Part shown: positions 1-56,401 of the stretch, piece by piece | How positions within the stretch are numbered: the stretch's first letter is position 1 | Layout of the letters: each line of letters begins with the position of its first letter | DNA from: Microbacterium sp. B19 | Lineage (GTDB): Bacteria > Actinomycetota > Actinomycetes > Actinomycetales > Microbacteriaceae | DNA length: 56,401 bases | Direction of reading: 5' to 3' | NCBI RefSeq assembly: GCF_000333395.1 | Contig: NZ_BADA01000145.1 | Span: 1 to 56,401 of the forward strand | Made by a program: the position numbers and the translations under genes | The notes under the pieces: generated by a model | What the model was told of the DNA's origin: nothing | Seen by the model: the letters and a program-made list of their open reading frames with translations, nothing else | Database searches by the model: none

Positions 1-10
1 GCGCCCGCCT

Positions 11-283
11 TCAGTTGCCGCGGTACGGGTCGGAGCCCGGCGCGGTGTCGTCGCTCGTCGTGACGCGGAGGGTGCCGTTCAGCTTCCACGTCGCGCGGGG
101 AGCGTCGGGGCCGATGTCGCGCGGCACCTCGACGGTCATGTCGACGAACGAGTAGTTGACCGCCGCGCCGCGGCCGGTGAGGTACGACCACATCTCGCGG
201 CCGAGGTCGGTCCAGTCCGTGATCGAGTGGCCCTCGGGGCCGGTGGAGTTCGCGAACGGGTCGGTGGTGGTGGTTTCGGACAT
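11..283 (-). CDS. Small hypothetical protein
   Basis: A 90-residue soluble protein that I do not recognise. It begins MSETTTTDPF, is acidic and Thr/Ser-rich at the N-terminus, and ends in a beta-rich stretch (YSFVDMTVEVPRD, WKLNGTLRVTT). No signal peptide or membrane segment is visible. The ATG at 283 is preferred over an upstream in-frame start because AAAGGACTGGGACG precedes it with good ribosome-binding spacing. It is transcribed away from a nested palindrome at 390-463 that separates it from the catabolic cluster. Confidence 0.7.
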   Translation of the reverse strand: MSETTTTDPFANSTGPEGHSITDWTDLGREMWSYLTGRGAAVNYSFVDMTVEVPRDIGPDAPRATWKLNGTLRVTTSDDTAPGSDPYRGN

Positions 284-389
284 CGTCCCAGTCCTTTCGG
301 TGTTCGGGGGCACCAGGCTCCCACCGGGCCGAATCACGCACGGAGGGATTGCGTTCCGGGGCGAGTTGCGGGATAACCCGCCGCCTCAG

Positions 390-463
390 TCCGCGAGACT
401 GCATCCGCCTGACGAAACCACTGCAGCCTGCAGTGGACTTGTCAGGCGCGTGCAGTCTCGGCG
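390..463. repeat. Nested palindromic repeat, copy 1
   Basis: Three nested perfect inverted repeats: an outer arm CGAGACTGCA at 394-403 with TGCAGTCTCG at 451-460; a middle arm GCCTGAC at 407-413 with GTCAGGC at 441-447; and an inner arm CCACTGCAG at 418-426 with CTGCAGTGG at 428-436 around one C. The core is 67 bp. The flanking TCCG and GCG are shared with two more copies at 6883-6956 and 16652-16725. It lies between the end of the dehydrogenase operon (491) and the next minus-strand gene, so it could form a terminator hairpin. Confidence 0.9.
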
Positions 464-490
464 TCACCGGACACCGCTCGCCCGGCCCGC

Positions 491-1432
491 TCAGCCCACC
501 TCGTCCCACAGCGGCGTGAGGGCCATGAGGCGGGCGTCGCGCCAGCGGACCCGTGCGTCCCAGTCCTCGAGCGGCAGCGCCGCGCGACGCTCGGCGGCGA
601 CGCGGGCGACGAGCTCGGGCGTCCACGGGTCGTGCTGTCCTCGCTCGGCGCCCATACGGGCGTACGACTCCCCCATCCGCTCGGCGTGGGCCGCGATGCC
701 GCCGCGCACGTTGAGGTCGCTCGTCTCGAACGGGCCGATGATGCTCCACCGGCGGCCCAGGCCGCTCCGGACGACCTCGTCGACGTCGGCGGCATCCACG
801 ATCCCGTCCCGCACCAGGCAGTAGGCCTCGCGCAACAGCGCGCCCTGCAGCCGGTTGAAGACGAAGCCCTCGATCTCGCGCCGCAACACGACCGGACGCA
901 GGCCCACGGAGCGGTAGATCGCGGCGGCCCGGTCGACGGTTCCGGATGCCGTGACGGGAGCGGGGACGACCTCGATCACGGGCAGCAGGTACGGGGGGTT
1001 GCCCGGATGCCCCACGACCACGCGTGCGGCGACGTCCGGCGCCAGGCCCGCGGCGAGCACCGACGGAGCGATCGCCGACGTCGAGCTCGCCAGCACCGCA
1101 TCGGAGGGAGCCACCGCCGCGAACCGCGCCAGCACCTCGCGCTTGAGGTCGGCCCGCTCGGGGGCGCACTCCTGCACGAGTTCCGCGTCGCGCGCGGCCG
1201 TCGCGGCATCCGTATGCCATCCGATCCGCGCCGCGACGACGGGAGGCTCCTCGTCGAGGAGCCCCGCGTCGGCGAGCAGCCGCAGCCGCGCCTCGACGTC
1301 CGCGCGACCGCGGTCCAGCGCGGCGTCGTCGATGTCGAACACGGCAACGGTGCGGCCGGCCCGGGCGAAGAGCACCGCGAACGCGACGCCGATCGCGCCC
1401 GACCCGACGATCGCGATGGGCCGAGTGCTCAC
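491..1432 (-). CDS. 3-hydroxyacyl-CoA dehydrogenase family protein (lambda-crystallin/L-gulonate dehydrogenase-like)
   Basis: About 313 residues. An N-terminal Rossmann domain carries GSGAIG at residues 10-15 for NAD binding. The family motif HPGNPPYLLPVIEVV begins near residue 142 and holds the catalytic His. The short length and HPxNPP motif fit the single-domain lambda-crystallin/L-gulonate 3-dehydrogenase branch better than long fatty-oxidation enzymes. The GTG at 1432 is chosen because it forms a GTGA overlap with the stop of the alcohol dehydrogenase, as at the previous junction; another GTG at 1441 is possible. Last gene of the three-gene dehydrogenase operon. The substrate is probably a hydroxy acid or its CoA ester from the pathway, which is inference. 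Confidence 0.85.
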   Translation of the reverse strand: MSTRPIAIVGSGAIGVAFAVLFARAGRTVAVFDIDDAALDRGRADVEARLRLLADAGLLDEEPPVVAARIGWHTDAATAARDAELVQECAPERADLKREVLARFAAVAPSDAVLASSTSAIAPSVLAAGLAPDVAARVVVGHPGNPPYLLPVIEVVPAPVTASGTVDRAAAIYRSVGLRPVVLRREIEGFVFNRLQGALLREAYCLVRDGIVDAADVDEVVRSGLGRRWSIIGPFETSDLNVRGGIAAHAERMGESYARMGAERGQHDPWTPELVARVAAERRAALPLEDWDARVRWRDARLMALTPLWDEVG

Positions 1433-2700
1433 TCGCCCCACCAGTCGCGATCGGCGGCGTGCCCGCGGCGGAGGATCTCGAGCACCGCCTCACGGGTCAG
1501 CTCGCGCGGGTTGTTCGCGGTGAGGCGGGTGGCGAGCAGCGCCTGATCGGCGACGAAGCCGAAGTCGTCGGGCGACAGGCCGAGGGTCGCGAGATCGGTC
1601 GGCGCGCCCAGCGCCCGCAGCAGTCCCTCGACGGCGCGGATGCCCTCGCGCGCCCGCTCCTCGTCGCTCGCGGACGCGTCGCCGGCACCGAGGAGCCGCG
1701 CGATCTCGGCGAACTCCGCGATCCGGCTCGGCAGGTTGTACCGCATCACCCAGGGCAGCAGCGCGGCGACTCCGAAGCCGTGCGGCGTGTGGGTCAGGTT
1801 GCCGATCGGCGACTGGATCGCGTGGGCTCCCGCGGTGCCCGCGGTGTTGATCGCCATGCCCGCGCAGTACGACGCGAACATCGTGTCGGTGCGCGCGGAC
1901 AGGTCGGACCCGTCCGCCGCGACGGCCGGCAGCGACCTGCCGAGCAGCGACAACCCTTGCCGCGCGTACACGTCGGTCAGCACGTTCTTCCCCGCGTAGA
2001 GCTTGGTCGCGAGTTCCTCCGGGGTGGGGTTCTTCGCGCGACCCGTGAACGCCTCGACCAGGTGCGACAGGGCGTCGGCGCCCGTCGCGGCGGTGAGTCC
2101 GGGCGGGCAGGTGAGGGTGAGCTCGGGGTCGATGACCGCGACCGTGGCCTCGAGGTGGGGGCTCGCGACGCCGACCTTCATGCCCCGCTCACCGTCGAAG
2201 ACGACCGAGATGCAGGTGACCTCGGCGCCCGTGCCGCCCGTGGTCGGCACGGTGACGACCGGGACGCCCGGACCCGGGACGAGGAACTCGCCGTAGTAGT
2301 CGCGGACATCGCCGCCGTTCGCGAGCACGACCGCCGAGACCTTGGCGAGGTCCAGGCACGACCCGCCGCCGACGCCCACGATCACGTCGATCGGCACGGA
2401 GCGGTAGCGCTCCGCGACCTCCATCACGTTCTCGCGCGGGAGCTCGGCCTCGGTGCGGTCGAACACCTCGACCTCGACGCCCGCGGCGCGCAGGCCGTCC
2501 GCGATCTCGCGGAATTCGGTACTGGATGCCATCCGCTCATCGGTGACGAGGAGGGCGTGGCGGCCGATCTCGGCGACCACGCGCGGCAGCTGGCGGCGCT
2601 GCCCCGGCCCGAACAGGACCGAGCGCGGCTGCCGCAGCAGCCCGAGCGCGAGGTCGTTGTCGGTGCGGACGGGGGCGGGCAGGACGGTGGTGTCGCTCAC
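1429..2700 (-). CDS. Iron-containing alcohol dehydrogenase
   Basis: 423 residues, the normal length for the Fe-ADH (group III) family. The NAD-binding GGGS lies at residues 111-114. Downstream are the TTGGTGAE motif and the metal-ligand regions GADALSHLVEAF, AGAHAIQSP and THTPHGFG. The GTG start overlaps the aldehyde dehydrogenase stop as GTGA, so translation is coupled. Family members oxidise 4-hydroxybutyrate, 1,3-propanediol or omega-hydroxy acids. Next to an SSADH-like ALDH and within reach of a lactone-forming BVMO, oxidation of an omega-hydroxy acid to the semialdehyde is the most economical assignment, but this is inferred from context. Confidence 0.88.
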   Translation of the reverse strand: MSDTTVLPAPVRTDNDLALGLLRQPRSVLFGPGQRRQLPRVVAEIGRHALLVTDERMASSTEFREIADGLRAAGVEVEVFDRTEAELPRENVMEVAERYRSVPIDVIVGVGGGSCLDLAKVSAVVLANGGDVRDYYGEFLVPGPGVPVVTVPTTGGTGAEVTCISVVFDGERGMKVGVASPHLEATVAVIDPELTLTCPPGLTAATGADALSHLVEAFTGRAKNPTPEELATKLYAGKNVLTDVYARQGLSLLGRSLPAVAADGSDLSARTDTMFASYCAGMAINTAGTAGAHAIQSPIGNLTHTPHGFGVAALLPWVMRYNLPSRIAEFAEIARLLGAGDASASDEERAREGIRAVEGLLRALGAPTDLATLGLSPDDFGFVADQALLATRLTANNPRELTREAVLEILRRGHAADRDWWGE

Positions 2701-4190
2701 GAGAGGGCTCCTTCTTCGTCGACGGTGACGGCCAGGTACTTCGGCTCGAGGAATTCGTAGATGCCGTCCTGTCCGCCTTCGCGGCCCAGGCCGGACGCCT
2801 TCACACCGCCGAACGCGGCGGCGGGATCGGCCATGATCCCGCGGTTGATGCCCACCATGCCGAAGTCGAGTCGCTCGGCGACGGCGAACGCGCGGGACAG
2901 GTCGCGCGTGAAAACGTAGGCGGCCAAACCGTACCGGGTGTCGTTGGCGAAGCGGATGGCATCCGCCGTGCTCTCGGCACGGTAGATCGCGGCGATCGGG
3001 GCGAACAGCTCGCGGTGGCAGACGTCGCTCTCGCGGTCGTGCACCTCGAAGACGGTGGGTTCGAAGAAGTACCCGTCGCCGTCGATCGCGCGACCGCCCG
3101 CGAGCAGCGTCGCGTCGATGCGCTCGAACTCCGCGACCAGGTCGGCGACACCATCGCGCTGGCGGGCCGAGATGATGGGGCCGACGTCGGTTCCGGCGTC
3201 GAAGCCGCTCCCGACGCGCAGCGCCTTCGCGAGGGTCACGAAGCGCTCGATGAACGCGTCGGCGACCCTCTCGTGCACGATGATCCGGTTCGCCGCGACG
3301 CACGCCTGACCGGCGTTGCGGAACTTCGCCACGATCGCCTGCGCGGCGGCGGCCTCGACGTCCGCGTCGTCGAGCACGACGAACGGTCCGTCGCCGCCGA
3401 GCTCCATCGAGGCGTTGACGATTCCGGGCGCAGCCTGGCGCAGCAGCGTCGACCCGACCTCGGTGGAGCCGGTGAAGCTCACCTTCCGCAGCCGCGGGTC
3501 GGCCATCACCTCGGCCGAGATCGTCGACGACGACGTCGTGTGCACGAGGTTCACGACGCCGGGCGGGAAGCCGGCCTCGGTCAGAACCGACACGAACAGC
3601 GCGCACGTGAGCGGCGTCTCGCGCGCCGTCTTCACCACGGTGGTGCATCCCGCCGCGAGCGCCGCGCCGGCCTTGCGCGCGATCATCAGCAGCGGGAAGT
3701 TCCACGGAGTGATGAGCAGCGTCGGGCCCACCGGCTGGTGGGTCGTGACGATCCGGTATCCGCCGCGCGATCCGTGAGCGAACGAGCCGTGCAGGTGCGC
3801 GATCTGCTCGGTGTACCAGAGGAAGAAGTCGGCGCTGAGCTGGAACTCCGCCCGCGACTCGGCGAGCGGCTTGCCGCTCTCGAGCGTCATGATCTCGGCG
3901 ATGGCATCCCCTCGTTCGAGGAGCAGCCGGTGCGCGCGGGAGAACAGGTTGGCCCGGTCGCGCGGAGGGACGGCGGCCCACGCGGCTTGCGCGGCGGCCG
4001 CGGCATCCAGCGCCGCTTTCCCGTCCGCGGCGGTGCCGTCGGCGACGCGCGCGATCTCGATTCCGGATGCCGGGTCGTACACCGCGAAGTCTCCGTCACC
4101 GGCGCGCCACTCGCCGTCGATGAAGAGATCCAGGGGCACGGAATGCCCGCGCAGAGTCGCCGTTCGCGACGGCGGAGCGAGAGTGGTCAT
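2697..4190 (-). CDS. Aldehyde dehydrogenase, succinate-semialdehyde dehydrogenase-like
   Basis: 497 residues, full length for NAD(P)-dependent ALDH. Visible landmarks are TPWNFPLLM near 161, the cofactor-fold motif FTGSTEVG near 239, the general-base Glu263 in ELGGDGP, and the nucleophile Cys297 in NAGQACVAANR. The NAGQ-C-ANR environment resembles GabD-type semialdehyde dehydrogenases. The ATG at 4190 is preceded by AAAGGATC. First gene of the dehydrogenase operon and divergent from the GntR regulator. Likely oxidises the semialdehyde made by the downstream Fe-ADH to a dicarboxylic acid; chain length cannot be read from sequence. Confidence 0.9.
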   Translation of the reverse strand: MTTLAPPSRTATLRGHSVPLDLFIDGEWRAGDGDFAVYDPASGIEIARVADGTAADGKAALDAAAAAQAAWAAVPPRDRANLFSRAHRLLLERGDAIAEIMTLESGKPLAESRAEFQLSADFFLWYTEQIAHLHGSFAHGSRGGYRIVTTHQPVGPTLLITPWNFPLLMIARKAGAALAAGCTTVVKTARETPLTCALFVSVLTEAGFPPGVVNLVHTTSSSTISAEVMADPRLRKVSFTGSTEVGSTLLRQAAPGIVNASMELGGDGPFVVLDDADVEAAAAQAIVAKFRNAGQACVAANRIIVHERVADAFIERFVTLAKALRVGSGFDAGTDVGPIISARQRDGVADLVAEFERIDATLLAGGRAIDGDGYFFEPTVFEVHDRESDVCHRELFAPIAAIYRAESTADAIRFANDTRYGLAAYVFTRDLSRAFAVAERLDFGMVGINRGIMADPAAAFGGVKASGLGREGGQDGIYEFLEPKYLAVTVDEEGALS

Positions 4191-4296
4191 CGTTGATCCT
4201 TTCCGGAATCGTCATCTCGTATTACGGTAATAGCGACACCCGCCGTCGCACGGCGAGTGTCTCGATGTGAGACAGCTCCCGAAAGGCCGGTCGCCC
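4191..4296. promoter_or_regulatory. Divergent promoter region with GntR-type operator candidate
   Basis: The 106-bp gap between the divergent ALDH and GntR genes contains the perfect 11-bp palindrome ATTACGGTAAT at 4221-4231. It is AT-rich in an otherwise GC-rich neighbourhood and centrally placed, as expected for a GntR/FCD autoregulatory operator. Assignment to this regulator is inference. Confidence 0.55.
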
Positions 4297-5004
4297 ATGC
4301 CCGTCATCGAACGGCACGCCGCTCCCCTGCGTCAGCAGGTGCTGCTGCTCCTGCGCGACGAGATCCTGGAAGGACGCCGCGCGCCCGGCGAGCGCCTCCG
4401 CGAGAACGACCTGTGCGCCGCGTACGGCGTCTCCCGCACCGTCATCCGCGAGGTCCTGCGCCAGCTCGAGAGCGAGAGCCTCATCTCGGTCCTCCCCGGC
4501 CGCGGCCCGATCGTGGCGGTGCTCACCAAGCGCGAGATCGAGTCGCTGTACGAGGTCCGCGCCACCCTCGAGGGCCTCGCCGCGGCCCTGTTCGCGCGGC
4601 GCGCGAGCCCCGCCGACTGCGCCCGCCTCATCGACCATCACGCCGCGATGACCGCGGAATACCTGCACGGCACGCTCGCGAGCCGGGAAGAGAGCAAGTC
4701 GCAGTTCTACCGGATCCTGCTGGCCGGAGCCGACAACGACGTCCTCTCCGACCAGCTGGCCGGAGTCCACACCCGCATCGGCCTCTTCCGGCGCTATGCC
4801 TTCCTCGACGACGCCCGCGTGGCGCAGTCGTTCGACGAGCTGACCGCCATCGTCCACGCCGCGGCGGTCGACCGCGATCCGGTCGCCGCGCGGGCCACGA
4901 GCGAGCACCACATCGAGCTCGCCGGACGCCTCGCCGTGCTCGAGTACGAGCGACGCGTCACCCCCGACGGCGGGCTCGTGCACCTCGACGAGGTCGCCGT
5001 ATGA
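4297..5004 (+). CDS. GntR family transcriptional regulator, FCD-type
   Basis: 235 residues. An N-terminal winged helix (roughly residues 10-75) contains GERLRENDLCAAYGVSRTVIREVLRQL, the classic GntR helix-turn-helix. An all-helical FCD effector domain follows (about 85-220), starting at EIESLYEVRATLEGLAAALF. The ATG at 4297 is chosen because GAAAGG sits at the right spacing; an upstream GTG at 4267 lacks this. It is divergent from the ALDH operon and probably represses it until a pathway acid binds. FCD ligands are usually small carboxylates. Confidence 0.9.
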   Translation: MPVIERHAAPLRQQVLLLLRDEILEGRRAPGERLRENDLCAAYGVSRTVIREVLRQLESESLISVLPGRGPIVAVLTKREIESLYEVRATLEGLAAALFARRASPADCARLIDHHAAMTAEYLHGTLASREESKSQFYRILLAGADNDVLSDQLAGVHTRIGLFRRYAFLDDARVAQSFDELTAIVHAAAVDRDPVAARATSEHHIELAGRLAVLEYERRVTPDGGLVHLDEVAV

Positions 5005-5098
5005 GCGCCGAGCGGCCCATTCCCCCGCGACCACGAGTGGGGTACTCTCAGCGCACCCGACAGCCCGCCCATCGCATCCGGATCCTCTGATCCGCATC

Positions 5099-5118
5099 GA
5101 CGGGCGAGCGAGCCCGTC
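5099..5118 (+). other. Hairpin before the AcoR-like gene
   Basis: GACGGGC (5099-5105), a 6-nt loop, then GCCCGTC (5112-5118) make a perfect 7-bp stem just upstream of the ribosome-binding site. No T-run follows, so it could be a weak intergenic terminator of the GntR gene or a leader structure of the next gene. Confidence 0.45.
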
Positions 5119-5137
5119 CTCGACGAAGGAGTCGAAG

Positions 5138-6859
5138 ATGACCACAGCCTCCGCGCGCCTCATCGAGCAGGCGAAGAACGAAATCCTCAGCGCCACGTCC
5201 GCGACGGCCGCCCTCCGCCCCGACCTCGTGACCTCGTGGCAGCGTTCCAAGGACGCCCTCGGCTCGCCCGATCGCATCCGCGACGTGCCGCAGGTCGGTC
5301 TCGACCTGCTCGACAGCCACCTCCTGGAGATGTTCCAGGCCCCGCTCGCGCGCGTCTCCGACGAACTGGACGGCACCGGCCTCGGGCTGCTGCTCGCCGA
5401 TTCGGAGGGCCGCATCCTCCAGCGGTGGACCCACGACCGCGCCGCCGCCGAACACCTCGACCGTCTCGGCACGGTCCGCGGTGCCGTGCTGTCCGAGGAG
5501 ACCGTCGGCACCAACGGCGTCGGCACCGTCGCCGCCACCGGCCGCAGCGTCCAGATCACCGGCAATGAGCACTTCGCCGAGTTCTACCGCTCCGCGGTGT
5601 GCACCGGCAGCCCCGTGCGCCACCCGCTGACCGGCCGCCTGCTCGCGGTCGTGACCCTCTCCACGCGCATCACCGAACGCCCCGAGCTCCTGCGTCCCCT
5701 CACGCACTCGATCGCCGCGCAGCTCGGCCAGCACGTGATGGATGCCGAGCGCCCGGCCGCCCGCACCATGCTCGCCGCGTTCCTCGCCGCCTCCCGTGTC
5801 CAGCAGGGGCCGGTCGTGGCGCTCGGCCCGGACGGGCTGCTGATGCAGAACCAGCGGGCGTCCCGCCTGTCCACCGCGGACATGGCCCTCGTACAGCGCC
5901 TGTGCGCCGAGGACTCCCGCGGTGGCCGCGTCAACGTCGAACTCTCGACGGGCCACGCCGACGTGCAGGTCACCCGGCTGCAGGACGGTGCCGGCAGCGT
6001 CGCCGTCGTGAACGTCGGAGAACGCCCCGTCACCCACGGCGGCTTCGGCCCGCTGCGCCCGGCGCTGGCGGGCCGGTCGACCGAGTGGCTCGCGGTCGCG
6101 CAGACCGTGGCCCGGCACCGCGAAGCCCGCACTCCCCTGCTGATCGCCGGTGAACCCGGCACCGGCAAGACCTCCCTCGCTCTCGGGCTGCCGCACCGTC
6201 CGGGCGCGGCGCGCGCGGCCACGGTCGTCGACGCGGCCGAACGCCACGTCCTCGGCTCCCGCCGCTGGCTCCACCGCCTGTCGGAGCGACTCGCCGCCGG
6301 CGCGCCCGTGGTGGTCAAAGGCATCCAGACCCTGGATCCGGGCTCGCTGTCGGGAATGGTGTCGCTCATCGACTCGACGCCCACGCGGGGTGCGGTCCTG
6401 CTCACGCTGTCGGTCGCCGACCGCGCCGAGGCTGGCTCGTTCGCGACGCGCGTCGGCTCCCCCACGACGTGGGTCCCCGCGCTGCGGGACCGGACGGGTG
6501 ACGTCGGCCCGCTGTGGCGCGCCCTCGCCGACCACGCCGCGCCGTCCGCACACCTCGAACCGACCCGCGACGCGCTCGCCGCCCTCGAGGCCCACGCGTG
6601 GCCGGGGAACATCGTGGAACTGCGGAACGTCATCGAGCAACTCGCGCTGAGCGGCCGTCGCGGCTCGATCGGCGCGGCGGATCTGCCGATGTCGGTCCGC
6701 GGCGCGCGGTCGATGACGATGATCGAGCGGGCCGAGCTCGAAGCGATCCAGCGCGCGCTGCAGGAGGCGGGCGGCAACCGGTCGCGCGCCGCCGAGATCC
6801 TCGGCCTCTCCCGCGCCACGGTGTACCGCAAGATGAAGACGTACCGCCTGACGGCCTGA
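5138..6859 (+). CDS. AcoR-like GAF-AAA-Fis transcriptional regulator lacking the sigma-54 contact loop
   Basis: 573 residues. The N-terminal half is a GAF-type sensor (about residues 70-210, including EETVGTNGVGTV, a hallmark of AcoR/DhaR proteins). A shortened AAA+ domain has Walker A GEPGTGKT at 338-345. The C-terminal Fis HTH ends with NRSRAAEILGLSRATVYRK. The GAFTGA loop that contacts sigma-54 is absent, matching actinobacteria, which generally lack sigma-54. It therefore probably acts as a conventional activator of the catabolic and transport operons. Start ATG has a GAAGGAG ribosome-binding site. The family typically senses small alcohols, ketones or dihydroxy compounds. Confidence 0.85.
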   Translation: MTTASARLIEQAKNEILSATSATAALRPDLVTSWQRSKDALGSPDRIRDVPQVGLDLLDSHLLEMFQAPLARVSDELDGTGLGLLLADSEGRILQRWTHDRAAAEHLDRLGTVRGAVLSEETVGTNGVGTVAATGRSVQITGNEHFAEFYRSAVCTGSPVRHPLTGRLLAVVTLSTRITERPELLRPLTHSIAAQLGQHVMDAERPAARTMLAAFLAASRVQQGPVVALGPDGLLMQNQRASRLSTADMALVQRLCAEDSRGGRVNVELSTGHADVQVTRLQDGAGSVAVVNVGERPVTHGGFGPLRPALAGRSTEWLAVAQTVARHREARTPLLIAGEPGTGKTSLALGLPHRPGAARAATVVDAAERHVLGSRRWLHRLSERLAAGAPVVVKGIQTLDPGSLSGMVSLIDSTPTRGAVLLTLSVADRAEAGSFATRVGSPTTWVPALRDRTGDVGPLWRALADHAAPSAHLEPTRDALAALEAHAWPGNIVELRNVIEQLALSGRRGSIGAADLPMSVRGARSMTMIERAELEAIQRALQEAGGNRSRAAEILGLSRATVYRKMKTYRLTA

Positions 6860-6882
6860 CGGTCGGTATCCGGTATCCGGTA

Positions 6883-6956
6883 TCCGCGAGACTGCATGCC
6901 GCTGACGAAACCGCCGCAGGCTGCAGTGGGTTTGTCAGGCGGATGCAGTCTCGGCG
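6883..6956. repeat. Nested palindromic repeat, copy 2
   Basis: The 67-bp core at 6887-6953 has outer arms CGAGACTGCAT and ATGCAGTCTCG, 11 bp and perfect. The middle and inner arms differ from copies 1 and 3 in a few bases (inner left arm CCGCCGCAG). It lies exactly between the convergent ends of the AcoR-like gene and the ABC permease gene, so it could terminate both. The rest of the 211-bp gap (6860-7070) holds only GC-rich sequence. Confidence 0.9.
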
Positions 6957-7070
6957 AAACGGCCCCGCCCGCCCCCACCCGCCGCCTGCGCCCGCCTGGG
7001 CCGCAGCCACGGCACGCGGAAGGGCGGAGGCACCCGACGCACCTCCGCCCCGTCCCGCACCCGTCCCGGG

Positions 7071-8129
7071 TCAGGACTCCCGCGCCATCCGCCGCACGGC
7101 ACGGCGCCGCACGAGCACCGGCACGAACTCGCGGATCACCACGACCAGCACGAGCACGATCGCCTGGGTCAGCAGCTGCAGCGCGTCGGGCCAGCCGACC
7201 GAACGCAGCAACTGTCCGAGTTGCGTGAGGAACAGCGCGGCCACCGCCGTCGCCGCGATCGAGGAGATGCCGCCGGTGAGGGCCGTGCCACCGAGAACCA
7301 CCGCGGCCACCGTCGGCAGCAGGTATTGGTCGCCGAGAAACAGCGCAGGGGTCTTCGTGTAGCCCGCGAGCAGCACGCCGGCGGCGCCGTAGCAGAGGCC
7401 CGCGAACCCGTAAGCCGCGATCTGGTACACCCGCACCCGTACCCCGACGACGGCCGCGGCGGGTTCGCTGACCCCGACCGCGGTGAGACGTCGGCCGATG
7501 ATCGAGCGCTGGGTGACCACGGCCGCGACGGCGATGACCACGATCGCGATGAGGGCCGTGTTCGGGATGCCGAGCGTGCGGGCGAGCGCGAAGCGGTTCA
7601 GCTCGTCGGCTGCCCCCGAGGGCGTGCCGTTCGCGATCGAGAACACCGTGCCGAGGAGCACGGCGTTCATCCCCAGGGTCGCGACGAGCGGCATGATCCG
7701 GAGGCCCGCGACGATCGCGCCGTTGAAGAGCCCGAAGACGCCCGGGAGCACCACCGCGGCGACGACCGCCGGCCACACGCCCCAGCCGTATTGCTGCGGC
7801 AGGGCCGTCGCGAGAACCGCGGCGAGCGCGATCATGCCCGGCACCGACAGGTCGAGCCCGCGCTGCTGCACGATGAGCGTCTGCCCGGCGGCGGCGATCG
7901 CGAGCACGGACGCGAAGGGGAGCATCGACAGCAGGGGCGCGGCATCCAGGCTCCCCGGTGCGATGACCGGACTCACGAGGAACAGCGCCGCGGTCGCGAC
8001 CGTGATCGGCACCCAGCTGCCGGCGAGCGCCCTCCGCCATACGGCTTCGGCCGAGCGCCCGGTCGGGGGGACGGGGAGCGAGGTGGTGGTGGTCTCCGGC
8101 GCGGAGCGCGGAGTGTCGATCCGGGTCAT
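7071..8129 (-). CDS. Sugar-type ABC transporter permease (RbsC-like)
   Basis: 352 residues with about nine hydrophobic segments. It belongs to the branched-chain/monosaccharide permease family: it contains GQTLIVQQRGLDLSVPGMIAL and the GGTALTGGISSI loop, the counterpart of the GG.SL.GG EAA-like motif. An N-terminal cytoplasmic extension of about 35 residues is Thr/Pro-rich. The start overlaps the fused ATPase-permease stop as ATGA, so translation is coupled. It would form the second half of the membrane channel with the permease domain of the preceding gene. Imported substrate unknown; context favours a cyclic alcohol or related compound rather than a sugar. Confidence 0.88.
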   Translation of the reverse strand: MTRIDTPRSAPETTTTSLPVPPTGRSAEAVWRRALAGSWVPITVATAALFLVSPVIAPGSLDAAPLLSMLPFASVLAIAAAGQTLIVQQRGLDLSVPGMIALAAVLATALPQQYGWGVWPAVVAAVVLPGVFGLFNGAIVAGLRIMPLVATLGMNAVLLGTVFSIANGTPSGAADELNRFALARTLGIPNTALIAIVVIAVAAVVTQRSIIGRRLTAVGVSEPAAAVVGVRVRVYQIAAYGFAGLCYGAAGVLLAGYTKTPALFLGDQYLLPTVAAVVLGGTALTGGISSIAATAVAALFLTQLGQLLRSVGWPDALQLLTQAIVLVLVVVIREFVPVLVRRRAVRRMARES

Positions 8130-10693
8130 GAGGCACCTCCGGGAGAAGCGATGGCGGCGCCCCGCGGGCGACGTCGACGGCGACCGCCGCCGCGCAGCGC
8201 GGCGTAGAGTCCGGCCGCGGCGAGCGTGACGAGGCCGGGCAGCCAGTACGACCAGGCCTGCGACAGCCCCAGGAACGGCGAGACGTTGAGGATCTGCTGC
8301 ACGAGGAACGCCGCCGCGATGACCGCGATGAACGAACCGCGCCCGCCGAAGATGCTCGTTCCGGCCAGGACCACGACGGTGACGGATGCCAGCGTGTACG
8401 ACAGCGAGGGACGACCGTCGCCGATGCCGATCTGTGCCATGAGGATCACGGCCGCCGGGAGCACCAGCAGCGAGCAGAGCACGTACGACAGGAACCGCAC
8501 CCACCCGACTCGGATGCCGAGGCGGGCGGCGGCCGCGTCGTGCGAGCCCACGGCCCGCAACTGCACTCCCCAGCGCGTGCGGCGCAGGGCGATCTCGAGC
8601 AGGACGAGCACCACGATCCCGGCGATCGTCGCCACGGGGACGAGGCCGACGCGGGCCTGGATCAGGTCCGAGACGCCGGGGAAGATCACCCCGCCGGGCG
8701 TCGACCGCAGCAGCAGGTACAGGCCCTGCAGCGCCATGAACATCGCGAGCGTGGCGACGACCGGGCTGATCGCGAACCGGGTCACGAGTAGTCCGTTGAT
8801 GACGCCCACGCCGATCGCGCCGGCGATCATGAGCGCGAGGCCGACGTAGAGGTTGCCGCCGTCGACGATCCAGAAGGACGACAGCACGACGAGGAACCCC
8901 ATGAGCGGCCCGACCGACAGGTCGAAACCCGACCCGAGGACGACGACCTGCTGCGCGGCGCCGACGAACAGCAGCGGCGCGATCATGAACAGCAGGTTGT
9001 TGAGGTTGAAGGGCGAGAAGTAGGCGCCGTTGGTGGTCGCGACCGCGAGGGCGAGGGCCACGAACACCGCCGCGAGCGCGACGGCCGGAGCGTGATCGCC
9101 GCGCAGCCACGCGCGGAGTCGGTGGCGGCGCCCGTCGGTCTCCTCGCGGGCGCGCACGGTCGTGGACGTGAGAGCGGCGCGGGCGATCGCGGTCTCGGTG
9201 ACCTCGGATCCGGTGAGTTCCTGCACGACCTCGCCGCGCGAGAGGATCAGCACCCGGTCGCACAGTCCCTCGAGCTCGACACCGTCGGACGAGAGCACGA
9301 CGACGGCGGCGCCGGCGTCGGCGGCCTCGCGGAGGATCCGGTAGATGTCGACACGGGCTCCGGCGTCCACGCCCTGCGTCGGCTCCTCAGCGAGGAGCAC
9401 GCGGGGCCGGGCGAGCAGCGTGCGGGCGAGCACGACCTTCTGCTGGTTGCCGCCCGACAACGACGACACCGCGGTGCGCGGGCTCGGCGTCTTGATCGAC
9501 AGGCGCCCGATCATCTCCTTCGCGCGCGCCATCATCTTCCGGTCACTGACGAAGCCGGCGCGGGATGCTTCGGGCAGGGTGCCGGCAGAGACGTTCTCCG
9601 CGACCGACAGCGGCAGGAACACCCCCTCGCGGTGCCGGTCGGCCGGGACGTAGACGACACCGGCCGCCGCGGCACCCGACGACCCGCCGCCGACGCGACG
9701 GCCATCGACACTCACCTCGCCCGTGGATGCCTCGAGCCCGGCGAGGGCGCGGATGAGCGCGGCCTGTCCATTCCCCTGGACGCCCGCGAGACCGACGATC
9801 TCGCCGGAGCGGACGGTGAGGGAGACGTCGTGGAAGTGGTCGCCCCGCAGTCCGCGGACCGTCAGCCGGTCGGCATCCTGGATCGTGCCGGCGATGCTGC
9901 CCTTCTCGGGGAACACGGCCTCGAGCTTGCGCCCGATGGCGCGTTCGATGATCTGCGCCTCGTCGACCTCGGCGGCGGGGAAGGTCCCGCGCACCTTGCC
10001 GTCGCGGAGCACCGTGATGCGGTCGGAGATCTGCTTCACCTCCGGGATCCGGTGCGAGATGTAGACCACCGCCGCGCCGCCCGCGACGACCTCGCGCACG
10101 CGGGCGAACAGCTTCTGCACCTCTTCGATGCTGAGGTGCTCGGTCGGCTCGTCGAGGATCAGGACGCGCGGGTCGAGGGCGAGTGCTTTCGCGATCTCCA
10201 CGACAAAGCGCTGCTCGACCGACAGGTCGGCGACACGGGTGCGGGGGTCGATGCCCATGTCCCACGGGGCGAGCCGTTCCGCGGCCCACGCGGCGGCGCG
10301 GCCGAGGCCGCCGACGCGGCGGAAGCCGACCCCGACGGCCATGTTCTCGGCGACCGTCAGGTCGGGCAGGAGAGCGGGGTCCTGGCGGACGATGCCGAGG
10401 CCGAGTCGTCGGGCCTCCTCGGGGTCGGCGGAGGCGAGTTCGGTGCCGGCGATCCAGACCGAGCCCTCGTCCGCGGCGAGCGCCCCGGACGCGACCGCCA
10501 TGAGCGTGGACTTCCCCGCCCCGTTCTCGCCCACGAGGGCGTGGACCTCGCCGGCGCGCACGTCCAGGTGCACGTCGGTGAGGGCGCGGACGCCCGGGAA
10601 GGTCTTGGTGATGCCGTCCAGGCGCAGCAGGGAGGCGACTCCCGCACCCGCCTCGGGGGGCGCGAGCGCCGTCCCCACGTCGATGTCTGTCAT
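8126..10693 (-). CDS. ABC transporter ATPase-permease fusion (RbsA-RbsC type)
   Basis: 855 residues in one uninterrupted frame. Residues about 20-510 are a double-NBD sugar ATPase: first Walker A GENGAGKS at 55-62, signature-like LSVEQRFVVEIAK, Walker B VLILDEPTE; the second NBD has the degenerate GVQGNGQAALI loop and signature LSGGNQQKVVLAR. After a charged linker, residues about 530-840 form an RbsC-like permease with GSGFDLSVGPLMGFL and GGRGSF. These functions are normally separate proteins. The frame is clean across the joint, so this looks like a true fusion. Operon order: binding protein, SDR, fusion, permease. Confidence 0.88.
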   Translation of the reverse strand: MTDIDVGTALAPPEAGAGVASLLRLDGITKTFPGVRALTDVHLDVRAGEVHALVGENGAGKSTLMAVASGALAADEGSVWIAGTELASADPEEARRLGLGIVRQDPALLPDLTVAENMAVGVGFRRVGGLGRAAAWAAERLAPWDMGIDPRTRVADLSVEQRFVVEIAKALALDPRVLILDEPTEHLSIEEVQKLFARVREVVAGGAAVVYISHRIPEVKQISDRITVLRDGKVRGTFPAAEVDEAQIIERAIGRKLEAVFPEKGSIAGTIQDADRLTVRGLRGDHFHDVSLTVRSGEIVGLAGVQGNGQAALIRALAGLEASTGEVSVDGRRVGGGSSGAAAAGVVYVPADRHREGVFLPLSVAENVSAGTLPEASRAGFVSDRKMMARAKEMIGRLSIKTPSPRTAVSSLSGGNQQKVVLARTLLARPRVLLAEEPTQGVDAGARVDIYRILREAADAGAAVVVLSSDGVELEGLCDRVLILSRGEVVQELTGSEVTETAIARAALTSTTVRAREETDGRRHRLRAWLRGDHAPAVALAAVFVALALAVATTNGAYFSPFNLNNLLFMIAPLLFVGAAQQVVVLGSGFDLSVGPLMGFLVVLSSFWIVDGGNLYVGLALMIAGAIGVGVINGLLVTRFAISPVVATLAMFMALQGLYLLLRSTPGGVIFPGVSDLIQARVGLVPVATIAGIVVLVLLEIALRRTRWGVQLRAVGSHDAAAARLGIRVGWVRFLSYVLCSLLVLPAAVILMAQIGIGDGRPSLSYTLASVTVVVLAGTSIFGGRGSFIAVIAAAFLVQQILNVSPFLGLSQAWSYWLPGLVTLAAAGLYAALRGGGRRRRRPRGAAIASPGGAS

Positions 10694-10718
10694 GGCGAAT
10701 CCGTTCTGTCGGTGTGCG

Positions 10719-11438
10719 TCACTGAGCGAGGTAGCCGCCGTCGATGACGAGCTCGGAGCCGGTGACGAAGCTCGCCTCGTCGCTGGCGAGGAAGACGACG
10801 CCGGCGGCGATCTCGTGCGGCTTGCCGGCGCGCCCCATGGGCGTCTGCGAGACCACGTAGTCGTTGACGTCGGGCGCCTGGGCGTCGGTGAGGGGCGTTT
10901 CGATGAACCCCGGATGCAGGGAGTTCACGCGCACGTTCTGCGTGGCGTACGTGATCGCGGCGTTCTTGGACATGTTCCGCACCGCGCCCTTGGTCGCGTG
11001 GTACGCGTGCGCGCCGCCGACCGCCGCCGAGCCCCAGATCGACGAGATGTTGACGATCGAGCCGCCGCCCTGCGCGATCATGTGCGGGATCACCTCGCGC
11101 ATGCCGAGCCACACGCCGGTCTGGTTGGTGGCGACGACGCTCTGCCAGTCGGCCATGGTGAGCTCGTGGAGCGGGTCGTACGCGATGATCCCGGCGTTGT
11201 TGACGAGGACGTCGATGTGGCCGTGCGTGTCGAGCACGTCGCCGATCACCCGGCGCCAGTCCTCCTCGGAGGCGACGTCGAGCGGGGCGTACTGGATGGG
11301 CCCGAAGGTGGGGTCGGCGGACGAGCGCGAGGTCGCGACGGTCGTCGCCCCCTCGGCGTGCAGGGCTTCCGCGATCGCGCGGCCGATGCCGCGGCCCGCG
11401 CCGGTGACGACGGCGACCTTGCCGGTGAGACGGTTCAT
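10719..11438 (-). CDS. Short-chain dehydrogenase/reductase
   Basis: 239 residues, classical SDR. TGAGRGIG near residue 12 binds NAD(P); NNAG follows; the catalytic Ser is in NISSIWG and Tyr-Lys in YHATK. It ends with the family-typical VIDGGYLAQ. It lies inside the importer operon between the binding protein and the fused ATPase, with a GGAGGAG ribosome-binding site. Position suggests it oxidises the imported alcohol, or an early intermediate, to a ketone. A second SDR at 15591 may act on the other stereoisomer or on a later step. Confidence 0.9.
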   Translation of the reverse strand: MNRLTGKVAVVTGAGRGIGRAIAEALHAEGATTVATSRSSADPTFGPIQYAPLDVASEEDWRRVIGDVLDTHGHIDVLVNNAGIIAYDPLHELTMADWQSVVATNQTGVWLGMREVIPHMIAQGGGSIVNISSIWGSAAVGGAHAYHATKGAVRNMSKNAAITYATQNVRVNSLHPGFIETPLTDAQAPDVNDYVVSQTPMGRAGKPHEIAAGVVFLASDEASFVTGSELVIDGGYLAQ

Positions 11439-11468
11439 GGCTTTCTCCTCCTGGGAGTGGGAACGGGG

Positions 11469-11503
11469 GCCGGGGCCGCGGCACGTTCGGCCGCGACCCC
11501 GGC
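11469..11503 (-). terminator. Strong hairpin after the binding-protein gene
   Basis: A 14-bp stem with one G-U pair (11469-11482 with 11490-11503) and a 7-nt loop lies between the lipoprotein stop and the SDR ribosome-binding site. No T-run follows. Such hairpins commonly stabilise or partly terminate binding-protein mRNA so that it outnumbers the membrane parts. Confidence 0.6.
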
Positions 11504-11509
11504 GGGGGA

Positions 11510-12670
11510 TCACTGGAACAGCTGCTTCAGCTGGTCGACCGAGAGGCCGGAGGAGAGGATCGCGTCGGCGGGCAGGCTGCTCTCGCACTTGGGCTGCTTC
11601 GACGAGTCCGTGGAGTCCTCGATGATCTCGAGGTTGTAGGTGGACGGCTCGTCGTTCGGCAGCCCGTTGGCCGCGGCGAGCGCCTTGTGCAGGGCGACGG
11701 TGACGATCCAGTTGCGGGAGGACTCGGTCGCGATCTGGTACGTCGGCTGCGTGTCCTTGTACTCGTACCAGAGGCACGCGAACTCGTTGCTGTCGTTCGC
11801 GGACCACACCGGGAACGGCTTGCCCGCGGCCTCGAAGGCACGGATGCCACCGACCGAGCCCCCGCCGTAGTCGGCGACGATGCCGTTGATGTCGCCGTAC
11901 TTCGTGATGAGACCGGCCACGACCTGCTGCGTCTTGCCCGGCTCCCAGTCGGTGGCGACGGGACCGTCGGTGTTGAGCAGCGTCACACCGGGGTTCGCCT
12001 TGACGGCCTCGAGGACGCCCTCGTAGACGCCCTGCGAGTACGAGTTGCCGGCGATACCGCCGAGCATGACGAGGTTGCCCTTGCCGCCCATGGTCTTGAT
12101 GGTCCAGTCGGCGAGGTTCTTGCCGTAGGTGGTGATGTCCTCCGACACGAAGTCGACGTAGTCCTTACCGGGCGTCCCGCCGGGCGACCCGACGAAGGGC
12201 ACGACCTTGACGCCCGCCGCGGTCGCCTTCTGGATGGTGGGGAGCAGCGCCTCGCCGCCGTCGACGAACGTCACGATGACGTTCACGCCCTGCGCGACGA
12301 GCGAGTTGATGTCGCTGATCGCCTTCTGGGTGTCGCCCTGCGCGTCGGTGTAGAGGACCTTCTTGATGTTCGGGCACTTGGCCGCCTCGGCCTCGAAGAT
12401 CGCCCGCGTGATCTTGCGCCAGGAGTTGCCGCCGAAGCCGTCGGCGAGGGCGACCGTGATGTCCTTGTCGCCGCAGAAGTTCGAGATGTCCTGGATGTCG
12501 CCCTGGACGCCGACCGTGCCGGTGGTGACCTGGCTGTCGGTGGCGCCGGTGGTCGCGTCGCCGCCGGACCCGGCCGACGACAGCGACCCGGTGGAACAGG
12601 CCGAGGTGAGCAGGAGTGCCCCGACGGCGGCGAAGACCGCTGCCGCTCGGAGCGCGGTGCTGTGTCGCAT
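11510..12670 (-). CDS. ABC transporter substrate-binding lipoprotein, sugar-binding family 1
   Basis: 386 residues. The signal peptide ends in the lipobox LLTSAC with the lipidated Cys near residue 25, followed by a Ser/Gly/Thr-rich linker. The mature part is a periplasmic-binding-protein type I fold (RbsB/xylitol-binding-like): DITVALADGFGGNSWR, then NSLVAQGVNVIVTF, and later GIVADYGGGSVGGIRAFEAAG. The start at 12670 is the ATG directly before the signal peptide. First gene of the importer operon and divergent from the hydrolase-BVMO operon. Ligand not readable from sequence. Confidence 0.9.
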   Translation of the reverse strand: MRHSTALRAAAVFAAVGALLLTSACSTGSLSSAGSGGDATTGATDSQVTTGTVGVQGDIQDISNFCGDKDITVALADGFGGNSWRKITRAIFEAEAAKCPNIKKVLYTDAQGDTQKAISDINSLVAQGVNVIVTFVDGGEALLPTIQKATAAGVKVVPFVGSPGGTPGKDYVDFVSEDITTYGKNLADWTIKTMGGKGNLVMLGGIAGNSYSQGVYEGVLEAVKANPGVTLLNTDGPVATDWEPGKTQQVVAGLITKYGDINGIVADYGGGSVGGIRAFEAAGKPFPVWSANDSNEFACLWYEYKDTQPTYQIATESSRNWIVTVALHKALAAANGLPNDEPSTYNLEIIEDSTDSSKQPKCESSLPADAILSSGLSVDQLKQLFQ

Positions 12671-12920
12671 GTGCGTGCCAACTTTCTCGTCATTGAGAGC
12701 CGGCCGGAGGGGTGGGTCCCCCGCTGTGGATGCCGGCATGGATGTGGTGGTGTCCAGCAGTCTGCGGCGGCGGGCGGGGGGCTGATCGCGTCACGGTGAG
12801 ACGCGGGTGACTCATTCTGCGACACCCCGTTCCGACGGCCGGAGGGCGGTTCATCCTGGGGTCACCGGGGCGCTCCGATGCCCCGAACGACCTGGAATCC
12901 ACGATGAGGAGGATCCGCGA
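12671..12920. promoter_or_regulatory. Divergent control region between import and monooxygenase operons
   Basis: 250 bp without a gene. It contains the interrupted inverted repeat CGCGTC-N7-GACGCG at 12787-12805. This is a candidate site for the GntR or AcoR-like regulator, since both operons start here. I cannot place -10 boxes with confidence. Confidence 0.4.
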
Positions 12921-13844
12921 ATGGCCGAGAACAGGCCCACCGACCCCCTGGGGGAGATCTACGCCGAGTGGACCGTCGAGTTCACCGCCGCCCCCGACAT
13001 GTCGCTCCCCGTCCTTCGATGGGTGTTCGAGGACTGGCAGCGCGCGACGGCCGAACCGGAGGACGTAACGTACCGTTCGACGAGCATCGGGGGCGTCCCC
13101 GGCATCCTGGTCACGCCGTTGGAGGCCGACCGCGACCGCATCCTGCTCGTGCTGCACGGTGGCGGATTCGCCCTCGGTTCGTCGGCCAGCCACCGCAAGA
13201 TGGCCGGACACCTCGCCAAGGCCGCCGGCTCGTCCGCGTTCGTCGCCGACTTCCGTCTCGCCCCCGAGCACCCGTACCCCGCGCAGCTGGACGACGCGGA
13301 TGCCGTGATCGACGCGCTTCTCGCCGACGGCTACGCCCCCGAGGCCATCACGCCGGTCGGCGACAGCGCCGGCGCGAGCATCGCGATCGCGACCGTCCTG
13401 CGGCGTCTGCAGCGCGGCGCGGCCCTCCCCGGGCGGGTCGCGACGATCTCGCCCTGGGTCGACATGGAGAACTCGGGCGAGACGATCGAGACCAACGACG
13501 CGACGGACTTCCTGATCGCCCGCGAAGGGTTGCAGGGGAACATCGACCGCTACCTCTCCGGCGGCGCCTCTCCCACCGACCCGCTCGTGAACCCGCTGTA
13601 CGCGGACTTCACCGGGTTCCCGCCGCTGTTCATCACCGCCAGCGACGCCGAGTCCCTGTACGCGGACGCCGTGCGTCTGGCCGAGCGCGCCGCCCGCGAC
13701 GGCGTCGACGTCACGTTCGAGACCGTCTCGGGCGAACAGCACGTCTGGCCCCTCCAGGCGGGGCGGCACGCCCCCGCCGACACCTCCATCCGTCGAATCG
13801 CCGAATGGGTGCGCGCGACCAGCTCGTCGCGCGTCTCGGCATGA
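12921..13844 (+). CDS. Alpha/beta hydrolase of the GDXG (HSL) family, candidate lactone hydrolase
   Basis: 307 residues. Oxyanion-hole HGGG at 79-82, nucleophile Ser149 in GDSAG, acid Asp242 in ASDAES, and base His274 in GEQHVW form a complete triad. The GDXG family includes MlhB-type monoterpene epsilon-lactone hydrolases. The BVMO begins 26 bp downstream in the same operon, so hydrolysis of the lactone it produces is the natural role. The ATG at 12921 has an excellent GAGGAGGAT ribosome-binding site. Confidence 0.88.
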   Translation: MAENRPTDPLGEIYAEWTVEFTAAPDMSLPVLRWVFEDWQRATAEPEDVTYRSTSIGGVPGILVTPLEADRDRILLVLHGGGFALGSSASHRKMAGHLAKAAGSSAFVADFRLAPEHPYPAQLDDADAVIDALLADGYAPEAITPVGDSAGASIAIATVLRRLQRGAALPGRVATISPWVDMENSGETIETNDATDFLIAREGLQGNIDRYLSGGASPTDPLVNPLYADFTGFPPLFITASDAESLYADAVRLAERAARDGVDVTFETVSGEQHVWPLQAGRHAPADTSIRRIAEWVRATSSSRVSA

Positions 13845-13870
13845 CCCCCTCCACCGAAAGGACCCCCGCC

Positions 13871-15529
13871 ATGAGCGACACCCCTGCACGCGGTACCGGC
13901 GACCGCGACTACGACGCCATCGTCATCGGCGCCGGATTCTCCGGCCTGGCGATGCTGCACCACCTCCGTGAGATCGGCCTCCGCACGATCGCCTTAGACG
14001 GGGAGGACGGGATCGGCGGCACCTGGTGGGTGAACCGCTATCCCGGTGTGCGCACCGACAGCGAGTACTCGTACTACTCGTTCTCCTTCTCGAAGGAGGT
14101 GCGCGACGAGTGGACCTGGACCGAGCGGTACCCGTCCGGCGAGGAGGTGCTGTCGTACCTCAACTTCGTCGCCGACCGCCTCGACCTCCGCCGGGACATC
14201 CGCCTCCACACCCGCGTGGAGTCGGCCGTCTACGACGAGGATGCCAACACCTGGACAGTCCATCTGAAGGGCGGCGACACGCTCACGACGAAGTACCTGG
14301 TCAGCGGCATGGGCGTGTTGTCGCAGCCGATCTTCCCCGAGATCCCCGGGATCGAGACGTTCCGCGGCGAGAAGTACCACACCGCCCAGTGGCCGCGGGA
14401 AGGCGTCGACCTGTCGGGCAAGCGCGTCGGGCTCATCGGACTCGGTGCCTCCGGCATCCAGATCGTGCCCGTCATCGCCGGGCAGGTGGACGAGTTCTTC
14501 GTCTTCCAGCGCACGCCGAACTTCATCGTCGAGACGAACAACGACAAGGTCTCGGAAGAAGACATGGCGTGGCTCCGCGAGAACTACGACCTCGTCTACG
14601 AGAAGGCGGCGAACCACCCGTTCGGCGTCGCGATGGAGCCCGCCGAGCACAGCGCGCTCGAGGTCTCCGAGGACGAGCGCCGCCGCATCTTCGAGAGCAA
14701 GTGGAACGAGGGCGGCTTCCACTTCGCGAACGAGTGCTTCAACGACCTCGCGACGAACCACGAGGCCAGCGAACTGGCGTCCGAGTTCATCCGCACGAAG
14801 ATCGCCGAGATCGTCAAGGACCCCGAGACGGCCGAGCTTCTCTCGCCGCGCACGTACTCGTTCAACGGAAAGCGCGTCCCGACCGGACACGGCTACTATG
14901 CCGCGTTCAACCACGATCACGTCCACCTCATCGACACCGCCGAGACGCCGATCACGGCCATCACCGAGAAGGGCGTGAAGGTCGGCGACACCGAGTACGA
15001 ACTCGACGTGCTCATCTTCGCCACCGGCTTCGACGCCATGACCGGCACGCTCACCCACATCGACATCGTGGGCCGCGGAGGTCGCACGCTGCGCGAGAAG
15101 TGGGCCGAGGACGGACTCAAGTCGAACCTCGGCATCAACGCGAACGGCTTCCCGAACTTCTTCATGTCGCTCGGCCCGCAGACGCCGTACTCGAACCTCA
15201 TCGTTCCGATCCAGCTCGGCGCGCAGTGGTTGCAGCGGGCGCTGAAGTGGGCCGAGGAGAACGGGATCGAGTACTTCGAGGCGACGCCCGAATCCGAGGA
15301 CTGGTGGCGCGAGGAGACCGAGAAGACCGGACGTCAGACCGTCATGTATACGGAGGGCAAGAAGGCCAAGGCCTGGTTCCTCGGTGAGAACATCCCGGGT
15401 AAGCCCGAGGAGTTCCAGGTCTACATGGGCGGCGGGCAGGTCTACCAGCGCTACTGCCGCGAGCTCGAGGAATCCGGCTACGCGTCGCTCCTCCACCGCA
15501 CCGGCGCCAAGCAGCCCGTCGACGCCTGA
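13871..15529 (+). CDS. Baeyer-Villiger monooxygenase (cyclohexanone monooxygenase-like)
   Basis: 552 residues, typical type I BVMO. FAD Rossmann motif GAGFSG at 20-25; GGTWWVNRYPGVRTDSE is the family's FAD/substrate region; the BVMO fingerprint FRGEKYHTAQWP is at 164-175; the second Rossmann motif GLGASG for NADPH is at 190-195; QRTPNF follows. It inserts one oxygen atom next to a ketone carbonyl, giving an ester or lactone. The fingerprint is intact, so it should be active. Ribosome-binding site GAAAGGA. Flanked by a lactone-hydrolase candidate and an SDR, it is the key enzyme of the island. Confidence 0.95.
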   Translation: MSDTPARGTGDRDYDAIVIGAGFSGLAMLHHLREIGLRTIALDGEDGIGGTWWVNRYPGVRTDSEYSYYSFSFSKEVRDEWTWTERYPSGEEVLSYLNFVADRLDLRRDIRLHTRVESAVYDEDANTWTVHLKGGDTLTTKYLVSGMGVLSQPIFPEIPGIETFRGEKYHTAQWPREGVDLSGKRVGLIGLGASGIQIVPVIAGQVDEFFVFQRTPNFIVETNNDKVSEEDMAWLRENYDLVYEKAANHPFGVAMEPAEHSALEVSEDERRRIFESKWNEGGFHFANECFNDLATNHEASELASEFIRTKIAEIVKDPETAELLSPRTYSFNGKRVPTGHGYYAAFNHDHVHLIDTAETPITAITEKGVKVGDTEYELDVLIFATGFDAMTGTLTHIDIVGRGGRTLREKWAEDGLKSNLGINANGFPNFFMSLGPQTPYSNLIVPIQLGAQWLQRALKWAEENGIEYFEATPESEDWWREETEKTGRQTVMYTEGKKAKAWFLGENIPGKPEEFQVYMGGGQVYQRYCRELEESGYASLLHRTGAKQPVDA

Positions 15530-15542
15530 CCCGACCCCTCCA

Positions 15543-15571
15543 GCGGGGGCGCGCACCGCGCGCGTCCCCGC
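15543..15571 (+). other. GC-rich hairpin between BVMO and SDR genes
   Basis: Left arm GCGGGGGCGCGC at 15543-15554 and right arm GCGCGCGTCCCCGC at 15558-15571 pair with a 2-nt bulge. It sits just before the SDR ribosome-binding site and may tune expression between the two genes. No T-run. Confidence 0.45.
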
Positions 15572-15590
15572 CGTCCCGAAAGGAATCCCC

Positions 15591-16361
15591 ATGGCACGAC
15601 TGCAGGGCAAGCGCGCGGTGATCACCGGCGCCGCCTCCGGAATGGGCCGCGCGACGGCCGAGCTCTTCGCGGCGGAGGGGGCGCGTGTCGCGCTCCTGGA
15701 CGCGCAGCCCGAAGCCGGCGAGGCGGTGGCCGCCGGCATCCGGGAATCAGGGGGCGACGCGGTGTTCGCGCGAGCCGACGTGACGGACGAGTCCGACGTG
15801 CGGGCTGCGGTCGACGGTGCCGCCGCGGCGTTCGGCGGGCTCGACGTGCTGGTCAACTGCGCCGGGATCATCGGCGTCGACAAGCCCACGCACGAGGTCA
15901 CGGAGCGGGAGTGGGATGCCGTCTTCGCGGTCGACGTGAAGGGCGTCTTCTTCGCGACCAAGGCCGCCGTCCCGCACTTCCTCGAGGCCGGGAAGGGCGC
16001 GATCGTCAACTTCTCGTCGATCTACGGGATCCTCGGCAACGACGAATTCACGCCGTACCACGTCGCCAAGGGCGCCGTGAACATGCAGACGAGACAGGAT
16101 GCCGCCAGCTACGGCCGGCATCGGATCCGCGTCAACGCGGTCAACCCGTCGACCGTGCTCACCCCGCTCGTCGAGGGCATCGCCGCCGAGTATCCCGGCG
16201 GGATGCCGGCGTACGAGGAGATGATGACCGCGCACCAGTCGATCCGTCGGCTCGGCCGCCCGATCGACGTCGCGTACGCGGTGCTGTTCCTGGCCTCCGA
16301 CGAGGCCGACTGGATCACCGGCGTGACACTGCCGGTCGACGGCGGGTACACGGCCCGATGA
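15591..16361 (+). CDS. Short-chain dehydrogenase/reductase, candidate cyclic alcohol dehydrogenase
   Basis: 256 residues. TGAASGMG near the N-terminus, NCAG, catalytic Ser in NFSSIYG, YHVAK for Tyr-Lys, and C-terminal LPVDGGYTAR. Ribosome-binding site GAAAGGAAT. Directly downstream of the BVMO. In the known cyclohexanol and cyclopentanol pathways an alcohol dehydrogenase supplies the ketone to the BVMO, so that role is likely. It overlaps the next gene as ATGA. Confidence 0.9.
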   Translation: MARLQGKRAVITGAASGMGRATAELFAAEGARVALLDAQPEAGEAVAAGIRESGGDAVFARADVTDESDVRAAVDGAAAAFGGLDVLVNCAGIIGVDKPTHEVTEREWDAVFAVDVKGVFFATKAAVPHFLEAGKGAIVNFSSIYGILGNDEFTPYHVAKGAVNMQTRQDAASYGRHRIRVNAVNPSTVLTPLVEGIAAEYPGGMPAYEEMMTAHQSIRRLGRPIDVAYAVLFLASDEADWITGVTLPVDGGYTAR

Positions 16362-16591
16362 GCGCCGAGATCGTGGTCTACGGGAAGCAGGAGTGCGCCG
16401 ACACGCTCCGCACGCGCGCGCTGCTGCAGGACGTGGGCGCGGAGTACACGTTCGTCGACGTCGGGGCGTCGGCGGAGGACGCCGCGCGCGCTGCCGGGAT
16501 CGGCGGCAGCACCAGGGTGCCGGTCGTCGTGCTGCCCGACGGCGCCGTCCTCGTCGAGCCGTCCGACGACGAGGTCCGCGCCCACCTCTGA
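16358..16591 (+). CDS. Glutaredoxin-like protein
   Basis: 77 residues with a thioredoxin-fold outline: EIVVYGKQECADT, then GSTRVPVVVLPDG with the cis-Pro. The active site reads CADT instead of CxxC, so it has only one Cys and would be monothiol or non-catalytic. The start overlaps the SDR stop (ATGA), so it is translationally coupled to the BVMO operon. A role in redox maintenance of a pathway enzyme is possible but unproved. Confidence 0.75.
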   Translation: MSAEIVVYGKQECADTLRTRALLQDVGAEYTFVDVGASAEDAARAAGIGGSTRVPVVVLPDGAVLVEPSDDEVRAHL

Positions 16592-16651
16592 CCCCCGCGT
16601 TGTGCCGCCGCGGCTCCCCGCCGCGCGTCCCGCCTCCCGTACCGCCTCCGG

Positions 16652-16725
16652 TCCGCGAGACTGCATCCGCCTGACGAAACCACTGCAGCCTGCAGTGGGT
16701 CTGTCAGGCGCGGGCAGTCTCGGCG
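16652..16725. repeat. Nested palindromic repeat, copy 3
   Basis: The core at 16656-16722 is again 67 bp and nearly identical to copy 1 (differences at the inner-right and outer-right arms). It lies between the convergent ends of the glutaredoxin-like gene and the beta-lactamase-fold gene. It marks the right border of the catabolic island. Confidence 0.9.
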
Positions 16726-16756
16726 TCAGACGGCGCCGCCACGTCGCGCCCGCACC

Positions 16757-17725
16757 TCAGAACACGTACTCCATGAGCTCTACGCCGAGCACGCGGAAGG
16801 CGTCGTGCGCGCGCAGGCGGTGCGCGATCGACAGGTCGTCGAAGTTCACGATCATCGCGAACGCCACGCCGGCGCGCGGGCCCCCGAGCACTCCCGCTTC
16901 GGCCCGCACGCCGTCCGAGCGCCCCGTCTTGTTGACGAACAGCAGGCCGTGCTCGTCGTTCTCGTGCGAGAACGGATCCAGACCGGTGGCGGATGCCACG
17001 AGCGACAGGTCGTGATTGAGGCTCAGCCATTCCGCGACCTGGGCACTGACCCCCGGCGACACCACCGTCGAGTTCACGAGCCCCGCGAACACCGCGGCCA
17101 TCTCGCGCGCGGTGGACAGCGCGACGTGCGGCGCGTCGTCGGGGCCACGGTCGTCGCGGAACCGGTCGAGCAGCGCCGTGCGGCGCAGCCCGAGCTCCTC
17201 GATCCGCGCCCGAACCGCGGGTAAGCCGACGCGCTGCAGCAGAGCGTTGGCGGCGAGCGCGTCCCCGGCCGAGGCGGCGAGCACCGCGACGTCGGCCAGC
17301 GGCAGCGCGGGAGCCTTCAAGTGCTGCCACACTCCCCCGCCCGAGGCGGAGTCGACGGTCGCGCGATCGATGATCTCGAGCGCGTCGACGCGGCCCGCCT
17401 CGATCGCCGCGGCCACCTCGACGAGCAGCGGCACGACCCCGAGGCCCGCGACCGGCAGCGTGAGGAAGTCGTCACCTTCGAGCACGGCGGAGCCGCCGTC
17501 GAGGTCGTCGATGCGCACCGACACCTTCGCTCCGGATGCCGCGAGCTCGTCGAGCGCCCGGAGCGTGGCCGTGAACGAGCGCCGCCCGGCGGCCGCCCGC
17601 CGGGGCAGTCGCCGGGGACCCTTGCGCGCCGACCCGCGGAGAGCCGGGGCGTCGCGTCGCGACGACTCCACGGGCCCTCCGGCGGGTTCGGGGACGGCGG
17701 GCTCGGGAACCGGTGGCATGCCCAC
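16757..17725 (-). CDS. Class A beta-lactamase-fold protein with degenerate active site
   Basis: 322 residues. The C-terminal half aligns by eye with class A serine hydrolases: SAGDALAANALL in the SDN position and NKTGRSDG carrying the KTG motif. The place of the SxxK motif reads FLTLPVAGLG (residues about 87-96), with neither Ser nor Lys, and SDN is replaced by GDA, so beta-lactam hydrolysis is unlikely. The N-terminal 50 residues are Pro/Arg-rich without a signal peptide. The GTG at 17725 is favoured by AAGGAG at 8-nt spacing; ATG at 17719 is an alternative. Confidence 0.75.
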   Translation of the reverse strand: MGMPPVPEPAVPEPAGGPVESSRRDAPALRGSARKGPRRLPRRAAAGRRSFTATLRALDELAASGAKVSVRIDDLDGGSAVLEGDDFLTLPVAGLGVVPLLVEVAAAIEAGRVDALEIIDRATVDSASGGGVWQHLKAPALPLADVAVLAASAGDALAANALLQRVGLPAVRARIEELGLRRTALLDRFRDDRGPDDAPHVALSTAREMAAVFAGLVNSTVVSPGVSAQVAEWLSLNHDLSLVASATGLDPFSHENDEHGLLFVNKTGRSDGVRAEAGVLGGPRAGVAFAMIVNFDDLSIAHRLRAHDAFRVLGVELMEYVF

Positions 17726-17767
17726 GAGCGTGGCTCCTTCCGGGTCAGGAGAGCAACAAACGCAACC

Positions 17768-19741
17768 TCACCAAATGGTGACGCGCTGGTCCTCGGCGAG
17801 CCACAGGGCGTCACCCTCGGTCACGTCGAACGCGTCGTAGAACGCGTCGATGTTGCGCACGATCTGGTTGCAGCGGAACTCGTTCGGCGAGTGCGGGTCG
17901 ATCGTGAGGAGCCGGATGGTCTCGGCATCCCGACCCTTCTGCTGCCAGATCTGCGCCCAGCTGAGCAGGAGCCTCTGGATGCCGCTGTACCCGTCGATCA
18001 CGGGACCGTCGGCCGGCTCGTCCTCACCGAGCGACAGCCGGTAGGCGCGGATCGCGATGCCGAGGCCGCCGAGGTCGCCGATGTTCTCGCCGATCGTGAG
18101 CGCCCCGTTGACGTGGTGCTCCGCGCTGAGGCCCTCGGGAACGAGCTCCTCGTACTGCGCGATGAGCGCTTTCGTGCGCTCCTCGAACGCCGAGCGGTCG
18201 GCATCCGTCCACCAGTCGCGCAGCGACCCGTCGCCGTCGAAGCGGCTGCCCTGGTCGTCGAACCCGTGGCCGATCTCGTGTCCGATCACGGCGCCGATGC
18301 CGCCGTAGTTCGCGGCGGCGTCGCGGTCGGCGTCGAAGAACGGGTACTGCAGGATCGCCGCGGGGAACACGATCTCGTTCATGAGCGGGTTGTAGTACGC
18401 GTTGACGGTCTGCGGAGTCATGTACCACTCGTCGCGGTCGATCGGCTGGCCGACCTTCGCGAGCTGGCGGTCGTGCTCCCAGACGTGGGCGCGACGGACG
18501 TTCCCGACGAGGTCGGCGGCGTCGATCTCGAGCGCGGAGTAGTCCTTCCACTTCACCGGGTAGCCGATCTTCGGCGTGAACGCGTCGAGCTTCGCGAGCG
18601 CGCGCTCGCGCGTCTCGGGCGTCATCCACTCGAGCGAGGCGATCGACTCGCGGTACGCCTCGATGAGGTTCGCGACGAGCACGTCCATCGCATCCTTCGC
18701 CGCGGGCGGGAAGTGTCGCTCGACGTAGACCTTGCCGATCGCCTCGCCGAGGGCGGCCTCCACGAGGCTCACGCCGCGCTTCCACCGCTCGCGGTTGACG
18801 GGGACACCAGTGAGCTGCGTGCCGTAGAACGCGAAGTTCTCGGCCACGAACTCGTCGGACAGGAACGCCGCCGAGGAGTGCACGATCGCGAACCGCAGCC
18901 ACGCCTTCCAGTCCTCCAGACGCTCCTCGACGAGCAGCGTCGCGAGCGACTCGACGAAGCTCGGCTGGTACACGACGACCTCGGCGAAGGCGTCCTCGTG
19001 GCCGGGCGCGACACCGGCGCGCCACGGCGCGAGGTCGAGACCGGCGAGGCCGACCATCTCGTCCCACGTGCGGAGGTTGTAGGTCTTCACCGCGTCGCGG
19101 CTGTCTTCGCGCGACCAGTGGTGCGTGGCGATGTCGGTCTCGAGCGCGAACACCCGATCGGCGGATGCCGCTGCCTCGGTAACCCCGGCGAGCTCGAGGA
19201 TGCGCTCGATGTGCGCCCGGTAGGCGGTGCGGGTCTCGGCGAAGTTCTCGAGGCGGTAGTAGCTCTCGTCGGGGAGCGACAGGCCGCCCTGATAGATCAC
19301 GGGGACGTACCGGGTCGGGTCGCCCGGGTCGGGCTCGACGAACAGGGTGAGCAGGCCACTCACGCCGTCGCGCTCGAGCTCGCCGACGAGCCGCAGGAAT
19401 CCGGGCACGTCGGTGATGGCATCCACACGCGCGAGCTGGTCGGCGAGCGGCGTCGCGCCCGCCTCCTCGATGCGGGCGGTGTCCATGAAGCTCGCGAACA
19501 GGTCGCCGATCTTGCGGGCTTCGCTGCCCGGTTCGGCCTGCTGCGATTCCTCCACGATGGTGCGGACGTCCTTCTCGGCCTGTTCGGCGATGAGATGGAA
19601 GCTGCCCCATCGGGCCTTGTCTTCGGGGATCTCGGTGCGCTCCAGCCAGCGGCCGTTGACGTGCCGGAACAGGTCGTCCTGCGGGCGGATCTCATCGCTG
19701 AGCTCTTCGAGCGCAAGACCTGCGTGGGGGGTCTGGGTCAT
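17768..19741 (-). CDS. M13 family zinc metallopeptidase (neprilysin/PepO-like)
   Basis: 657 residues, usual for bacterial M13. Zinc site HEIGH at 488-492 inside VIGHEIGHGFDDQGSRFD, the third ligand Glu in ENIGDLGG, and NAYYNP for substrate binding. C-terminal VTIW matches the family ending with Trp. There is no signal peptide, so it is cytoplasmic like many actinobacterial PepO-type oligopeptidases. Start ATG follows TATCCT by 6 nt, suggesting a leaderless message. Confidence 0.95.
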   Translation of the reverse strand: MTQTPHAGLALEELSDEIRPQDDLFRHVNGRWLERTEIPEDKARWGSFHLIAEQAEKDVRTIVEESQQAEPGSEARKIGDLFASFMDTARIEEAGATPLADQLARVDAITDVPGFLRLVGELERDGVSGLLTLFVEPDPGDPTRYVPVIYQGGLSLPDESYYRLENFAETRTAYRAHIERILELAGVTEAAASADRVFALETDIATHHWSREDSRDAVKTYNLRTWDEMVGLAGLDLAPWRAGVAPGHEDAFAEVVVYQPSFVESLATLLVEERLEDWKAWLRFAIVHSSAAFLSDEFVAENFAFYGTQLTGVPVNRERWKRGVSLVEAALGEAIGKVYVERHFPPAAKDAMDVLVANLIEAYRESIASLEWMTPETRERALAKLDAFTPKIGYPVKWKDYSALEIDAADLVGNVRRAHVWEHDRQLAKVGQPIDRDEWYMTPQTVNAYYNPLMNEIVFPAAILQYPFFDADRDAAANYGGIGAVIGHEIGHGFDDQGSRFDGDGSLRDWWTDADRSAFEERTKALIAQYEELVPEGLSAEHHVNGALTIGENIGDLGGLGIAIRAYRLSLGEDEPADGPVIDGYSGIQRLLLSWAQIWQQKGRDAETIRLLTIDPHSPNEFRCNQIVRNIDAFYDAFDVTEGDALWLAEDQRVTIW

Positions 19742-19814
19742 GGAGACAGGATAAATCCCTCCGCTCCACGCGGGCTCAGCATGCCGTGTCGGAGGCCGGC
19801 CGTAGGCTCGAACG
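19742..19814. promoter_or_regulatory. Back-to-back leaderless promoters
   Basis: In 73 bp two opposite -10 boxes each end 6 nt before a start codon: TATCCT (19753-19748, minus) for the M13 peptidase and TAGGCT (19803-19808, plus) for the MATE gene. No ribosome-binding site is visible for either. Confidence 0.6.
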
Positions 19815-21143
19815 GTGACCACACCCGCACCGGCGACCCTCAACCGCCAGATCGTGCGGTTGGCCGTGCCGGCGCTGGGCGCGCTGATCGCCGAGCCGCT
19901 GTTCCTCATCGTCGACGGTGCGATGGTGGGCCATCTGGGCGTCGCGCCGCTCGCAGGCCTCGGGATCGGCAGCGCGGTGCTGCAGACCGTGGTCGGGCTG
20001 ATGGTCTTCCTGGCGTACTCCACGACCCCCGCGGTCGCCCGCCGCTACGGCGCGGGCGAGTTGGGCCGTGCGGTCTCGGTCGGCATCGACGGCATGTGGT
20101 TCGCGCTCACGATCGGCGGGGTGCTCGCGCTCGTCGGGGTGATGGCCACGCCGCTCCTCGTCGGTGTCTTCGGCGCCGCGCCCGACGTGGCCGAGAACGC
20201 GCGCGTCTACCTGTCGATCTCGATGTGGGGGCTGCCCGCGATGCTCGTGGTGTTCGCCGCCACGGGGCTCCTCCGCGGCATGCAGGACACCGTGACCCCG
20301 CTGTGGATCGCCGGCCTCGGCTTCGGCGTCAACGCGCTGCTGAACGCGCTCTTCATCTACGGGTTCGGGTGGGGCATCGCCGGTTCCGCGATCGGCACGG
20401 TCCTGGCGCAGTGGGGCATGGTGGGCGCGTACGTGGTGATCGCCACGCGGCTGGCGCGTCGGCACGCGGCATCCGTCCGCCCCGAGGCCGAGGGTCTGCG
20501 GGGTACCGCGCGTTCCGGCGGGTGGCTGTTCGTCCGCACCCTCAGTCTGCGCGCCGCGTTCCTGGCGACGGTGGCGGTGGCCACGGGCCTCGGGTCCGCC
20601 GAGCTCGCCGGGTGGCAGATCGCCTTCACGATTTTCTCGACCGCGGCCTTCGCCCTCGACGCCCTGGCGATCGCGGCGCAGGCGCTCGTCGGCAAGTCGC
20701 TCGGCGCGGGCGATGTCGCCGGTGCCCGACACGTCCTGTCGCGCACGGTCGCGTGGGGGCTGTGGTTCGGGGTGGCCGTCGGGGCGCTCGTGGCGGCGGC
20801 ATCCGGGGTTCTCGGACTCGTCTTCACGGGGGATCCCGCGATCGCCGCGCTCATCCAGCCGGCCCTGCTCGTGCTCGCGGTCGCGCAGCCGCTCGCCTCG
20901 TTCGTCTTCGTCCTCGACGGCGTGCTCATCGGCGCGGGCGACGCGAAGTACCTCGCGATCGCGGGGCTGCTGAACCTCGTGCCGTACCTCCCCGCGCTCG
21001 TGCTCGTCGCCCTGTTCGCGGGTGGCGGCGCCGCGGGCCTGGCCTGGCTCGCCGCGGCGTTCTTCGGCGTCTACCTGCTCGCCCGCGCCACCACCCTGGG
21101 CCTGCGCGTGCGCGGCCACGCCTGGACGACCGCGGGCGCCTGA
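19815..21143 (+). CDS. MATE family efflux transporter (DinF-like)
   Basis: 442 residues with about twelve hydrophobic segments in two similar halves. Typical MATE features: LAVPALGALIAEPLFLIVDGAMVGHLG at the start and the internal repeat beginning near FLATVAVATGLGSAELAGWQIAF. Exports cationic drugs or metabolites using an ion gradient. GTG start lies 6 nt after TAGGCT, with no ribosome-binding site. Confidence 0.92.
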   Translation: MTTPAPATLNRQIVRLAVPALGALIAEPLFLIVDGAMVGHLGVAPLAGLGIGSAVLQTVVGLMVFLAYSTTPAVARRYGAGELGRAVSVGIDGMWFALTIGGVLALVGVMATPLLVGVFGAAPDVAENARVYLSISMWGLPAMLVVFAATGLLRGMQDTVTPLWIAGLGFGVNALLNALFIYGFGWGIAGSAIGTVLAQWGMVGAYVVIATRLARRHAASVRPEAEGLRGTARSGGWLFVRTLSLRAAFLATVAVATGLGSAELAGWQIAFTIFSTAAFALDALAIAAQALVGKSLGAGDVAGARHVLSRTVAWGLWFGVAVGALVAAASGVLGLVFTGDPAIAALIQPALLVLAVAQPLASFVFVLDGVLIGAGDAKYLAIAGLLNLVPYLPALVLVALFAGGGAAGLAWLAAAFFGVYLLARATTLGLRVRGHAWTTAGA

Positions 21144-21185
21144 CACGCCCACGCGACTCCCAGGCGCCGCGCGTACCGTGCGGGC

Positions 21186-21719
21186 ATGAGGTCGAACCCC
21201 CCGGTCCTCGCGACCCTCCCCGCCCTGCTTGTCCCGGCGCTGCTCGTGCTCGCGGGGTGCACCTCGACCGACGCGGCCTCGCCGTCCGCGTCCTCCGCCG
21301 GGCCATCGGCATCCGTCCCGTCTCTGGCCCCGTCGGCGCCGTCCCCCGGCGCGGCGCTGCCGAGTGACACGACCGCGCTCGAGCAGTGGGCGGCGACCGC
21401 GCTGCCGGAGAACGGCCTCGGCGGCAGTACCGCCGTCGCGCGCGGCACCGGTGAGGTCGGGCCCGCCGGAGCCGCGGTCGACCTCGCCCCCGTCGGCGGT
21501 TCCTGGGACGTCGTCGTCGCGTGCGAGAGCGCGACCGGAGCGCCCCTCACCGTCGAGGTCGCCGGGACGACGACCGACGTCGCGTGCGGCGCGCCCGGAC
21601 AGTCGGGAGCGACGCCCACGACGATCCGATGGGATGCCACCTCCCCGGCGACGCTCCGGGTGGACGCAGCGGAGCAGGCGGTGTTCGCTTACGAAATTCA
21701 CCCGCGCGCGGGGACCTGA
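21186..21719 (+). CDS. Secreted lipoprotein of unknown function
   Basis: 177 residues. Signal peptide with lipobox LVLAGC, Cys near residue 25, then about 35 residues of Ser/Pro/Ala linker and a beta-rich domain ending YEIHPRAGT. Not recognised as a known family. TACCGT ends 6 nt before ATG, so probably leaderless. Confidence 0.8.
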   Translation: MRSNPPVLATLPALLVPALLVLAGCTSTDAASPSASSAGPSASVPSLAPSAPSPGAALPSDTTALEQWAATALPENGLGGSTAVARGTGEVGPAGAAVDLAPVGGSWDVVVACESATGAPLTVEVAGTTTDVACGAPGQSGATPTTIRWDATSPATLRVDAAEQAVFAYEIHPRAGT

Positions 21720-21770
21720 ATTCGCGCATTCTTTACACACCCGACACTCAGGATTCTCTATCCTGGGCGC

Positions 21771-22082
21771 ATGCGGGGGCATGCAGCGGCAGTCGTGATC
21801 GTCGTCGCCGCGCTGATCCTGGCGATGGCCATCTTCTGCGCGGGCGGCTACTACTACGTCGAATACCAGGTGTGGGATGCCACGACCTCGGCGTACATCT
21901 ACCGGGCGAGACCGTACTCGGGTGCGGTGCTCGGCGTCTCGGTCGTGCTCAGCGCCGCGGTGCTCTACGCGGCGGCCGTGATGCTCATGCGCGCCGGTCG
22001 CGTCCACGGTTCGCCGGTGCTCGACGAGTGCCCCGCCCGCGCAGAGGGCTTCACGCCCAGCGGCGACACCACTCGTACATGA
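21771..22082 (+). CDS. Small two-helix membrane protein
   Basis: 103 residues with two membrane segments, AAAVVIVVAALILAMAIF (about 5-22) and VLGVSVVLSAAVLYAAAVML (about 53-72), separated by a Tyr-rich extracellular loop, and a soluble tail. Function unknown. TATCCT precedes the ATG by 6 nt. Its last 32 bp overlap the convergent TrmH gene. Confidence 0.75.
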   Translation: MRGHAAAVVIVVAALILAMAIFCAGGYYYVEYQVWDATTSAYIYRARPYSGAVLGVSVVLSAAVLYAAAVMLMRAGRVHGSPVLDECPARAEGFTPSGDTTRT

Positions 22083-22701
22083 CGACGGCGGCCGCCGAGG
22101 CCGCGTTGATCGACCGCGTCGAGCCGTACTGCGTGATCTCGATGACGCTCGTGGCCGCGGCGAGCGCTTCGGGCGAGAGTCCCGGCCCCTCCTGACCGAA
22201 GAGCAGCACGCACGCCTCGGGCACCTCCGCGCGGTCGACGGGGACGGAGCCGTCGACGTTGTCGATCGCCAGAACCGGGAGCCCGGCGTCGTTCGCCCAG
22301 GCGACGAACGCGGCGACGTCCTCGTGGTGCCGCACGTGCTGATACCGGTCGGTGACCATCGCGCCCCGACGGTTCCAGCGCCGCTTGCCGATGATGTGCA
22401 CCTCGGCCGCGAGGAACGCGTTCGCGCTCCGGACGATCGACCCGATGTTCAGGTCGTGCTGCCAGTTCTCGATCGCCACGTGGAACGGATGCCGCCGCGC
22501 ATCGAGGTCGGCGACGATGGCATCCATCGTCCAGTACCGGTACGTGTCGACGACGTTGCGGCGGTCGCCCTCGGCGAGCAGCTCGCGATCGTAGCGCGGG
22601 TCGTCCGGCCACGCGTCGGGTCCGCCGGGCCACGGCCCGACACCCGGGAGCACCACCGGCGTCGCGTCGTCCGGTACCGGGGTCGCGTCGCCGTGGGTCA
22701 T
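22051..22701 (-). CDS. TrmH/SpoU family RNA 2'-O-methyltransferase
   Basis: 216 residues with the SpoU signatures: NIGSIVRSANAF, LLFGQEGPGLSPE and ITQYGSTRSINAASAAAVVMYEW, which form the deep-knot SAM-binding site. Lacks an extra N-terminal substrate domain of the RlmB type. Methylates a ribose in tRNA or rRNA; target uncertain. TAGCCT is 6 nt before the ATG, leaderless by appearance. Confidence 0.92.
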   Translation of the reverse strand: MTHGDATPVPDDATPVVLPGVGPWPGGPDAWPDDPRYDRELLAEGDRRNVVDTYRYWTMDAIVADLDARRHPFHVAIENWQHDLNIGSIVRSANAFLAAEVHIIGKRRWNRRGAMVTDRYQHVRHHEDVAAFVAWANDAGLPVLAIDNVDGSVPVDRAEVPEACVLLFGQEGPGLSPEALAAATSVIEITQYGSTRSINAASAAAVVMYEWCRRWA

Positions 22702-22754
22702 CGCTCCAGGCTATCCGCCGCCCCGCGCGCGCCGCCTCCTCGCGCAACACGACT

Positions 22755-22797
22755 TTTCGGTATCCCGAAATATCGCTAATCTTTCGGCATGCCGAAA
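22755..22797 (+). promoter_or_regulatory. Twin MntR operators over the mntH promoter and start codon
   Basis: Two related palindromes: TTTCGGTATCCCGAAA at 22755-22770 and the perfect TTTCGGCATGCCGAAA at 22782-22797, 27 bp apart centre to centre. Between them lies the -10 TAATCT (22777-22782). The second palindrome is centred on the ATG of mntH (22789-22791), so a bound repressor covers the start of a leaderless mRNA. The regulator is most likely the DtxR-family protein encoded right after mntH. Confidence 0.8.
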
Positions 22798-24066
22798 ACT
22801 CTGGATGCCGCGCCCCCGCGTCGCGCCACGCGCCGCGCGGCATGGCTCCTCGGGCCCGCGATGGTCGCAGGCGTGGCGTACCTCGACCCCGGAAACGTCG
22901 CGAGCAACATGACGGCCGGGGCCGTGTTCGGCTACCTGCTCGTGTGGGTGGTGGTGCTCGGCAACGTCATGGCGTGGCTGATCCAGTACCTGTCGGCAAA
23001 GCTCGGCATCGTCACGGGCGAGAGCCTCCCGCAGCTGCTCGGGCGTCGCATCCACCGCCCGTGGGTCCGTCGGGCGTACTGGCTGCAGGCCGAGCTCGTC
23101 GCGATGGCCACCGACGTCGCCGAGGTCATCGGCGGCGCCGTCGCGCTGAATCTGTTGTTCGGCATCCCGCTGCTGTGGGGCGGGGCGATCACGGGCGTGG
23201 TGTCGATCGCGCTGCTGCTGGTGCAGTCGCGGCGCGGCGCACGCGCGTTCGAGACCGTCGTCATCGGGCTGCTGGTGATCATCGCGGGGGGCTTCACCGC
23301 GGGCCTTTTTTTCGCGCCGCCCGATCCGGTCGGTGTCGTCGGCGGACTCGTCCCGCGGTTCGACGGGGCGACGTCGGTGCTGCTCGCGGCATCCATCCTG
23401 GGCGCGACGATCATGCCGCACGCGATCTACGCCCACTCGGCGCTGAGCCGCGACCGTTTCGCTCCCGCCGAGCCGACCGCCGCCGCCGATCTCGAAGCGG
23501 CTCGGGGCGTCTCGACGCCGCGCCTGCTGCGCGCGACCCGGTGGGACGTGACGATCGCCCTCGCGGTGGCCGGCACGGTGAACCTCGCGATCCTGCTGCT
23601 CGCCGCGGCCAACCTCACGGGCGTCGACGGCACCGACAGCCTCGAGGGCGCCTACGCGGCGCTCCGCGACGGGCTCGGATCGCTGGTCGCGACACTGTTC
23701 GCCGTCGGGCTGCTCGCGAGCGGCTTGGCCTCCACGTCCGTCGGCGCGTACGCCGGCGCCGAGATCATGCACGGGCTCCTGCGCATCCGCGTTCCGCTCC
23801 TCGCCCGCCGCCTGGTGACGCTGGTCCCCGCGCTCGCGATCCTCGGGCTGGGCATCGACCCGACGGTGGCCCTCGTCCTCAGCCAGGTCGTGCTGTCGTT
23901 CGGCATCCCGTTCGCGCTCATCCCGCTCGTGGTGCTGACCTCCCGGCGCGACCTCCTCGGCGCCCACCGCAACCGCCCCCTCACGACAGCCGCGGGCATC
24001 ATGGCCTCGGTGTTCCTCGTCGCGCTGAACGCCGTGCTCCTGTGGCTGGTGTTCAGCGGCGGTTAG
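22789..24066 (+). CDS. mntH: NRAMP family Mn2+/H+ symporter
   Basis: 425 residues with about eleven membrane segments. The metal-site motif in TM1 is DPGN (AYLDPGNVASNMTAG) and in TM6 MPHAIYAHS, both intact, as in manganese-selective NRAMP proteins. The ATG is the centre of a 16-bp palindromic operator and lies 6 nt after the -10 box, so translation is probably leaderless. Followed after 9 bp by the DtxR-family gene; together they form a manganese uptake and sensing pair. Confidence 0.95.
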   Translation: MPKTLDAAPPRRATRRAAWLLGPAMVAGVAYLDPGNVASNMTAGAVFGYLLVWVVVLGNVMAWLIQYLSAKLGIVTGESLPQLLGRRIHRPWVRRAYWLQAELVAMATDVAEVIGGAVALNLLFGIPLLWGGAITGVVSIALLLVQSRRGARAFETVVIGLLVIIAGGFTAGLFFAPPDPVGVVGGLVPRFDGATSVLLAASILGATIMPHAIYAHSALSRDRFAPAEPTAAADLEAARGVSTPRLLRATRWDVTIALAVAGTVNLAILLLAAANLTGVDGTDSLEGAYAALRDGLGSLVATLFAVGLLASGLASTSVGAYAGAEIMHGLLRIRVPLLARRLVTLVPALAILGLGIDPTVALVLSQVVLSFGIPFALIPLVVLTSRRDLLGAHRNRPLTTAAGIMASVFLVALNAVLLWLVFSGG

Positions 24067-24075
24067 GCTGAGCGC

Positions 24076-24711
24076 GTGGAATCGCCCGTGGCCGACGACT
24101 ATCTCAAGGCCATCTACCACCACACCGAGTGGCAGGACGACCCGATCACGCCCTCGCAGCTGGCCGGGGTGCTGAGCCTCGCCCCCTCGAGCGTCACCGA
24201 GATGGTGAAGAAGCTCGCGGCGCAGGGGCTCGTGAGCCACCGGCCGTACGGTCCCGTGTCACTGACGCCCGCGGGCGCGCGGCGCGCGGCGTCGGTGATC
24301 CGTCGACACCGCCTCATCGAGACGTGGCTCGTGCGCGAGTTCCACTACTCGTGGGACGAGGTGCACGACGAAGCCGAGGTCCTCGAGCACTCGCTCAGCG
24401 ACCGGCTGCTCGAGGGCATCGACGAGCGGCTCGGGCGGCCCCGGTTCGACCCGCACGGAGACGCGATCCCGGATGCCACCGGTGCGGTGCACCGCGAACC
24501 CTTCGTGCTGCTGCAGGACGCGGCATCCGGTCACTCGGGACGCGTGCTGCGCGTCAGCGATCGCGACCCCGAGCTGCTCCGGGCGCTCGTGGCGCGGCAG
24601 ATCGACGTCGGCCACGAGGTCGAGGTCGTGTCGCCCGACACCGTGCGGGCGGACGGCGTCGAGGTCGCGCTGCCCGAGGGCGCCGGCGCCTCGGTCTGGC
24701 TCACGCGCTGA
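24076..24711 (+). CDS. mntR: DtxR/MntR family metal-dependent repressor
   Basis: 211 residues. N-terminal winged helix (ADDYLKAIYHHTEWQDD, then LSLAPSSVTEMVKKLAAQGL as recognition helix), a dimerisation/metal domain with HRLIETWLVREFHYSWDEVHDEAEVLEHSLS, and a C-terminal SH3-like domain. The metal ligands D, E and H are present. It has its own -10, TAGGCT at 24064-24069, which includes the TAG stop codon of mntH, and a GTG start 6 nt later. Manganese is favoured over iron by the neighbour. Confidence 0.9.
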   Translation: MESPVADDYLKAIYHHTEWQDDPITPSQLAGVLSLAPSSVTEMVKKLAAQGLVSHRPYGPVSLTPAGARRAASVIRRHRLIETWLVREFHYSWDEVHDEAEVLEHSLSDRLLEGIDERLGRPRFDPHGDAIPDATGAVHREPFVLLQDAASGHSGRVLRVSDRDPELLRALVARQIDVGHEVEVVSPDTVRADGVEVALPEGAGASVWLTR

Positions 24712-24727
24712 CGCGACAGGAGCGCCG

Positions 24728-24790
24728 GTGATGGGCGGAGGGCATGGGAGACGCGCGCGGCGCGCCCGTGACGGGCGGAGGGCGTGGGAG
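24728..24790. repeat. Direct repeat pair
   Basis: Two 23-bp direct repeats, GTGATGGGCGGAGGGCATGG... at 24728-24750 and a copy with two base changes at 24768-24790, in the convergent gap after mntR. The second abuts a terminator stem. Probably a local duplication. Confidence 0.6.
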
Positions 24791-24828
24791 GGCGGGAGGC
24801 CCGATCCGGCGCGGCGGATCCTCCCGCC
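24791..24828. terminator. Bidirectional terminator between mntR and an SDR
   Basis: GGCGGGAG (24791-24798) pairs with CTCCCGCC (24821-24828), and inside it GATCCG (24803-24808) with CGGATC (24815-24820). It is a long GC stem between two convergent genes. T-tracts are weak on both sides. Confidence 0.7.
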
Positions 24829-24885
24829 GTCCCAGATCCTCTGCTCGTCACCGCGCGCGACGCCGTCTCAGCCGAAGAACCGGAT

Positions 24886-25833
24886 TCAGGATGCCACGCG
24901 GCGCACGCGCTCGAACGGCCAGCGGACGTGCGTCGCGGTCTCGCACGCGCGCCACAGGTCGGCGCTGAGCCCGCTGTCGCGCGTGAGGCGCGCGGGAGTC
25001 GCCCGGCGCGGAAGCCCCCGCGCGAGCTGCGCGGGTCCGTACATCGAGCCGCCCTCGGCCCGCGGGTCGGTCAGGGCACGGACGAGAGCCCACGCCCCCT
25101 CGTCCTTGCCCTGCGTGAACGCGGCCTGGAGGTTGTCGACGAAGCGCGTGAGGCGCGTCGGTTCGTTCACCCCGCGGATGCCACGGGTCCGGCCGCTCGT
25201 CGAGTACCCCGGGTGGGCGACCAGGCTCTCGACCGGCACGCTGTGCGCCTTCAGCCGGCGGTCGGCCTCGAGGGCCAGCATCGTCGTGGCCGCCTTGGAC
25301 TGCACGTATGCCCGCCACGGGGTGTAGCCCTCGACGAGGTCGGGGTCGGTCGGCAGGTGCTTCCACAGGGAGGTCGCCATGCTGCCGACCCACACCATGC
25401 GCCCGCGCGCCGCCGCCAGCGGGGTCAGCAGCTCACCCGCGAGCGCGAAGTGTCCGAGAACGTTCGTCGCGAAGACCTTTTCGTGCCCTCCGGCCAGTTC
25501 ACGCGTCTTGGGCGGGTGCACGATCCCCGCGTTCATCAGAAGCCCGTCGAGTCGACCCCGGGCGCGGACCGTCGCCGCAGCGGCGCGCACCGACCCGAGG
25601 TTGCTCGTGTCGAGGAGGAGCGTCTCGATCGAGGCATCCGGATGCGTTCGACGCACGGCCTCCTTCGCGAGCACGAGCCGGTTCGGGTTGCGCCCCGTGA
25701 GCAGCACGTGCGCGCCCGCACCGGCCAGCTGTTCGCACGAGAAGTAGCCGAGTCCGCGGGTCGCCCCGGTGACGAGGTACGCGCGGCCCGTGAGGTCGGG
25801 AAGGTTCCGGGGGTCCCACTCGTCGCGCGCCAC
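24886..25833 (-). CDS. SDR family oxidoreductase, retinol dehydrogenase-like
   Basis: 315 residues, longer than classical SDRs and resembling the WWOX/retinol-dehydrogenase branch: TGATRGLG for NAD(P), LLMNAGI, GSMATSLWKH with Ser, and YVQSKAATT for Tyr-Lys. The C-terminal extension of about 70 residues is Arg-rich. GTG start is 6 nt after TAGGGT, no ribosome-binding site. Substrate unknown. Confidence 0.88.
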   Translation of the reverse strand: MARDEWDPRNLPDLTGRAYLVTGATRGLGYFSCEQLAGAGAHVLLTGRNPNRLVLAKEAVRRTHPDASIETLLLDTSNLGSVRAAAATVRARGRLDGLLMNAGIVHPPKTRELAGGHEKVFATNVLGHFALAGELLTPLAAARGRMVWVGSMATSLWKHLPTDPDLVEGYTPWRAYVQSKAATTMLALEADRRLKAHSVPVESLVAHPGYSTSGRTRGIRGVNEPTRLTRFVDNLQAAFTQGKDEGAWALVRALTDPRAEGGSMYGPAQLARGLPRRATPARLTRDSGLSADLWRACETATHVRWPFERVRRVAS

Positions 25834-26020
25834 CCTTCGACCCTAACGAGATCGCTCCGCGCCGTCACGGGTGCATTCCGGATGCGGAATACCGATCTCG
25901 TGAACTTTTTCGCTCGATCGCGTGACGAATGGCCGGGTCGACGCGTCTGAGGAGTGAGCACACCGGCTCCGCCGCGGCCACCACCCGGCGCGACGACGTC
26001 ACTTAGGGAAGGAACCGATC

Positions 26021-26191
26021 ATGGGTCTCGACGACAAGATCAAGAACGCCGCTCAGGACATCGTGGGCAAGGCGAAGGAAGCCATCGGCAACGCCACCGA
26101 CAACGACAAGCTCGTCGCGGAGGGCAAGGCCGACCAGGTCAAGGCCGAGGCGAAGAAGGCCACCGAGGACGTCAAGGACACGTTCAAGTAA
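26021..26191 (+). CDS. CsbD family stress protein
   Basis: 56 residues, Lys/Glu/Asp/Ala-rich and helical: MGLDDKIKNAAQDIVGKAKE followed by KADQVKAEAKKATEDVKDTF. It matches the small CsbD family of general-stress proteins whose biochemical role is unknown. Ribosome-binding site GGGAAGGAA. Monocistronic, followed by a clear terminator. Confidence 0.92.
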   Translation: MGLDDKIKNAAQDIVGKAKEAIGNATDNDKLVAEGKADQVKAEAKKATEDVKDTFK

Positions 26192-26201
26192 GCGTTCCCG
26201 C

Positions 26202-26229
26202 GGGGCGCCGACTTCCGGGTCGGCGCCCC
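26202..26229 (+). terminator. Terminator after csbD-like gene
   Basis: Perfect 11-bp stem GGGGCGCCGAC (26202-26212) with GTCGGCGCCCC (26219-26229), 6-nt loop TTCCGG, followed by a weak pyrimidine run. Confidence 0.8.
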
Positions 26230-26276
26230 GAACTCTTCCCCCTGGCCGTGTCGGACCCTCGCGTTAGGCTGGGCCC

Positions 26277-27107
26277 ATGCGAACCCGGGGCGACATCGAG
26301 TGCTGGCTCACCGACATGGACGGCGTGCTCGTCCATGAGAACACCCCCGTGCCGGGTGCGTCCGAACTGCTCGCGCAGTGGCGAGCCGAGGGCACGCCGT
26401 TCCTCGTCCTGACCAACAACTCGATCTTCACGCCCCGCGATCTGAGCGCTCGCCTGCGGTCGTCGGGACTCGTGGTGCCCGAGTCCTCGATCTGGACCTC
26501 CGCGCTGGCCACCGCCGATTTCCTGCGGTCGCAGATGCCCGGCGGCTCCGCCTTCGTCATCGGCGAAGCGGGGCTCACGACCGCGCTGCACGAGGCGGGC
26601 TTCATCATGACCGAGACGGCACCCGACTACGTCGTGGTCGGCGAGACGCGCAACTACTCGTTCGAGGCGATCACGAAGGCCATCCGCTTCATCCGCGACG
26701 GCGCCCGTTTCATCGCCACGAACCCGGATGCCACGGGCCCCTCGACCGAGGGCGTGCTGCCCGCGACCGGGGCGATCGCCGCGCTCATCACGAAAGCGAC
26801 CGGCAAAGAGCCGTACATCGTCGGCAAGCCGAACCCGATGATGTTCCGGTCCGCCCTCAACCGCATCGGCGCGCACTCGGAGAACACCGGGATGATCGGC
26901 GACCGCATGGACACCGACATCGTGGCCGGCATCGAGGCGGGGCTCCACACCGTGCTCGTGATGACGGGCATCAGCGACCAGAACGAGATCGAGAAGTACC
27001 CGTTCCGGCCCGACGAGATCCTGGCATCCGTCGCCGACCTCGTCCGCGCCGAGCCGGTCGAGACCGACCTCGCCGACGGCGAAGAGGGCCTGGCCGAAGG
27101 CCTGTGA
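26277..27107 (+). CDS. HAD-IIA family phosphatase (NagD-like)
   Basis: 276 residues. HAD motif I DMDGVLVHE with both Asp residues, motif II LTNNS, the IIA cap domain in the middle, motif III Lys in IVGKPNPMMF, and motif IV MIGDRMDTDIVAG. The class dephosphorylates small sugar phosphates or nucleotides. ATG is 6 nt after TAGGCT (26265-26270). The YdeI-like gene starts 1 bp after its stop. Confidence 0.93.
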   Translation: MRTRGDIECWLTDMDGVLVHENTPVPGASELLAQWRAEGTPFLVLTNNSIFTPRDLSARLRSSGLVVPESSIWTSALATADFLRSQMPGGSAFVIGEAGLTTALHEAGFIMTETAPDYVVVGETRNYSFEAITKAIRFIRDGARFIATNPDATGPSTEGVLPATGAIAALITKATGKEPYIVGKPNPMMFRSALNRIGAHSENTGMIGDRMDTDIVAGIEAGLHTVLVMTGISDQNEIEKYPFRPDEILASVADLVRAEPVETDLADGEEGLAEGL

Positions 27108-27108
27108 C

Positions 27109-27684
27109 GTGGGCGCGCTCGACGACGGGGTGAAGGTCGCGGCGGTCGATGCCGTCGAGTGGGGCCGCTGGCTCGAAGAGAACCACACCGTGTCGAAGGG
27201 CGCGTGGCTGCTCCGCGGTCGGGGCGCCGACGCGGGCCGCTACGTCGAGTACGAGGAGGCGATCTGCGAGGCGCTGTGCTTCGGCTGGATCGACGGCCCG
27301 GTGCGGGTGTTCGACGAGGTGAGCTCGGGGCTGTGGTTCGCGCCGCGTCAGCCGCGGAGCGGATGGGCGGCGACGAACAAGGCGCGCATCGCCCGACTTG
27401 AGGCCGAGGGGCGTCTGCGGCCCGCGGGTGTCCGCGCGCTCGAGGTCGCCCGTGCCAACGGCGCGTGGGAGATCCTCGACGGACCCGAGGCCGGCATCGA
27501 GCCGCGCGAACTCACCGCCGCTCTCGACGCGGTACCCGCGGCGCGAACGAACTGGGACGCGTTCCCGCCCTCGGCCCGGAAGTTCGGGCTCACTCAGATC
27601 GCGATGGCCGTGCGACCGCAGACGCGCGAGGCGCGGATCGCCAAGATCGTGGCCGACGCCGCCGCGGGCAAACGCCCCGTCTGA
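27109..27684 (+). CDS. YdeI/OmpD-associated family protein
   Basis: 191 residues. Contains EYEEAICEALCFGWIDG and FAPRQPRSGWAATNKARIARL, both typical of the YdeI family, and the usual C-terminal helix YPSARKFGLTQI-like stretch (here PPSARKFGLTQIAMA). The family is linked to peptide resistance in Firmicutes and Salmonella, but the biochemical role is unclear. GTG start immediately follows the phosphatase stop, so the two are co-transcribed. Confidence 0.88.
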   Translation: MGALDDGVKVAAVDAVEWGRWLEENHTVSKGAWLLRGRGADAGRYVEYEEAICEALCFGWIDGPVRVFDEVSSGLWFAPRQPRSGWAATNKARIARLEAEGRLRPAGVRALEVARANGAWEILDGPEAGIEPRELTAALDAVPAARTNWDAFPPSARKFGLTQIAMAVRPQTREARIAKIVADAAAGKRPV

Positions 27685-27696
27685 TCAGGAGACCCC

Positions 27697-27837
27697 ATGG
27701 ACGACCGCACGCTCTGGCTCCTCACGGCCTTCGTCATCACCGCCGGCACGCTCGTCGCGTTCATCGTGCAGTGGCGCCGCTCGCGGAGGGGCGACCACCG
27801 CGACCCGTTCGACGGTCCGGGCGACGGCGGGGAGTGA
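27697..27837 (+). CDS. Single-pass small membrane protein
   Basis: 46 residues: MDDRTLWLLTAFVITAGTLV begins one membrane helix, followed by a basic and then acidic Gly-rich tail (QWRRSRRG...GPGDGGE). A good AGGAG ribosome-binding site precedes it, 12 bp after the YdeI gene, so it is probably real and part of that operon. Function unknown. Confidence 0.7.
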   Translation: MDDRTLWLLTAFVITAGTLVAFIVQWRRSRRGDHRDPFDGPGDGGE

Positions 27838-27863
27838 TCGCCGCATCCGCCCCGGCATCCGAC

Positions 27864-28442
27864 TTACTGCGGCGCGAGCCCCAGGTCGTCGAGGTCGATG
27901 GATGCCAGCCACTGCAGGCCCTCGGCCTCGATCGCGGCCTGTGCGCCGGTCTTGCGGTCGACGATCACGGCGACGGCGACGACCTCGGCGCCCTCGCGGC
28001 GGAGCGCCTCGACGGCCTTGAGGGCGGACTGCCCGGTTGTGGAGGTGTCCTCGACGACGACGACGCGCTTGCCCGCGACGTCGGCGCCCTCGATCTGGCG
28101 GCCGCGGCCGTGGTCCTTGGGCTCCTTGCGCACGACGAACGCGTCGAGCGGGCGGCCCGCGTGCACCGACTCGTGCATCACGGCGTTGGCGATCGGGTCG
28201 GCGCCGAGCGTGAGCCCGCCGACGGCGACGACACCGTCGAGGTCCTTCACGAGGTCGAGCACGAGACGGCCGATCGCGGGAGCGGCGCGGTGGTCGAGCG
28301 TGAGCTTGCGCATGTCGACGTAGTACGTCGCCTTCTTGCCGCTCGAGAGGGTGAAGTCGCCGTGGAACACCGCCTCGGCGTTGATGAGGCCGATGAGGGC
28401 CTGACGGTCGGCTTCGAGCTCGGGCGTGGAGGCGGTGGTCAC
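27864..28442 (-). CDS. pyrE: Orotate phosphoribosyltransferase
   Basis: 192 residues. Converts orotate and PRPP to OMP in pyrimidine synthesis. The PRPP-binding motif VVVVEDTSTTGQS is intact (two acidic residues, TTG), and FTLSSGKKATYYVDMRKL at the N-terminus is typical, as is VVRKEPKDHGRGRQIEG for the flexible loop. GTG at 28442 follows TAGACT (28455-28450) by 7 nt; leaderless. Confidence 0.95.
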   Translation of the reverse strand: MTTASTPELEADRQALIGLINAEAVFHGDFTLSSGKKATYYVDMRKLTLDHRAAPAIGRLVLDLVKDLDGVVAVGGLTLGADPIANAVMHESVHAGRPLDAFVVRKEPKDHGRGRQIEGADVAGKRVVVVEDTSTTGQSALKAVEALRREGAEVVAVAVIVDRKTGAQAAIEAEGLQWLASIDLDDLGLAPQ

Positions 28443-28493
28443 GGCGTCGAGTCTATTTGGTGCGGAAAGCGAAGCCTCCGCCATCATGGGCGC

Positions 28494-29708
28494 ATGCCGA
28501 AAACGCCCACCCCCGACCTCGTCGCGCTGCTCGCGACCGAAGGCGCGGGGACGGACGTGCAAGAGGCGCGCCAGGAAGCCAAGGCACGGGCATCCCGATC
28601 GCCCGAACTCCGCCTGGCTCTCGCGGAGCACTACCGGCAGATCGGGGATCGCGCGCAAGCGGGGCGGTGGGGCGTCGTCTTCCCGGGCTGGGCGCGACCA
28701 CGAGAGATTGCGCACATGCGTCTGTGGATGCTCGGTCGAGCGAGCCGAGGCAATTTCGTGCGTCAGAGCCTGCTGCTCCCCGACAACGAGGTCGTTCCCC
28801 CCGTCGTCGCCGACCTCACATCGCCGAGCTACGTCGAGCGCGGACCGAAGGATGCCTCTCGCGTCGCGCTTCTGGGGTGCGTTGGCGTGTTCATCGCGGT
28901 CATCGTGCTGATCGCGAGTTTCGTCGTCCTTGTCTGGAACACCGGTCCCACGCTGTGGAACGCGCTCTTCGACACGCCATCGTCGTCCGCTGCCGAACTC
29001 GCTCTCGCCGCACTGATCACGGTCATCGTCAGTGGAGGAGTGCTCGCCGCGGGACTGCGGCTCTTCGATCGTCCGGTCGAACTCCCCGACCCCGAGTTCG
29101 CCACCCGGCGCGCCCTCGAGCTCCTCGACAGCCGACCGCAAGAGGGACGGGTGATGCTGCGCGCGCTCGTCCGTGCCGACGGCGATCCGGAAGCGCGACG
29201 CGCGCTCGTCGAAGATGCGCGAAGACGGAATCGCCCCGCCCAGGCGGGCCGCTGGGGCTGTCCGCTTCCCGGGGTGACCACGGAGGCGGAGCGCGACGCG
29301 TACGCGGCGAGCATCCTGTCGCGTGGAGGGAACGACCCGTCATCGGTCCTCGCCGAGCGGTCGCACCTGAGGTTCGACGATCCCGTGCCCGGAGACGTCC
29401 CCGACGTCGCACGACGGCTGGGCGCGGCGCCGTGGGATCCCCGGAGCGCGTCGCACTCGCCGGGGATCGCGTGGTGGGCCGCGGCCGCCCCGCTTCCGAT
29501 CGGCGCGGCGGCGACCGCGTTCGCACCGGCGTCCGCACATGCGATCGCCGTCTCCTCCGTGATCGCCGTCCTGGCGATCTGGTGGGGGCTGTGTGTCCGA
29601 GGGGCCTTCTCCCGGAAACGGGAGCCGCGCGAGCGGTGGGCGTTCGCGATGGGGGCTCTCGCCCTCGTCTGGGCAGTGGGCGGTGTGCTGCTCGCCGCGG
29701 CACGGTAG
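28494..29708 (+). CDS. Membrane protein with duplicated DUF6584-like motifs
   Basis: 404 residues. Two soluble segments each contain a helix and the motif QAGRWG: LALAEHYRQIGDRAQAGRWG (about 40-59) and RRNRPAQAGRWGCPLPG (about 243-259). The first matches what I know of the DUF6584 family. Between them are two membrane helices (about 122-147 and 164-185), and two more lie at the C-terminus. Looks like an internal duplication. Function unknown. Divergent from pyrE, with start codons about 50 bp apart. Confidence 0.72.
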   Translation: MPKTPTPDLVALLATEGAGTDVQEARQEAKARASRSPELRLALAEHYRQIGDRAQAGRWGVVFPGWARPREIAHMRLWMLGRASRGNFVRQSLLLPDNEVVPPVVADLTSPSYVERGPKDASRVALLGCVGVFIAVIVLIASFVVLVWNTGPTLWNALFDTPSSSAAELALAALITVIVSGGVLAAGLRLFDRPVELPDPEFATRRALELLDSRPQEGRVMLRALVRADGDPEARRALVEDARRRNRPAQAGRWGCPLPGVTTEAERDAYAASILSRGGNDPSSVLAERSHLRFDDPVPGDVPDVARRLGAAPWDPRSASHSPGIAWWAAAAPLPIGAAATAFAPASAHAIAVSSVIAVLAIWWGLCVRGAFSRKREPRERWAFAMGALALVWAVGGVLLAAAR

Positions 29709-29769
29709 GGGATCCCCCGCTGCAGCTCATCGCCCGGCGATGTCCCCGCCCGAAAGTAGGCTGGATGCC

Positions 29770-30612
29770 ATGCGCCTGGCCACCTGGAACGTCAACTCCG
29801 TCCGCGCCCGCGTCGCCCGCACCGTCGAGTTCGCCGTGCGCGAGCACATCGACGTGCTGGCGATGCAGGAGATCAAGTGCAAGACGGAGCAGTTCCCGTA
29901 CGCCGCGTTCGAAGAGGCCGGGTATCACGTCGTCGCGCACGGGCTCAACCAGTGGAACGGCGTCGCGATCGCCAGCCGCGAGCCGATCGAGGACGTCGAG
30001 ATCGGCTTCCCCGGCATGCCCGGGTTCGAGAAGGGCAAGGAAGGTCCCGATCTGCCGAAGGAGGCGCGGGCGCTCGGCGCGACCGTCAACGGCGTGAAGG
30101 TGTGGAGCCTGTACGTCCCGAACGGCCGCGGGCTCGACGACCCTCACTACCGCTACAAGCTCGACTGGCTCGAGGCCCTCCGCCGTCACACCGAAGACAC
30201 GCTCGCGGCGAACCCCGGCCTGCCCCTCGCCCTCACGGGCGACTTCAACATCGCCCCGACGGATGCCGACAACGGCGACCCCACCGTGATCGAGGGCGTG
30301 ACCACGCACGTCTCGCCGCCCGAACGCGCCGCGTTCGCCGCGTTCGAGTCCGCGGGGCTCACCGACGTCGTGCGTCCGCTCATTCCCACCGGCTACACGT
30401 ACTGGGATTACAAGCAGCTGCGCTTCCCCCGCAACGAGGGGCTGCGGATCGACTTCATCCTCGGCTCGACGGCGTTCGCCGACGCCGTGCAGGGCGCCGA
30501 GATCCACCGCAACGAGCGCAAGGGCGAGGCGCCGAGCGACCACGTGCCCGTCGTCGCCGACCTCGACTTCACCGACGGCGAGGACGACGACCTCCCGATG
30601 ATCTTCGGCTGA
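29770..30612 (+). CDS. xth: Exodeoxyribonuclease III family AP endonuclease
   Basis: 280 residues, endonuclease/exonuclease/phosphatase fold. Motifs in order: TWNVNSVRAR, MQEIKCK (metal Glu), YVPNGRG, TGDFNIAPTDAD, LRIDFIL and SDHVPVVADL (catalytic His-Asp). All residues needed for Mg-dependent cleavage at abasic sites are present. TAGGCT lies 7 nt before ATG. Confidence 0.95.
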   Translation: MRLATWNVNSVRARVARTVEFAVREHIDVLAMQEIKCKTEQFPYAAFEEAGYHVVAHGLNQWNGVAIASREPIEDVEIGFPGMPGFEKGKEGPDLPKEARALGATVNGVKVWSLYVPNGRGLDDPHYRYKLDWLEALRRHTEDTLAANPGLPLALTGDFNIAPTDADNGDPTVIEGVTTHVSPPERAAFAAFESAGLTDVVRPLIPTGYTYWDYKQLRFPRNEGLRIDFILGSTAFADAVQGAEIHRNERKGEAPSDHVPVVADLDFTDGEDDDLPMIFG

Positions 30613-30729
30613 CGGCATCCGGGATCTTTTTTCGTCCCCCTGTCGATTCCGGCCCGCGCCGTTCGACGCGATAGTAGGGGCAGGCATCCGCTCCCCCGGA
30701 ATCCACGGCAGCAGGGAAGAGAAGAGACC

Positions 30730-31158
30730 ATGACGAAGTACATGCTGATCATGCGCGGCACCGACGAGGCGTACGCGGCGTACAAGCAGATCCCCTTCGA
30801 GCAGATCATCAACGACATGGGCGCGTACAACGAGTCCATGATCACCGCGGGCGTGCTCGTCGCCGGCGACGGCCTCGCCGAAGACATGAGCCAGAACTTC
30901 GTCGTCGAGTTCGGCGGTGAGGAGCCGGTGGTCACCGACGGCCCCTACGGCGAGACGCACGAGCTGTTCAACGGCTTCTGGATCATCGAGGTGTCGTCGC
31001 GCGACGAGGCGATCGAGTGGGCGCGCCGCGCGCCGCTCATCGCCGGCAACAAGCTCGAGGTGCGCCGCGTGACGGACGAGACCGACTTCGCCGCGTTCGC
31101 CGACAACGAGTACATCCAGAAGGAGGAGGGCTGGCGCGAGGAGCTGTCCGGGCGGTGA
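30730..31158 (+). CDS. YCII/DGPF domain protein
   Basis: 142 residues, begins MTKYMLIMRGTDEAY and carries VTDGPYGETHELFNGFWIIE, a DGPF motif with Tyr for Phe. The family has a ferredoxin-like dimeric fold and is typically encoded beside ECF42 sigma factors. Here the GTG of the sigma factor overlaps its stop (GTGA). Probably a partner or target protein of that sigma factor. Confidence 0.9.
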   Translation: MTKYMLIMRGTDEAYAAYKQIPFEQIINDMGAYNESMITAGVLVAGDGLAEDMSQNFVVEFGGEEPVVTDGPYGETHELFNGFWIIEVSSRDEAIEWARRAPLIAGNKLEVRRVTDETDFAAFADNEYIQKEEGWREELSGR

Positions 31159-32390
31159 CCGAGCCCGACCTCTCGCGCCGCGTCGCGGCGATCTGGCGCA
31201 TCGAGGGTGCCCGGATCGTCGCGGCGCTGGCTCGCGTGGTCGGCGACCTCGGCACCGCGGAAGACCTCGCGCAGGACGCGCTCGTCGAAGCCGTGGAGCA
31301 GTGGGGGCGCGACGGCGTTCCGCGCAACCCCGGGGCATGGCTCACGGCGGTGGCGAAGCGTCGCGCGATCGACGGCTGGCGGCGCGAGCAGCGCCTCGGC
31401 GAGAAGTACCGCCTCCTCGCCGCCGACCTCGACGAGGTGGCCGACGACATGTGGGAGCCGATCGACGACGACGTCCTGCGCCTGGTCTTCGCCGCCTGTC
31501 ACCCCGTGCTCTCGCGCGAAGCGCAGGTGGCGTTGACGCTGAAGGTCGTGGCAGGCCTCGACACCGAGGCGATCGCGCGGCTCTTCCTGGTCCCCGTCCC
31601 GACGATGCAGCAGCGGATCGTCCGGGCCAAGAAGGCGCTCAGCGCGGCGCGCGTCCCCTTCGCGGTGCCCGAGCCCGCGGAATGGCCCGCGCGGCGCACG
31701 GCGGTGCTGACCGTCGTGTACCTGATCTTCACCGAGGGCTACGTCGCGAGCACGGGCGACGCGGTCCTCCGCACCGAGCTGGCGCACGAGGCGCTGCGGC
31801 TCGGCCGCGTCCTCGACCGCCTACTCCCCCGCGAGCCGGAGGTGCTCGGGCTCTCCGCGCTCATGGAGTTCCAGGCATCCCGCTTCGCCGCCCGGATCGA
31901 CGGGAACGGGGATGCCGTGCTGCTGGCCGACCAGGATCGACGCCGCTGGGATCACTCGGCGATCGCCCGCGGCCGCGCGCTCCTCGACCGGGCCGACGCC
32001 CTCGGCAAGGGCCGAGGCCCGTATCAACTGCAGGCCGCGATCGCGCTGTGTCACGCCGAGGCCGCGAGCGTCGAGGTGACCGACTGGGACCGCATCGTCC
32101 TGCTGTACGAGATGCTCGGCCGGATCACCGCGAACCCGGTCGTCGAGCTCAATCGCGCGGTCGCCGTGTCAATGGCATCCGGTCCGGAAGAGGGGCTCGC
32201 GATCGTCGACGGAATGGATGCCACGCCTCTGCGCGGTTCGCATCTGCTGCCGTCCGTGCGCGGCGAACTGCTCGCGCGCCTGGGCCGCGTCGAGGACGCC
32301 CGCGCGCAGCTGCTCGAGGCCGCGGGCCTCACCCGCAACGCCCGCGAGGCGGCGCTGCTGCGCCGGAAGGCGCAGGCGCTGGGCGGCTGA
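31155..32390 (+). CDS. ECF42-group RNA polymerase sigma factor
   Basis: 411 residues. Sigma-2 region GDLGTAEDLAQDALVEAVEQW, linker with WLTAVAKRRAIDGWRRE, and sigma-4 with LDTEAIARLFLVPVPTMQQRIVRAKK. The remaining 220 residues form the helical DUF6596/TPR-like extension unique to ECF42 (NPVVELNRAVAVSMASGPEEG). This group has no membrane anti-sigma; activity depends on the C-terminal extension. Translationally coupled to the DGPF gene. Confidence 0.92.
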   Translation: MTEPDLSRRVAAIWRIEGARIVAALARVVGDLGTAEDLAQDALVEAVEQWGRDGVPRNPGAWLTAVAKRRAIDGWRREQRLGEKYRLLAADLDEVADDMWEPIDDDVLRLVFAACHPVLSREAQVALTLKVVAGLDTEAIARLFLVPVPTMQQRIVRAKKALSAARVPFAVPEPAEWPARRTAVLTVVYLIFTEGYVASTGDAVLRTELAHEALRLGRVLDRLLPREPEVLGLSALMEFQASRFAARIDGNGDAVLLADQDRRRWDHSAIARGRALLDRADALGKGRGPYQLQAAIALCHAEAASVEVTDWDRIVLLYEMLGRITANPVVELNRAVAVSMASGPEEGLAIVDGMDATPLRGSHLLPSVRGELLARLGRVEDARAQLLEAAGLTRNAREAALLRRKAQALGG

Positions 32391-32405
32391 GGCTGCGCGG
32401 GGCGA

Positions 32406-32494
32406 CGCGCGCAAACGTCGCAGATTTCCCCGTTCTTCGCAGGATTCGGCCGGAAATCTGCGAAGAACCGCCGAATCTGCGAACTTTGCGCGCG
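32406..32494. repeat. Interlocking palindrome between convergent genes
   Basis: 89 bp with outer arms CGCGCGCAAA (32406-32415) and TTTGCGCGCG (32485-32494). Inside, several exclusive pairings are possible: TCGCAGATTTCC (32418-32429) with 32452-32463; GTTCTTCGCAG (32432-32442) with 32458-32468; TCGCAGATT with 32474-32482; GATTCGGC (32443-32450) with 32470-32477. It occupies most of the 146-bp gap after the sigma factor gene and could terminate in both directions. Confidence 0.85.
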
Positions 32495-32536
32495 ACGTCG
32501 GGGCCGGAGCCAAGCCCGACCCCGACGTGCGGAGCG

Positions 32537-32887
32537 TCAGACCGCCGGAACCGCCGCGGGAGCCGTGCGCTCGACGAGCGTCACGAGCGCCTCGATGATC
32601 GAGCGGAGGAACGCTGCCGTGCCCTCGTCGTTGACGGTGCCGTCCTCGCCGAACAGGCCGGGCGTCGACTGGATGTAGCCCTCGGGCTGTCCGAGCACGA
32701 GCGCGTTGTAGTGCAGGAGGACCGAGCGCAGGTGCTGCTGACCGGCGGCGGTGGCGATACCGCCCTGGGAAGTGCCGACGACCGCGGTGGGCTTGTCGTT
32801 GAAGGACGCCTCACCGTAGGGACGCGCCGACCAGTCCAGCGCGTTCTTCAGCACACCGGGGATGGAGCGGCTGTACTCGGGGGTCAC
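32537..32887 (-). pseudogene. NADPH-dependent FMN reductase, N-terminally truncated
   Basis: About 116 residues matching only the C-terminal half of the flavodoxin-like FMN reductase family: VTPEYSRSIPGVLKNALDWS followed by KPTAVVGTSQGG. Family members are about 180-190 residues and begin with a phosphate-binding loop that is missing here. The frame is open back to 32911, where it runs into the TAG that also ends the amino-acid permease gene. A GTG at 32887 is available but the nearest AAGGAG is about 27 nt away. I read it as a remnant left by a deletion or insertion. Confidence 0.75.
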
Positions 32888-32911
32888 GATGACCTCACGC
32901 GAACCGACGAC

Positions 32912-34444
32912 CTACTCCTTCGAGAACGGGCTCGGCACCACCGGGACCGTCCCCGTGTAGCCGTCCCGCTCCTCGGCCAGTTCGGCGATGCGCTTGCGGC
33001 GCGCGAACCACCCGATCGCGATGAGGATGCTCGCGACCAGCGCCACGAGCGCGGTCGCGGGCGAGTCGACGAACACCAGCACGAGCACCACGAGCAGGAA
33101 CGCCAGCGTCAGGTATCCGGTGTACGGCGCCCAGAAGAGGCGGAACGACGGCCGCACCAGCTCACCGCGGTCCGCGAGCTTCTTCAGCCGCATCTGGCAC
33201 AGCATGATCGTCGCCCAGGTCACCAGGATGCCGACGGCCGCCACGTTCAGCACCGTCTCGAACGCGTCGCTGGGCGCCACGAAGTTGATGACGACGCCGA
33301 ACAGCGCGACGAACGCCGTGATCGCGATGCCGCCGTACGGCACGCCCGCCTTGTTCATGCGTGCGGCGAACTTCGGCGCCGACCCGGCGACCGCCATCGC
33401 GCGCAGGATGCGGCCGGTGGAGTACAGCCCCGCGTTCAGCGACGACAGCGCCGCCGTGAGCACGACGAGGTTCATGATGACGTCGACGCCGGGCACCCCG
33501 ATCGACGCGAAGAACGTGACGAACGGGCTCTCGTCCTTGGAGTACGCGGTGAACGGCAGCAGCAGCGAGAGCAGCAGCACCGACCCGACGTAGAACACCG
33601 CGACGCGGATGATCACGGAGTTGATCGCGCGCGGCATGACCTTCTCGGGGTTCTTCGTCTCGCCCGCGGCCGTGCCGATCAGTTCGATCGAGGCGTACGC
33701 GAACACCACACCCTGCATGAGGATGATCGCGGGCAGGATGCCGTTGGGGAAGAAGCCGCCGTTGTCGGCGATGAGCGAGAACCCGACGGGTGCCCCGGTG
33801 GGCGTGCCGAAGATCACGAAGTAGATGCCCACGAGCAGGAACGCCACGAGCGCCGTGACCTTGATGAGCGCGAACCAGAACTCCAGCTCGCCGAAGACCT
33901 TGACCGACACGAGGTTCACCGCGAGCACCGTGACGAGGGCGGCGAGCGCCCACACCCACTGCGGAACGGCGCCGATCCACGGCACGTACTTGCCGAAGAA
34001 GTTCATGTACAGCGCGGCCGCGGTGATGTCGACCATCGTCGTCGTCGCCCAGTTGATCCAGTAGAACCAGCCCGAGACGAACGCCGCCTTCTCCCCGAAG
34101 AACTCGCGCGCGTACGAGACGAACGAGCCCGAGGTCGGCCGGTGCAGCACCAGCTCGCCGAGCGCCCGCAGGATGAAGAACGCGAACAGGCCGCACACCG
34201 CGTACGACAGCACGATCGCCGGGCCCGCCTGGGCGAGACGGCCGCCCGCCCCGAGGAAGAGGCCCGTGCCGATGGCACCGCCGATCGCGATCATCTGGAC
34301 TTGCCGCGAGCTCAATCGCTTGTGGTACCCCTCGTCCTCGAGGTGCACGGACGCGGTCGTGATCGGCTCGGCGGGAGTCCCGGCGCCGGCGCCATCGCCG
34401 GAGACGGAGCCCGAGCCGGAGCCCGAAGGAGTGGTGTCAGTCAC
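32912..34444 (-). CDS. Amino acid permease (AnsP/GabP-type APC family)
   Basis: 510 residues with twelve membrane segments. KRLSSRQVQMIAIGGAIGTG in TM1 and the GELVLHRPTSGSF loop place it in the AAT group of the APC superfamily with asparagine, GABA and aromatic permeases. The N-terminus is a Gly/Ser-rich tail of about 25 residues. GTG at 34444 is the likely start. The stop codon lies directly against the truncated FMN reductase remnant. Confidence 0.9.
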   Translation of the reverse strand: MTDTTPSGSGSGSVSGDGAGAGTPAEPITTASVHLEDEGYHKRLSSRQVQMIAIGGAIGTGLFLGAGGRLAQAGPAIVLSYAVCGLFAFFILRALGELVLHRPTSGSFVSYAREFFGEKAAFVSGWFYWINWATTTMVDITAAALYMNFFGKYVPWIGAVPQWVWALAALVTVLAVNLVSVKVFGELEFWFALIKVTALVAFLLVGIYFVIFGTPTGAPVGFSLIADNGGFFPNGILPAIILMQGVVFAYASIELIGTAAGETKNPEKVMPRAINSVIIRVAVFYVGSVLLLSLLLPFTAYSKDESPFVTFFASIGVPGVDVIMNLVVLTAALSSLNAGLYSTGRILRAMAVAGSAPKFAARMNKAGVPYGGIAITAFVALFGVVINFVAPSDAFETVLNVAAVGILVTWATIMLCQMRLKKLADRGELVRPSFRLFWAPYTGYLTLAFLLVVLVLVFVDSPATALVALVASILIAIGWFARRKRIAELAEERDGYTGTVPVVPSPFSKE

Positions 34445-34509
34445 CCCTCCATCATTGGCATCCGCGCTCCCGCGCCCGTGAAGCGCGCCGAAAAGCCGGC
34501 CGCTGCGCC

Positions 34510-35508
34510 TCAGAGCCAGTGCTTGCGCTTGAACGTGATCCAGAGCCCGAACGACGTCGCGGCCATGAGCGCGAGCGCCATCGGGTACCCGAACGTCCAA
34601 TCGAGCTCGGGCATGTTCTTGAAGTTCATGCCGTAGATCGCGCCGATCAACGACGGTCCGAACAGGATCGCCGCCCACCCGGAGATCTTCTTCACCTGGT
34701 CGTTCTGTTCGAGGGACGTCTCGGTCTGCCGCTGCGTGACGAGCGTGGCATTGACGGTCAGCGCGTTGTCGAGGATCGCACGGAGAGAGCCGAGCTTGTC
34801 GCACTGCCGCAGCACGTGGTCGAGCACGTCGCGGAGCGATCGCTGCAGCTCGATGTCGACCCCGTACTTCTCCGCGCCGCGGAGGAGAGCCTCCAGCATG
34901 TCGCGCAACGGCTCGGTGGCGCGCTGGAAGTGGATGACCTCGCGTGCGAGTTCGTAGATGCGCTGCGTGAGCTCCACGTCGCCCGTGCCGAACAGGGCGT
35001 CCTCGATCTCGTCGACGTCGTTCTGCAGCCCCGCCGCGACCGGGTCGTACTGGTCGACCACCTCGTCGAGGATCGCGTACAGCACGGCCTCGGGTCCGCG
35101 CGCGAGTAGTTCGGGCTGTCCCTCGAGCCGGCGGCGCACCTGCGCGAGGTCCGGCACCTCCGCCTGGCGGACCGTGACGACGTAGTCCGACCCGACGAAG
35201 ACGTGCAGCTCGCCGAAGTGCACGGTCTCGGTCGCATCGTCGTAGCGGGCGGGTCGCAGCACGGCGAAGAGGTTGCCGCCGTAGCGCTCGAGCTTGGACC
35301 GCTGGTGTCCGGTGAGTGCGTCCTCGACGGCGAGCGGGTGCAGTGAGAACTCCTTGGCGACGCGTTCGAGCTCCTCGGGCGAGGGCCGGAGCAGCCCGAT
35401 CCAGGCCATGCCGCCGTGGGCCTCCATGTACTCGAAGGTCTGGTCGAGGCTCGACGGGTTCTCGATCCGATGACCGTCCACGTACACGGCGCTGTCGATG
35501 ATGGGCAT
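34510..35508 (-). CDS. corA: CorA family Mg2+/Co2+ transporter
   Basis: 332 residues. Large cytoplasmic alpha/beta domain, long helix, and two C-terminal membrane helices with the signature YGMNF between them (AIYGMNFKNMPEL). Ends with the basic KRKHWL. Forms a pentameric channel for Mg2+. Independent gene between the permease and an EamA exporter. Confidence 0.95.
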   Translation of the reverse strand: MPIIDSAVYVDGHRIENPSSLDQTFEYMEAHGGMAWIGLLRPSPEELERVAKEFSLHPLAVEDALTGHQRSKLERYGGNLFAVLRPARYDDATETVHFGELHVFVGSDYVVTVRQAEVPDLAQVRRRLEGQPELLARGPEAVLYAILDEVVDQYDPVAAGLQNDVDEIEDALFGTGDVELTQRIYELAREVIHFQRATEPLRDMLEALLRGAEKYGVDIELQRSLRDVLDHVLRQCDKLGSLRAILDNALTVNATLVTQRQTETSLEQNDQVKKISGWAAILFGPSLIGAIYGMNFKNMPELDWTFGYPMALALMAATSFGLWITFKRKHWL

Positions 35509-35580
35509 GCGTCCGTTCTACCCCTCGAAGATAAACAGCGGATGCCGCTGGCGCGGGGCGCCGGGACGTGGCATCCCGTG

Positions 35581-36450
35581 TCAGACGATCGGTTCGCTCG
35601 CCGGTCGCCGCCCGGCCGCGGTCACCGCGCCGATGCTCGCCGCGATCACGAGGCCGATCCCCGCGATCTCGAGCCACGAGAGGTGCTGTCCGAGCAGCAG
35701 GAACCCGGCGAGCGACGCCGTCGCCGGCCCGAGGCTCATCATGATCGCGAAGGCCGACGCGGGCAGGCGCCGGAGCGCGATGAGCTCGAGGGCGTACGGG
35801 ATCGTCGACGACAGCACGGCCACCGCGGCGCCGAGCGCGAGGACGTCGGGTCGCAGCAGCGCCCCCTGCGCCTGCGCGATGCCGAACGGCAGCGCGATCA
35901 CGGCACCCACGCTCATCGCGAGCGCGAGGCCGTCGAGGCGCGGGAACTCCCGCCCGACCCGGGCCGACGCGAGGATGTACAGCGCCCAGCTGGCCGCCGC
36001 GCCGAGCGCGAAGACGACCCCGAGCGCGTCGAGACGATCCCATCCGCCGGCGCCGAGCGCGACCACACCCGCGAGCGCGAGACCGGCCCACAGCCACCGC
36101 GCGATCCCCGTCGCGGTGAGGATCGACAGTGTCAGCGGCCCGAGCACCTCGATCGTCACGGTGACCCCGAGCGGAAGGCGGTTCAGCGCCAGATAGAACA
36201 GCCCGTTCATGGATGCCAGCACCACACCGAACCACACGACCGAGCGCCACGCGCCCGCCGTGTGGCCCCGCAGCCGGGGGCGCGCGATCGCGAGGAGGAG
36301 CAGCGCCGAGAAGACCAGGCGCAGCATCACGATGCCGAGCGGCCCCGTCCGCGGGAAGAGCAGGACGGCGAAGGAGGCCCCGACCTCCTGGCACGCGAGC
36401 CCGACCAGCACGAGCGCCGCGGCGGTTCCGCGACCGGCGCGCGCGGTCAC
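35581..36450 (-). CDS. EamA family transporter, RhtA-like
   Basis: 289 residues with ten predicted membrane helices in two EamA repeats. Sequence features such as GVTVTIEVLGPLTLSI and ALELIALRRLPASAFAIMMS resemble RhtA, an exporter of threonine/homoserine. GTG start; 31 bp after the stop of the serine-hydrolase-like lipoprotein, so possibly co-transcribed with it. Confidence 0.88.
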   Translation of the reverse strand: MTARAGRGTAAALVLVGLACQEVGASFAVLLFPRTGPLGIVMLRLVFSALLLLAIARPRLRGHTAGAWRSVVWFGVVLASMNGLFYLALNRLPLGVTVTIEVLGPLTLSILTATGIARWLWAGLALAGVVALGAGGWDRLDALGVVFALGAAASWALYILASARVGREFPRLDGLALAMSVGAVIALPFGIAQAQGALLRPDVLALGAAVAVLSSTIPYALELIALRRLPASAFAIMMSLGPATASLAGFLLLGQHLSWLEIAGIGLVIAASIGAVTAAGRRPASEPIV

Positions 36451-36481
36451 GGCGCGACCACGCGACGGGTCACGCGCGTGG

Positions 36482-37756
36482 TCACTTCGCGGCGGGAGGG
36501 CAGATGGCGATCGTGTTGAGGTTGTCGCTCATCTGCTGCGCGGTCCACGGCAGACCGGCCTCGGGGGTGGTGCGACCGTCCGCGGCGGGCGCCTTGGAGG
36601 CGATCGCGGCCAGCTCCCACGCGAGCCACGCGCCCGCCATCTCGTTGGCGCCGGAGTTGTTGAGGACGACGGCGACCGACATTCCGGTGGAGGGGTCGGC
36701 GAACGCGCCGACGATGTAGCCGGGCGCCGACCCGAACTGTCCGATCAGCGATCCGGCCTGGTACGCACCGCCCGCGGCGGTGAACCAGGTCGGGGCGTCC
36801 GCACTCACGGGCACGGGGTTCGCGAAGCGGTCGTTGCCGTCGGGCAGCAAGGCGCCCGTCGCCAGGGCCTGCGCGTACCGGCCGAGATCCGCGATGTCGG
36901 TGACGGCACCGGAGGCGCCGGCCCCGAAACTCGCCGACGTCACCGTGTAGTTCCCCGGATCGGTGCAGTTCCAGGCGTCGCCGTTCTTCTGCGACCAGTA
37001 CCCGTTGAGGGCGTTGGCGGACGGCGCTGCGGCGGCGGGACCGGGCAGCGACGTCCCGCTCAACCCCAGCGGTCCGGCCACGCGCTGCGCGAGGACGTCG
37101 GACAGGGTCTCGCCCGTCGCGCGCTCGACGGCCATGCCGGCGAGGAGGTAGTTGGTGTCGGACCCGGCGAAGGCCGCGCCCGGCGCGTTGCGGCGCGGGC
37201 TGGCGATGCCGTAGGCCATGAGCTCGCGGTCGTTCCACGCGCGATCGGGGTTGCTCAGCACCTGGTTCTGGAGGATGTCGCCGTACACGCCCAGACCGGA
37301 CGTCCCGTCGCACAGTTGGCGCAGCGTGATGTCGTCGAAGCCGGGCAGGCCGCTGACCCACTTCGTGATCGGGTCGTCGAGCGACCACGTCTTGTCGGCC
37401 GCGAGTTCGTAGACGACGTCGCACGTCATCGAGCGGGTCACGTCCGCCGCGCGGAACCCCATGTCGGTGGTGACCTCCGCGCCGCCCGGCCCCTGCGTGC
37501 CGAGGCCCGCGACCCACGTGCCGCTCCACGGCGCCCACACGCCCACGATCGCGCCGGTCGAGCCGGTGATCGCCATCGCCGAGGTCACGGCATCCTGCAA
37601 CTGGGTGACCGTGTCCCCCGGAAGCTCCGCCTGCACCTGGTCGGGAACCTTGATGGATGCCGTCGACTGGGGCGTGCACCCGGACAGGGCGAGGGCGATG
37701 ATGCTGGCTCCCGCGACCACCACGGCCGCAGATCGGCGCCAACCCCGCATGTCCAC
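36482..37756 (-). CDS. Serine-hydrolase-fold lipoprotein with missing SxxK active site
   Basis: 424 residues. Signal peptide and lipobox ALSGC (Cys27). The rest matches class C beta-lactamase/D-Ala-D-Ala peptidase proteins in layout: the SxxK segment should be at FRAADVTRSMTC but reads Asp105-V-T-Arg108; the YxN segment reads GSDTNYLLAG without the usual Tyr-Ser-Asn; LRQLCDGTSGLGVYG replaces LRQLLSHTSGL. All three are altered together, so it is probably a non-catalytic binding protein on the cell surface. Not a frameshift, since the frame is intact. Confidence 0.85.
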   Translation of the reverse strand: MDMRGWRRSAAVVVAGASIIALALSGCTPQSTASIKVPDQVQAELPGDTVTQLQDAVTSAMAITGSTGAIVGVWAPWSGTWVAGLGTQGPGGAEVTTDMGFRAADVTRSMTCDVVYELAADKTWSLDDPITKWVSGLPGFDDITLRQLCDGTSGLGVYGDILQNQVLSNPDRAWNDRELMAYGIASPRRNAPGAAFAGSDTNYLLAGMAVERATGETLSDVLAQRVAGPLGLSGTSLPGPAAAAPSANALNGYWSQKNGDAWNCTDPGNYTVTSASFGAGASGAVTDIADLGRYAQALATGALLPDGNDRFANPVPVSADAPTWFTAAGGAYQAGSLIGQFGSAPGYIVGAFADPSTGMSVAVVLNNSGANEMAGAWLAWELAAIASKAPAADGRTTPEAGLPWTAQQMSDNLNTIAICPPAAK

Positions 37757-37898
37757 CCCACGATTCCGCGCGCGACGAAGCGGCGCTCGAAGAATTCAAA
37801 CACACGCGGAACAATCGGGGCGTCCGCTTGCACCCGGGCGGAGTCACGTCTGCATCACGGTTGACCGGGTATTCACCCTGCGAGTTGCGTCACAGGAC

Positions 37899-37927
37899 TT
37901 AGGTTTACCTAACCCGTTGCGTATGAT
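37899..37927 (+). promoter_or_regulatory. Iron box and leaderless promoter of heme oxygenase
   Basis: TTAGGTTTACCTAACC starts at 37899 and matches most of the DtxR/IdeR consensus. The core TTAGGT-TT-ACCTAA is a 14-bp palindrome. It covers the -35 position, 17 bp upstream of the -10 TATGAT (37922-37927), which ends 6 nt before ATG. Iron-loaded repressor would block transcription. Confidence 0.8.
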
Positions 37928-37933
37928 GTCCGC

Positions 37934-38587
37934 ATGAACGCCGTCGCTTCGTTCTCCGCCGCCCTGCGGGAGCGGTCGAGCGCGGCCCACACGTCGTCCG
38001 AATGCACCGACTTCATGGTGGACCTCATCACGGGCACCGGCACGCGCGATGACTACATCGCGCACGTCGTGCAGCACTGGTTCATCTACGAGGCCCTGGA
38101 GGCCGGCACCGCCCTCCTGCGCGACCACCCCGTCGTGTCGGTGTTCCTCAGCGACAAGCTCACGCGACTCCCCGCGATCGCGGCCGACCTCGAGTTCCTC
38201 ATCGGCCCCGACTGGCGCGAGCGGATCGCCCCGCTCCCCACGACCCAGGCGTACGTGTCGCGCATCCGCCACCTGGCATCCCAGTGGCCGGGTGGCTTCG
38301 TCGCGCACCACTACACGCGCTACCTCGGCGATCTCTCGGGCGGCCCCTCGATCGGCCGGGTGCTGCAGCGCCGGTTCGGCTTCGAGACGAACGGGATCGG
38401 CCTGTACCTCTTCGCCGACATCGCCGATCCGTCGGCGTTCAAACGCGTCTACCGGGAACAGCTGGATGCCGCGCCCTGGGACGACGCAGAGAAGGCCCGC
38501 GTCATCGACGAAGTGCTCGTCGCGTACCGGTTCACCACCGAGCTCTGCGCCGACCTGGCCCGCGCGAAGGCGGCGCAGGTCGCCTGA
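37934..38587 (+). CDS. hmuO: Heme oxygenase (biliverdin-producing)
   Basis: 217 residues, HmuO/HO-1 family. Proximal heme ligand is His19 in AAHTSSE; the distal helix signature RYLGDLSGG is intact, so heme can be cleaved to biliverdin, CO and iron. The iron box in its promoter indicates expression under iron limitation. No heme uptake genes are adjacent. Confidence 0.95.
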   Translation: MNAVASFSAALRERSSAAHTSSECTDFMVDLITGTGTRDDYIAHVVQHWFIYEALEAGTALLRDHPVVSVFLSDKLTRLPAIAADLEFLIGPDWRERIAPLPTTQAYVSRIRHLASQWPGGFVAHHYTRYLGDLSGGPSIGRVLQRRFGFETNGIGLYLFADIADPSAFKRVYREQLDAAPWDDAEKARVIDEVLVAYRFTTELCADLARAKAAQVA

Positions 38588-38596
38588 ACGCGCGCC

Positions 38597-39970
38597 TCAG
38601 GCCTGCGCGGCCTGCTGCCGCCCGAGCCACGCCTGCTTCATGAAGCGCCGGACGTCCTCGTCGACGCGGATGTCGCTGGGACGGAGCGGGCGCGAGAGGT
38701 ACAGACCGTCGAGCGAGGTCAGTCGGCTCAGCGCGACGTAGGTCTGACCGGGCGCGAAGGCGCCGGCGCCGAGATCGACGACCGCGCGGTCGTACGTCTT
38801 GCCCTGCGACTTGTGGATCGTCACGGCCCACGCCAGGCGCAGCGGGAATTGCGTGAACTCGGCGACGATCTCGCGCGACAGGTTCTTCGTGCCGGGGTCG
38901 TACGCGTAGCGATAGCGCTCCCACACGGCCGGCTCGACGTCGTGCTCGGTGCCGTCGACCTCGACGCGCACGCTGTCGCCCGCGATGCGGGTGACGGTGC
39001 CGATCGTGCCGTTGACCCACCGCGGCCCCTCGCCGAACTGGGCGGAGTCGTTGCGGAGGAACATCACCTGCGCGCCGATCTTGAGCGTCAACGCGAGCTC
39101 GGCGGGGTAGTTCGCCTCGCCGCGGCCGAAGTCACCCGAGATCTCGGCATTCGCGGTCTGCGTGCGGCCGACCAGTTCGTCGAGGTGTCGGCGATTGATC
39201 TCGTTCACGCGGTCGTTCCGCGTCGCGAGCGTGATGATCGGGTGCTCGCCGTCGGCGGGATGCGGCGGGGTGCGCGCCCCGGCGGCGTTCAGGATCCCGG
39301 CCATCTCCGCGGTGACGCGCCCGTACCGGACGGCGTTGAGCAGCGTCTTGAAGCCCGGGTCGGACTGCCGGTGGATCTCGACGAGCTCGTTGACGTGCAG
39401 GTCGGCGCCGTGCCGCCCGATGTCGATGAGTCCGTCCCCCGACGTCTCGCCGGACCACACCTTCGCGTCGAAGAACCAGAACGATCGGTAGTGGTCGCGG
39501 ATGTACCGCGCCTCATCACCGCGCGGAGGCACCGGCGCGAGCTGGTACGGGTCGCCGAACATGACGATCTGGGTGCCGCCGAACGGCTCGGCGCGGCGGC
39601 CGCGGGCCTGGCGGAGCGAGCGGTCGATGGCATCCATCAGGTCGGCGTTCACCATCGAGATCTCGTCGATGACGAGCGTGTCGATCGCGTTGAGGAGCTT
39701 GCGGGTCGCGTCGTTCTGGTCGATCTCGCCGTTCGCGATGAGGCCGATCGGCAGGCGGAACAGCGAATGGATCGTCTGCCCCTCGACGTTGAGCGCCGCG
39801 ACGCCCGTGGGGGCGCACACGGCGATCTGCTTCTTCGTGTTCCACGCCAGGTGCTGCAGCAGCGTCGACTTGCCCGTGCCCGCGCGGCCCGTGACGAACA
39901 CGTGCTCGCGCGTGTCCTCGATCAGCCGGAACAGCGCCTGCTGCTCGGCCGAAAGGGGTGGCGTGGTCAC
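38597..39970 (-). CDS. PIF1/RecD-like DNA helicase (SF1B)
   Basis: 457 residues. Walker A GRAGTGKST at about 28-36, CAPTGVAALNV (motif Ia), VIDEISMVNADL (Walker B), FGDPYQLAPV (motif III), and C-terminal WAVTIHKSQGKTYDRA and YVALSRLTSLDGLYL (motifs V and VI). Complete helicase core without extra nuclease domain. GTG start lies 6 nt after TAGCAT (39982-39977), and that -10 overlaps the MerR stop codon. Confidence 0.92.
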   Translation of the reverse strand: MTTPPLSAEQQALFRLIEDTREHVFVTGRAGTGKSTLLQHLAWNTKKQIAVCAPTGVAALNVEGQTIHSLFRLPIGLIANGEIDQNDATRKLLNAIDTLVIDEISMVNADLMDAIDRSLRQARGRRAEPFGGTQIVMFGDPYQLAPVPPRGDEARYIRDHYRSFWFFDAKVWSGETSGDGLIDIGRHGADLHVNELVEIHRQSDPGFKTLLNAVRYGRVTAEMAGILNAAGARTPPHPADGEHPIITLATRNDRVNEINRRHLDELVGRTQTANAEISGDFGRGEANYPAELALTLKIGAQVMFLRNDSAQFGEGPRWVNGTIGTVTRIAGDSVRVEVDGTEHDVEPAVWERYRYAYDPGTKNLSREIVAEFTQFPLRLAWAVTIHKSQGKTYDRAVVDLGAGAFAPGQTYVALSRLTSLDGLYLSRPLRPSDIRVDEDVRRFMKQAWLGRQQAAQA

Positions 39971-39974
39971 CGGT

Positions 39975-40436
39975 TCATGCTAGTTCGCGCGGGATGCCGG
40001 GCGCGGGAACGGGCGGTTCGGTGTGAGTGACGAGCCACCGGGCCTGGCCTGTGAGGACGTCCTCGACGTGGCTGCGGAAGCGGTGGCACTCGGTGATGTC
40101 GTGCGCGCGGCAGCGCAGCGCGTGCTCGGTCATCGCCCGGGCCTGAGCGATGTCGGCGGCGCGGCGGTCGAGCTCGGCCACGTGCTCCTCGAGCACCCGA
40201 TGCCGGTCGGGGGCGTCCTCGTCGAGGAGCACGCGGATCTGGTCGAGCGACATGCCCGCCGCCTTGTTGCGGAGGATCACCGCGATGCGCACGAGATCGG
40301 CGTCACCGAAGCGGCGCCGTCCCGCCGGGTTCCGCGCCGGGCGGAGGAGACCCTCGTCCTCCCAGTGCCGCAGGACGTGCGTCTCGAGCCCGAACCGGGC
40401 CGCCGCGTCGCCGATCGTCTCGCCGTTTGACTTCAT
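39975..40436 (-). CDS. MerR family transcriptional regulator
   Basis: 153 residues. N-terminal MerR winged helix: TIGDAAARFGLETHVLRHWEDEGLL and GRRRFGDADLVRIAVILRNKAAGMSL. A coiled helix follows, then a C-terminal segment with Cys and His residues (ALRCRAHDITECHRFRSH) that could bind a metal or sense redox. Divergent from a thioredoxin-reductase-like gene. Its start codon is inside a 24-bp palindrome, so it is probably autoregulated. Confidence 0.9.
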   Translation of the reverse strand: MKSNGETIGDAAARFGLETHVLRHWEDEGLLRPARNPAGRRRFGDADLVRIAVILRNKAAGMSLDQIRVLLDEDAPDRHRVLEEHVAELDRRAADIAQARAMTEHALRCRAHDITECHRFRSHVEDVLTGQARWLVTHTEPPVPAPGIPRELA

Positions 40437-40457
40437 GTCGACATGAAGTCACACGAT
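40427..40457 (+). promoter_or_regulatory. MerR-type operator-promoter with 19-bp spacer
   Basis: The 24-bp perfect palindrome TGACTTCATGTCGACATGAAGTCA spans 40428-40451. A -35 TTGACT (40427-40432) and a -10-like CACGAT (40452-40457) are 19 bp apart, the over-long spacing typical of MerR-activated promoters. The MerR start codon (40436-40434) lies inside, and the other half contains a mirror-image ATG at 40443. Confidence 0.7.
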
Positions 40458-40487
40458 GGTCGCGAACGCAAACGGAAGGAGCCCGTC

Positions 40488-41333
40488 ATGTACGAGGCCA
40501 TCATCATCGGCGGCGGTCCCGGGGGCCTGCAGGCCGCCCTCACCCTCGGGCGCATGCACCGACGCGTACTGCTGCTGGACTCCGGCGAGTACCGCAACGC
40601 GACGGTCGAGCACGCGCACAACCTGCTCGGCAACGACGGCGTCGCGCCGGCCGACCTCCGGCGCCGCGGCCGCGCCGAGCTAGACGCTTACGCGACGGTG
40701 GAGATCCGGGATGCCAGGGTCTCCGGGGTCGCCGCGGACGCCGACGGCGTGCGGGTGGAGGTCGACGGCGAGACGCTCCGCGCGGAGCACCTCGTGCTGG
40801 CGACGGGCCTCGCCGACGACCTGCCGCCGATCCCCGGACTCGCGGAGCACTGGGGGAACCGCGTCGCCAACTGCCCGTTCTGCCACGGCCACGAGTTCGC
40901 GGGCCGGCCGGTCGCGATCCTCAACGCCTCCCCGCACGCGGTTATGCTGCGCGGGATGCTCGAGCCCGTGGCATCCGAGGTCCGGGTGCTCGACCCCGCA
41001 CGTGTCGTGGCCGTCGAAGACCTGGAGGACGGCCTGAGGCTCGTTCTCGACGACGCGTCGACCGTCGACGTGGCCGGGGTGTTCGTCGCCCCGGCGCCGC
41101 GTCAGCGCGCACCGTTCGCCGCGGACCTCGGCCTGACGTTCCAGGAGTCGGGGGCCGTGCGCATCGACCCGTACGGGCGCACCGGCGTCGAGCGCGTGTT
41201 CGCGGCGGGCGACATGGCGCACCCCGACCACTTCCCCGGCCCCATGGCGACGCTCGCGGTGGCCATCGCGAGCGGGCAGCTCGCGGCGGTGGCGATCGTG
41301 CAGAGCCTCGCGGCGACTCAGCAGCCGGCCTGA
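40488..41333 (+). CDS. NAD(P)/FAD-dependent oxidoreductase, thioredoxin reductase-like
   Basis: 281 residues. FAD motif GGGPGG near residue 8, redox pair CPFCHGHEF (CxxC in the usual TrxR-like position), and C-terminal FAAGDMAHPDHFPGP for FAD ribityl binding. Shorter than true TrxB, as in many MerR-linked members of the family. The ATG at 40488 has AAGGAG; the upstream ATG in the palindrome lacks a ribosome-binding site. Its last 16 bp overlap the convergent GH18 gene. Confidence 0.9.
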   Translation: MYEAIIIGGGPGGLQAALTLGRMHRRVLLLDSGEYRNATVEHAHNLLGNDGVAPADLRRRGRAELDAYATVEIRDARVSGVAADADGVRVEVDGETLRAEHLVLATGLADDLPPIPGLAEHWGNRVANCPFCHGHEFAGRPVAILNASPHAVMLRGMLEPVASEVRVLDPARVVAVEDLEDGLRLVLDDASTVDVAGVFVAPAPRQRAPFAADLGLTFQESGAVRIDPYGRTGVERVFAAGDMAHPDHFPGPMATLAVAIASGQLAAVAIVQSLAATQQPA

Positions 41334-42898
41334 CCCCCGATCACGCGGTCGGCGGTGAGTGGCATCCACGGGGACGTCCCCGGATCGATGGATGCCGCGG
41401 CGGGGCTGTCGCCCTGCGTCCACCACCGCGCCTGGAACGCCGTGCCGTCGAGCTCGACGCATCTCCCCGCGGTGTAGACGTCGGTGCCGTTCCACGTCGG
41501 GAGGAGACCCGCGGGGAGCGTCGGCTGCGGCTGCGGGGTCTCGCCGGCGAGCACGGGCCCGACGATCGTCCACGGAGAGTCGCTCGCGGCCACCGTGGGG
41601 TCGTCGGGCTGGGCCCCGCGCGTCCACCACTTCGCCCGGTACACCGTGCCGTGCCACACCACCTTCGTCCCCGCGAGGTAGGTGCTCCCGGATACCCACA
41701 CGGGATAGGGGCTGCGGGCCGGATCGTCCGTCGGCGCGGGCGGCAGGGGCGTCGACGCCGCGGGCGCGGCCGCGACGGATGCCGTGAAGCCTGCGCCGAG
41801 CGTCGCGGCGAACGTGGTGTCCCCCTGATCCACGCCGCTGCAGGCGTCCGAGACGAGGCGCACGTCCGCGTAGTTCTCGCCGCACGTACGGTCGCGGTTG
41901 AGGGACCACATCGACACCCGACCGAGGTGCTGCGCGAGCGCGAACGCGTTCAGCTGTCGCGCGTCCTCCAGTCCGAACACCTCCTGCTCCACGTCGTTCT
42001 GGCCGATCATCGGCGTCGCGCCCACCTTCGCCCACGCCGTCGCGTCGGCGATCGGGGTGTCGGCATGGGCGTACGCGTCGAGCAGCTGGTCGTGGACGGC
42101 CGTGAGCGCATTCTGGGCGACGAGGGCCAGGCTCCGCCCGCCCAGATCGGTGCCGTAGTCCATGGTCATGGCGTTGACGCCGGCGAGGTCGACACCCGCG
42201 TCGAGCATCTGCGCCACGGCGGCGCGACCGTCGTCCGTGAGGCCGCGTTCGGAGACCGGGAGGGTGAGCCACACCGCCAGCGGGTCCCCGCTCGCCGCGC
42301 GCTCCCGCTGCAGGTCGGCCACGGCGAGCGCCCGCCGGAGCCCGGCGACACGGTCCGCGAGGTCGTCGTTCTCGATGTCGAGATCGATGCGGCCGACCGC
42401 GTAGCGGTCGACGACGTCGGCGTACGCCTGCCGAAGGGCGTCGACGTCCGCACAGGCCGATGCCAGTTCCGTGTTCGCCGCCCCGCCGAAGGAGACGACG
42501 ACGTCTCCGCCGCGCTGTCGGAGCCGGGCGATGCGCCGATCGAGGTCGAGGTCGTCGGCAGCGGCATCCAGGGAGTATGCCGCGCCCCACGAGGGCACGC
42601 AGTCGTCGGGAGCGGCGGCGACCACGAAGGCCAGCGCGACATCGCGCGTCTCGTCGTGGCGCGGGGTCTCGAAGTCGTACGCGGGGGTCGCGGTGACGTC
42701 GACGTAGCCGGCGAACCACGGCGCGGGCACCTCCGCGCGCGCCTCAGCGGTGCCGCTGAAGAATCGGTAGCCGACGACGCCGCCGGCCACGACGACCGCG
42801 ACGACGGCGAGACCCGCGAGCACCCGCCACGGCGAGAGGCGTTTGCCGTCGTGCGGTCCCGGGGCGGGCGGGGAGACGTAGCTGACGCGGGAGTTCAT
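41318..42898 (-). CDS. Membrane-anchored GH18 (chitinase-like) protein with two CBM5/12 modules
   Basis: 526 residues. One N-terminal membrane helix (about 26-48) anchors an extracellular GH18 domain. The catalytic motif GRIDLDIEND has Asp172, Asp174 and Glu176 in the DxDxE spacing, so activity is possible. After an Ala/Pro linker come two chitin-binding-like modules, each with a Trp-Trp signature (YRAKWWTRG and FQARWWTQG). Start overlaps the glycosyltransferase stop as ATGA. It probably trims or binds the polymer made by that enzyme. Confidence 0.9.
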   Translation of the reverse strand: MNSRVSYVSPPAPGPHDGKRLSPWRVLAGLAVVAVVVAGGVVGYRFFSGTAEARAEVPAPWFAGYVDVTATPAYDFETPRHDETRDVALAFVVAAAPDDCVPSWGAAYSLDAAADDLDLDRRIARLRQRGGDVVVSFGGAANTELASACADVDALRQAYADVVDRYAVGRIDLDIENDDLADRVAGLRRALAVADLQRERAASGDPLAVWLTLPVSERGLTDDGRAAVAQMLDAGVDLAGVNAMTMDYGTDLGGRSLALVAQNALTAVHDQLLDAYAHADTPIADATAWAKVGATPMIGQNDVEQEVFGLEDARQLNAFALAQHLGRVSMWSLNRDRTCGENYADVRLVSDACSGVDQGDTTFAATLGAGFTASVAAAPAASTPLPPAPTDDPARSPYPVWVSGSTYLAGTKVVWHGTVYRAKWWTRGAQPDDPTVAASDSPWTIVGPVLAGETPQPQPTLPAGLLPTWNGTDVYTAGRCVELDGTAFQARWWTQGDSPAAASIDPGTSPWMPLTADRVIGGQAGC

Positions 42899-45237
42899 CG
42901 GAGGCCGGAATCGATCGGGGTCGGGAGGGCGGAGGTCTCCGTCTCGAGGCGGGGCGGAGTCGTCCGCGCGCTGGCCCGATCACCGACCGCGGGATAGCCG
43001 TGGTACAGCGCCGCCTCCCAGTCGAAGTCCTCTCCCGTCGGGGTCGTTCCGCTCCCGCCCGCGGCGACCGGCACCCACATCCAGTTCGTCAACCCGAGCC
43101 AGACGTCGACGATCGAATTGCGCACCCCGATGTTCTCGACGATGGCCCAGGCCGCGCAGACCGAGTTGAACCCGGCGAATGCGGCCGTACCCCAGTTCTG
43201 CGCGGACGCGTTCCACCACGCGGTGACGACCGAGAACACGAGGATCGCCCAGGGGCTCACCACGTACAGGAGCTGCGTCGCCGTGCGATCCCGCACCTTC
43301 GGCGTGCGCGCGAACGGGATCTTGCGCCCCGTGAGCGCCTGCTCGACCGACTTGAGCACGCCGGCGAGGTTCACCGGCAGCAGGATGAGGTTGAAGCCGT
43401 AGATGCGGAAGATGTCGCGCCGCCGATAGCCGGTGGTGCGCAGATCGCTCGCCTGCGACAGGAAGTACGGCAAGGCCGCGAGCACCACGAGCGGGCTGAG
43501 CAGTGCGCTGTCGAAGGGGAACGCGAGCAGGAACACGAGTCCCACGCTGGCCCACGCGAGCGACGCCATGTAGTTCACCCGCAGCAGCCATTCCGCGAGC
43601 CGCACGGGCGTCTCGGTGCGGCGCCGCGCCCGCACCTGGGCGAGGAACTTGGGGAGGATGAGCAGCCCGCCGTTCGCCCAGCGGCGTCGCTGCACGACGA
43701 GCGAGCCGAAGTCCGGCGGCGTCGCGCTGTAGCTCAGGCGCTCGGGGTAGTTCACGAGCGTCCACCCGCGCTGCGTCAGGTCGATGCTGGACTCGGTGTC
43801 CTCGATGACCGTGCGGTCCTGCACGTAGCGGCGCACCTCGAACCCCGACGTGGACTCGATCTCGAGGATGTCGTCGAGGGCCTCCATCCGGATGACGGCG
43901 TTGGCCCCCACCCAGAAGGTGGCGCCGTGGGCGGTCATGCCCTGGTGGAGGATGTGCTGGAGGTCAGTGGTCGCACCCGCCAGGCGTTCGATGCGGGTCG
44001 GGGCACCGCGGAACGACGAGTACGGCGTCTGCGTGACCGCGACGCGCTCGTTGCCGGGCTGTTCGAGGAAGTGCACGAGCCGCAGGCAGTAGTCGCGCAG
44101 CAGCAGGGAATCCGCGTCGAGCGTGAGCAGGTACTCGGCGTTGGGGACGACGAGATCCGCCTCGGCGGCACCCGAGACGAGCCGGAGGTGGACGCCCTGC
44201 GGGGTCCGTTCCGCGCGGTAGCGCCCGCCCATGAGCCCGATGTAGGCGTTCAGGTTCATCGCCTTGTTGGGTTCGTGCGACAGGGACGCGTACGCCTTGC
44301 GTTCGAAGACCGCCATGTCCGCGGTGAAGATGCGGACGAGCCGGCGGTGGAGCCCGAGGAGGCGCTCCGGTTCCGGTGTCCGCTCGGCGATCAGCGCGGC
44401 ATCCAGGGCCCGAGCGGTGAGTTCGAGGTCGTCGGCCAGCCCGCGGATCACCTGGTCGATGAAGAACGTGTCGACGTGATCCTCGTGCGGCTCGGTGTCC
44501 GCCATCTCGCGCAACCACCGCACGGCTTCGACGTAGGCGGCGTGCACGCGCCGGACCGCGTCCTGGCCCACGCGCCCGGTCGTCAGCAACTCGTGCTCGA
44601 ACGTGAGCAGCGACTCGGAGAACAGCGAGCGCGGGCCTTCGAGATCCGCATGGATGCCGGCGGCCAGGGCCCGGGTGGCGGCGAGCCGCGCCCGCTCAGC
44701 GGGATCGGACGGGGAGGGCGGGTCGTCGAGGAGGAGGACGACCCGCAGGTCCGGGTACTCCTGCAGGGCCGCCGACCACAGCGTCTTGCGGATGACCGAC
44801 GGCTCTTCCGCGTAGGACGGAACGAGGACGGTGAGGCCGTCGCCGTGTCCGGTGAGGAAGTGCTGATCCAGTTCCGCGCGGGCCGCGCGGCGGTGACGAC
44901 GGAACCGACCGAGCGCTCCCTCGCGCGCGACCAGGTACATGAGGGCGGACAGCGTGAGGAATGTGACGACGGCGGCATATATCCATGCCTCGACCGTGAG
45001 GAGATAGTCGTCCGGCCCGTACACCCGGAGCTGTCGCACGATGGTCGTGAGGATGTACGCGGCCCACGCGACGACGGTGACGATGATCGCGACGCGCGCC
45101 CACACCAGGGTCGCCGCGGACGGCGGCGTGTGGACGGTCGGCAGCGGAACGCGGGTGCGCTCGGACCCCCACTGGCGCCGGCGGGCATGTGGGAGCGCTC
45201 CCACGCGCTGACGCGACCGTCGGTGTGTGCGAGACAT
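42895..45237 (-). CDS. Membrane family-2 glycosyltransferase (cellulose/chitin synthase-like)
   Basis: 780 residues. Two N-terminal membrane helices, a GT2 catalytic domain, and five or so C-terminal helices. Motifs: VLVPSYAEEP and LLLDDPP (first Asp pair), LTLDADS (DxD), IEDTESS (TED-like) and QRRRWANGG (QxxRW), all intact, as in processive beta-glycan synthases. About 130 helical residues are inserted between the first and second motifs, which is unusual. The N-terminus is Arg-rich. Coupled to the GH18 gene. Product unknown; cellulose, chitin or PNAG-like polymers are candidates. Confidence 0.88.
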   Translation of the reverse strand: MSRTHRRSRQRVGALPHARRRQWGSERTRVPLPTVHTPPSAATLVWARVAIIVTVVAWAAYILTTIVRQLRVYGPDDYLLTVEAWIYAAVVTFLTLSALMYLVAREGALGRFRRHRRAARAELDQHFLTGHGDGLTVLVPSYAEEPSVIRKTLWSAALQEYPDLRVVLLLDDPPSPSDPAERARLAATRALAAGIHADLEGPRSLFSESLLTFEHELLTTGRVGQDAVRRVHAAYVEAVRWLREMADTEPHEDHVDTFFIDQVIRGLADDLELTARALDAALIAERTPEPERLLGLHRRLVRIFTADMAVFERKAYASLSHEPNKAMNLNAYIGLMGGRYRAERTPQGVHLRLVSGAAEADLVVPNAEYLLTLDADSLLLRDYCLRLVHFLEQPGNERVAVTQTPYSSFRGAPTRIERLAGATTDLQHILHQGMTAHGATFWVGANAVIRMEALDDILEIESTSGFEVRRYVQDRTVIEDTESSIDLTQRGWTLVNYPERLSYSATPPDFGSLVVQRRRWANGGLLILPKFLAQVRARRRTETPVRLAEWLLRVNYMASLAWASVGLVFLLAFPFDSALLSPLVVLAALPYFLSQASDLRTTGYRRRDIFRIYGFNLILLPVNLAGVLKSVEQALTGRKIPFARTPKVRDRTATQLLYVVSPWAILVFSVVTAWWNASAQNWGTAAFAGFNSVCAAWAIVENIGVRNSIVDVWLGLTNWMWVPVAAGGSGTTPTGEDFDWEAALYHGYPAVGDRASARTTPPRLETETSALPTPIDSGLR
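45190..45203. promoter_or_regulatory. CelR/CebR-type operator inside the glycosyltransferase gene
   Basis: TGGGAGCGCTCCCA, a perfect 14-bp palindrome identical to the published CelR/CebR operator of Thermobifida and Streptomyces, which responds to cellobiose. It is extended to 16 bp by flanking G and C. It lies 35-48 bp downstream of the ATG, within the Arg-rich leader. Confidence 0.75.
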
Positions 45238-45384
45238 GATTCCCCCCGGGAGCGCCGCATTCGGGTACGGCGTCGGATGCGGTCCGAGGTGCCCCCACCT
45301 CGCCGCTCCTGCTGGACGCAGGCCGTACCCACACTGCACCGGACGACGCCCGCGCGGGACCGCCGCGGGCTCTCGCGCGGAAGA

Positions 45385-45424
45385 ACTGCGCCATTCTTGC
45401 GCCGATCTTGCGCTCGCCTTGCGC
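45385..45424 (-). promoter_or_regulatory. Four phased 11-bp direct repeats
   Basis: CTTGCGC occurs at 45396, 45407 and 45418, exactly 11 bp apart, with a diverged unit ACTGCGC at 45385. One-turn spacing is typical of OmpR/PhoB-type response regulator sites. It lies in the 202-bp gap upstream of the glycosyltransferase operon; nothing else is evident in that gap besides a G-rich ribosome-binding region. Confidence 0.6.
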
Positions 45425-45439
45425 TTTCGGCGCGGCTTC

Positions 45440-46564
45440 TCAGACCCGCGGCGCCCCGAGGATCACCCGGGCCAGGCGCGACAGCTCGACCGCGCGGGCG
45501 TCGACGCCGCCGGGGACCGTCATCCGCGTCGGGATGTAGCCGAACGCCAGGTCGTGCACCGGGTCGGCGAAGGCGATCGCACCGCCGGCGCCATCGTGCC
45601 CGAAGGCGCGGAAGCTCGCGAACGGCATGTCGATGTGCGGCTTCATGAAGACGATGCCGAAGCTCAGGGGGATGTCGAGCACCATGTCGCGCCCGCGCAC
45701 GTGCACCTGCGACATCTCCGCGAACGTCTCGGGCGGCGCGATCGGCTCACCGACGTTCCCGAGCGTCGCCGCGTACAGCCGCGCGAGACCGCGCGCCGAT
45801 CCGACGCCCCCGGCCGCCGCGGTCCCCCGTCGCCGGACCTCGGGGGAATGCGGCCCGAACCCGGTGAGGATGGCGTCGCCCGCGTGACCGAGCGGGCCGA
45901 ACGAGGCAGCGAAGAGGTTGTCGCGCGGACCGGGATCGACCGTCTCGGTGAGCAGCGGTGGCCGCGGGTCGACGTACCGGGCGGCCTGATCGTCGGGCAG
46001 ACCGAGGAAGAAGTCGATGTCGCGGGGCGCGCGGATCCGGGACTCGAAGACGTCCTGCAGCTCCGCCCCCGCGATGCGGCGCACGAGCTCCTCCATGAGG
46101 ATGCCGATCGTGATCCCGTGGTAGCCGAAGGTGGCCCCGGGTCGCCACAGCGGCCGCTGGCGCGCGAGACGCTCGGCCCCCGCGCGGGAGTCGAGGGCGT
46201 CTTCGGGACGGATGCCGTCATCCGTCGCCGGAAGCCCCGCCTGGTGCGACAGGAGCTGGCGGACCGTGATCTCGCCCTTCCCCGCCGCGGCGAACTCGGG
46301 CCAGTAGTGCGCGACGGCACGGTCGAGCTCGAGCGCCCCCTCACCGAGGAGCAGCGCGATGACGGTCGCGGCGACGCCCTTGCTCACGGAGTAGACGCCG
46401 GTGATGGCATCCGCTCCGGGTCCGCACGCCAGGTCGACGACGACCTCGTCGCCGACGACCACGCACAGCTGCGCACCCCAGTCCGGATCGGCCGCGGACC
46501 ACTCCGCGAAACGCTCGCGGACGGGCTCGAGATCGGGGCGGACCCGACCCTGGACAGAACTCAC
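45440..46564 (-). CDS. Serine hydrolase, class C beta-lactamase/esterase family
   Basis: 374 residues, no signal peptide. The SxxK motif is intact in YSVSKGVAATV; LRQLLSH-like VRQLLSHQAGLP follows, and FGYHGITIGILMEELV holds the YxN-like Tyr. C-terminal FGHDGAGGAIAFADP is the HxG motif. Resembles EstB-type esterases. GTG at 46564 is chosen for its GAGGAGGAT ribosome-binding site rather than upstream starts. Confidence 0.9.
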   Translation of the reverse strand: MSSVQGRVRPDLEPVRERFAEWSAADPDWGAQLCVVVGDEVVVDLACGPGADAITGVYSVSKGVAATVIALLLGEGALELDRAVAHYWPEFAAAGKGEITVRQLLSHQAGLPATDDGIRPEDALDSRAGAERLARQRPLWRPGATFGYHGITIGILMEELVRRIAGAELQDVFESRIRAPRDIDFFLGLPDDQAARYVDPRPPLLTETVDPGPRDNLFAASFGPLGHAGDAILTGFGPHSPEVRRRGTAAAGGVGSARGLARLYAATLGNVGEPIAPPETFAEMSQVHVRGRDMVLDIPLSFGIVFMKPHIDMPFASFRAFGHDGAGGAIAFADPVHDLAFGYIPTRMTVPGGVDARAVELSRLARVILGAPRV

Positions 46565-46670
46565 GGCATCCTCCTCGATAGCCCCCGCCGCCCCCATGGC
46601 CGACATCTCGAAACCCTATCGGGCGCGACGTATTCCGTTCGCGCGCGGGTGGCTTTCTTAGACTGAGACC

Positions 46671-47756
46671 GTGAACAGCGCGGCGGGGGCACCGACGGCA
46701 TCCGAGGATGTCGCCGTCGCGCGCCGACCCCGGCGACTCGCGCGCGATCTGACGATCCTGGCGATCGTGGGCGTCCTCCTCCTCGCGGCGCTCGGCGCCG
46801 GAGCGGCCGCCGCCTATCGCGAGTTGTACAGCCCCCGCGCGTTCGTCCTGCACTACCTCGAACTGCTGCAGGACCGTCGCGCAGCCGAAGCACTCGCGGT
46901 TCCCGGCGTCGCGGTCGACTCCGCCGAACTCGAGAGCGCGGGCCTGCCGACCTCGGCATCCGATGCCCTCCTTCGCCCGGACGCGCTGCAGACCATCACC
47001 GACGCGCGCGTCATCGACGAGGCCGCCGACGGCGACGTCACCCGCGTGACCGTGGCCTACCGTGCGGGTTCGTACGACGGGAAGACGACGTTCGCCGTGC
47101 GCCAGGACGGCTGGATCGGCGTCGTGCCGCACTGGCGCTTCGACGTGAGCCCGCTCGCGGTCGTCGCGCTCACCGTGGGCGGCTCGATGCAGTTCTCGGT
47201 CAACGGCTTCGAGATCGACAAGCGGCAGGTGTCGATGGACGGAGTGGATGCCGACCCCTCGGCGCCCGTCCCCCTGCTGGTGTTCTCCCCGGGGCTGTAC
47301 TCGGTCGCCGTGGACACCCCGATGTCGACGACGCCGGGCGTTGCGATCCTCGCCGACTCACCGCTGACCGACGTGCCCGTCGAGGTGCAGGCGCAGCCCA
47401 CCGAGCAGTTCGTGTCCGTCGTGCAGCAGCGCGTCTCGGACTTCCTCACCGCGTGCGCGCAGCAGAAGGTGCTGCAGCCCACCGGATGCCCCTTCGGCTT
47501 CACCGTGCGCAACCGCATCGACGACGCTCCCACGTGGTCGATCGTCGAGCAGCCGACGGTCTCCGTCGTGCCGGACGGCGCGGGCTGGCGCATCCCCTCC
47601 ACCCGGGCGGTGGCGCACATCGAGGTCGACATCCGCTCGATCTTCGACGGCTCGGTCCGCACGGTGGAGGAGGACGTCCCCTTCACCGTCAACGGCGAGA
47701 TCTCGGTGCAGCCCGACGGGTCGGCATCCATCTCCATCGGCGGCAGCCTCGACTGA
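46671..47756 (+). CDS. Membrane-anchored protein of unknown function
   Basis: 361 residues: an N-terminal cytoplasmic tail, one helix LTILAIVGVLLLAALGAGAA, then an extracellular part of beta-rich repeats. FVLHYLELLQDRRAAEALAV is a helix that resembles the DUF4878/SnoaL-like start of secreted proteins. Two Cys residues (FLTACAQQ and PTGCPFG) could form a disulfide. GTG is 6 nt after TAGACT. Function not recognised. Confidence 0.78.
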   Translation: MNSAAGAPTASEDVAVARRPRRLARDLTILAIVGVLLLAALGAGAAAAYRELYSPRAFVLHYLELLQDRRAAEALAVPGVAVDSAELESAGLPTSASDALLRPDALQTITDARVIDEAADGDVTRVTVAYRAGSYDGKTTFAVRQDGWIGVVPHWRFDVSPLAVVALTVGGSMQFSVNGFEIDKRQVSMDGVDADPSAPVPLLVFSPGLYSVAVDTPMSTTPGVAILADSPLTDVPVEVQAQPTEQFVSVVQQRVSDFLTACAQQKVLQPTGCPFGFTVRNRIDDAPTWSIVEQPTVSVVPDGAGWRIPSTRAVAHIEVDIRSIFDGSVRTVEEDVPFTVNGEISVQPDGSASISIGGSLD

Positions 47757-47789
47757 GGCCGGTGCCGCACCGGGAGCGGGCGGGCGGGC

Positions 47790-49787
47790 TCAGCGGCCCT
47801 TCGCGGCCTCGCGCTCGGCGGCGCGGGCGTCGCGCTCGGCCAGCCGCTGCAGTTCGGCGTTGTAGGCGTCGAGCTCGACGTCGCCCACCCGGTCGACGTG
47901 GCGGTCACGGCGGCGCTGCTGCCGCTCGTCGCTGCGGCTCCACTGGATCGCGACGGTGATCGCGAGGATCAGCGTCGGGATCTCGCCGACGCTCCACGCG
48001 ACACCGCCACCGGTGTACTGGTCCTGCAGCGGGGTGGCGCCCCACGTGCGGCCCATCGATCCGAACCACTCGGCCGCCATGAGGCCGGAGTTCATCATGA
48101 TCGCGATGCCGAAGAACGCGTGCATCGCCATCACGGCGATCAAGATGAGGAGCCGCCCCGGGTACGGCAGCCGGAAGGGCACCGGGTCGATCCCGATGAG
48201 GCTCAGGACGAACAGATACCCCGTGATGAGGAAGTGCGCGACCATCCAGATGTGCCCGACGTGGTCGTACAGCGACCAGCGGAACAGGTCGGTGTAGTAG
48301 AACGCCCACAGCGACACGATGAACAGGCCGGCCGCGACGAACGGGTTCGTGAGGACCTTCGCGACCGGGTTGTGCACGGCCCACAGGATCCACTCGCGGC
48401 CACCGCGCGACCCGTCGTCGCGCTTGCGGATCGCGCGCGCCGCGAGCGTGACAGGAGCACCCGCCACCAGCATCAGCGGGATCGCCATCGACAGCAGCAT
48501 GTGCTCGATCATGTGCACGCTGAACAGGTAGTCCTGGTAGACGTTCAGCGGACCCGAGGTGACCCAGAACACCGCCAGCATCCCCAGCGACCACAGCACG
48601 GTGCGGTGGATCGGCCACGCGTCGCCGCGCCGACGGAGGCGCCACACGCCCGCCAGGTAGAAGAACAGCCCGAAGCCGGCGACGAACGCCCACAGCAGGT
48701 CGATGTCCCACGCCGTGAACCAGCGGTCGATCGTGAACTCCGGCGGGACCGGCGCCCCGGTGAGCACCTCGGCGGGCGTGGTGCCGATGAGGGGGAGGTC
48801 GGCGGCGGGCGGGGGCGTGCGGGCGAGGGCGACGGCGATGCCGCTCGCGACGCCCATGAACACCAGCTCGAGCAGCACGACGCCCCAGAACCGGCGCGAC
48901 CCCTCCGCATCGCCCATGCGGCCGATGAGGCGCCGACGGTACCAGGCACCGAGGATCCCCATCGCGACGAGCGCGGTGACCTTGACGAGCACGAGGATGC
49001 CGTACGGCGAGAGGAGGTTCTGCCACCCGACCAGGCCGATCGAGGCGCGCACCGTGCCGGAGATCGCCACGACGACGAAGGCCACCAGCGCGATCGACGA
49101 GTACCGCAGCATCGTGGTCTGCAGCTGCGGGCGCGTCATCGCCGGGCGCACGACCACGAGGAGGATGAGGCCGCCGAGCCATACGGCCGCGGCGAGGATG
49201 TGCAGCACGAGCGAGGTGACGGCGGCCGTGTGGCTCGCCTCGGTGCCCGCATGGCCCTGCGTCCCCATCGGGATGAGGGCCGCGAGCGCGAGGATCGCGA
49301 CGAGGAGCGTCGGGAGCCACGAGCGCACGGCGAACGTGAGCACCGTGAGCACGGCACCCGCGATCGTGGTGATGAGCCAGGCCGGACCGATCTCGGTCTC
49401 GACGAGGAACCGCCCCAGCTGCTGCCCGAAGAGCGGGTCGAGGGTCGGGGTGGCGTTGATGACGTTGAGGAACGTCAGGAATCCGGTGGTCGCCGAGGCG
49501 ACGGTGAAGACGGCCGCGCCGATGGATGCCGTGTCCAGCGCGATCTCGAACGGTCGCTCCCCCGCCGGCAGCGCGAACAACGCCAGGACGAGCGAGCCGA
49601 CCATGGCCGCGGCCGAGAGGTTGACCACGAGCGTCGAGATCGGGAGACCCCAGCGGACGAACGGACCGGGGTCGGCGAGGAGCGACGGTGCGGCACCGCC
49701 GCCGTAAGCGAGACCCGCGACGACGCAGATCAGCGAGACCACGACGAGGATGACGGGTCCGGCCACGCGCAGGGCTCGGGGATTCAC
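47790..49787 (-). CDS. CopD-CtaG fusion membrane protein
   Basis: 665 residues with about fifteen membrane helices. The N-terminal half is a CopD-type copper resistance domain (HILAAAVWLGGLILL). The C-terminal half is a caa3-type oxidase assembly factor CtaG (SVHMIEHMLLSMAIPLMLVAGAP and WMVAHFLITGYLF), both with conserved His pairs. A common actinobacterial arrangement, probably delivering copper to cytochrome oxidase. GTG is 6 nt after TAGGCT (49799-49794). Confidence 0.93.
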   Translation of the reverse strand: MNPRALRVAGPVILVVVSLICVVAGLAYGGGAAPSLLADPGPFVRWGLPISTLVVNLSAAAMVGSLVLALFALPAGERPFEIALDTASIGAAVFTVASATTGFLTFLNVINATPTLDPLFGQQLGRFLVETEIGPAWLITTIAGAVLTVLTFAVRSWLPTLLVAILALAALIPMGTQGHAGTEASHTAAVTSLVLHILAAAVWLGGLILLVVVRPAMTRPQLQTTMLRYSSIALVAFVVVAISGTVRASIGLVGWQNLLSPYGILVLVKVTALVAMGILGAWYRRRLIGRMGDAEGSRRFWGVVLLELVFMGVASGIAVALARTPPPAADLPLIGTTPAEVLTGAPVPPEFTIDRWFTAWDIDLLWAFVAGFGLFFYLAGVWRLRRRGDAWPIHRTVLWSLGMLAVFWVTSGPLNVYQDYLFSVHMIEHMLLSMAIPLMLVAGAPVTLAARAIRKRDDGSRGGREWILWAVHNPVAKVLTNPFVAAGLFIVSLWAFYYTDLFRWSLYDHVGHIWMVAHFLITGYLFVLSLIGIDPVPFRLPYPGRLLILIAVMAMHAFFGIAIMMNSGLMAAEWFGSMGRTWGATPLQDQYTGGGVAWSVGEIPTLILAITVAIQWSRSDERQQRRRDRHVDRVGDVELDAYNAELQRLAERDARAAEREAAKGR

Positions 49788-49828
49788 CCCCCAAGCCTAC
49801 GTCGTGCCCCACCACGCGCGGCCGGAAA

Positions 49829-49868
49829 GACAAGAGGGGGGATGCCGACTGGCATCCCCCCTCTTGTC
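49829..49868 (-). terminator. Terminator of the HU gene
   Basis: Perfect 18-bp stem (49829-49846 with 49851-49868) and a GACT tetraloop; on the minus strand TTTCC follows. The stem contains an inverted pair of the GGATGCC heptamer, 49840-49846 and 49851-49857. Confidence 0.92.
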
Positions 49869-49882
49869 AGGTCTACGTCGTC

Positions 49883-50170
49883 TTACTTGACGGCGGCCTT
49901 CAGCTTCGAGCCGGCGGTGACCTTGACGCGCTTGCCCGCGGGGATCGAGATCTCCTCGCCCGTCTGGGGGTTGCGGCCGGTGCGGGCCGACGTGGCGACC
50001 TGCTCGAACGCGATCCAGCCGGGGATCGAGACCTTGCTGCCCTTGGCGACCGCCTCGGAGACGGTGGAGAAGAGGGAGTCGAGCACGCTCGACACGGCGG
50101 ACTGGCTCTGTCCGGTCGCGCTGGCGATGCTCGCGACGAGCTCGGTCTTGGTGATGGACTTGTCGGCCAT
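49883..50170 (-). CDS. hup: DNA-binding protein HU
   Basis: 95 residues, standard HU: MADKSITKTELVASIA, FSTVSEAVAKGSKVSIPGW, and the DNA-clasping arm TGRNPQTGEEISIPAG. No long Lys/Ala tail as seen in mycobacterial HupB. Nucleoid protein. Ribosome-binding site GGAGGAC. Confidence 0.97.
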   Translation of the reverse strand: MADKSITKTELVASIASATGQSQSAVSSVLDSLFSTVSEAVAKGSKVSIPGWIAFEQVATSARTGRNPQTGEEISIPAGKRVKVTAGSKLKAAVK

Positions 50171-50218
50171 GTGGTTTGTCCTCCAGGCGACTGTGGTGTC
50201 GCCTCTCGTTACATCGGA

Positions 50219-50237
50219 CGAGGAGGGATTCTCCTCG
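50219..50237 (-). other. Leader hairpin upstream of hup
   Basis: CGAGGAG and CTCCTCG form a 7-bp stem with a 5-nt loop, about 50 nt upstream of the HU start in the 206-bp gap (50171-50376). It carries a GAGGAG sequence that resembles a ribosome-binding site. The remaining gap holds a possible -10 (GATACT on the minus strand) but nothing certain. Confidence 0.4.
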
Positions 50238-50376
50238 GTGGTCGGGAGACCGCCTCGACAGTATCAACCGAACCGCGGAATTACGCGGATTTTGACGGAT
50301 TTCGCCCTCGGGAGGGCGGCGTGTCGCGAGTCGGATGGGGCGCGAGGGGCTCGTGGGGCGCGCGAGAGAACCCTCG

Positions 50377-51249
50377 TCACCCCTTCGCGCGGGATCGGAG
50401 CCGATGAACGCCGACCGCCGCGGCCGCCACCAGGGCCGCCACACCCCACGGCACGACACCGCCGACGTCGGGGGTGCCGCTCGCGGCGAGCTGCGGCGCG
50501 GCCGTCGGGGTGAAGGTCGGCGACGACGACGCAGAAGCCTGCGGTCCCGGCGAGCTCCCCTCGGTGGACGACGGCGCAGGCTCCGGCTCTTCGGCAGCCT
50601 CCGCAACGGTGAGTTCCGTCAACGCGACCGTGTTGCCGGCATAGACGAAGACCCGATATGTCCCCGGTCGAAGATCGGGGACCGTCCAGGGCGCCAGGAT
50701 CCTGCCGCTGTCGTTGGTCGTCCCCAGGGACTGGTACTCGACGGGATCGGACATGACGCGGAGCCCGGCGGCCACGTCCGGAGGGAATGCCTCGGCGGAC
50801 ACGACGACCCGCTGCCCCGGAGTGACGGGGTTCGGCGTCACCTGGACGGAGGCGTTCTCGGACGACGGCGGCTCCTCTCCCGGCGCGAGCACCATGAACT
50901 CCAGCCCACCCTGCACCGACCCCGCCGTCGCATCGAGCTGATGCTGACCCGGCGGCAGGTCGGGCACAGTGAAGGGCAGGGTGAAGGTGCCGTCGCTCGC
51001 GCTCCGACCGATCAGGGTGGGGTCCGGACTCGCGGACGTCGTGACATAGACGTCGGCGTTGGGAGTGAACCCGAGCCCGATGATCTGCACCTGCTGGCCG
51101 ACGCTCGCGGCGGGCGGCACCATCCACACCGCGCCGTCGCCGGAGGCGGGTGGGGCGTCCGCCGCACCGGCCGCTCCTGCAACGCCGAACACGGCCGCGA
51201 GACCGATCCCGATTCCCCACGCGACGATTCGCCGCACCGTCTTCCGCAC
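50377..51249 (-). CDS. Secreted surface protein with sortase-like C-terminal tail
   Basis: 290 residues. Signal peptide at the N-terminus (VRRIVAWGIGIGLAAVFGVAG). Two or three Ig-like/IPT-type repeats follow (VWMVPPAASVGQQVQIIGLGF and NPVTPGQRVVVSAEAFPP). A Ser/Pro/Thr-rich stalk precedes LAASG, a hydrophobic helix and RLRSRAKG, the layout of a cell-wall sorting signal, similar to the LAxTG motif of class E sortases. GTG at 51249 has GAGGAG. Confidence 0.82.
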   Translation of the reverse strand: MRKTVRRIVAWGIGIGLAAVFGVAGAAGAADAPPASGDGAVWMVPPAASVGQQVQIIGLGFTPNADVYVTTSASPDPTLIGRSASDGTFTLPFTVPDLPPGQHQLDATAGSVQGGLEFMVLAPGEEPPSSENASVQVTPNPVTPGQRVVVSAEAFPPDVAAGLRVMSDPVEYQSLGTTNDSGRILAPWTVPDLRPGTYRVFVYAGNTVALTELTVAEAAEEPEPAPSSTEGSSPGPQASASSSPTFTPTAAPQLAASGTPDVGGVVPWGVAALVAAAAVGVHRLRSRAKG

Positions 51250-51329
51250 GCCTGCTCCTCTGCAACCGGGAAGGTCGGTGCCCCGCCGCCTTCGCGGGAA
51301 TACTAGCGAAAGGAATGGCCGGGAAACGA

Positions 51330-51367
51330 CGAAGGGCGGGAGCCCCTCTCGGGACCCCCGCCCTTCG
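51330..51367 (-). terminator. Terminator of the ribosomal protein operon
   Basis: CGAAGGGCGGG (51330-51340) pairs with CCCGCCCTTCG (51357-51367); on the minus strand TCGTTT follows. Closes rpmB-rpmG-rpsN. Confidence 0.82.
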
Positions 51368-51382
51368 CGGTGGTACTGGTGC

Positions 51383-51688
51383 TTACCAGGACGACTTGGT
51401 GACGCCGGGCAGCTCGCCACGGTGCGCCATGTCGCGGAAGCGGACGCGCGAGACGCCGAACTTCGTCAGCACGCCACGGGGGCGGCCGTCGATGACGTCG
51501 CGGCTGCGCACGCGGGCGGGCGACGCGTTGCGGGGCAGCTTCTGCAGGCCCACGCGGGCGGCCTCACGGGCCTCGTCGGTCGCGTTGGGGTCGACCAGGG
51601 TCTTCTTCAGCTCGGCGCGCTTCGCGGCGTAGCGCTCGACGACGACCTTGCGCTGCTCGTTGCGCGCGATCTTGCTCTTCTTAGCCAT
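51383..51688 (-). CDS. rpsN: 30S ribosomal protein S14, zinc-independent type
   Basis: 101 residues: [20 protein letters not shown] and [19 protein letters not shown]. The long form without any CxxC zinc ribbon. Third gene of the operon, 4 bp after the L33 stop. Confidence 0.96.
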
Positions 51689-51692
51689 GTGC

Positions 51693-51863
51693 TTAGCGCT
51701 CCTCTCGGAAGTCGACGTGCTTGCGGACCACGGGGTCGTACTTCTTGAGCACGATGCGGTCGGGGTTGTTGCGGCGGTTCTTGCGCGTCACGTAGGTGTA
51801 GCCCGTGCCGGCGGTCGAACGCAGCTTGATGATCGGACGAATGTCCTGAGCCTTCTTCGCCAT
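51693..51863 (-). CDS. rpmG: 50S ribosomal protein L33, zinc-independent type
   Basis: 56 residues: [20 protein letters not shown], then [20 protein letters not shown]. No Cys at all, so it is the C-minus form. Its ATG overlaps the L28 stop by one base (TAATG), so it is translationally coupled. Confidence 0.96.
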
Positions 51864-52099
51864 TACAGCTTCACGCCCTTCGCCTGCAGGTCACGGACGA
51901 CGGCCTCGATACCGCGCGCGTCGATGACCTTGATGCCCTTCGCCGAGACGTTGAGCTTGATGTTGCGACCCAGCGACGGAACGAAGTAGGTCTTCTTCTG
52001 CACGTTCGGGTCGAAGCGGCGCTTCGTCCGGCGGTGCGAGTGCGAGATGTTGTGACCGAAGCCGGGAACCGCTCCAGTCACCTGGCACACTGCTGCCAT
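51863..52099 (-). CDS. rpmB: 50S ribosomal protein L28, zinc-independent type
   Basis: 78 residues: [20 protein letters not shown] and [17 protein letters not shown]. Only one Cys remains where the zinc form has CxxC, so zinc binding is lost. First gene of the operon, ribosome-binding site AGAAGGAG. Confidence 0.96.
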
Positions 52100-52246
52100 G
52101 GTGATGTCTCCTTCTGTACCGTGACACCGGACGGTGCCACCCAAGATCCCTTGTCTGCACCCCGTTCCGGGCACAGCACGAGGCCGGGATCGGAAGAAGG
52201 GGTACGTACTGCGTGCTGGAGTGCGCGCAGACAAGCGTTCAGTCTA
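52100..52246 (-). promoter_or_regulatory. Promoter and leader of the rpmB operon
   Basis: TAGACT at 52246-52241 (minus) is a candidate -10, giving a leader of about 135 nt. Near the ribosome-binding site the leader has the imperfect 20-bp palindrome 52121-52140 (GTG-A-CACCG-GA-CGGTG-C-CAC). No AT-rich Zur box is visible. Confidence 0.5.
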
Positions 52247-52305
52247 GCACGGACGGCGTGTCGCCTTGACGGGCCGGCGCCTCCGACGCATCCCGCCCCC
52301 GCTCA

Positions 52306-52363
52306 GCGATCCGCGCAAACTCAGTCGGATCGACCTGGATGCCACTGAGGTTGCGCGAATCGC
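52306..52363. repeat. Long imperfect palindrome
   Basis: Arms of 20 bp (52306-52325 and 52344-52363) match at 18 positions around an 18-nt centre. It lies between the glycosylase stop and the rpmB promoter. The arms include CGCGCAAAC, like the outer arm of the palindrome at 32406. Confidence 0.75.
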
Positions 52364-52395
52364 CGAGGTTACGCCGGGGAAACCCGGGGCCGATC

Positions 52396-53064
52396 TCAAC
52401 GCGCCGCCTCCGCCGCCCCTCGCCCCCACCGGAACGCGGACACAGTCGGGTCGCCGTCGATCCAGAACCGCCACGGGAAGGCATCCGTCCCCGCGATCCC
52501 GGCCACGCCCACGCGCGGACCGGTCGTCGCCGCGACCGGCTCGTCGGGCAGGAACAGCCGCGCCCGGGCGCCCGCCCGTTCGGCTCCCGTGACCGCGTCG
52601 ATCCCGTCGTGGACCGGATGCCGGAGGCCCACGGCATCTCCCAGTCGTCCGGGACCGCGCGCGAGGTCGCGTGCCGCGCGCACGACGCCCCCGCGCTCCC
52701 GCCGTCGGCGTTCGGCCACGTCGGTGCCCTCGATGACCTCGCCGCCGCGCAGCAGCACACCGCCGGCGACGCCGTCCGGACCGCACACCACATTGACGCA
52801 CGAATGGATGCCATGGCTCAGGTACACGTACAGGTGACCGGGTTCGCCCCACATGGTGGCGTTCCGCGCGGTCGGGCCGCTGCGTGCGTGCGAGCCCGGG
52901 TCGGGGCGGTCGCCCGTGCCGAGCCCGTGGTACGCCTCGACCTCGGTGAGGCGGAGGACCACGCGCTCCCCCGCGACCACCGTCTCGAGGTGCGCGCCGA
53001 GGAGCAGGGGCGCGACCTCGACGGGCAGAGCGGCGAGGTCGTCGCGCGTCGCGGGTCGCGTCAT
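52396..53064 (-). CDS. DNA-3-methyladenine glycosylase (AAG/MPG type)
   Basis: 222 residues. LTEVEAYHGLGTGDRPDPGSH contains the catalytic Glu and the family pattern; TMWGEPGHLYVYLSHGIHSC and CNVVCGP-like NVVCGPDGVAGGVLLRG follow. Excises alkylated purines. Start overlaps the upstream gene stop as ATGA. Confidence 0.92.
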   Translation of the reverse strand: MTRPATRDDLAALPVEVAPLLLGAHLETVVAGERVVLRLTEVEAYHGLGTGDRPDPGSHARSGPTARNATMWGEPGHLYVYLSHGIHSCVNVVCGPDGVAGGVLLRGGEVIEGTDVAERRRRERGGVVRAARDLARGPGRLGDAVGLRHPVHDGIDAVTGAERAGARARLFLPDEPVAATTGPRVGVAGIAGTDAFPWRFWIDGDPTVSAFRWGRGAAEAAR

Positions 53065-54467
53065 CCGGGCGGCACCTGGCACCACGACAGGTCGAAGCCC
53101 TGCAGCGCGGACAGCTCCTGACCGGTGTCGATCTCGACGAGATGCGTCTGGAGGCGCCCCGGGAGCGGCAGCTGGTACCGGTCGAACGGGTTGTCGACCG
53201 CCTGCGGGGCGACGAGCACCGCCGCGTAGCGCCCGCTCGGCGAGACGCACGTCTGCAGCACGGTGTCGGTGCCGGGGACCTTCAGCAGCGGACGCACCGC
53301 GCCGTCCGGGTCGACGTGCCCGATCGTCGTGGAGCGGTAAGCCCCGTCGGACCCGATGTCGGCGAACGAGCGGAGCGTGCCGGTGCCGGTTCCGGGCACG
53401 GGCGTCGCACGCCCCGGCATCCCGGGCGGGTCGACCGGGTCCTCGAGCGGCTGCTCCGAACCGTCGCTCAGGTTGATCTCGCGGATGCCCTCGAGCCGCT
53501 CGACGATCGCGATCGACGAGCCGCGGGCGATGCCGTCGATGGACTGGGCGGTGCCGAGCGGCGCGGCGTTGCCGCCCTGCGCGTCGGTCAGCAGCAGCCG
53601 GAAGTCGAACGTCAGCACGAGCATGCTGTCGGTGTCCGGCACGAACCGCCAGTCGGCGACACGCACGTCCCCGCCGTTGAGGCCGACCTCGACCGGCGGC
53701 GCCTCGTCGGCGGCCGACGCCGTGAAGAGCTTGCTCTCGCGTCCGCCGGTCGTGCCGAGGGTGGCATCCGAGAAGGTGAATCCGATGCGCTCACCGCGGT
53801 CGGCGGACTGCAGGTTCGACACGAACCCCGGGCCGGGCAGCGGGATGTCACGCGGGTTCTTGCCGTCGAGGTCGGTGATGATGACGCGCGCGCGGTCGTC
53901 CTCGCGCACCGAGATCACGAGGTGGTTCGCTGTCGCGCGGAAATCCTCGATGTGCGGGTGGGTGAACACCGGCAGCCCCGCGTCGCCGTGGAGGTCGGTG
54001 TGGAAGATCGTGTCGCCGGAGGACGTGCCGCGCTGCAACAGGAACGCCTGCAGCGGCGGAGTGCGGAAGGTCTCGGTCAACGTCGCCGCGGGCCCGGCGC
54101 CGAGCCCGCGGACGTCGTGGACGGTCACGCTGTAGTCGGAGTCGTCGCGCAGCGGGAGGGTGAAACGGATGCCGACGCTCCGCCCCGACGTGTCGACCGT
54201 GAACGGTGTCGCCGGCTGCACCTCGACCTGCGAGGGGTCGATCTTCGCGAGGGACTGCGTCGTCGTGAGGATGACCCGGGCACCGGATGCCGCGACCGCG
54301 GCGCTCGGGTCGACCTGCACGTCCGTGACCCGGGGGCCCTGCGCGACCGCGACGACACCACCGACCCCGCCGACCAGGACGAGCGCCGCGACCACGGCCC
54401 CGAAGGCGAGGAGATACCCGCGACCGCGGCGCCGGCGGGCGCGGACGCGGCGGGAGTCAGTACTCAT
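53061..54467 (-). CDS. Membrane-anchored propeller-like protein, unknown function
   Basis: 468 residues. N-terminal Arg-rich tail, one helix (GYLLAFGAVVAALVLVGGVGG), an Ig-like domain (about 45-135), and a region with repeated blade-like motifs (HTDLHGDAGLPVF, ITDLDGKNPRDIPL, LTDAQGGNAAPLG, HVDPDGAVRPLL) that suggest a TolB-like beta-propeller. Overlaps the upstream histidine-rich protein gene by 11 bp, so it belongs to the same operon. Confidence 0.75.
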   Translation of the reverse strand: MSTDSRRVRARRRRGRGYLLAFGAVVAALVLVGGVGGVVAVAQGPRVTDVQVDPSAAVAASGARVILTTTQSLAKIDPSQVEVQPATPFTVDTSGRSVGIRFTLPLRDDSDYSVTVHDVRGLGAGPAATLTETFRTPPLQAFLLQRGTSSGDTIFHTDLHGDAGLPVFTHPHIEDFRATANHLVISVREDDRARVIITDLDGKNPRDIPLPGPGFVSNLQSADRGERIGFTFSDATLGTTGGRESKLFTASAADEAPPVEVGLNGGDVRVADWRFVPDTDSMLVLTFDFRLLLTDAQGGNAAPLGTAQSIDGIARGSSIAIVERLEGIREINLSDGSEQPLEDPVDPPGMPGRATPVPGTGTGTLRSFADIGSDGAYRSTTIGHVDPDGAVRPLLKVPGTDTVLQTCVSPSGRYAAVLVAPQAVDNPFDRYQLPLPGRLQTHLVEIDTGQELSALQGFDLSWCQVPPG

Positions 54468-55314
54468 ACGGATCCGTCGGCTGGTCGATGGTCGCGACCT
54501 GGTCGGCGCGCACCTCGAGCGCCCCGTCCCCGCTCGAACGGACGGTTCCGGTCACGGTGACCCACTGCCCGGTCGCCGGCGCGGCGCCGTTGGCGCTGAT
54601 CGGCAACCGCGCCGTCTGCGCGTCGATGACGCAGTGCGTGATGACCAGGCGCGTGAGGTCGAAGGTCGCGCCGTCCTGCCCGGGCGTGATGAACCCGGTG
54701 AGGGTGACCGGCTTGCCGTCGAACGTCTCGGGGTTGGTCGCGTGCGCGAACACCGCCGCCCAGTCGCCGATGCCGAACTTCGAGGTGTCGCCGGAGGCCG
54801 CGAGCGTGATCACGTCGGCGCCGACGAACAACGGCGGGGCGCCGACGTCGCGCGAGACGGCGAGCTCGGCCGACAGCGCCGCGGGCGGGGTCAGCAGCAC
54901 CGCGACCACCGCACCCGAGGCGATGAGCCCGCCGCTGAACGCGGCGATGCCGGCCGGCGTCAGGCGCGGGCGCGCGGCGAGATGCTCGTGCGCGTCGTGA
55001 TCGTGGGCGTCGGCCGCGTCGGCGTGGGCGTGATCGGCGTGCGCGAAGGCCTCGCGACGGGCCAGCGCGGGCGCCGGGGCGTGCCCGTGCTCGTGGTCGT
55101 GACCGTGATCGGCCTCCGCACCGAGCGGCAGCGCGAACGTCGCGACGGAGCCGACGAGGGCGACCACCGCCATCCCGATGGCGAACCACGCCGAGTCGGG
55201 GTTGACGTACAGCGCGAGGCGGCCGGTGAGCCACAGCGCGATCGTCGTGACCGCGAGGCACGCGGCGAGGCCGACGCCGAGCCACCGCGTGGCCAGGGCA
55301 CCCGTTCTAGACAA
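54457..55314 (-). CDS. TIGR03943 family membrane protein with histidine-rich loop
   Basis: 285 residues. Two N-terminal helices, a histidine-rich cytoplasmic or surface loop (about 69-111, e.g. HGHDHEHGH and HDHDAHEH), a third helix, and a C-terminal OB-like domain with VTLTGFITPG and THCVIDAQTA. The family is usually paired with a COG0701 permease and Zur in actinobacteria, as here. TTG at 55314 overlapping the permease end is the only early start I can find, so the start is uncertain. Confidence 0.8.
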   Translation of the reverse strand: MSRTGALATRWLGVGLAACLAVTTIALWLTGRLALYVNPDSAWFAIGMAVVALVGSVATFALPLGAEADHGHDHEHGHAPAPALARREAFAHADHAHADAADAHDHDAHEHLAARPRLTPAGIAAFSGGLIASGAVVAVLLTPPAALSAELAVSRDVGAPPLFVGADVITLAASGDTSKFGIGDWAAVFAHATNPETFDGKPVTLTGFITPGQDGATFDLTRLVITHCVIDAQTARLPISANGAAPATGQWVTVTGTVRSSGDGALEVRADQVATIDQPTDPYEY

Positions 55315-56341
55315 GGAGGTTCACCACCGTTCCGAGCGCGAAGGCCGACAGCACGACCACGATCGTCAGCCCCACGAGCACGCGTGTGGTGAAGGTCGTG
55401 CGCAGCAGCGCGTACATCTTCAGGTCGACGACCGGACCGACGACGAGGAACGCGACGATCGAGCCCGGCGTGAAGGTCGAGGCGAAGGAGAGCGCGAAGA
55501 ACGCGTCGACGTTGGAGCACAGGGACACGACGACGGCGAGCACCATCATCGCCGCGATCGACAGCGCGGGGTCGGAGCCGATCGCCAGCAGCGCGCTCCG
55601 CGGGATCAGCACCTGCACCGCCCCCGCGATGAGCGAGCCGATGATGAGCGCCGGCATGACCGACCGCAGCTCGACGACGAACTGCGCGAGCGAGCGGCGC
55701 CCGCGCCCGCCGCGCTCCTGCACCACGATCTCGCACGTCTCGAGGAAGCGCTCGGTGAGGAGCTTGTCGGGATCCGGATGCCGGCTGTACAGCCAGCCGA
55801 TGAGGTTGGCGATGAGGAAGCCCCCGACGAGGCGACCCACCAGGATGCCGTCGCTCAGCCCGAACGCGGCGTTCGTGCTGATGATGACGATGGGGTTCAC
55901 GATCGGCGCGGCGACGAGGAACGTCAGGGTGTCCGACACCGCGAACCCGCGCATGAGCAGGCCGCGGGCGAAGGGCACGTTGCCGCACTCGCACACCGGG
56001 ATGAGCATGCCGAGGAGCGACAGCACCGCCCGGCGCGCCCACGGGGCGCGTGGCATCCATCGCTCGATCGCCCCGGGCGGCACCCACACCTGCACGATGA
56101 TCGAGAGCAGCACGCCCAGGACGACGAACGGCAGCGACTCGATCAGCACGCTGAGCGCGAGGGTCAGGCCGTCCTGCGCGCGGGTGGGGAGGGGCGCCGC
56201 GAAGAACGTGGGCGCGAGCGCGTCGATGAGGAACAGCGCGACGACGACGAGGAGACCCACGCCGAGGCCGGCGAGGGTACGCGTGACGCCGGAACGCGGG
56301 GGTGCCGACGCGACCGTGCGACTAGTCGTCGCCACGCTCAC
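55307..56341 (-). CDS. COG0701/DUF318 family permease
   Basis: 344 residues with eight to ten membrane helices. Signature PVCECGNVPFARGLLMRG with paired Cys, NPIVIISTNAAFG, and a second SLCSNVDAFFA motif. The family is linked to metal handling in Zur regulons. GTG start lies within the Zur coding end (overlap 20 bp). Confidence 0.88.
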   Translation of the reverse strand: MSVATTSRTVASAPPRSGVTRTLAGLGVGLLVVVALFLIDALAPTFFAAPLPTRAQDGLTLALSVLIESLPFVVLGVLLSIIVQVWVPPGAIERWMPRAPWARRAVLSLLGMLIPVCECGNVPFARGLLMRGFAVSDTLTFLVAAPIVNPIVIISTNAAFGLSDGILVGRLVGGFLIANLIGWLYSRHPDPDKLLTERFLETCEIVVQERGGRGRRSLAQFVVELRSVMPALIIGSLIAGAVQVLIPRSALLAIGSDPALSIAAMMVLAVVVSLCSNVDAFFALSFASTFTPGSIVAFLVVGPVVDLKMYALLRTTFTTRVLVGLTIVVVLSAFALGTVVNLLV

Positions 56342-56401
56342 GAGCGCGCGCCCGCGCGCAGTCGGCGCAGATGCCGAAGATGTCGACGACGTGCTCGGCC
56401 T
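56322..56401 (-). CDS. zur: Fur family regulator, likely Zur (C-terminal part only)
   Basis: Only the last 26 codons are in the window: AEHVVDIFGICADCARARAR... The CxxC (CADC) is the structural zinc site near the C-terminus of Fur-family proteins. Zur rather than Fur is inferred from the downstream permease and TIGR03943 gene. The stop TAG is at 56324-56322, inside the permease start. Confidence 0.75.
   Translation of the reverse strand, partial: AEHVVDIFGICADCARARARERGDD

Follow-up and report, generated by a model that had tools for sequence, protein, structure and literature searches.

A predicted manganese operator centred on the start codon of mntH in Microbacterium, with an operator arm that doubles as codons 2 and 3

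The mntH gene of Microbacterium sp. B19 begins at the centre of a perfect palindrome, and this arrangement is very likely a manganese-responsive MntR repression switch on a leaderless promoter, in which the start codon lies at the operator's centre and the right arm sets codons 2 and 3. We analysed a 56,401-nucleotide stretch of this genome (contig NZ_BADA01000145.1; hereafter the window) together with loci from related genomes. The boxes, their register with the -10 hexamer, their conservation, their effect on codons and their reuse on a second gene can all be read from the DNA itself. The features of the locus are as follows.

22051..22701, minus strand: divergent gene for a SpoU-type RNA methylase, which bounds the regulatory region and was not counted in the regulon
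22755..22770, plus strand: box 1, an upstream operator-like inverted repeat, TTTCGG-TATC-CCGAAA (TTTCGGTATCCCGAAA), spanning -34 to -19, where the -35 region is expected
22777..22782, plus strand: predicted -10 hexamer TAATCT (TAnnnT), between the boxes, at -12 to -7 if A22789 is +1
22782..22797, plus strand: box 2, the predicted MntR operator, TTTCGG-CATG-CCGAAA (TTTCGGCATGCCGAAA), a perfect 16-bp palindrome at -7 to +9
22789..22791, plus strand: ATG start codon of mntH, also the predicted transcription start of a leaderless message, from the -10 register, the absence of a Shine-Dalgarno sequence and conservation
22792..22797, plus strand: codons 2 and 3, CCG AAA (Pro-Lys), formed by the right arm of box 2
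22789..24066, plus strand: mntH, Nramp-family manganese transporter of 425 aa (PF01566, 8.8e-109; NF001923, 447 bits, cutoff 430)
24076..24711, plus strand: mntR-like gene for a DtxR-family metalloregulator of 211 aa with DNA-binding, metal/dimerisation and FeoA domains, the predicted repressor

A first-pass annotation of this DNA had described a perfect 16-bp palindrome with the ATG at its centre, and the description was exact: box 2 is its own reverse complement and the mntH ATG occupies its middle. The same annotation had placed the -10 box between two operators, which is where we found it, the last T of TAATCT being also the first T of box 2. The arms of box 1 are likewise perfect, around an asymmetric TATC spacer, and the two boxes lie 27 bp apart from centre to centre. 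The promoter is thus flanked and overlapped by two exact inverted repeats, and these were kept in relatives. No Shine-Dalgarno-like run precedes the mntH ATG in the window. A consensus scan of the window returned no sigma-70-type promoter, a consensus -35 included; by analogy, the absence of a consensus -35 fits the weak -35 elements reported for C. diphtheriae in excerpts of PMC5784534.

The closest solved structure to the window MntH was 8e5s, a Divalent metal cation transporter MntH (330 bits), and the nearest named relative of the gene, 98% identical, came from Microbacterium sp. T32. The mntR-like gene begins 9 nt past the mntH stop and is probably co-transcribed with mntH. Its product matched PF01325, PF02742 and FeoA, all over their cutoffs; the top NCBIfam match was the MntR equivalog NF047407 at 150 bits, under its cutoff of 350, and the best PDB chain was 5zr4 (179 bits), which we take to be the MntR of M. 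tuberculosis.

Exact matches to TTTCGG-N4-CCGAAA occurred at only two places in assembly G000 (3.65 Mb, 576 contigs, 87% complete), and both were at mntH, namely box 1 and box 2. An order-1 Markov model of the window predicted 0.0008 exact sites for the window and 0.05 for 3.65 Mb. Allowing up to one mismatch gave six sites in G000, and a reversed control pattern gave none in that assembly. With up to two mismatches, the window held only the two boxes against 1.0 expected; as this count is near chance, what stands out is the exactness and the pairing of the boxes.

To follow the arrangement in relatives, we used 80 named mntH loci chosen by protein similarity alone. An in-frame RTG lay at the centre of box 2 in 75 of them, the exceptions being L044, L058, L066, L070 and L083; where both boxes were in frame (L057, L059, L081), the downstream box was taken as the start. 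One exception, L070 from Leucobacter, carried a different palindrome, GTTCGACATGACGAAC, which was also centred on ATG. The start codon was ATG in 65 of the start-centred loci and GTG in 10. One locus with the arrangement is L016, from M. testaceum StLB037. The upstream box was found in 69 of the 75, at a spacing of 27 bp (46 loci), 28 bp (19), 30 bp (2), 29 bp (1) or 32 bp (1), and was missing in six. The -10 register expected of a leaderless message recurred without exception, with TAnnnT at -12 to -7 in 68/75 and at -13 to -8 in 7/75. All 75 start-centred loci combined the two marks of leaderless genes, an RTG start and no Shine-Dalgarno-like motif. An in-frame stop within the promoter, present in 43 of the 75, bounds the start from the upstream side, and in nine start-centred loci the RTG of the box was the sole ATG, GTG or TTG between the stop and the conserved DPGN motif. 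An mntR-like match was present at 68 of the 80 loci, directly downstream on the same strand in 62, and was absent from the flank in the other 12. Since related loci are not independent, these counts overstate the number of events; the arguments least affected by kinship are an unrelated second gene and a contrast in synonymous codons.

The second gene came from exact TTTCGGCATGCCGAAA sites away from mntH, which led to a gene for an ABC substrate-binding lipoprotein of about 308 aa. The protein matched PF01297 ZnuA (9.5e-76), and its best NCBIfam model was the Mn/Fe EfaA type (195 bits, below the cutoff of 485); by similarity it would be of the manganese type. We took the 50 best-scoring loci of the family matches, leaving out weaker matches as likely paralogues, and counted 46 after setting aside four that could not be aligned (L341, L345, L350, L356). 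The box lay on the start codon in 21 of the 46, and 25 lacked it. In those 21 loci [T/C]AnnnT stood at -12 (20 loci) or -13 (one), and 19 of the 21 proteins opened with Met/Val-Pro-Lys, the remaining two having Pro-Asn and Thr-Asn. In G106 and G164, two genomes of the same genus for which the search found no mntH, the substrate-binding gene carried the box. In three genomes with both genes (G265, G359, G302), the flanks differed, by eye, outside the -10 and the box. The recurrence of the same 21-bp cassette on an unrelated substrate-binding gene indicates that it is not peculiar to one gene: two uptake genes that are unrelated to each other, chiefly in Microbacteriaceae, have the centre of the predicted operator, the predicted transcription start and the start codon at one place. 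A further substrate-binding gene with a start-centred box (L406 in G405, family f9 of the same order; MPKPW...) lies outside the family, and its box is there by either ancestry or transfer.

Within the genus, 43 of 59 genomes had at least one exact TTTCGG-N4-CCGAAA site (reversed control, one genome) and 16 had none; among the matches listed, which comprised 75 sites and 42 of these 43 genomes, 40 genomes had an NRTG-centred site. Across the family, TTTCGGNRTGCCGAAA was found in 88 of 398 genomes and 27 of 85 genera, against three genomes for the reversed control. We classed 66 loci from the NRTG-site matches in the family, 20 of them from an earlier fetch: 40 were mntH starts, 17 were substrate-binding starts and nine were other. 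Of these nine, one was an mntH whose N-terminal part is truncated at a contig end (L369, by eye), one lay at a contig end (L096), two were upstream ORFs (uORFs) just ahead of mntH (L399, L400) and five had no recognised target (L090, L378, L379, L391, L402). In genome G101, the 16-mer of L090 and L378 is part of an extended inverted repeat, which reads gtgtgagtaggtgcggg... in L378 and much the same in L090 and apparently has no relation to manganese genes.

The start-centred arrangement is not universal in the family. Among 84 mntH loci of other genera, being those fetched from 188 genomes with a match, 18 were start-centred, 30 had an operator elsewhere and 36 had none. In three loci of other genera (L266, L272, L273), mntH was preceded by GTTAGGCTGGGCTAAC-like repeats nearer the classical DtxR element, which suggests that these genera use a different operator type. 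As a candidate for the window site itself, the IdeR/DtxR iron operator, described in excerpts of PMC8464063 as a 19-bp TTAGG...CCTAA form bound by two dimers, does not match in sequence: the window has TTTCGG arms and two separate 16-mers 27 bp apart.

Beyond the family, no full box lay on the start in 78 mntH loci from other families of the order; at least seven (L133, L135, L149, L152, L168, L177, L178) had one box only, some 35 bp upstream, together with a leaderless-like -10, and one (L160) had a weak palindrome on the start, matching at 4 of 6 positions (ATG CCT AAC). The order-level set also held 11 loci of the own family, of which seven were start-centred (L108-L111, L113, L114, L116), two had a degenerate right arm (L117, L118) and one was cut by a contig end (L115). 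In the last of these (L112, G599), the box 2 repeat was intact with ACG in place of ATG, so that the operator was kept without the usual start codon.

At the class level, an exact NRTG-centred site occurred in 21 of 296 genomes, 10 of them within the own family and 11 beyond it; we looked at 10 of these 11, leaving out G833. In one (L418; G934, family f35, reverse strand), the GTG start of a DEAD-helicase-type gene lay at the centre of TTTCGGGGTGCCGAAA, with TAGCCT at -12 to -7, a stop 9 nt upstream, no other upstream start and no second box in the preceding 200 nt. This box reflects either chance or another regulator, and the string is therefore not strictly tied to metal genes. Elsewhere, the site lay within an FtsW/RodA-type reading frame (L412), or only short ORFs began at the box (L411, L419). 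Five loci of family f37 (L413-L417; G844, G914, G906, G882, G852) had TTTCGGCATGCCGAAA sites, some near contig ends and several with a gactcataatcgag-like flank, in which the box opened short ORFs only.

The identity of the regulator is where an alternative to the neighbouring MntR has most room, and we still consider it unlikely that the boxes serve another DtxR-family protein, such as an IdeR/DtxR-type iron regulator, or a zinc-type regulator. The consensus TTTMGG-N4-CCKAAA does resemble the DtxR/IdeR half-site TTAGG...CCTAA, genus g64 has pure TTTAGG-N4-CCTAAA, and the PF01297 family of the second target also includes zinc-binding proteins. However, the site stood on just two metal-uptake genes in 57 of the 66 classed family loci, and on mntH alone in G000, unlike a broad iron regulon, and an mntR-like gene adjoins mntH in 62 of the 80 named loci. 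We also asked if the operator arms (TTTCGG or TTTAGG) co-vary with the recognition helix of MntR. They did not do so consistently: the helix was nearly invariant (APSSVTEM...), with EMA for EMV in four TTTAGG-arm loci and not in three others (L199 and like), a result that speaks neither for nor against MntR as the binder.

The palindrome might instead form an RNA hairpin on a longer upstream transcript, holding the start codon in its loop for translational control. RNA from position 22755 indeed folded better than its shuffles (z -3.3, 0/200 as good), with the two boxes pairing together, but a transcript beginning at the predicted +1 carries just one half of box 2, and its fold was not unusual (z -0.89). 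Furthermore, six of the 75 loci pair TTTCGG with CCTAAA, which would create a C-U mismatch in RNA and yet is a plausible half-site variant for a protein, and the -10 at its fixed distance sets the start at the box centre, with box 1 in the -35 region. We regard such a hairpin as very improbable.

We give as little credence to a leadered message from an upstream start, with the overlap of box and start codon being incidental. It draws on other genera of the family, in which the same box follows a -10 overlapping its first T in the same register and is succeeded by a Shine-Dalgarno sequence and a later start (L220, L224, L236). At the named loci, it is at odds with the lack of any Shine-Dalgarno-like motif and with the fixed -10 register. 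In L220, L224 and L236 the box would again be centred on +1, ahead of a short leader, which suggests that the primary design in the family has +1 at the box centre and that overlap with the start codon is its consequence in leaderless genes. The main constraint seems to be the centring of the operator on +1, and the start codon would fall inside the operator because the message is leaderless.

Comparing the two boxes separated the needs of the operator from those of the gene. In the 69 loci with a box 1, its spacer was nearly random, positions 2 and 3 carrying just 0.02 and 0.01 bit, so the operator seems indifferent to spacer sequence, a freedom that the start codon exploits: an NRTG spacer was found in 75/75 for box 2, its T and G being fixed, vs 7/69 for box 1. 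The right arm behaved differently from the spacer. Codons 2 and 3 of the 75 start-centred named loci were CCGAAA in 69 and CCTAAA in six, so the opening Met-Pro-Lys, whose conservation in relatives with the box on the start had been put forward as a check, was kept as Met/Val-Pro-Lys in all 75. Codon 3 was AAA in 75/75, whereas AAA made up 16 of the 173 lysine codons downstream of codon 3 in these genes (2/9 within codons 4-25); in the 21 start-centred substrate-binding genes, lysine elsewhere was encoded by 43 AAG and 5 AAA, with only the 5' part available for some loci.

In the family, the Pro-Lys opening was absent wherever the start carried no box (0 of 66 loci, 0/135 candidate starts), and in other families of the order it followed one of 220 candidate starts (78 loci), a TTG. 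Start-centred loci of other genera in the family had Pro-Lys in 16 of 18; L199 and L203, with the arm CCTCAA, had Pro-Gln. With decay of box 2 the codons had drifted, to ATG TCC AAG in L044 and GTG GCG AAG in L066. The first-pass annotation had held that the motif must serve both the repressor and the first codons, and this is borne out for codons 2 and 3, which are set by the right arm; the start codon itself costs the operator little, because it sits in the unconstrained 4-bp spacer. That Pro-Lys is instead kept at residues 2 and 3 for the protein, for membrane insertion or N-end stability, with the palindrome secondary, is scarcely credible: a positive residue near the N terminus would suit a membrane protein and the signal peptide of a lipoprotein alike, but the synonymous choice is fixed too, family homologues with no box on the start lack the residues, the residues and the box recur together in an unrelated protein, and in L399/L400 and L226 the box opens short out-of-frame uORFs and not MntH.

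The pairing of a DtxR-family metalloregulator with an Nramp target is shared with the MntR-mntH systems of Bacillus subtilis, M. tuberculosis and Deinococcus (DR2539), as far as these are covered by the sources seen in excerpt. By our own reading, the B. subtilis mntH oligonucleotide given in an excerpt of PMC11416365 is TTTGCC-TTAA-GGAAAC, that is, two 6-bp arms and a 4-bp spacer. What differs from the known systems in those excerpts is that the operator here has at its centre the RTG of a gene predicted to be leaderless; among the matches listed from the open-licence literature, seen as excerpts, we found no description of an MntR operator so placed, nor did the titles listed include transcript data for the genus. 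A metalloregulator site over a leaderless core promoter has a counterpart in C. glutamicum Zur, whose site overlaps the core promoters of the RACE-mapped leaderless genes cg0042 and cg2911; the excerpts of that report mention neither centring on the start codon nor dictated codons (PMC2823685). According to excerpts, 20% of C. diphtheriae genes are leaderless (PMC5784534), 22% of transcription start sites in M. tuberculosis begin with RTG, and leaderless initiation at RTG is established in mycobacteria, with downstream sequence free (PMC4633059). Mycobacterial and corynebacterial leaderless genes, as described there, share with the mntH case an RTG at +1, a fixed -10 and no Shine-Dalgarno sequence. 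Whereas the excerpted PMC4633059 reports no sequence preference after RTG, here the operator arm constrains +4 to +9. In Deinococcus, the RDRM of DdrO overlaps the promoter of leaderless Deide_18350, running from the -35 with the transcription start at +1 (PMC5552922, excerpt). That 17-bp element, which belongs to another repressor family, lies upstream of the start codon and is uncentred in the part of the report seen, unlike the start-centred box described here.

From the gene neighbourhood and the target list, we infer MntR as the regulator, with manganese as its signal. Manganese-loaded MntR, made from the gene beside mntH, would bind the two dyads, box 1 over the -35 and box 2 on +1. When manganese is plentiful, bound MntR would block RNA polymerase and repress the gene; when it is scarce, MntR would come off and transcription would start from the A (or G) of the RTG, putting the 5' end of the window message at the A of its ATG. 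The ribosome would then initiate straight at the 5' RTG of this leaderless mRNA. Since repressor binding seems to depend on the two 6-bp arms but not on the 4-bp spacer, the spacer can be free for N-RTG and hold the start codon, and the right arm, as codons 2 and 3, would fix the start of the protein as Met/Val-Pro-Lys.

More tentatively, and as a possibility rather than an expectation, the 21-bp TAnnnTTTCGGNRTGCCGAAA may be a self-contained cassette that evolution has placed on unrelated genes and that, when out of frame, gives a coupled leaderless mini-ORF. The cassette would contain the -10, the operator, the transcription start, the start codon and the first three codons. Out of frame, as in genera g75 and g69, the TGA of the mini-ORF overlaps the mntH GTG and could add a second step, translational coupling. 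Two loci on the reverse strand (L399 and L400; G235 and G275) have a box-centred ATG that opens a 24-codon ORF, MPKTWTLVHDASGIAPMSRHTGEP, whose TGA overlaps the mntH GTG start (GTGA), and this may be a leaderless uORF coupled to mntH. In another genus (L226, G185), a box-centred ATG opens a 9-codon ORF, MPKNPRIAL, with a GTGA overlap with the likely mntH start.

Together, these data present a clean case, recurring within one bacterial family, in which a regulatory DNA site would dictate the N terminus of a protein, with two unrelated proteins as evidence of convergence. They also suggest why leaderless promoters may allow a repressor at +1, there being no leader between operator and coding region. 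A simple sequence rule follows for Microbacteriaceae: a spacer of N-RTG, with the last T of the -10 within the operator, would mark true starts and likely MntR targets. If the cassette reading is true, the N termini of two metal importers would be a by-product of the DNA specificity of a repressor.
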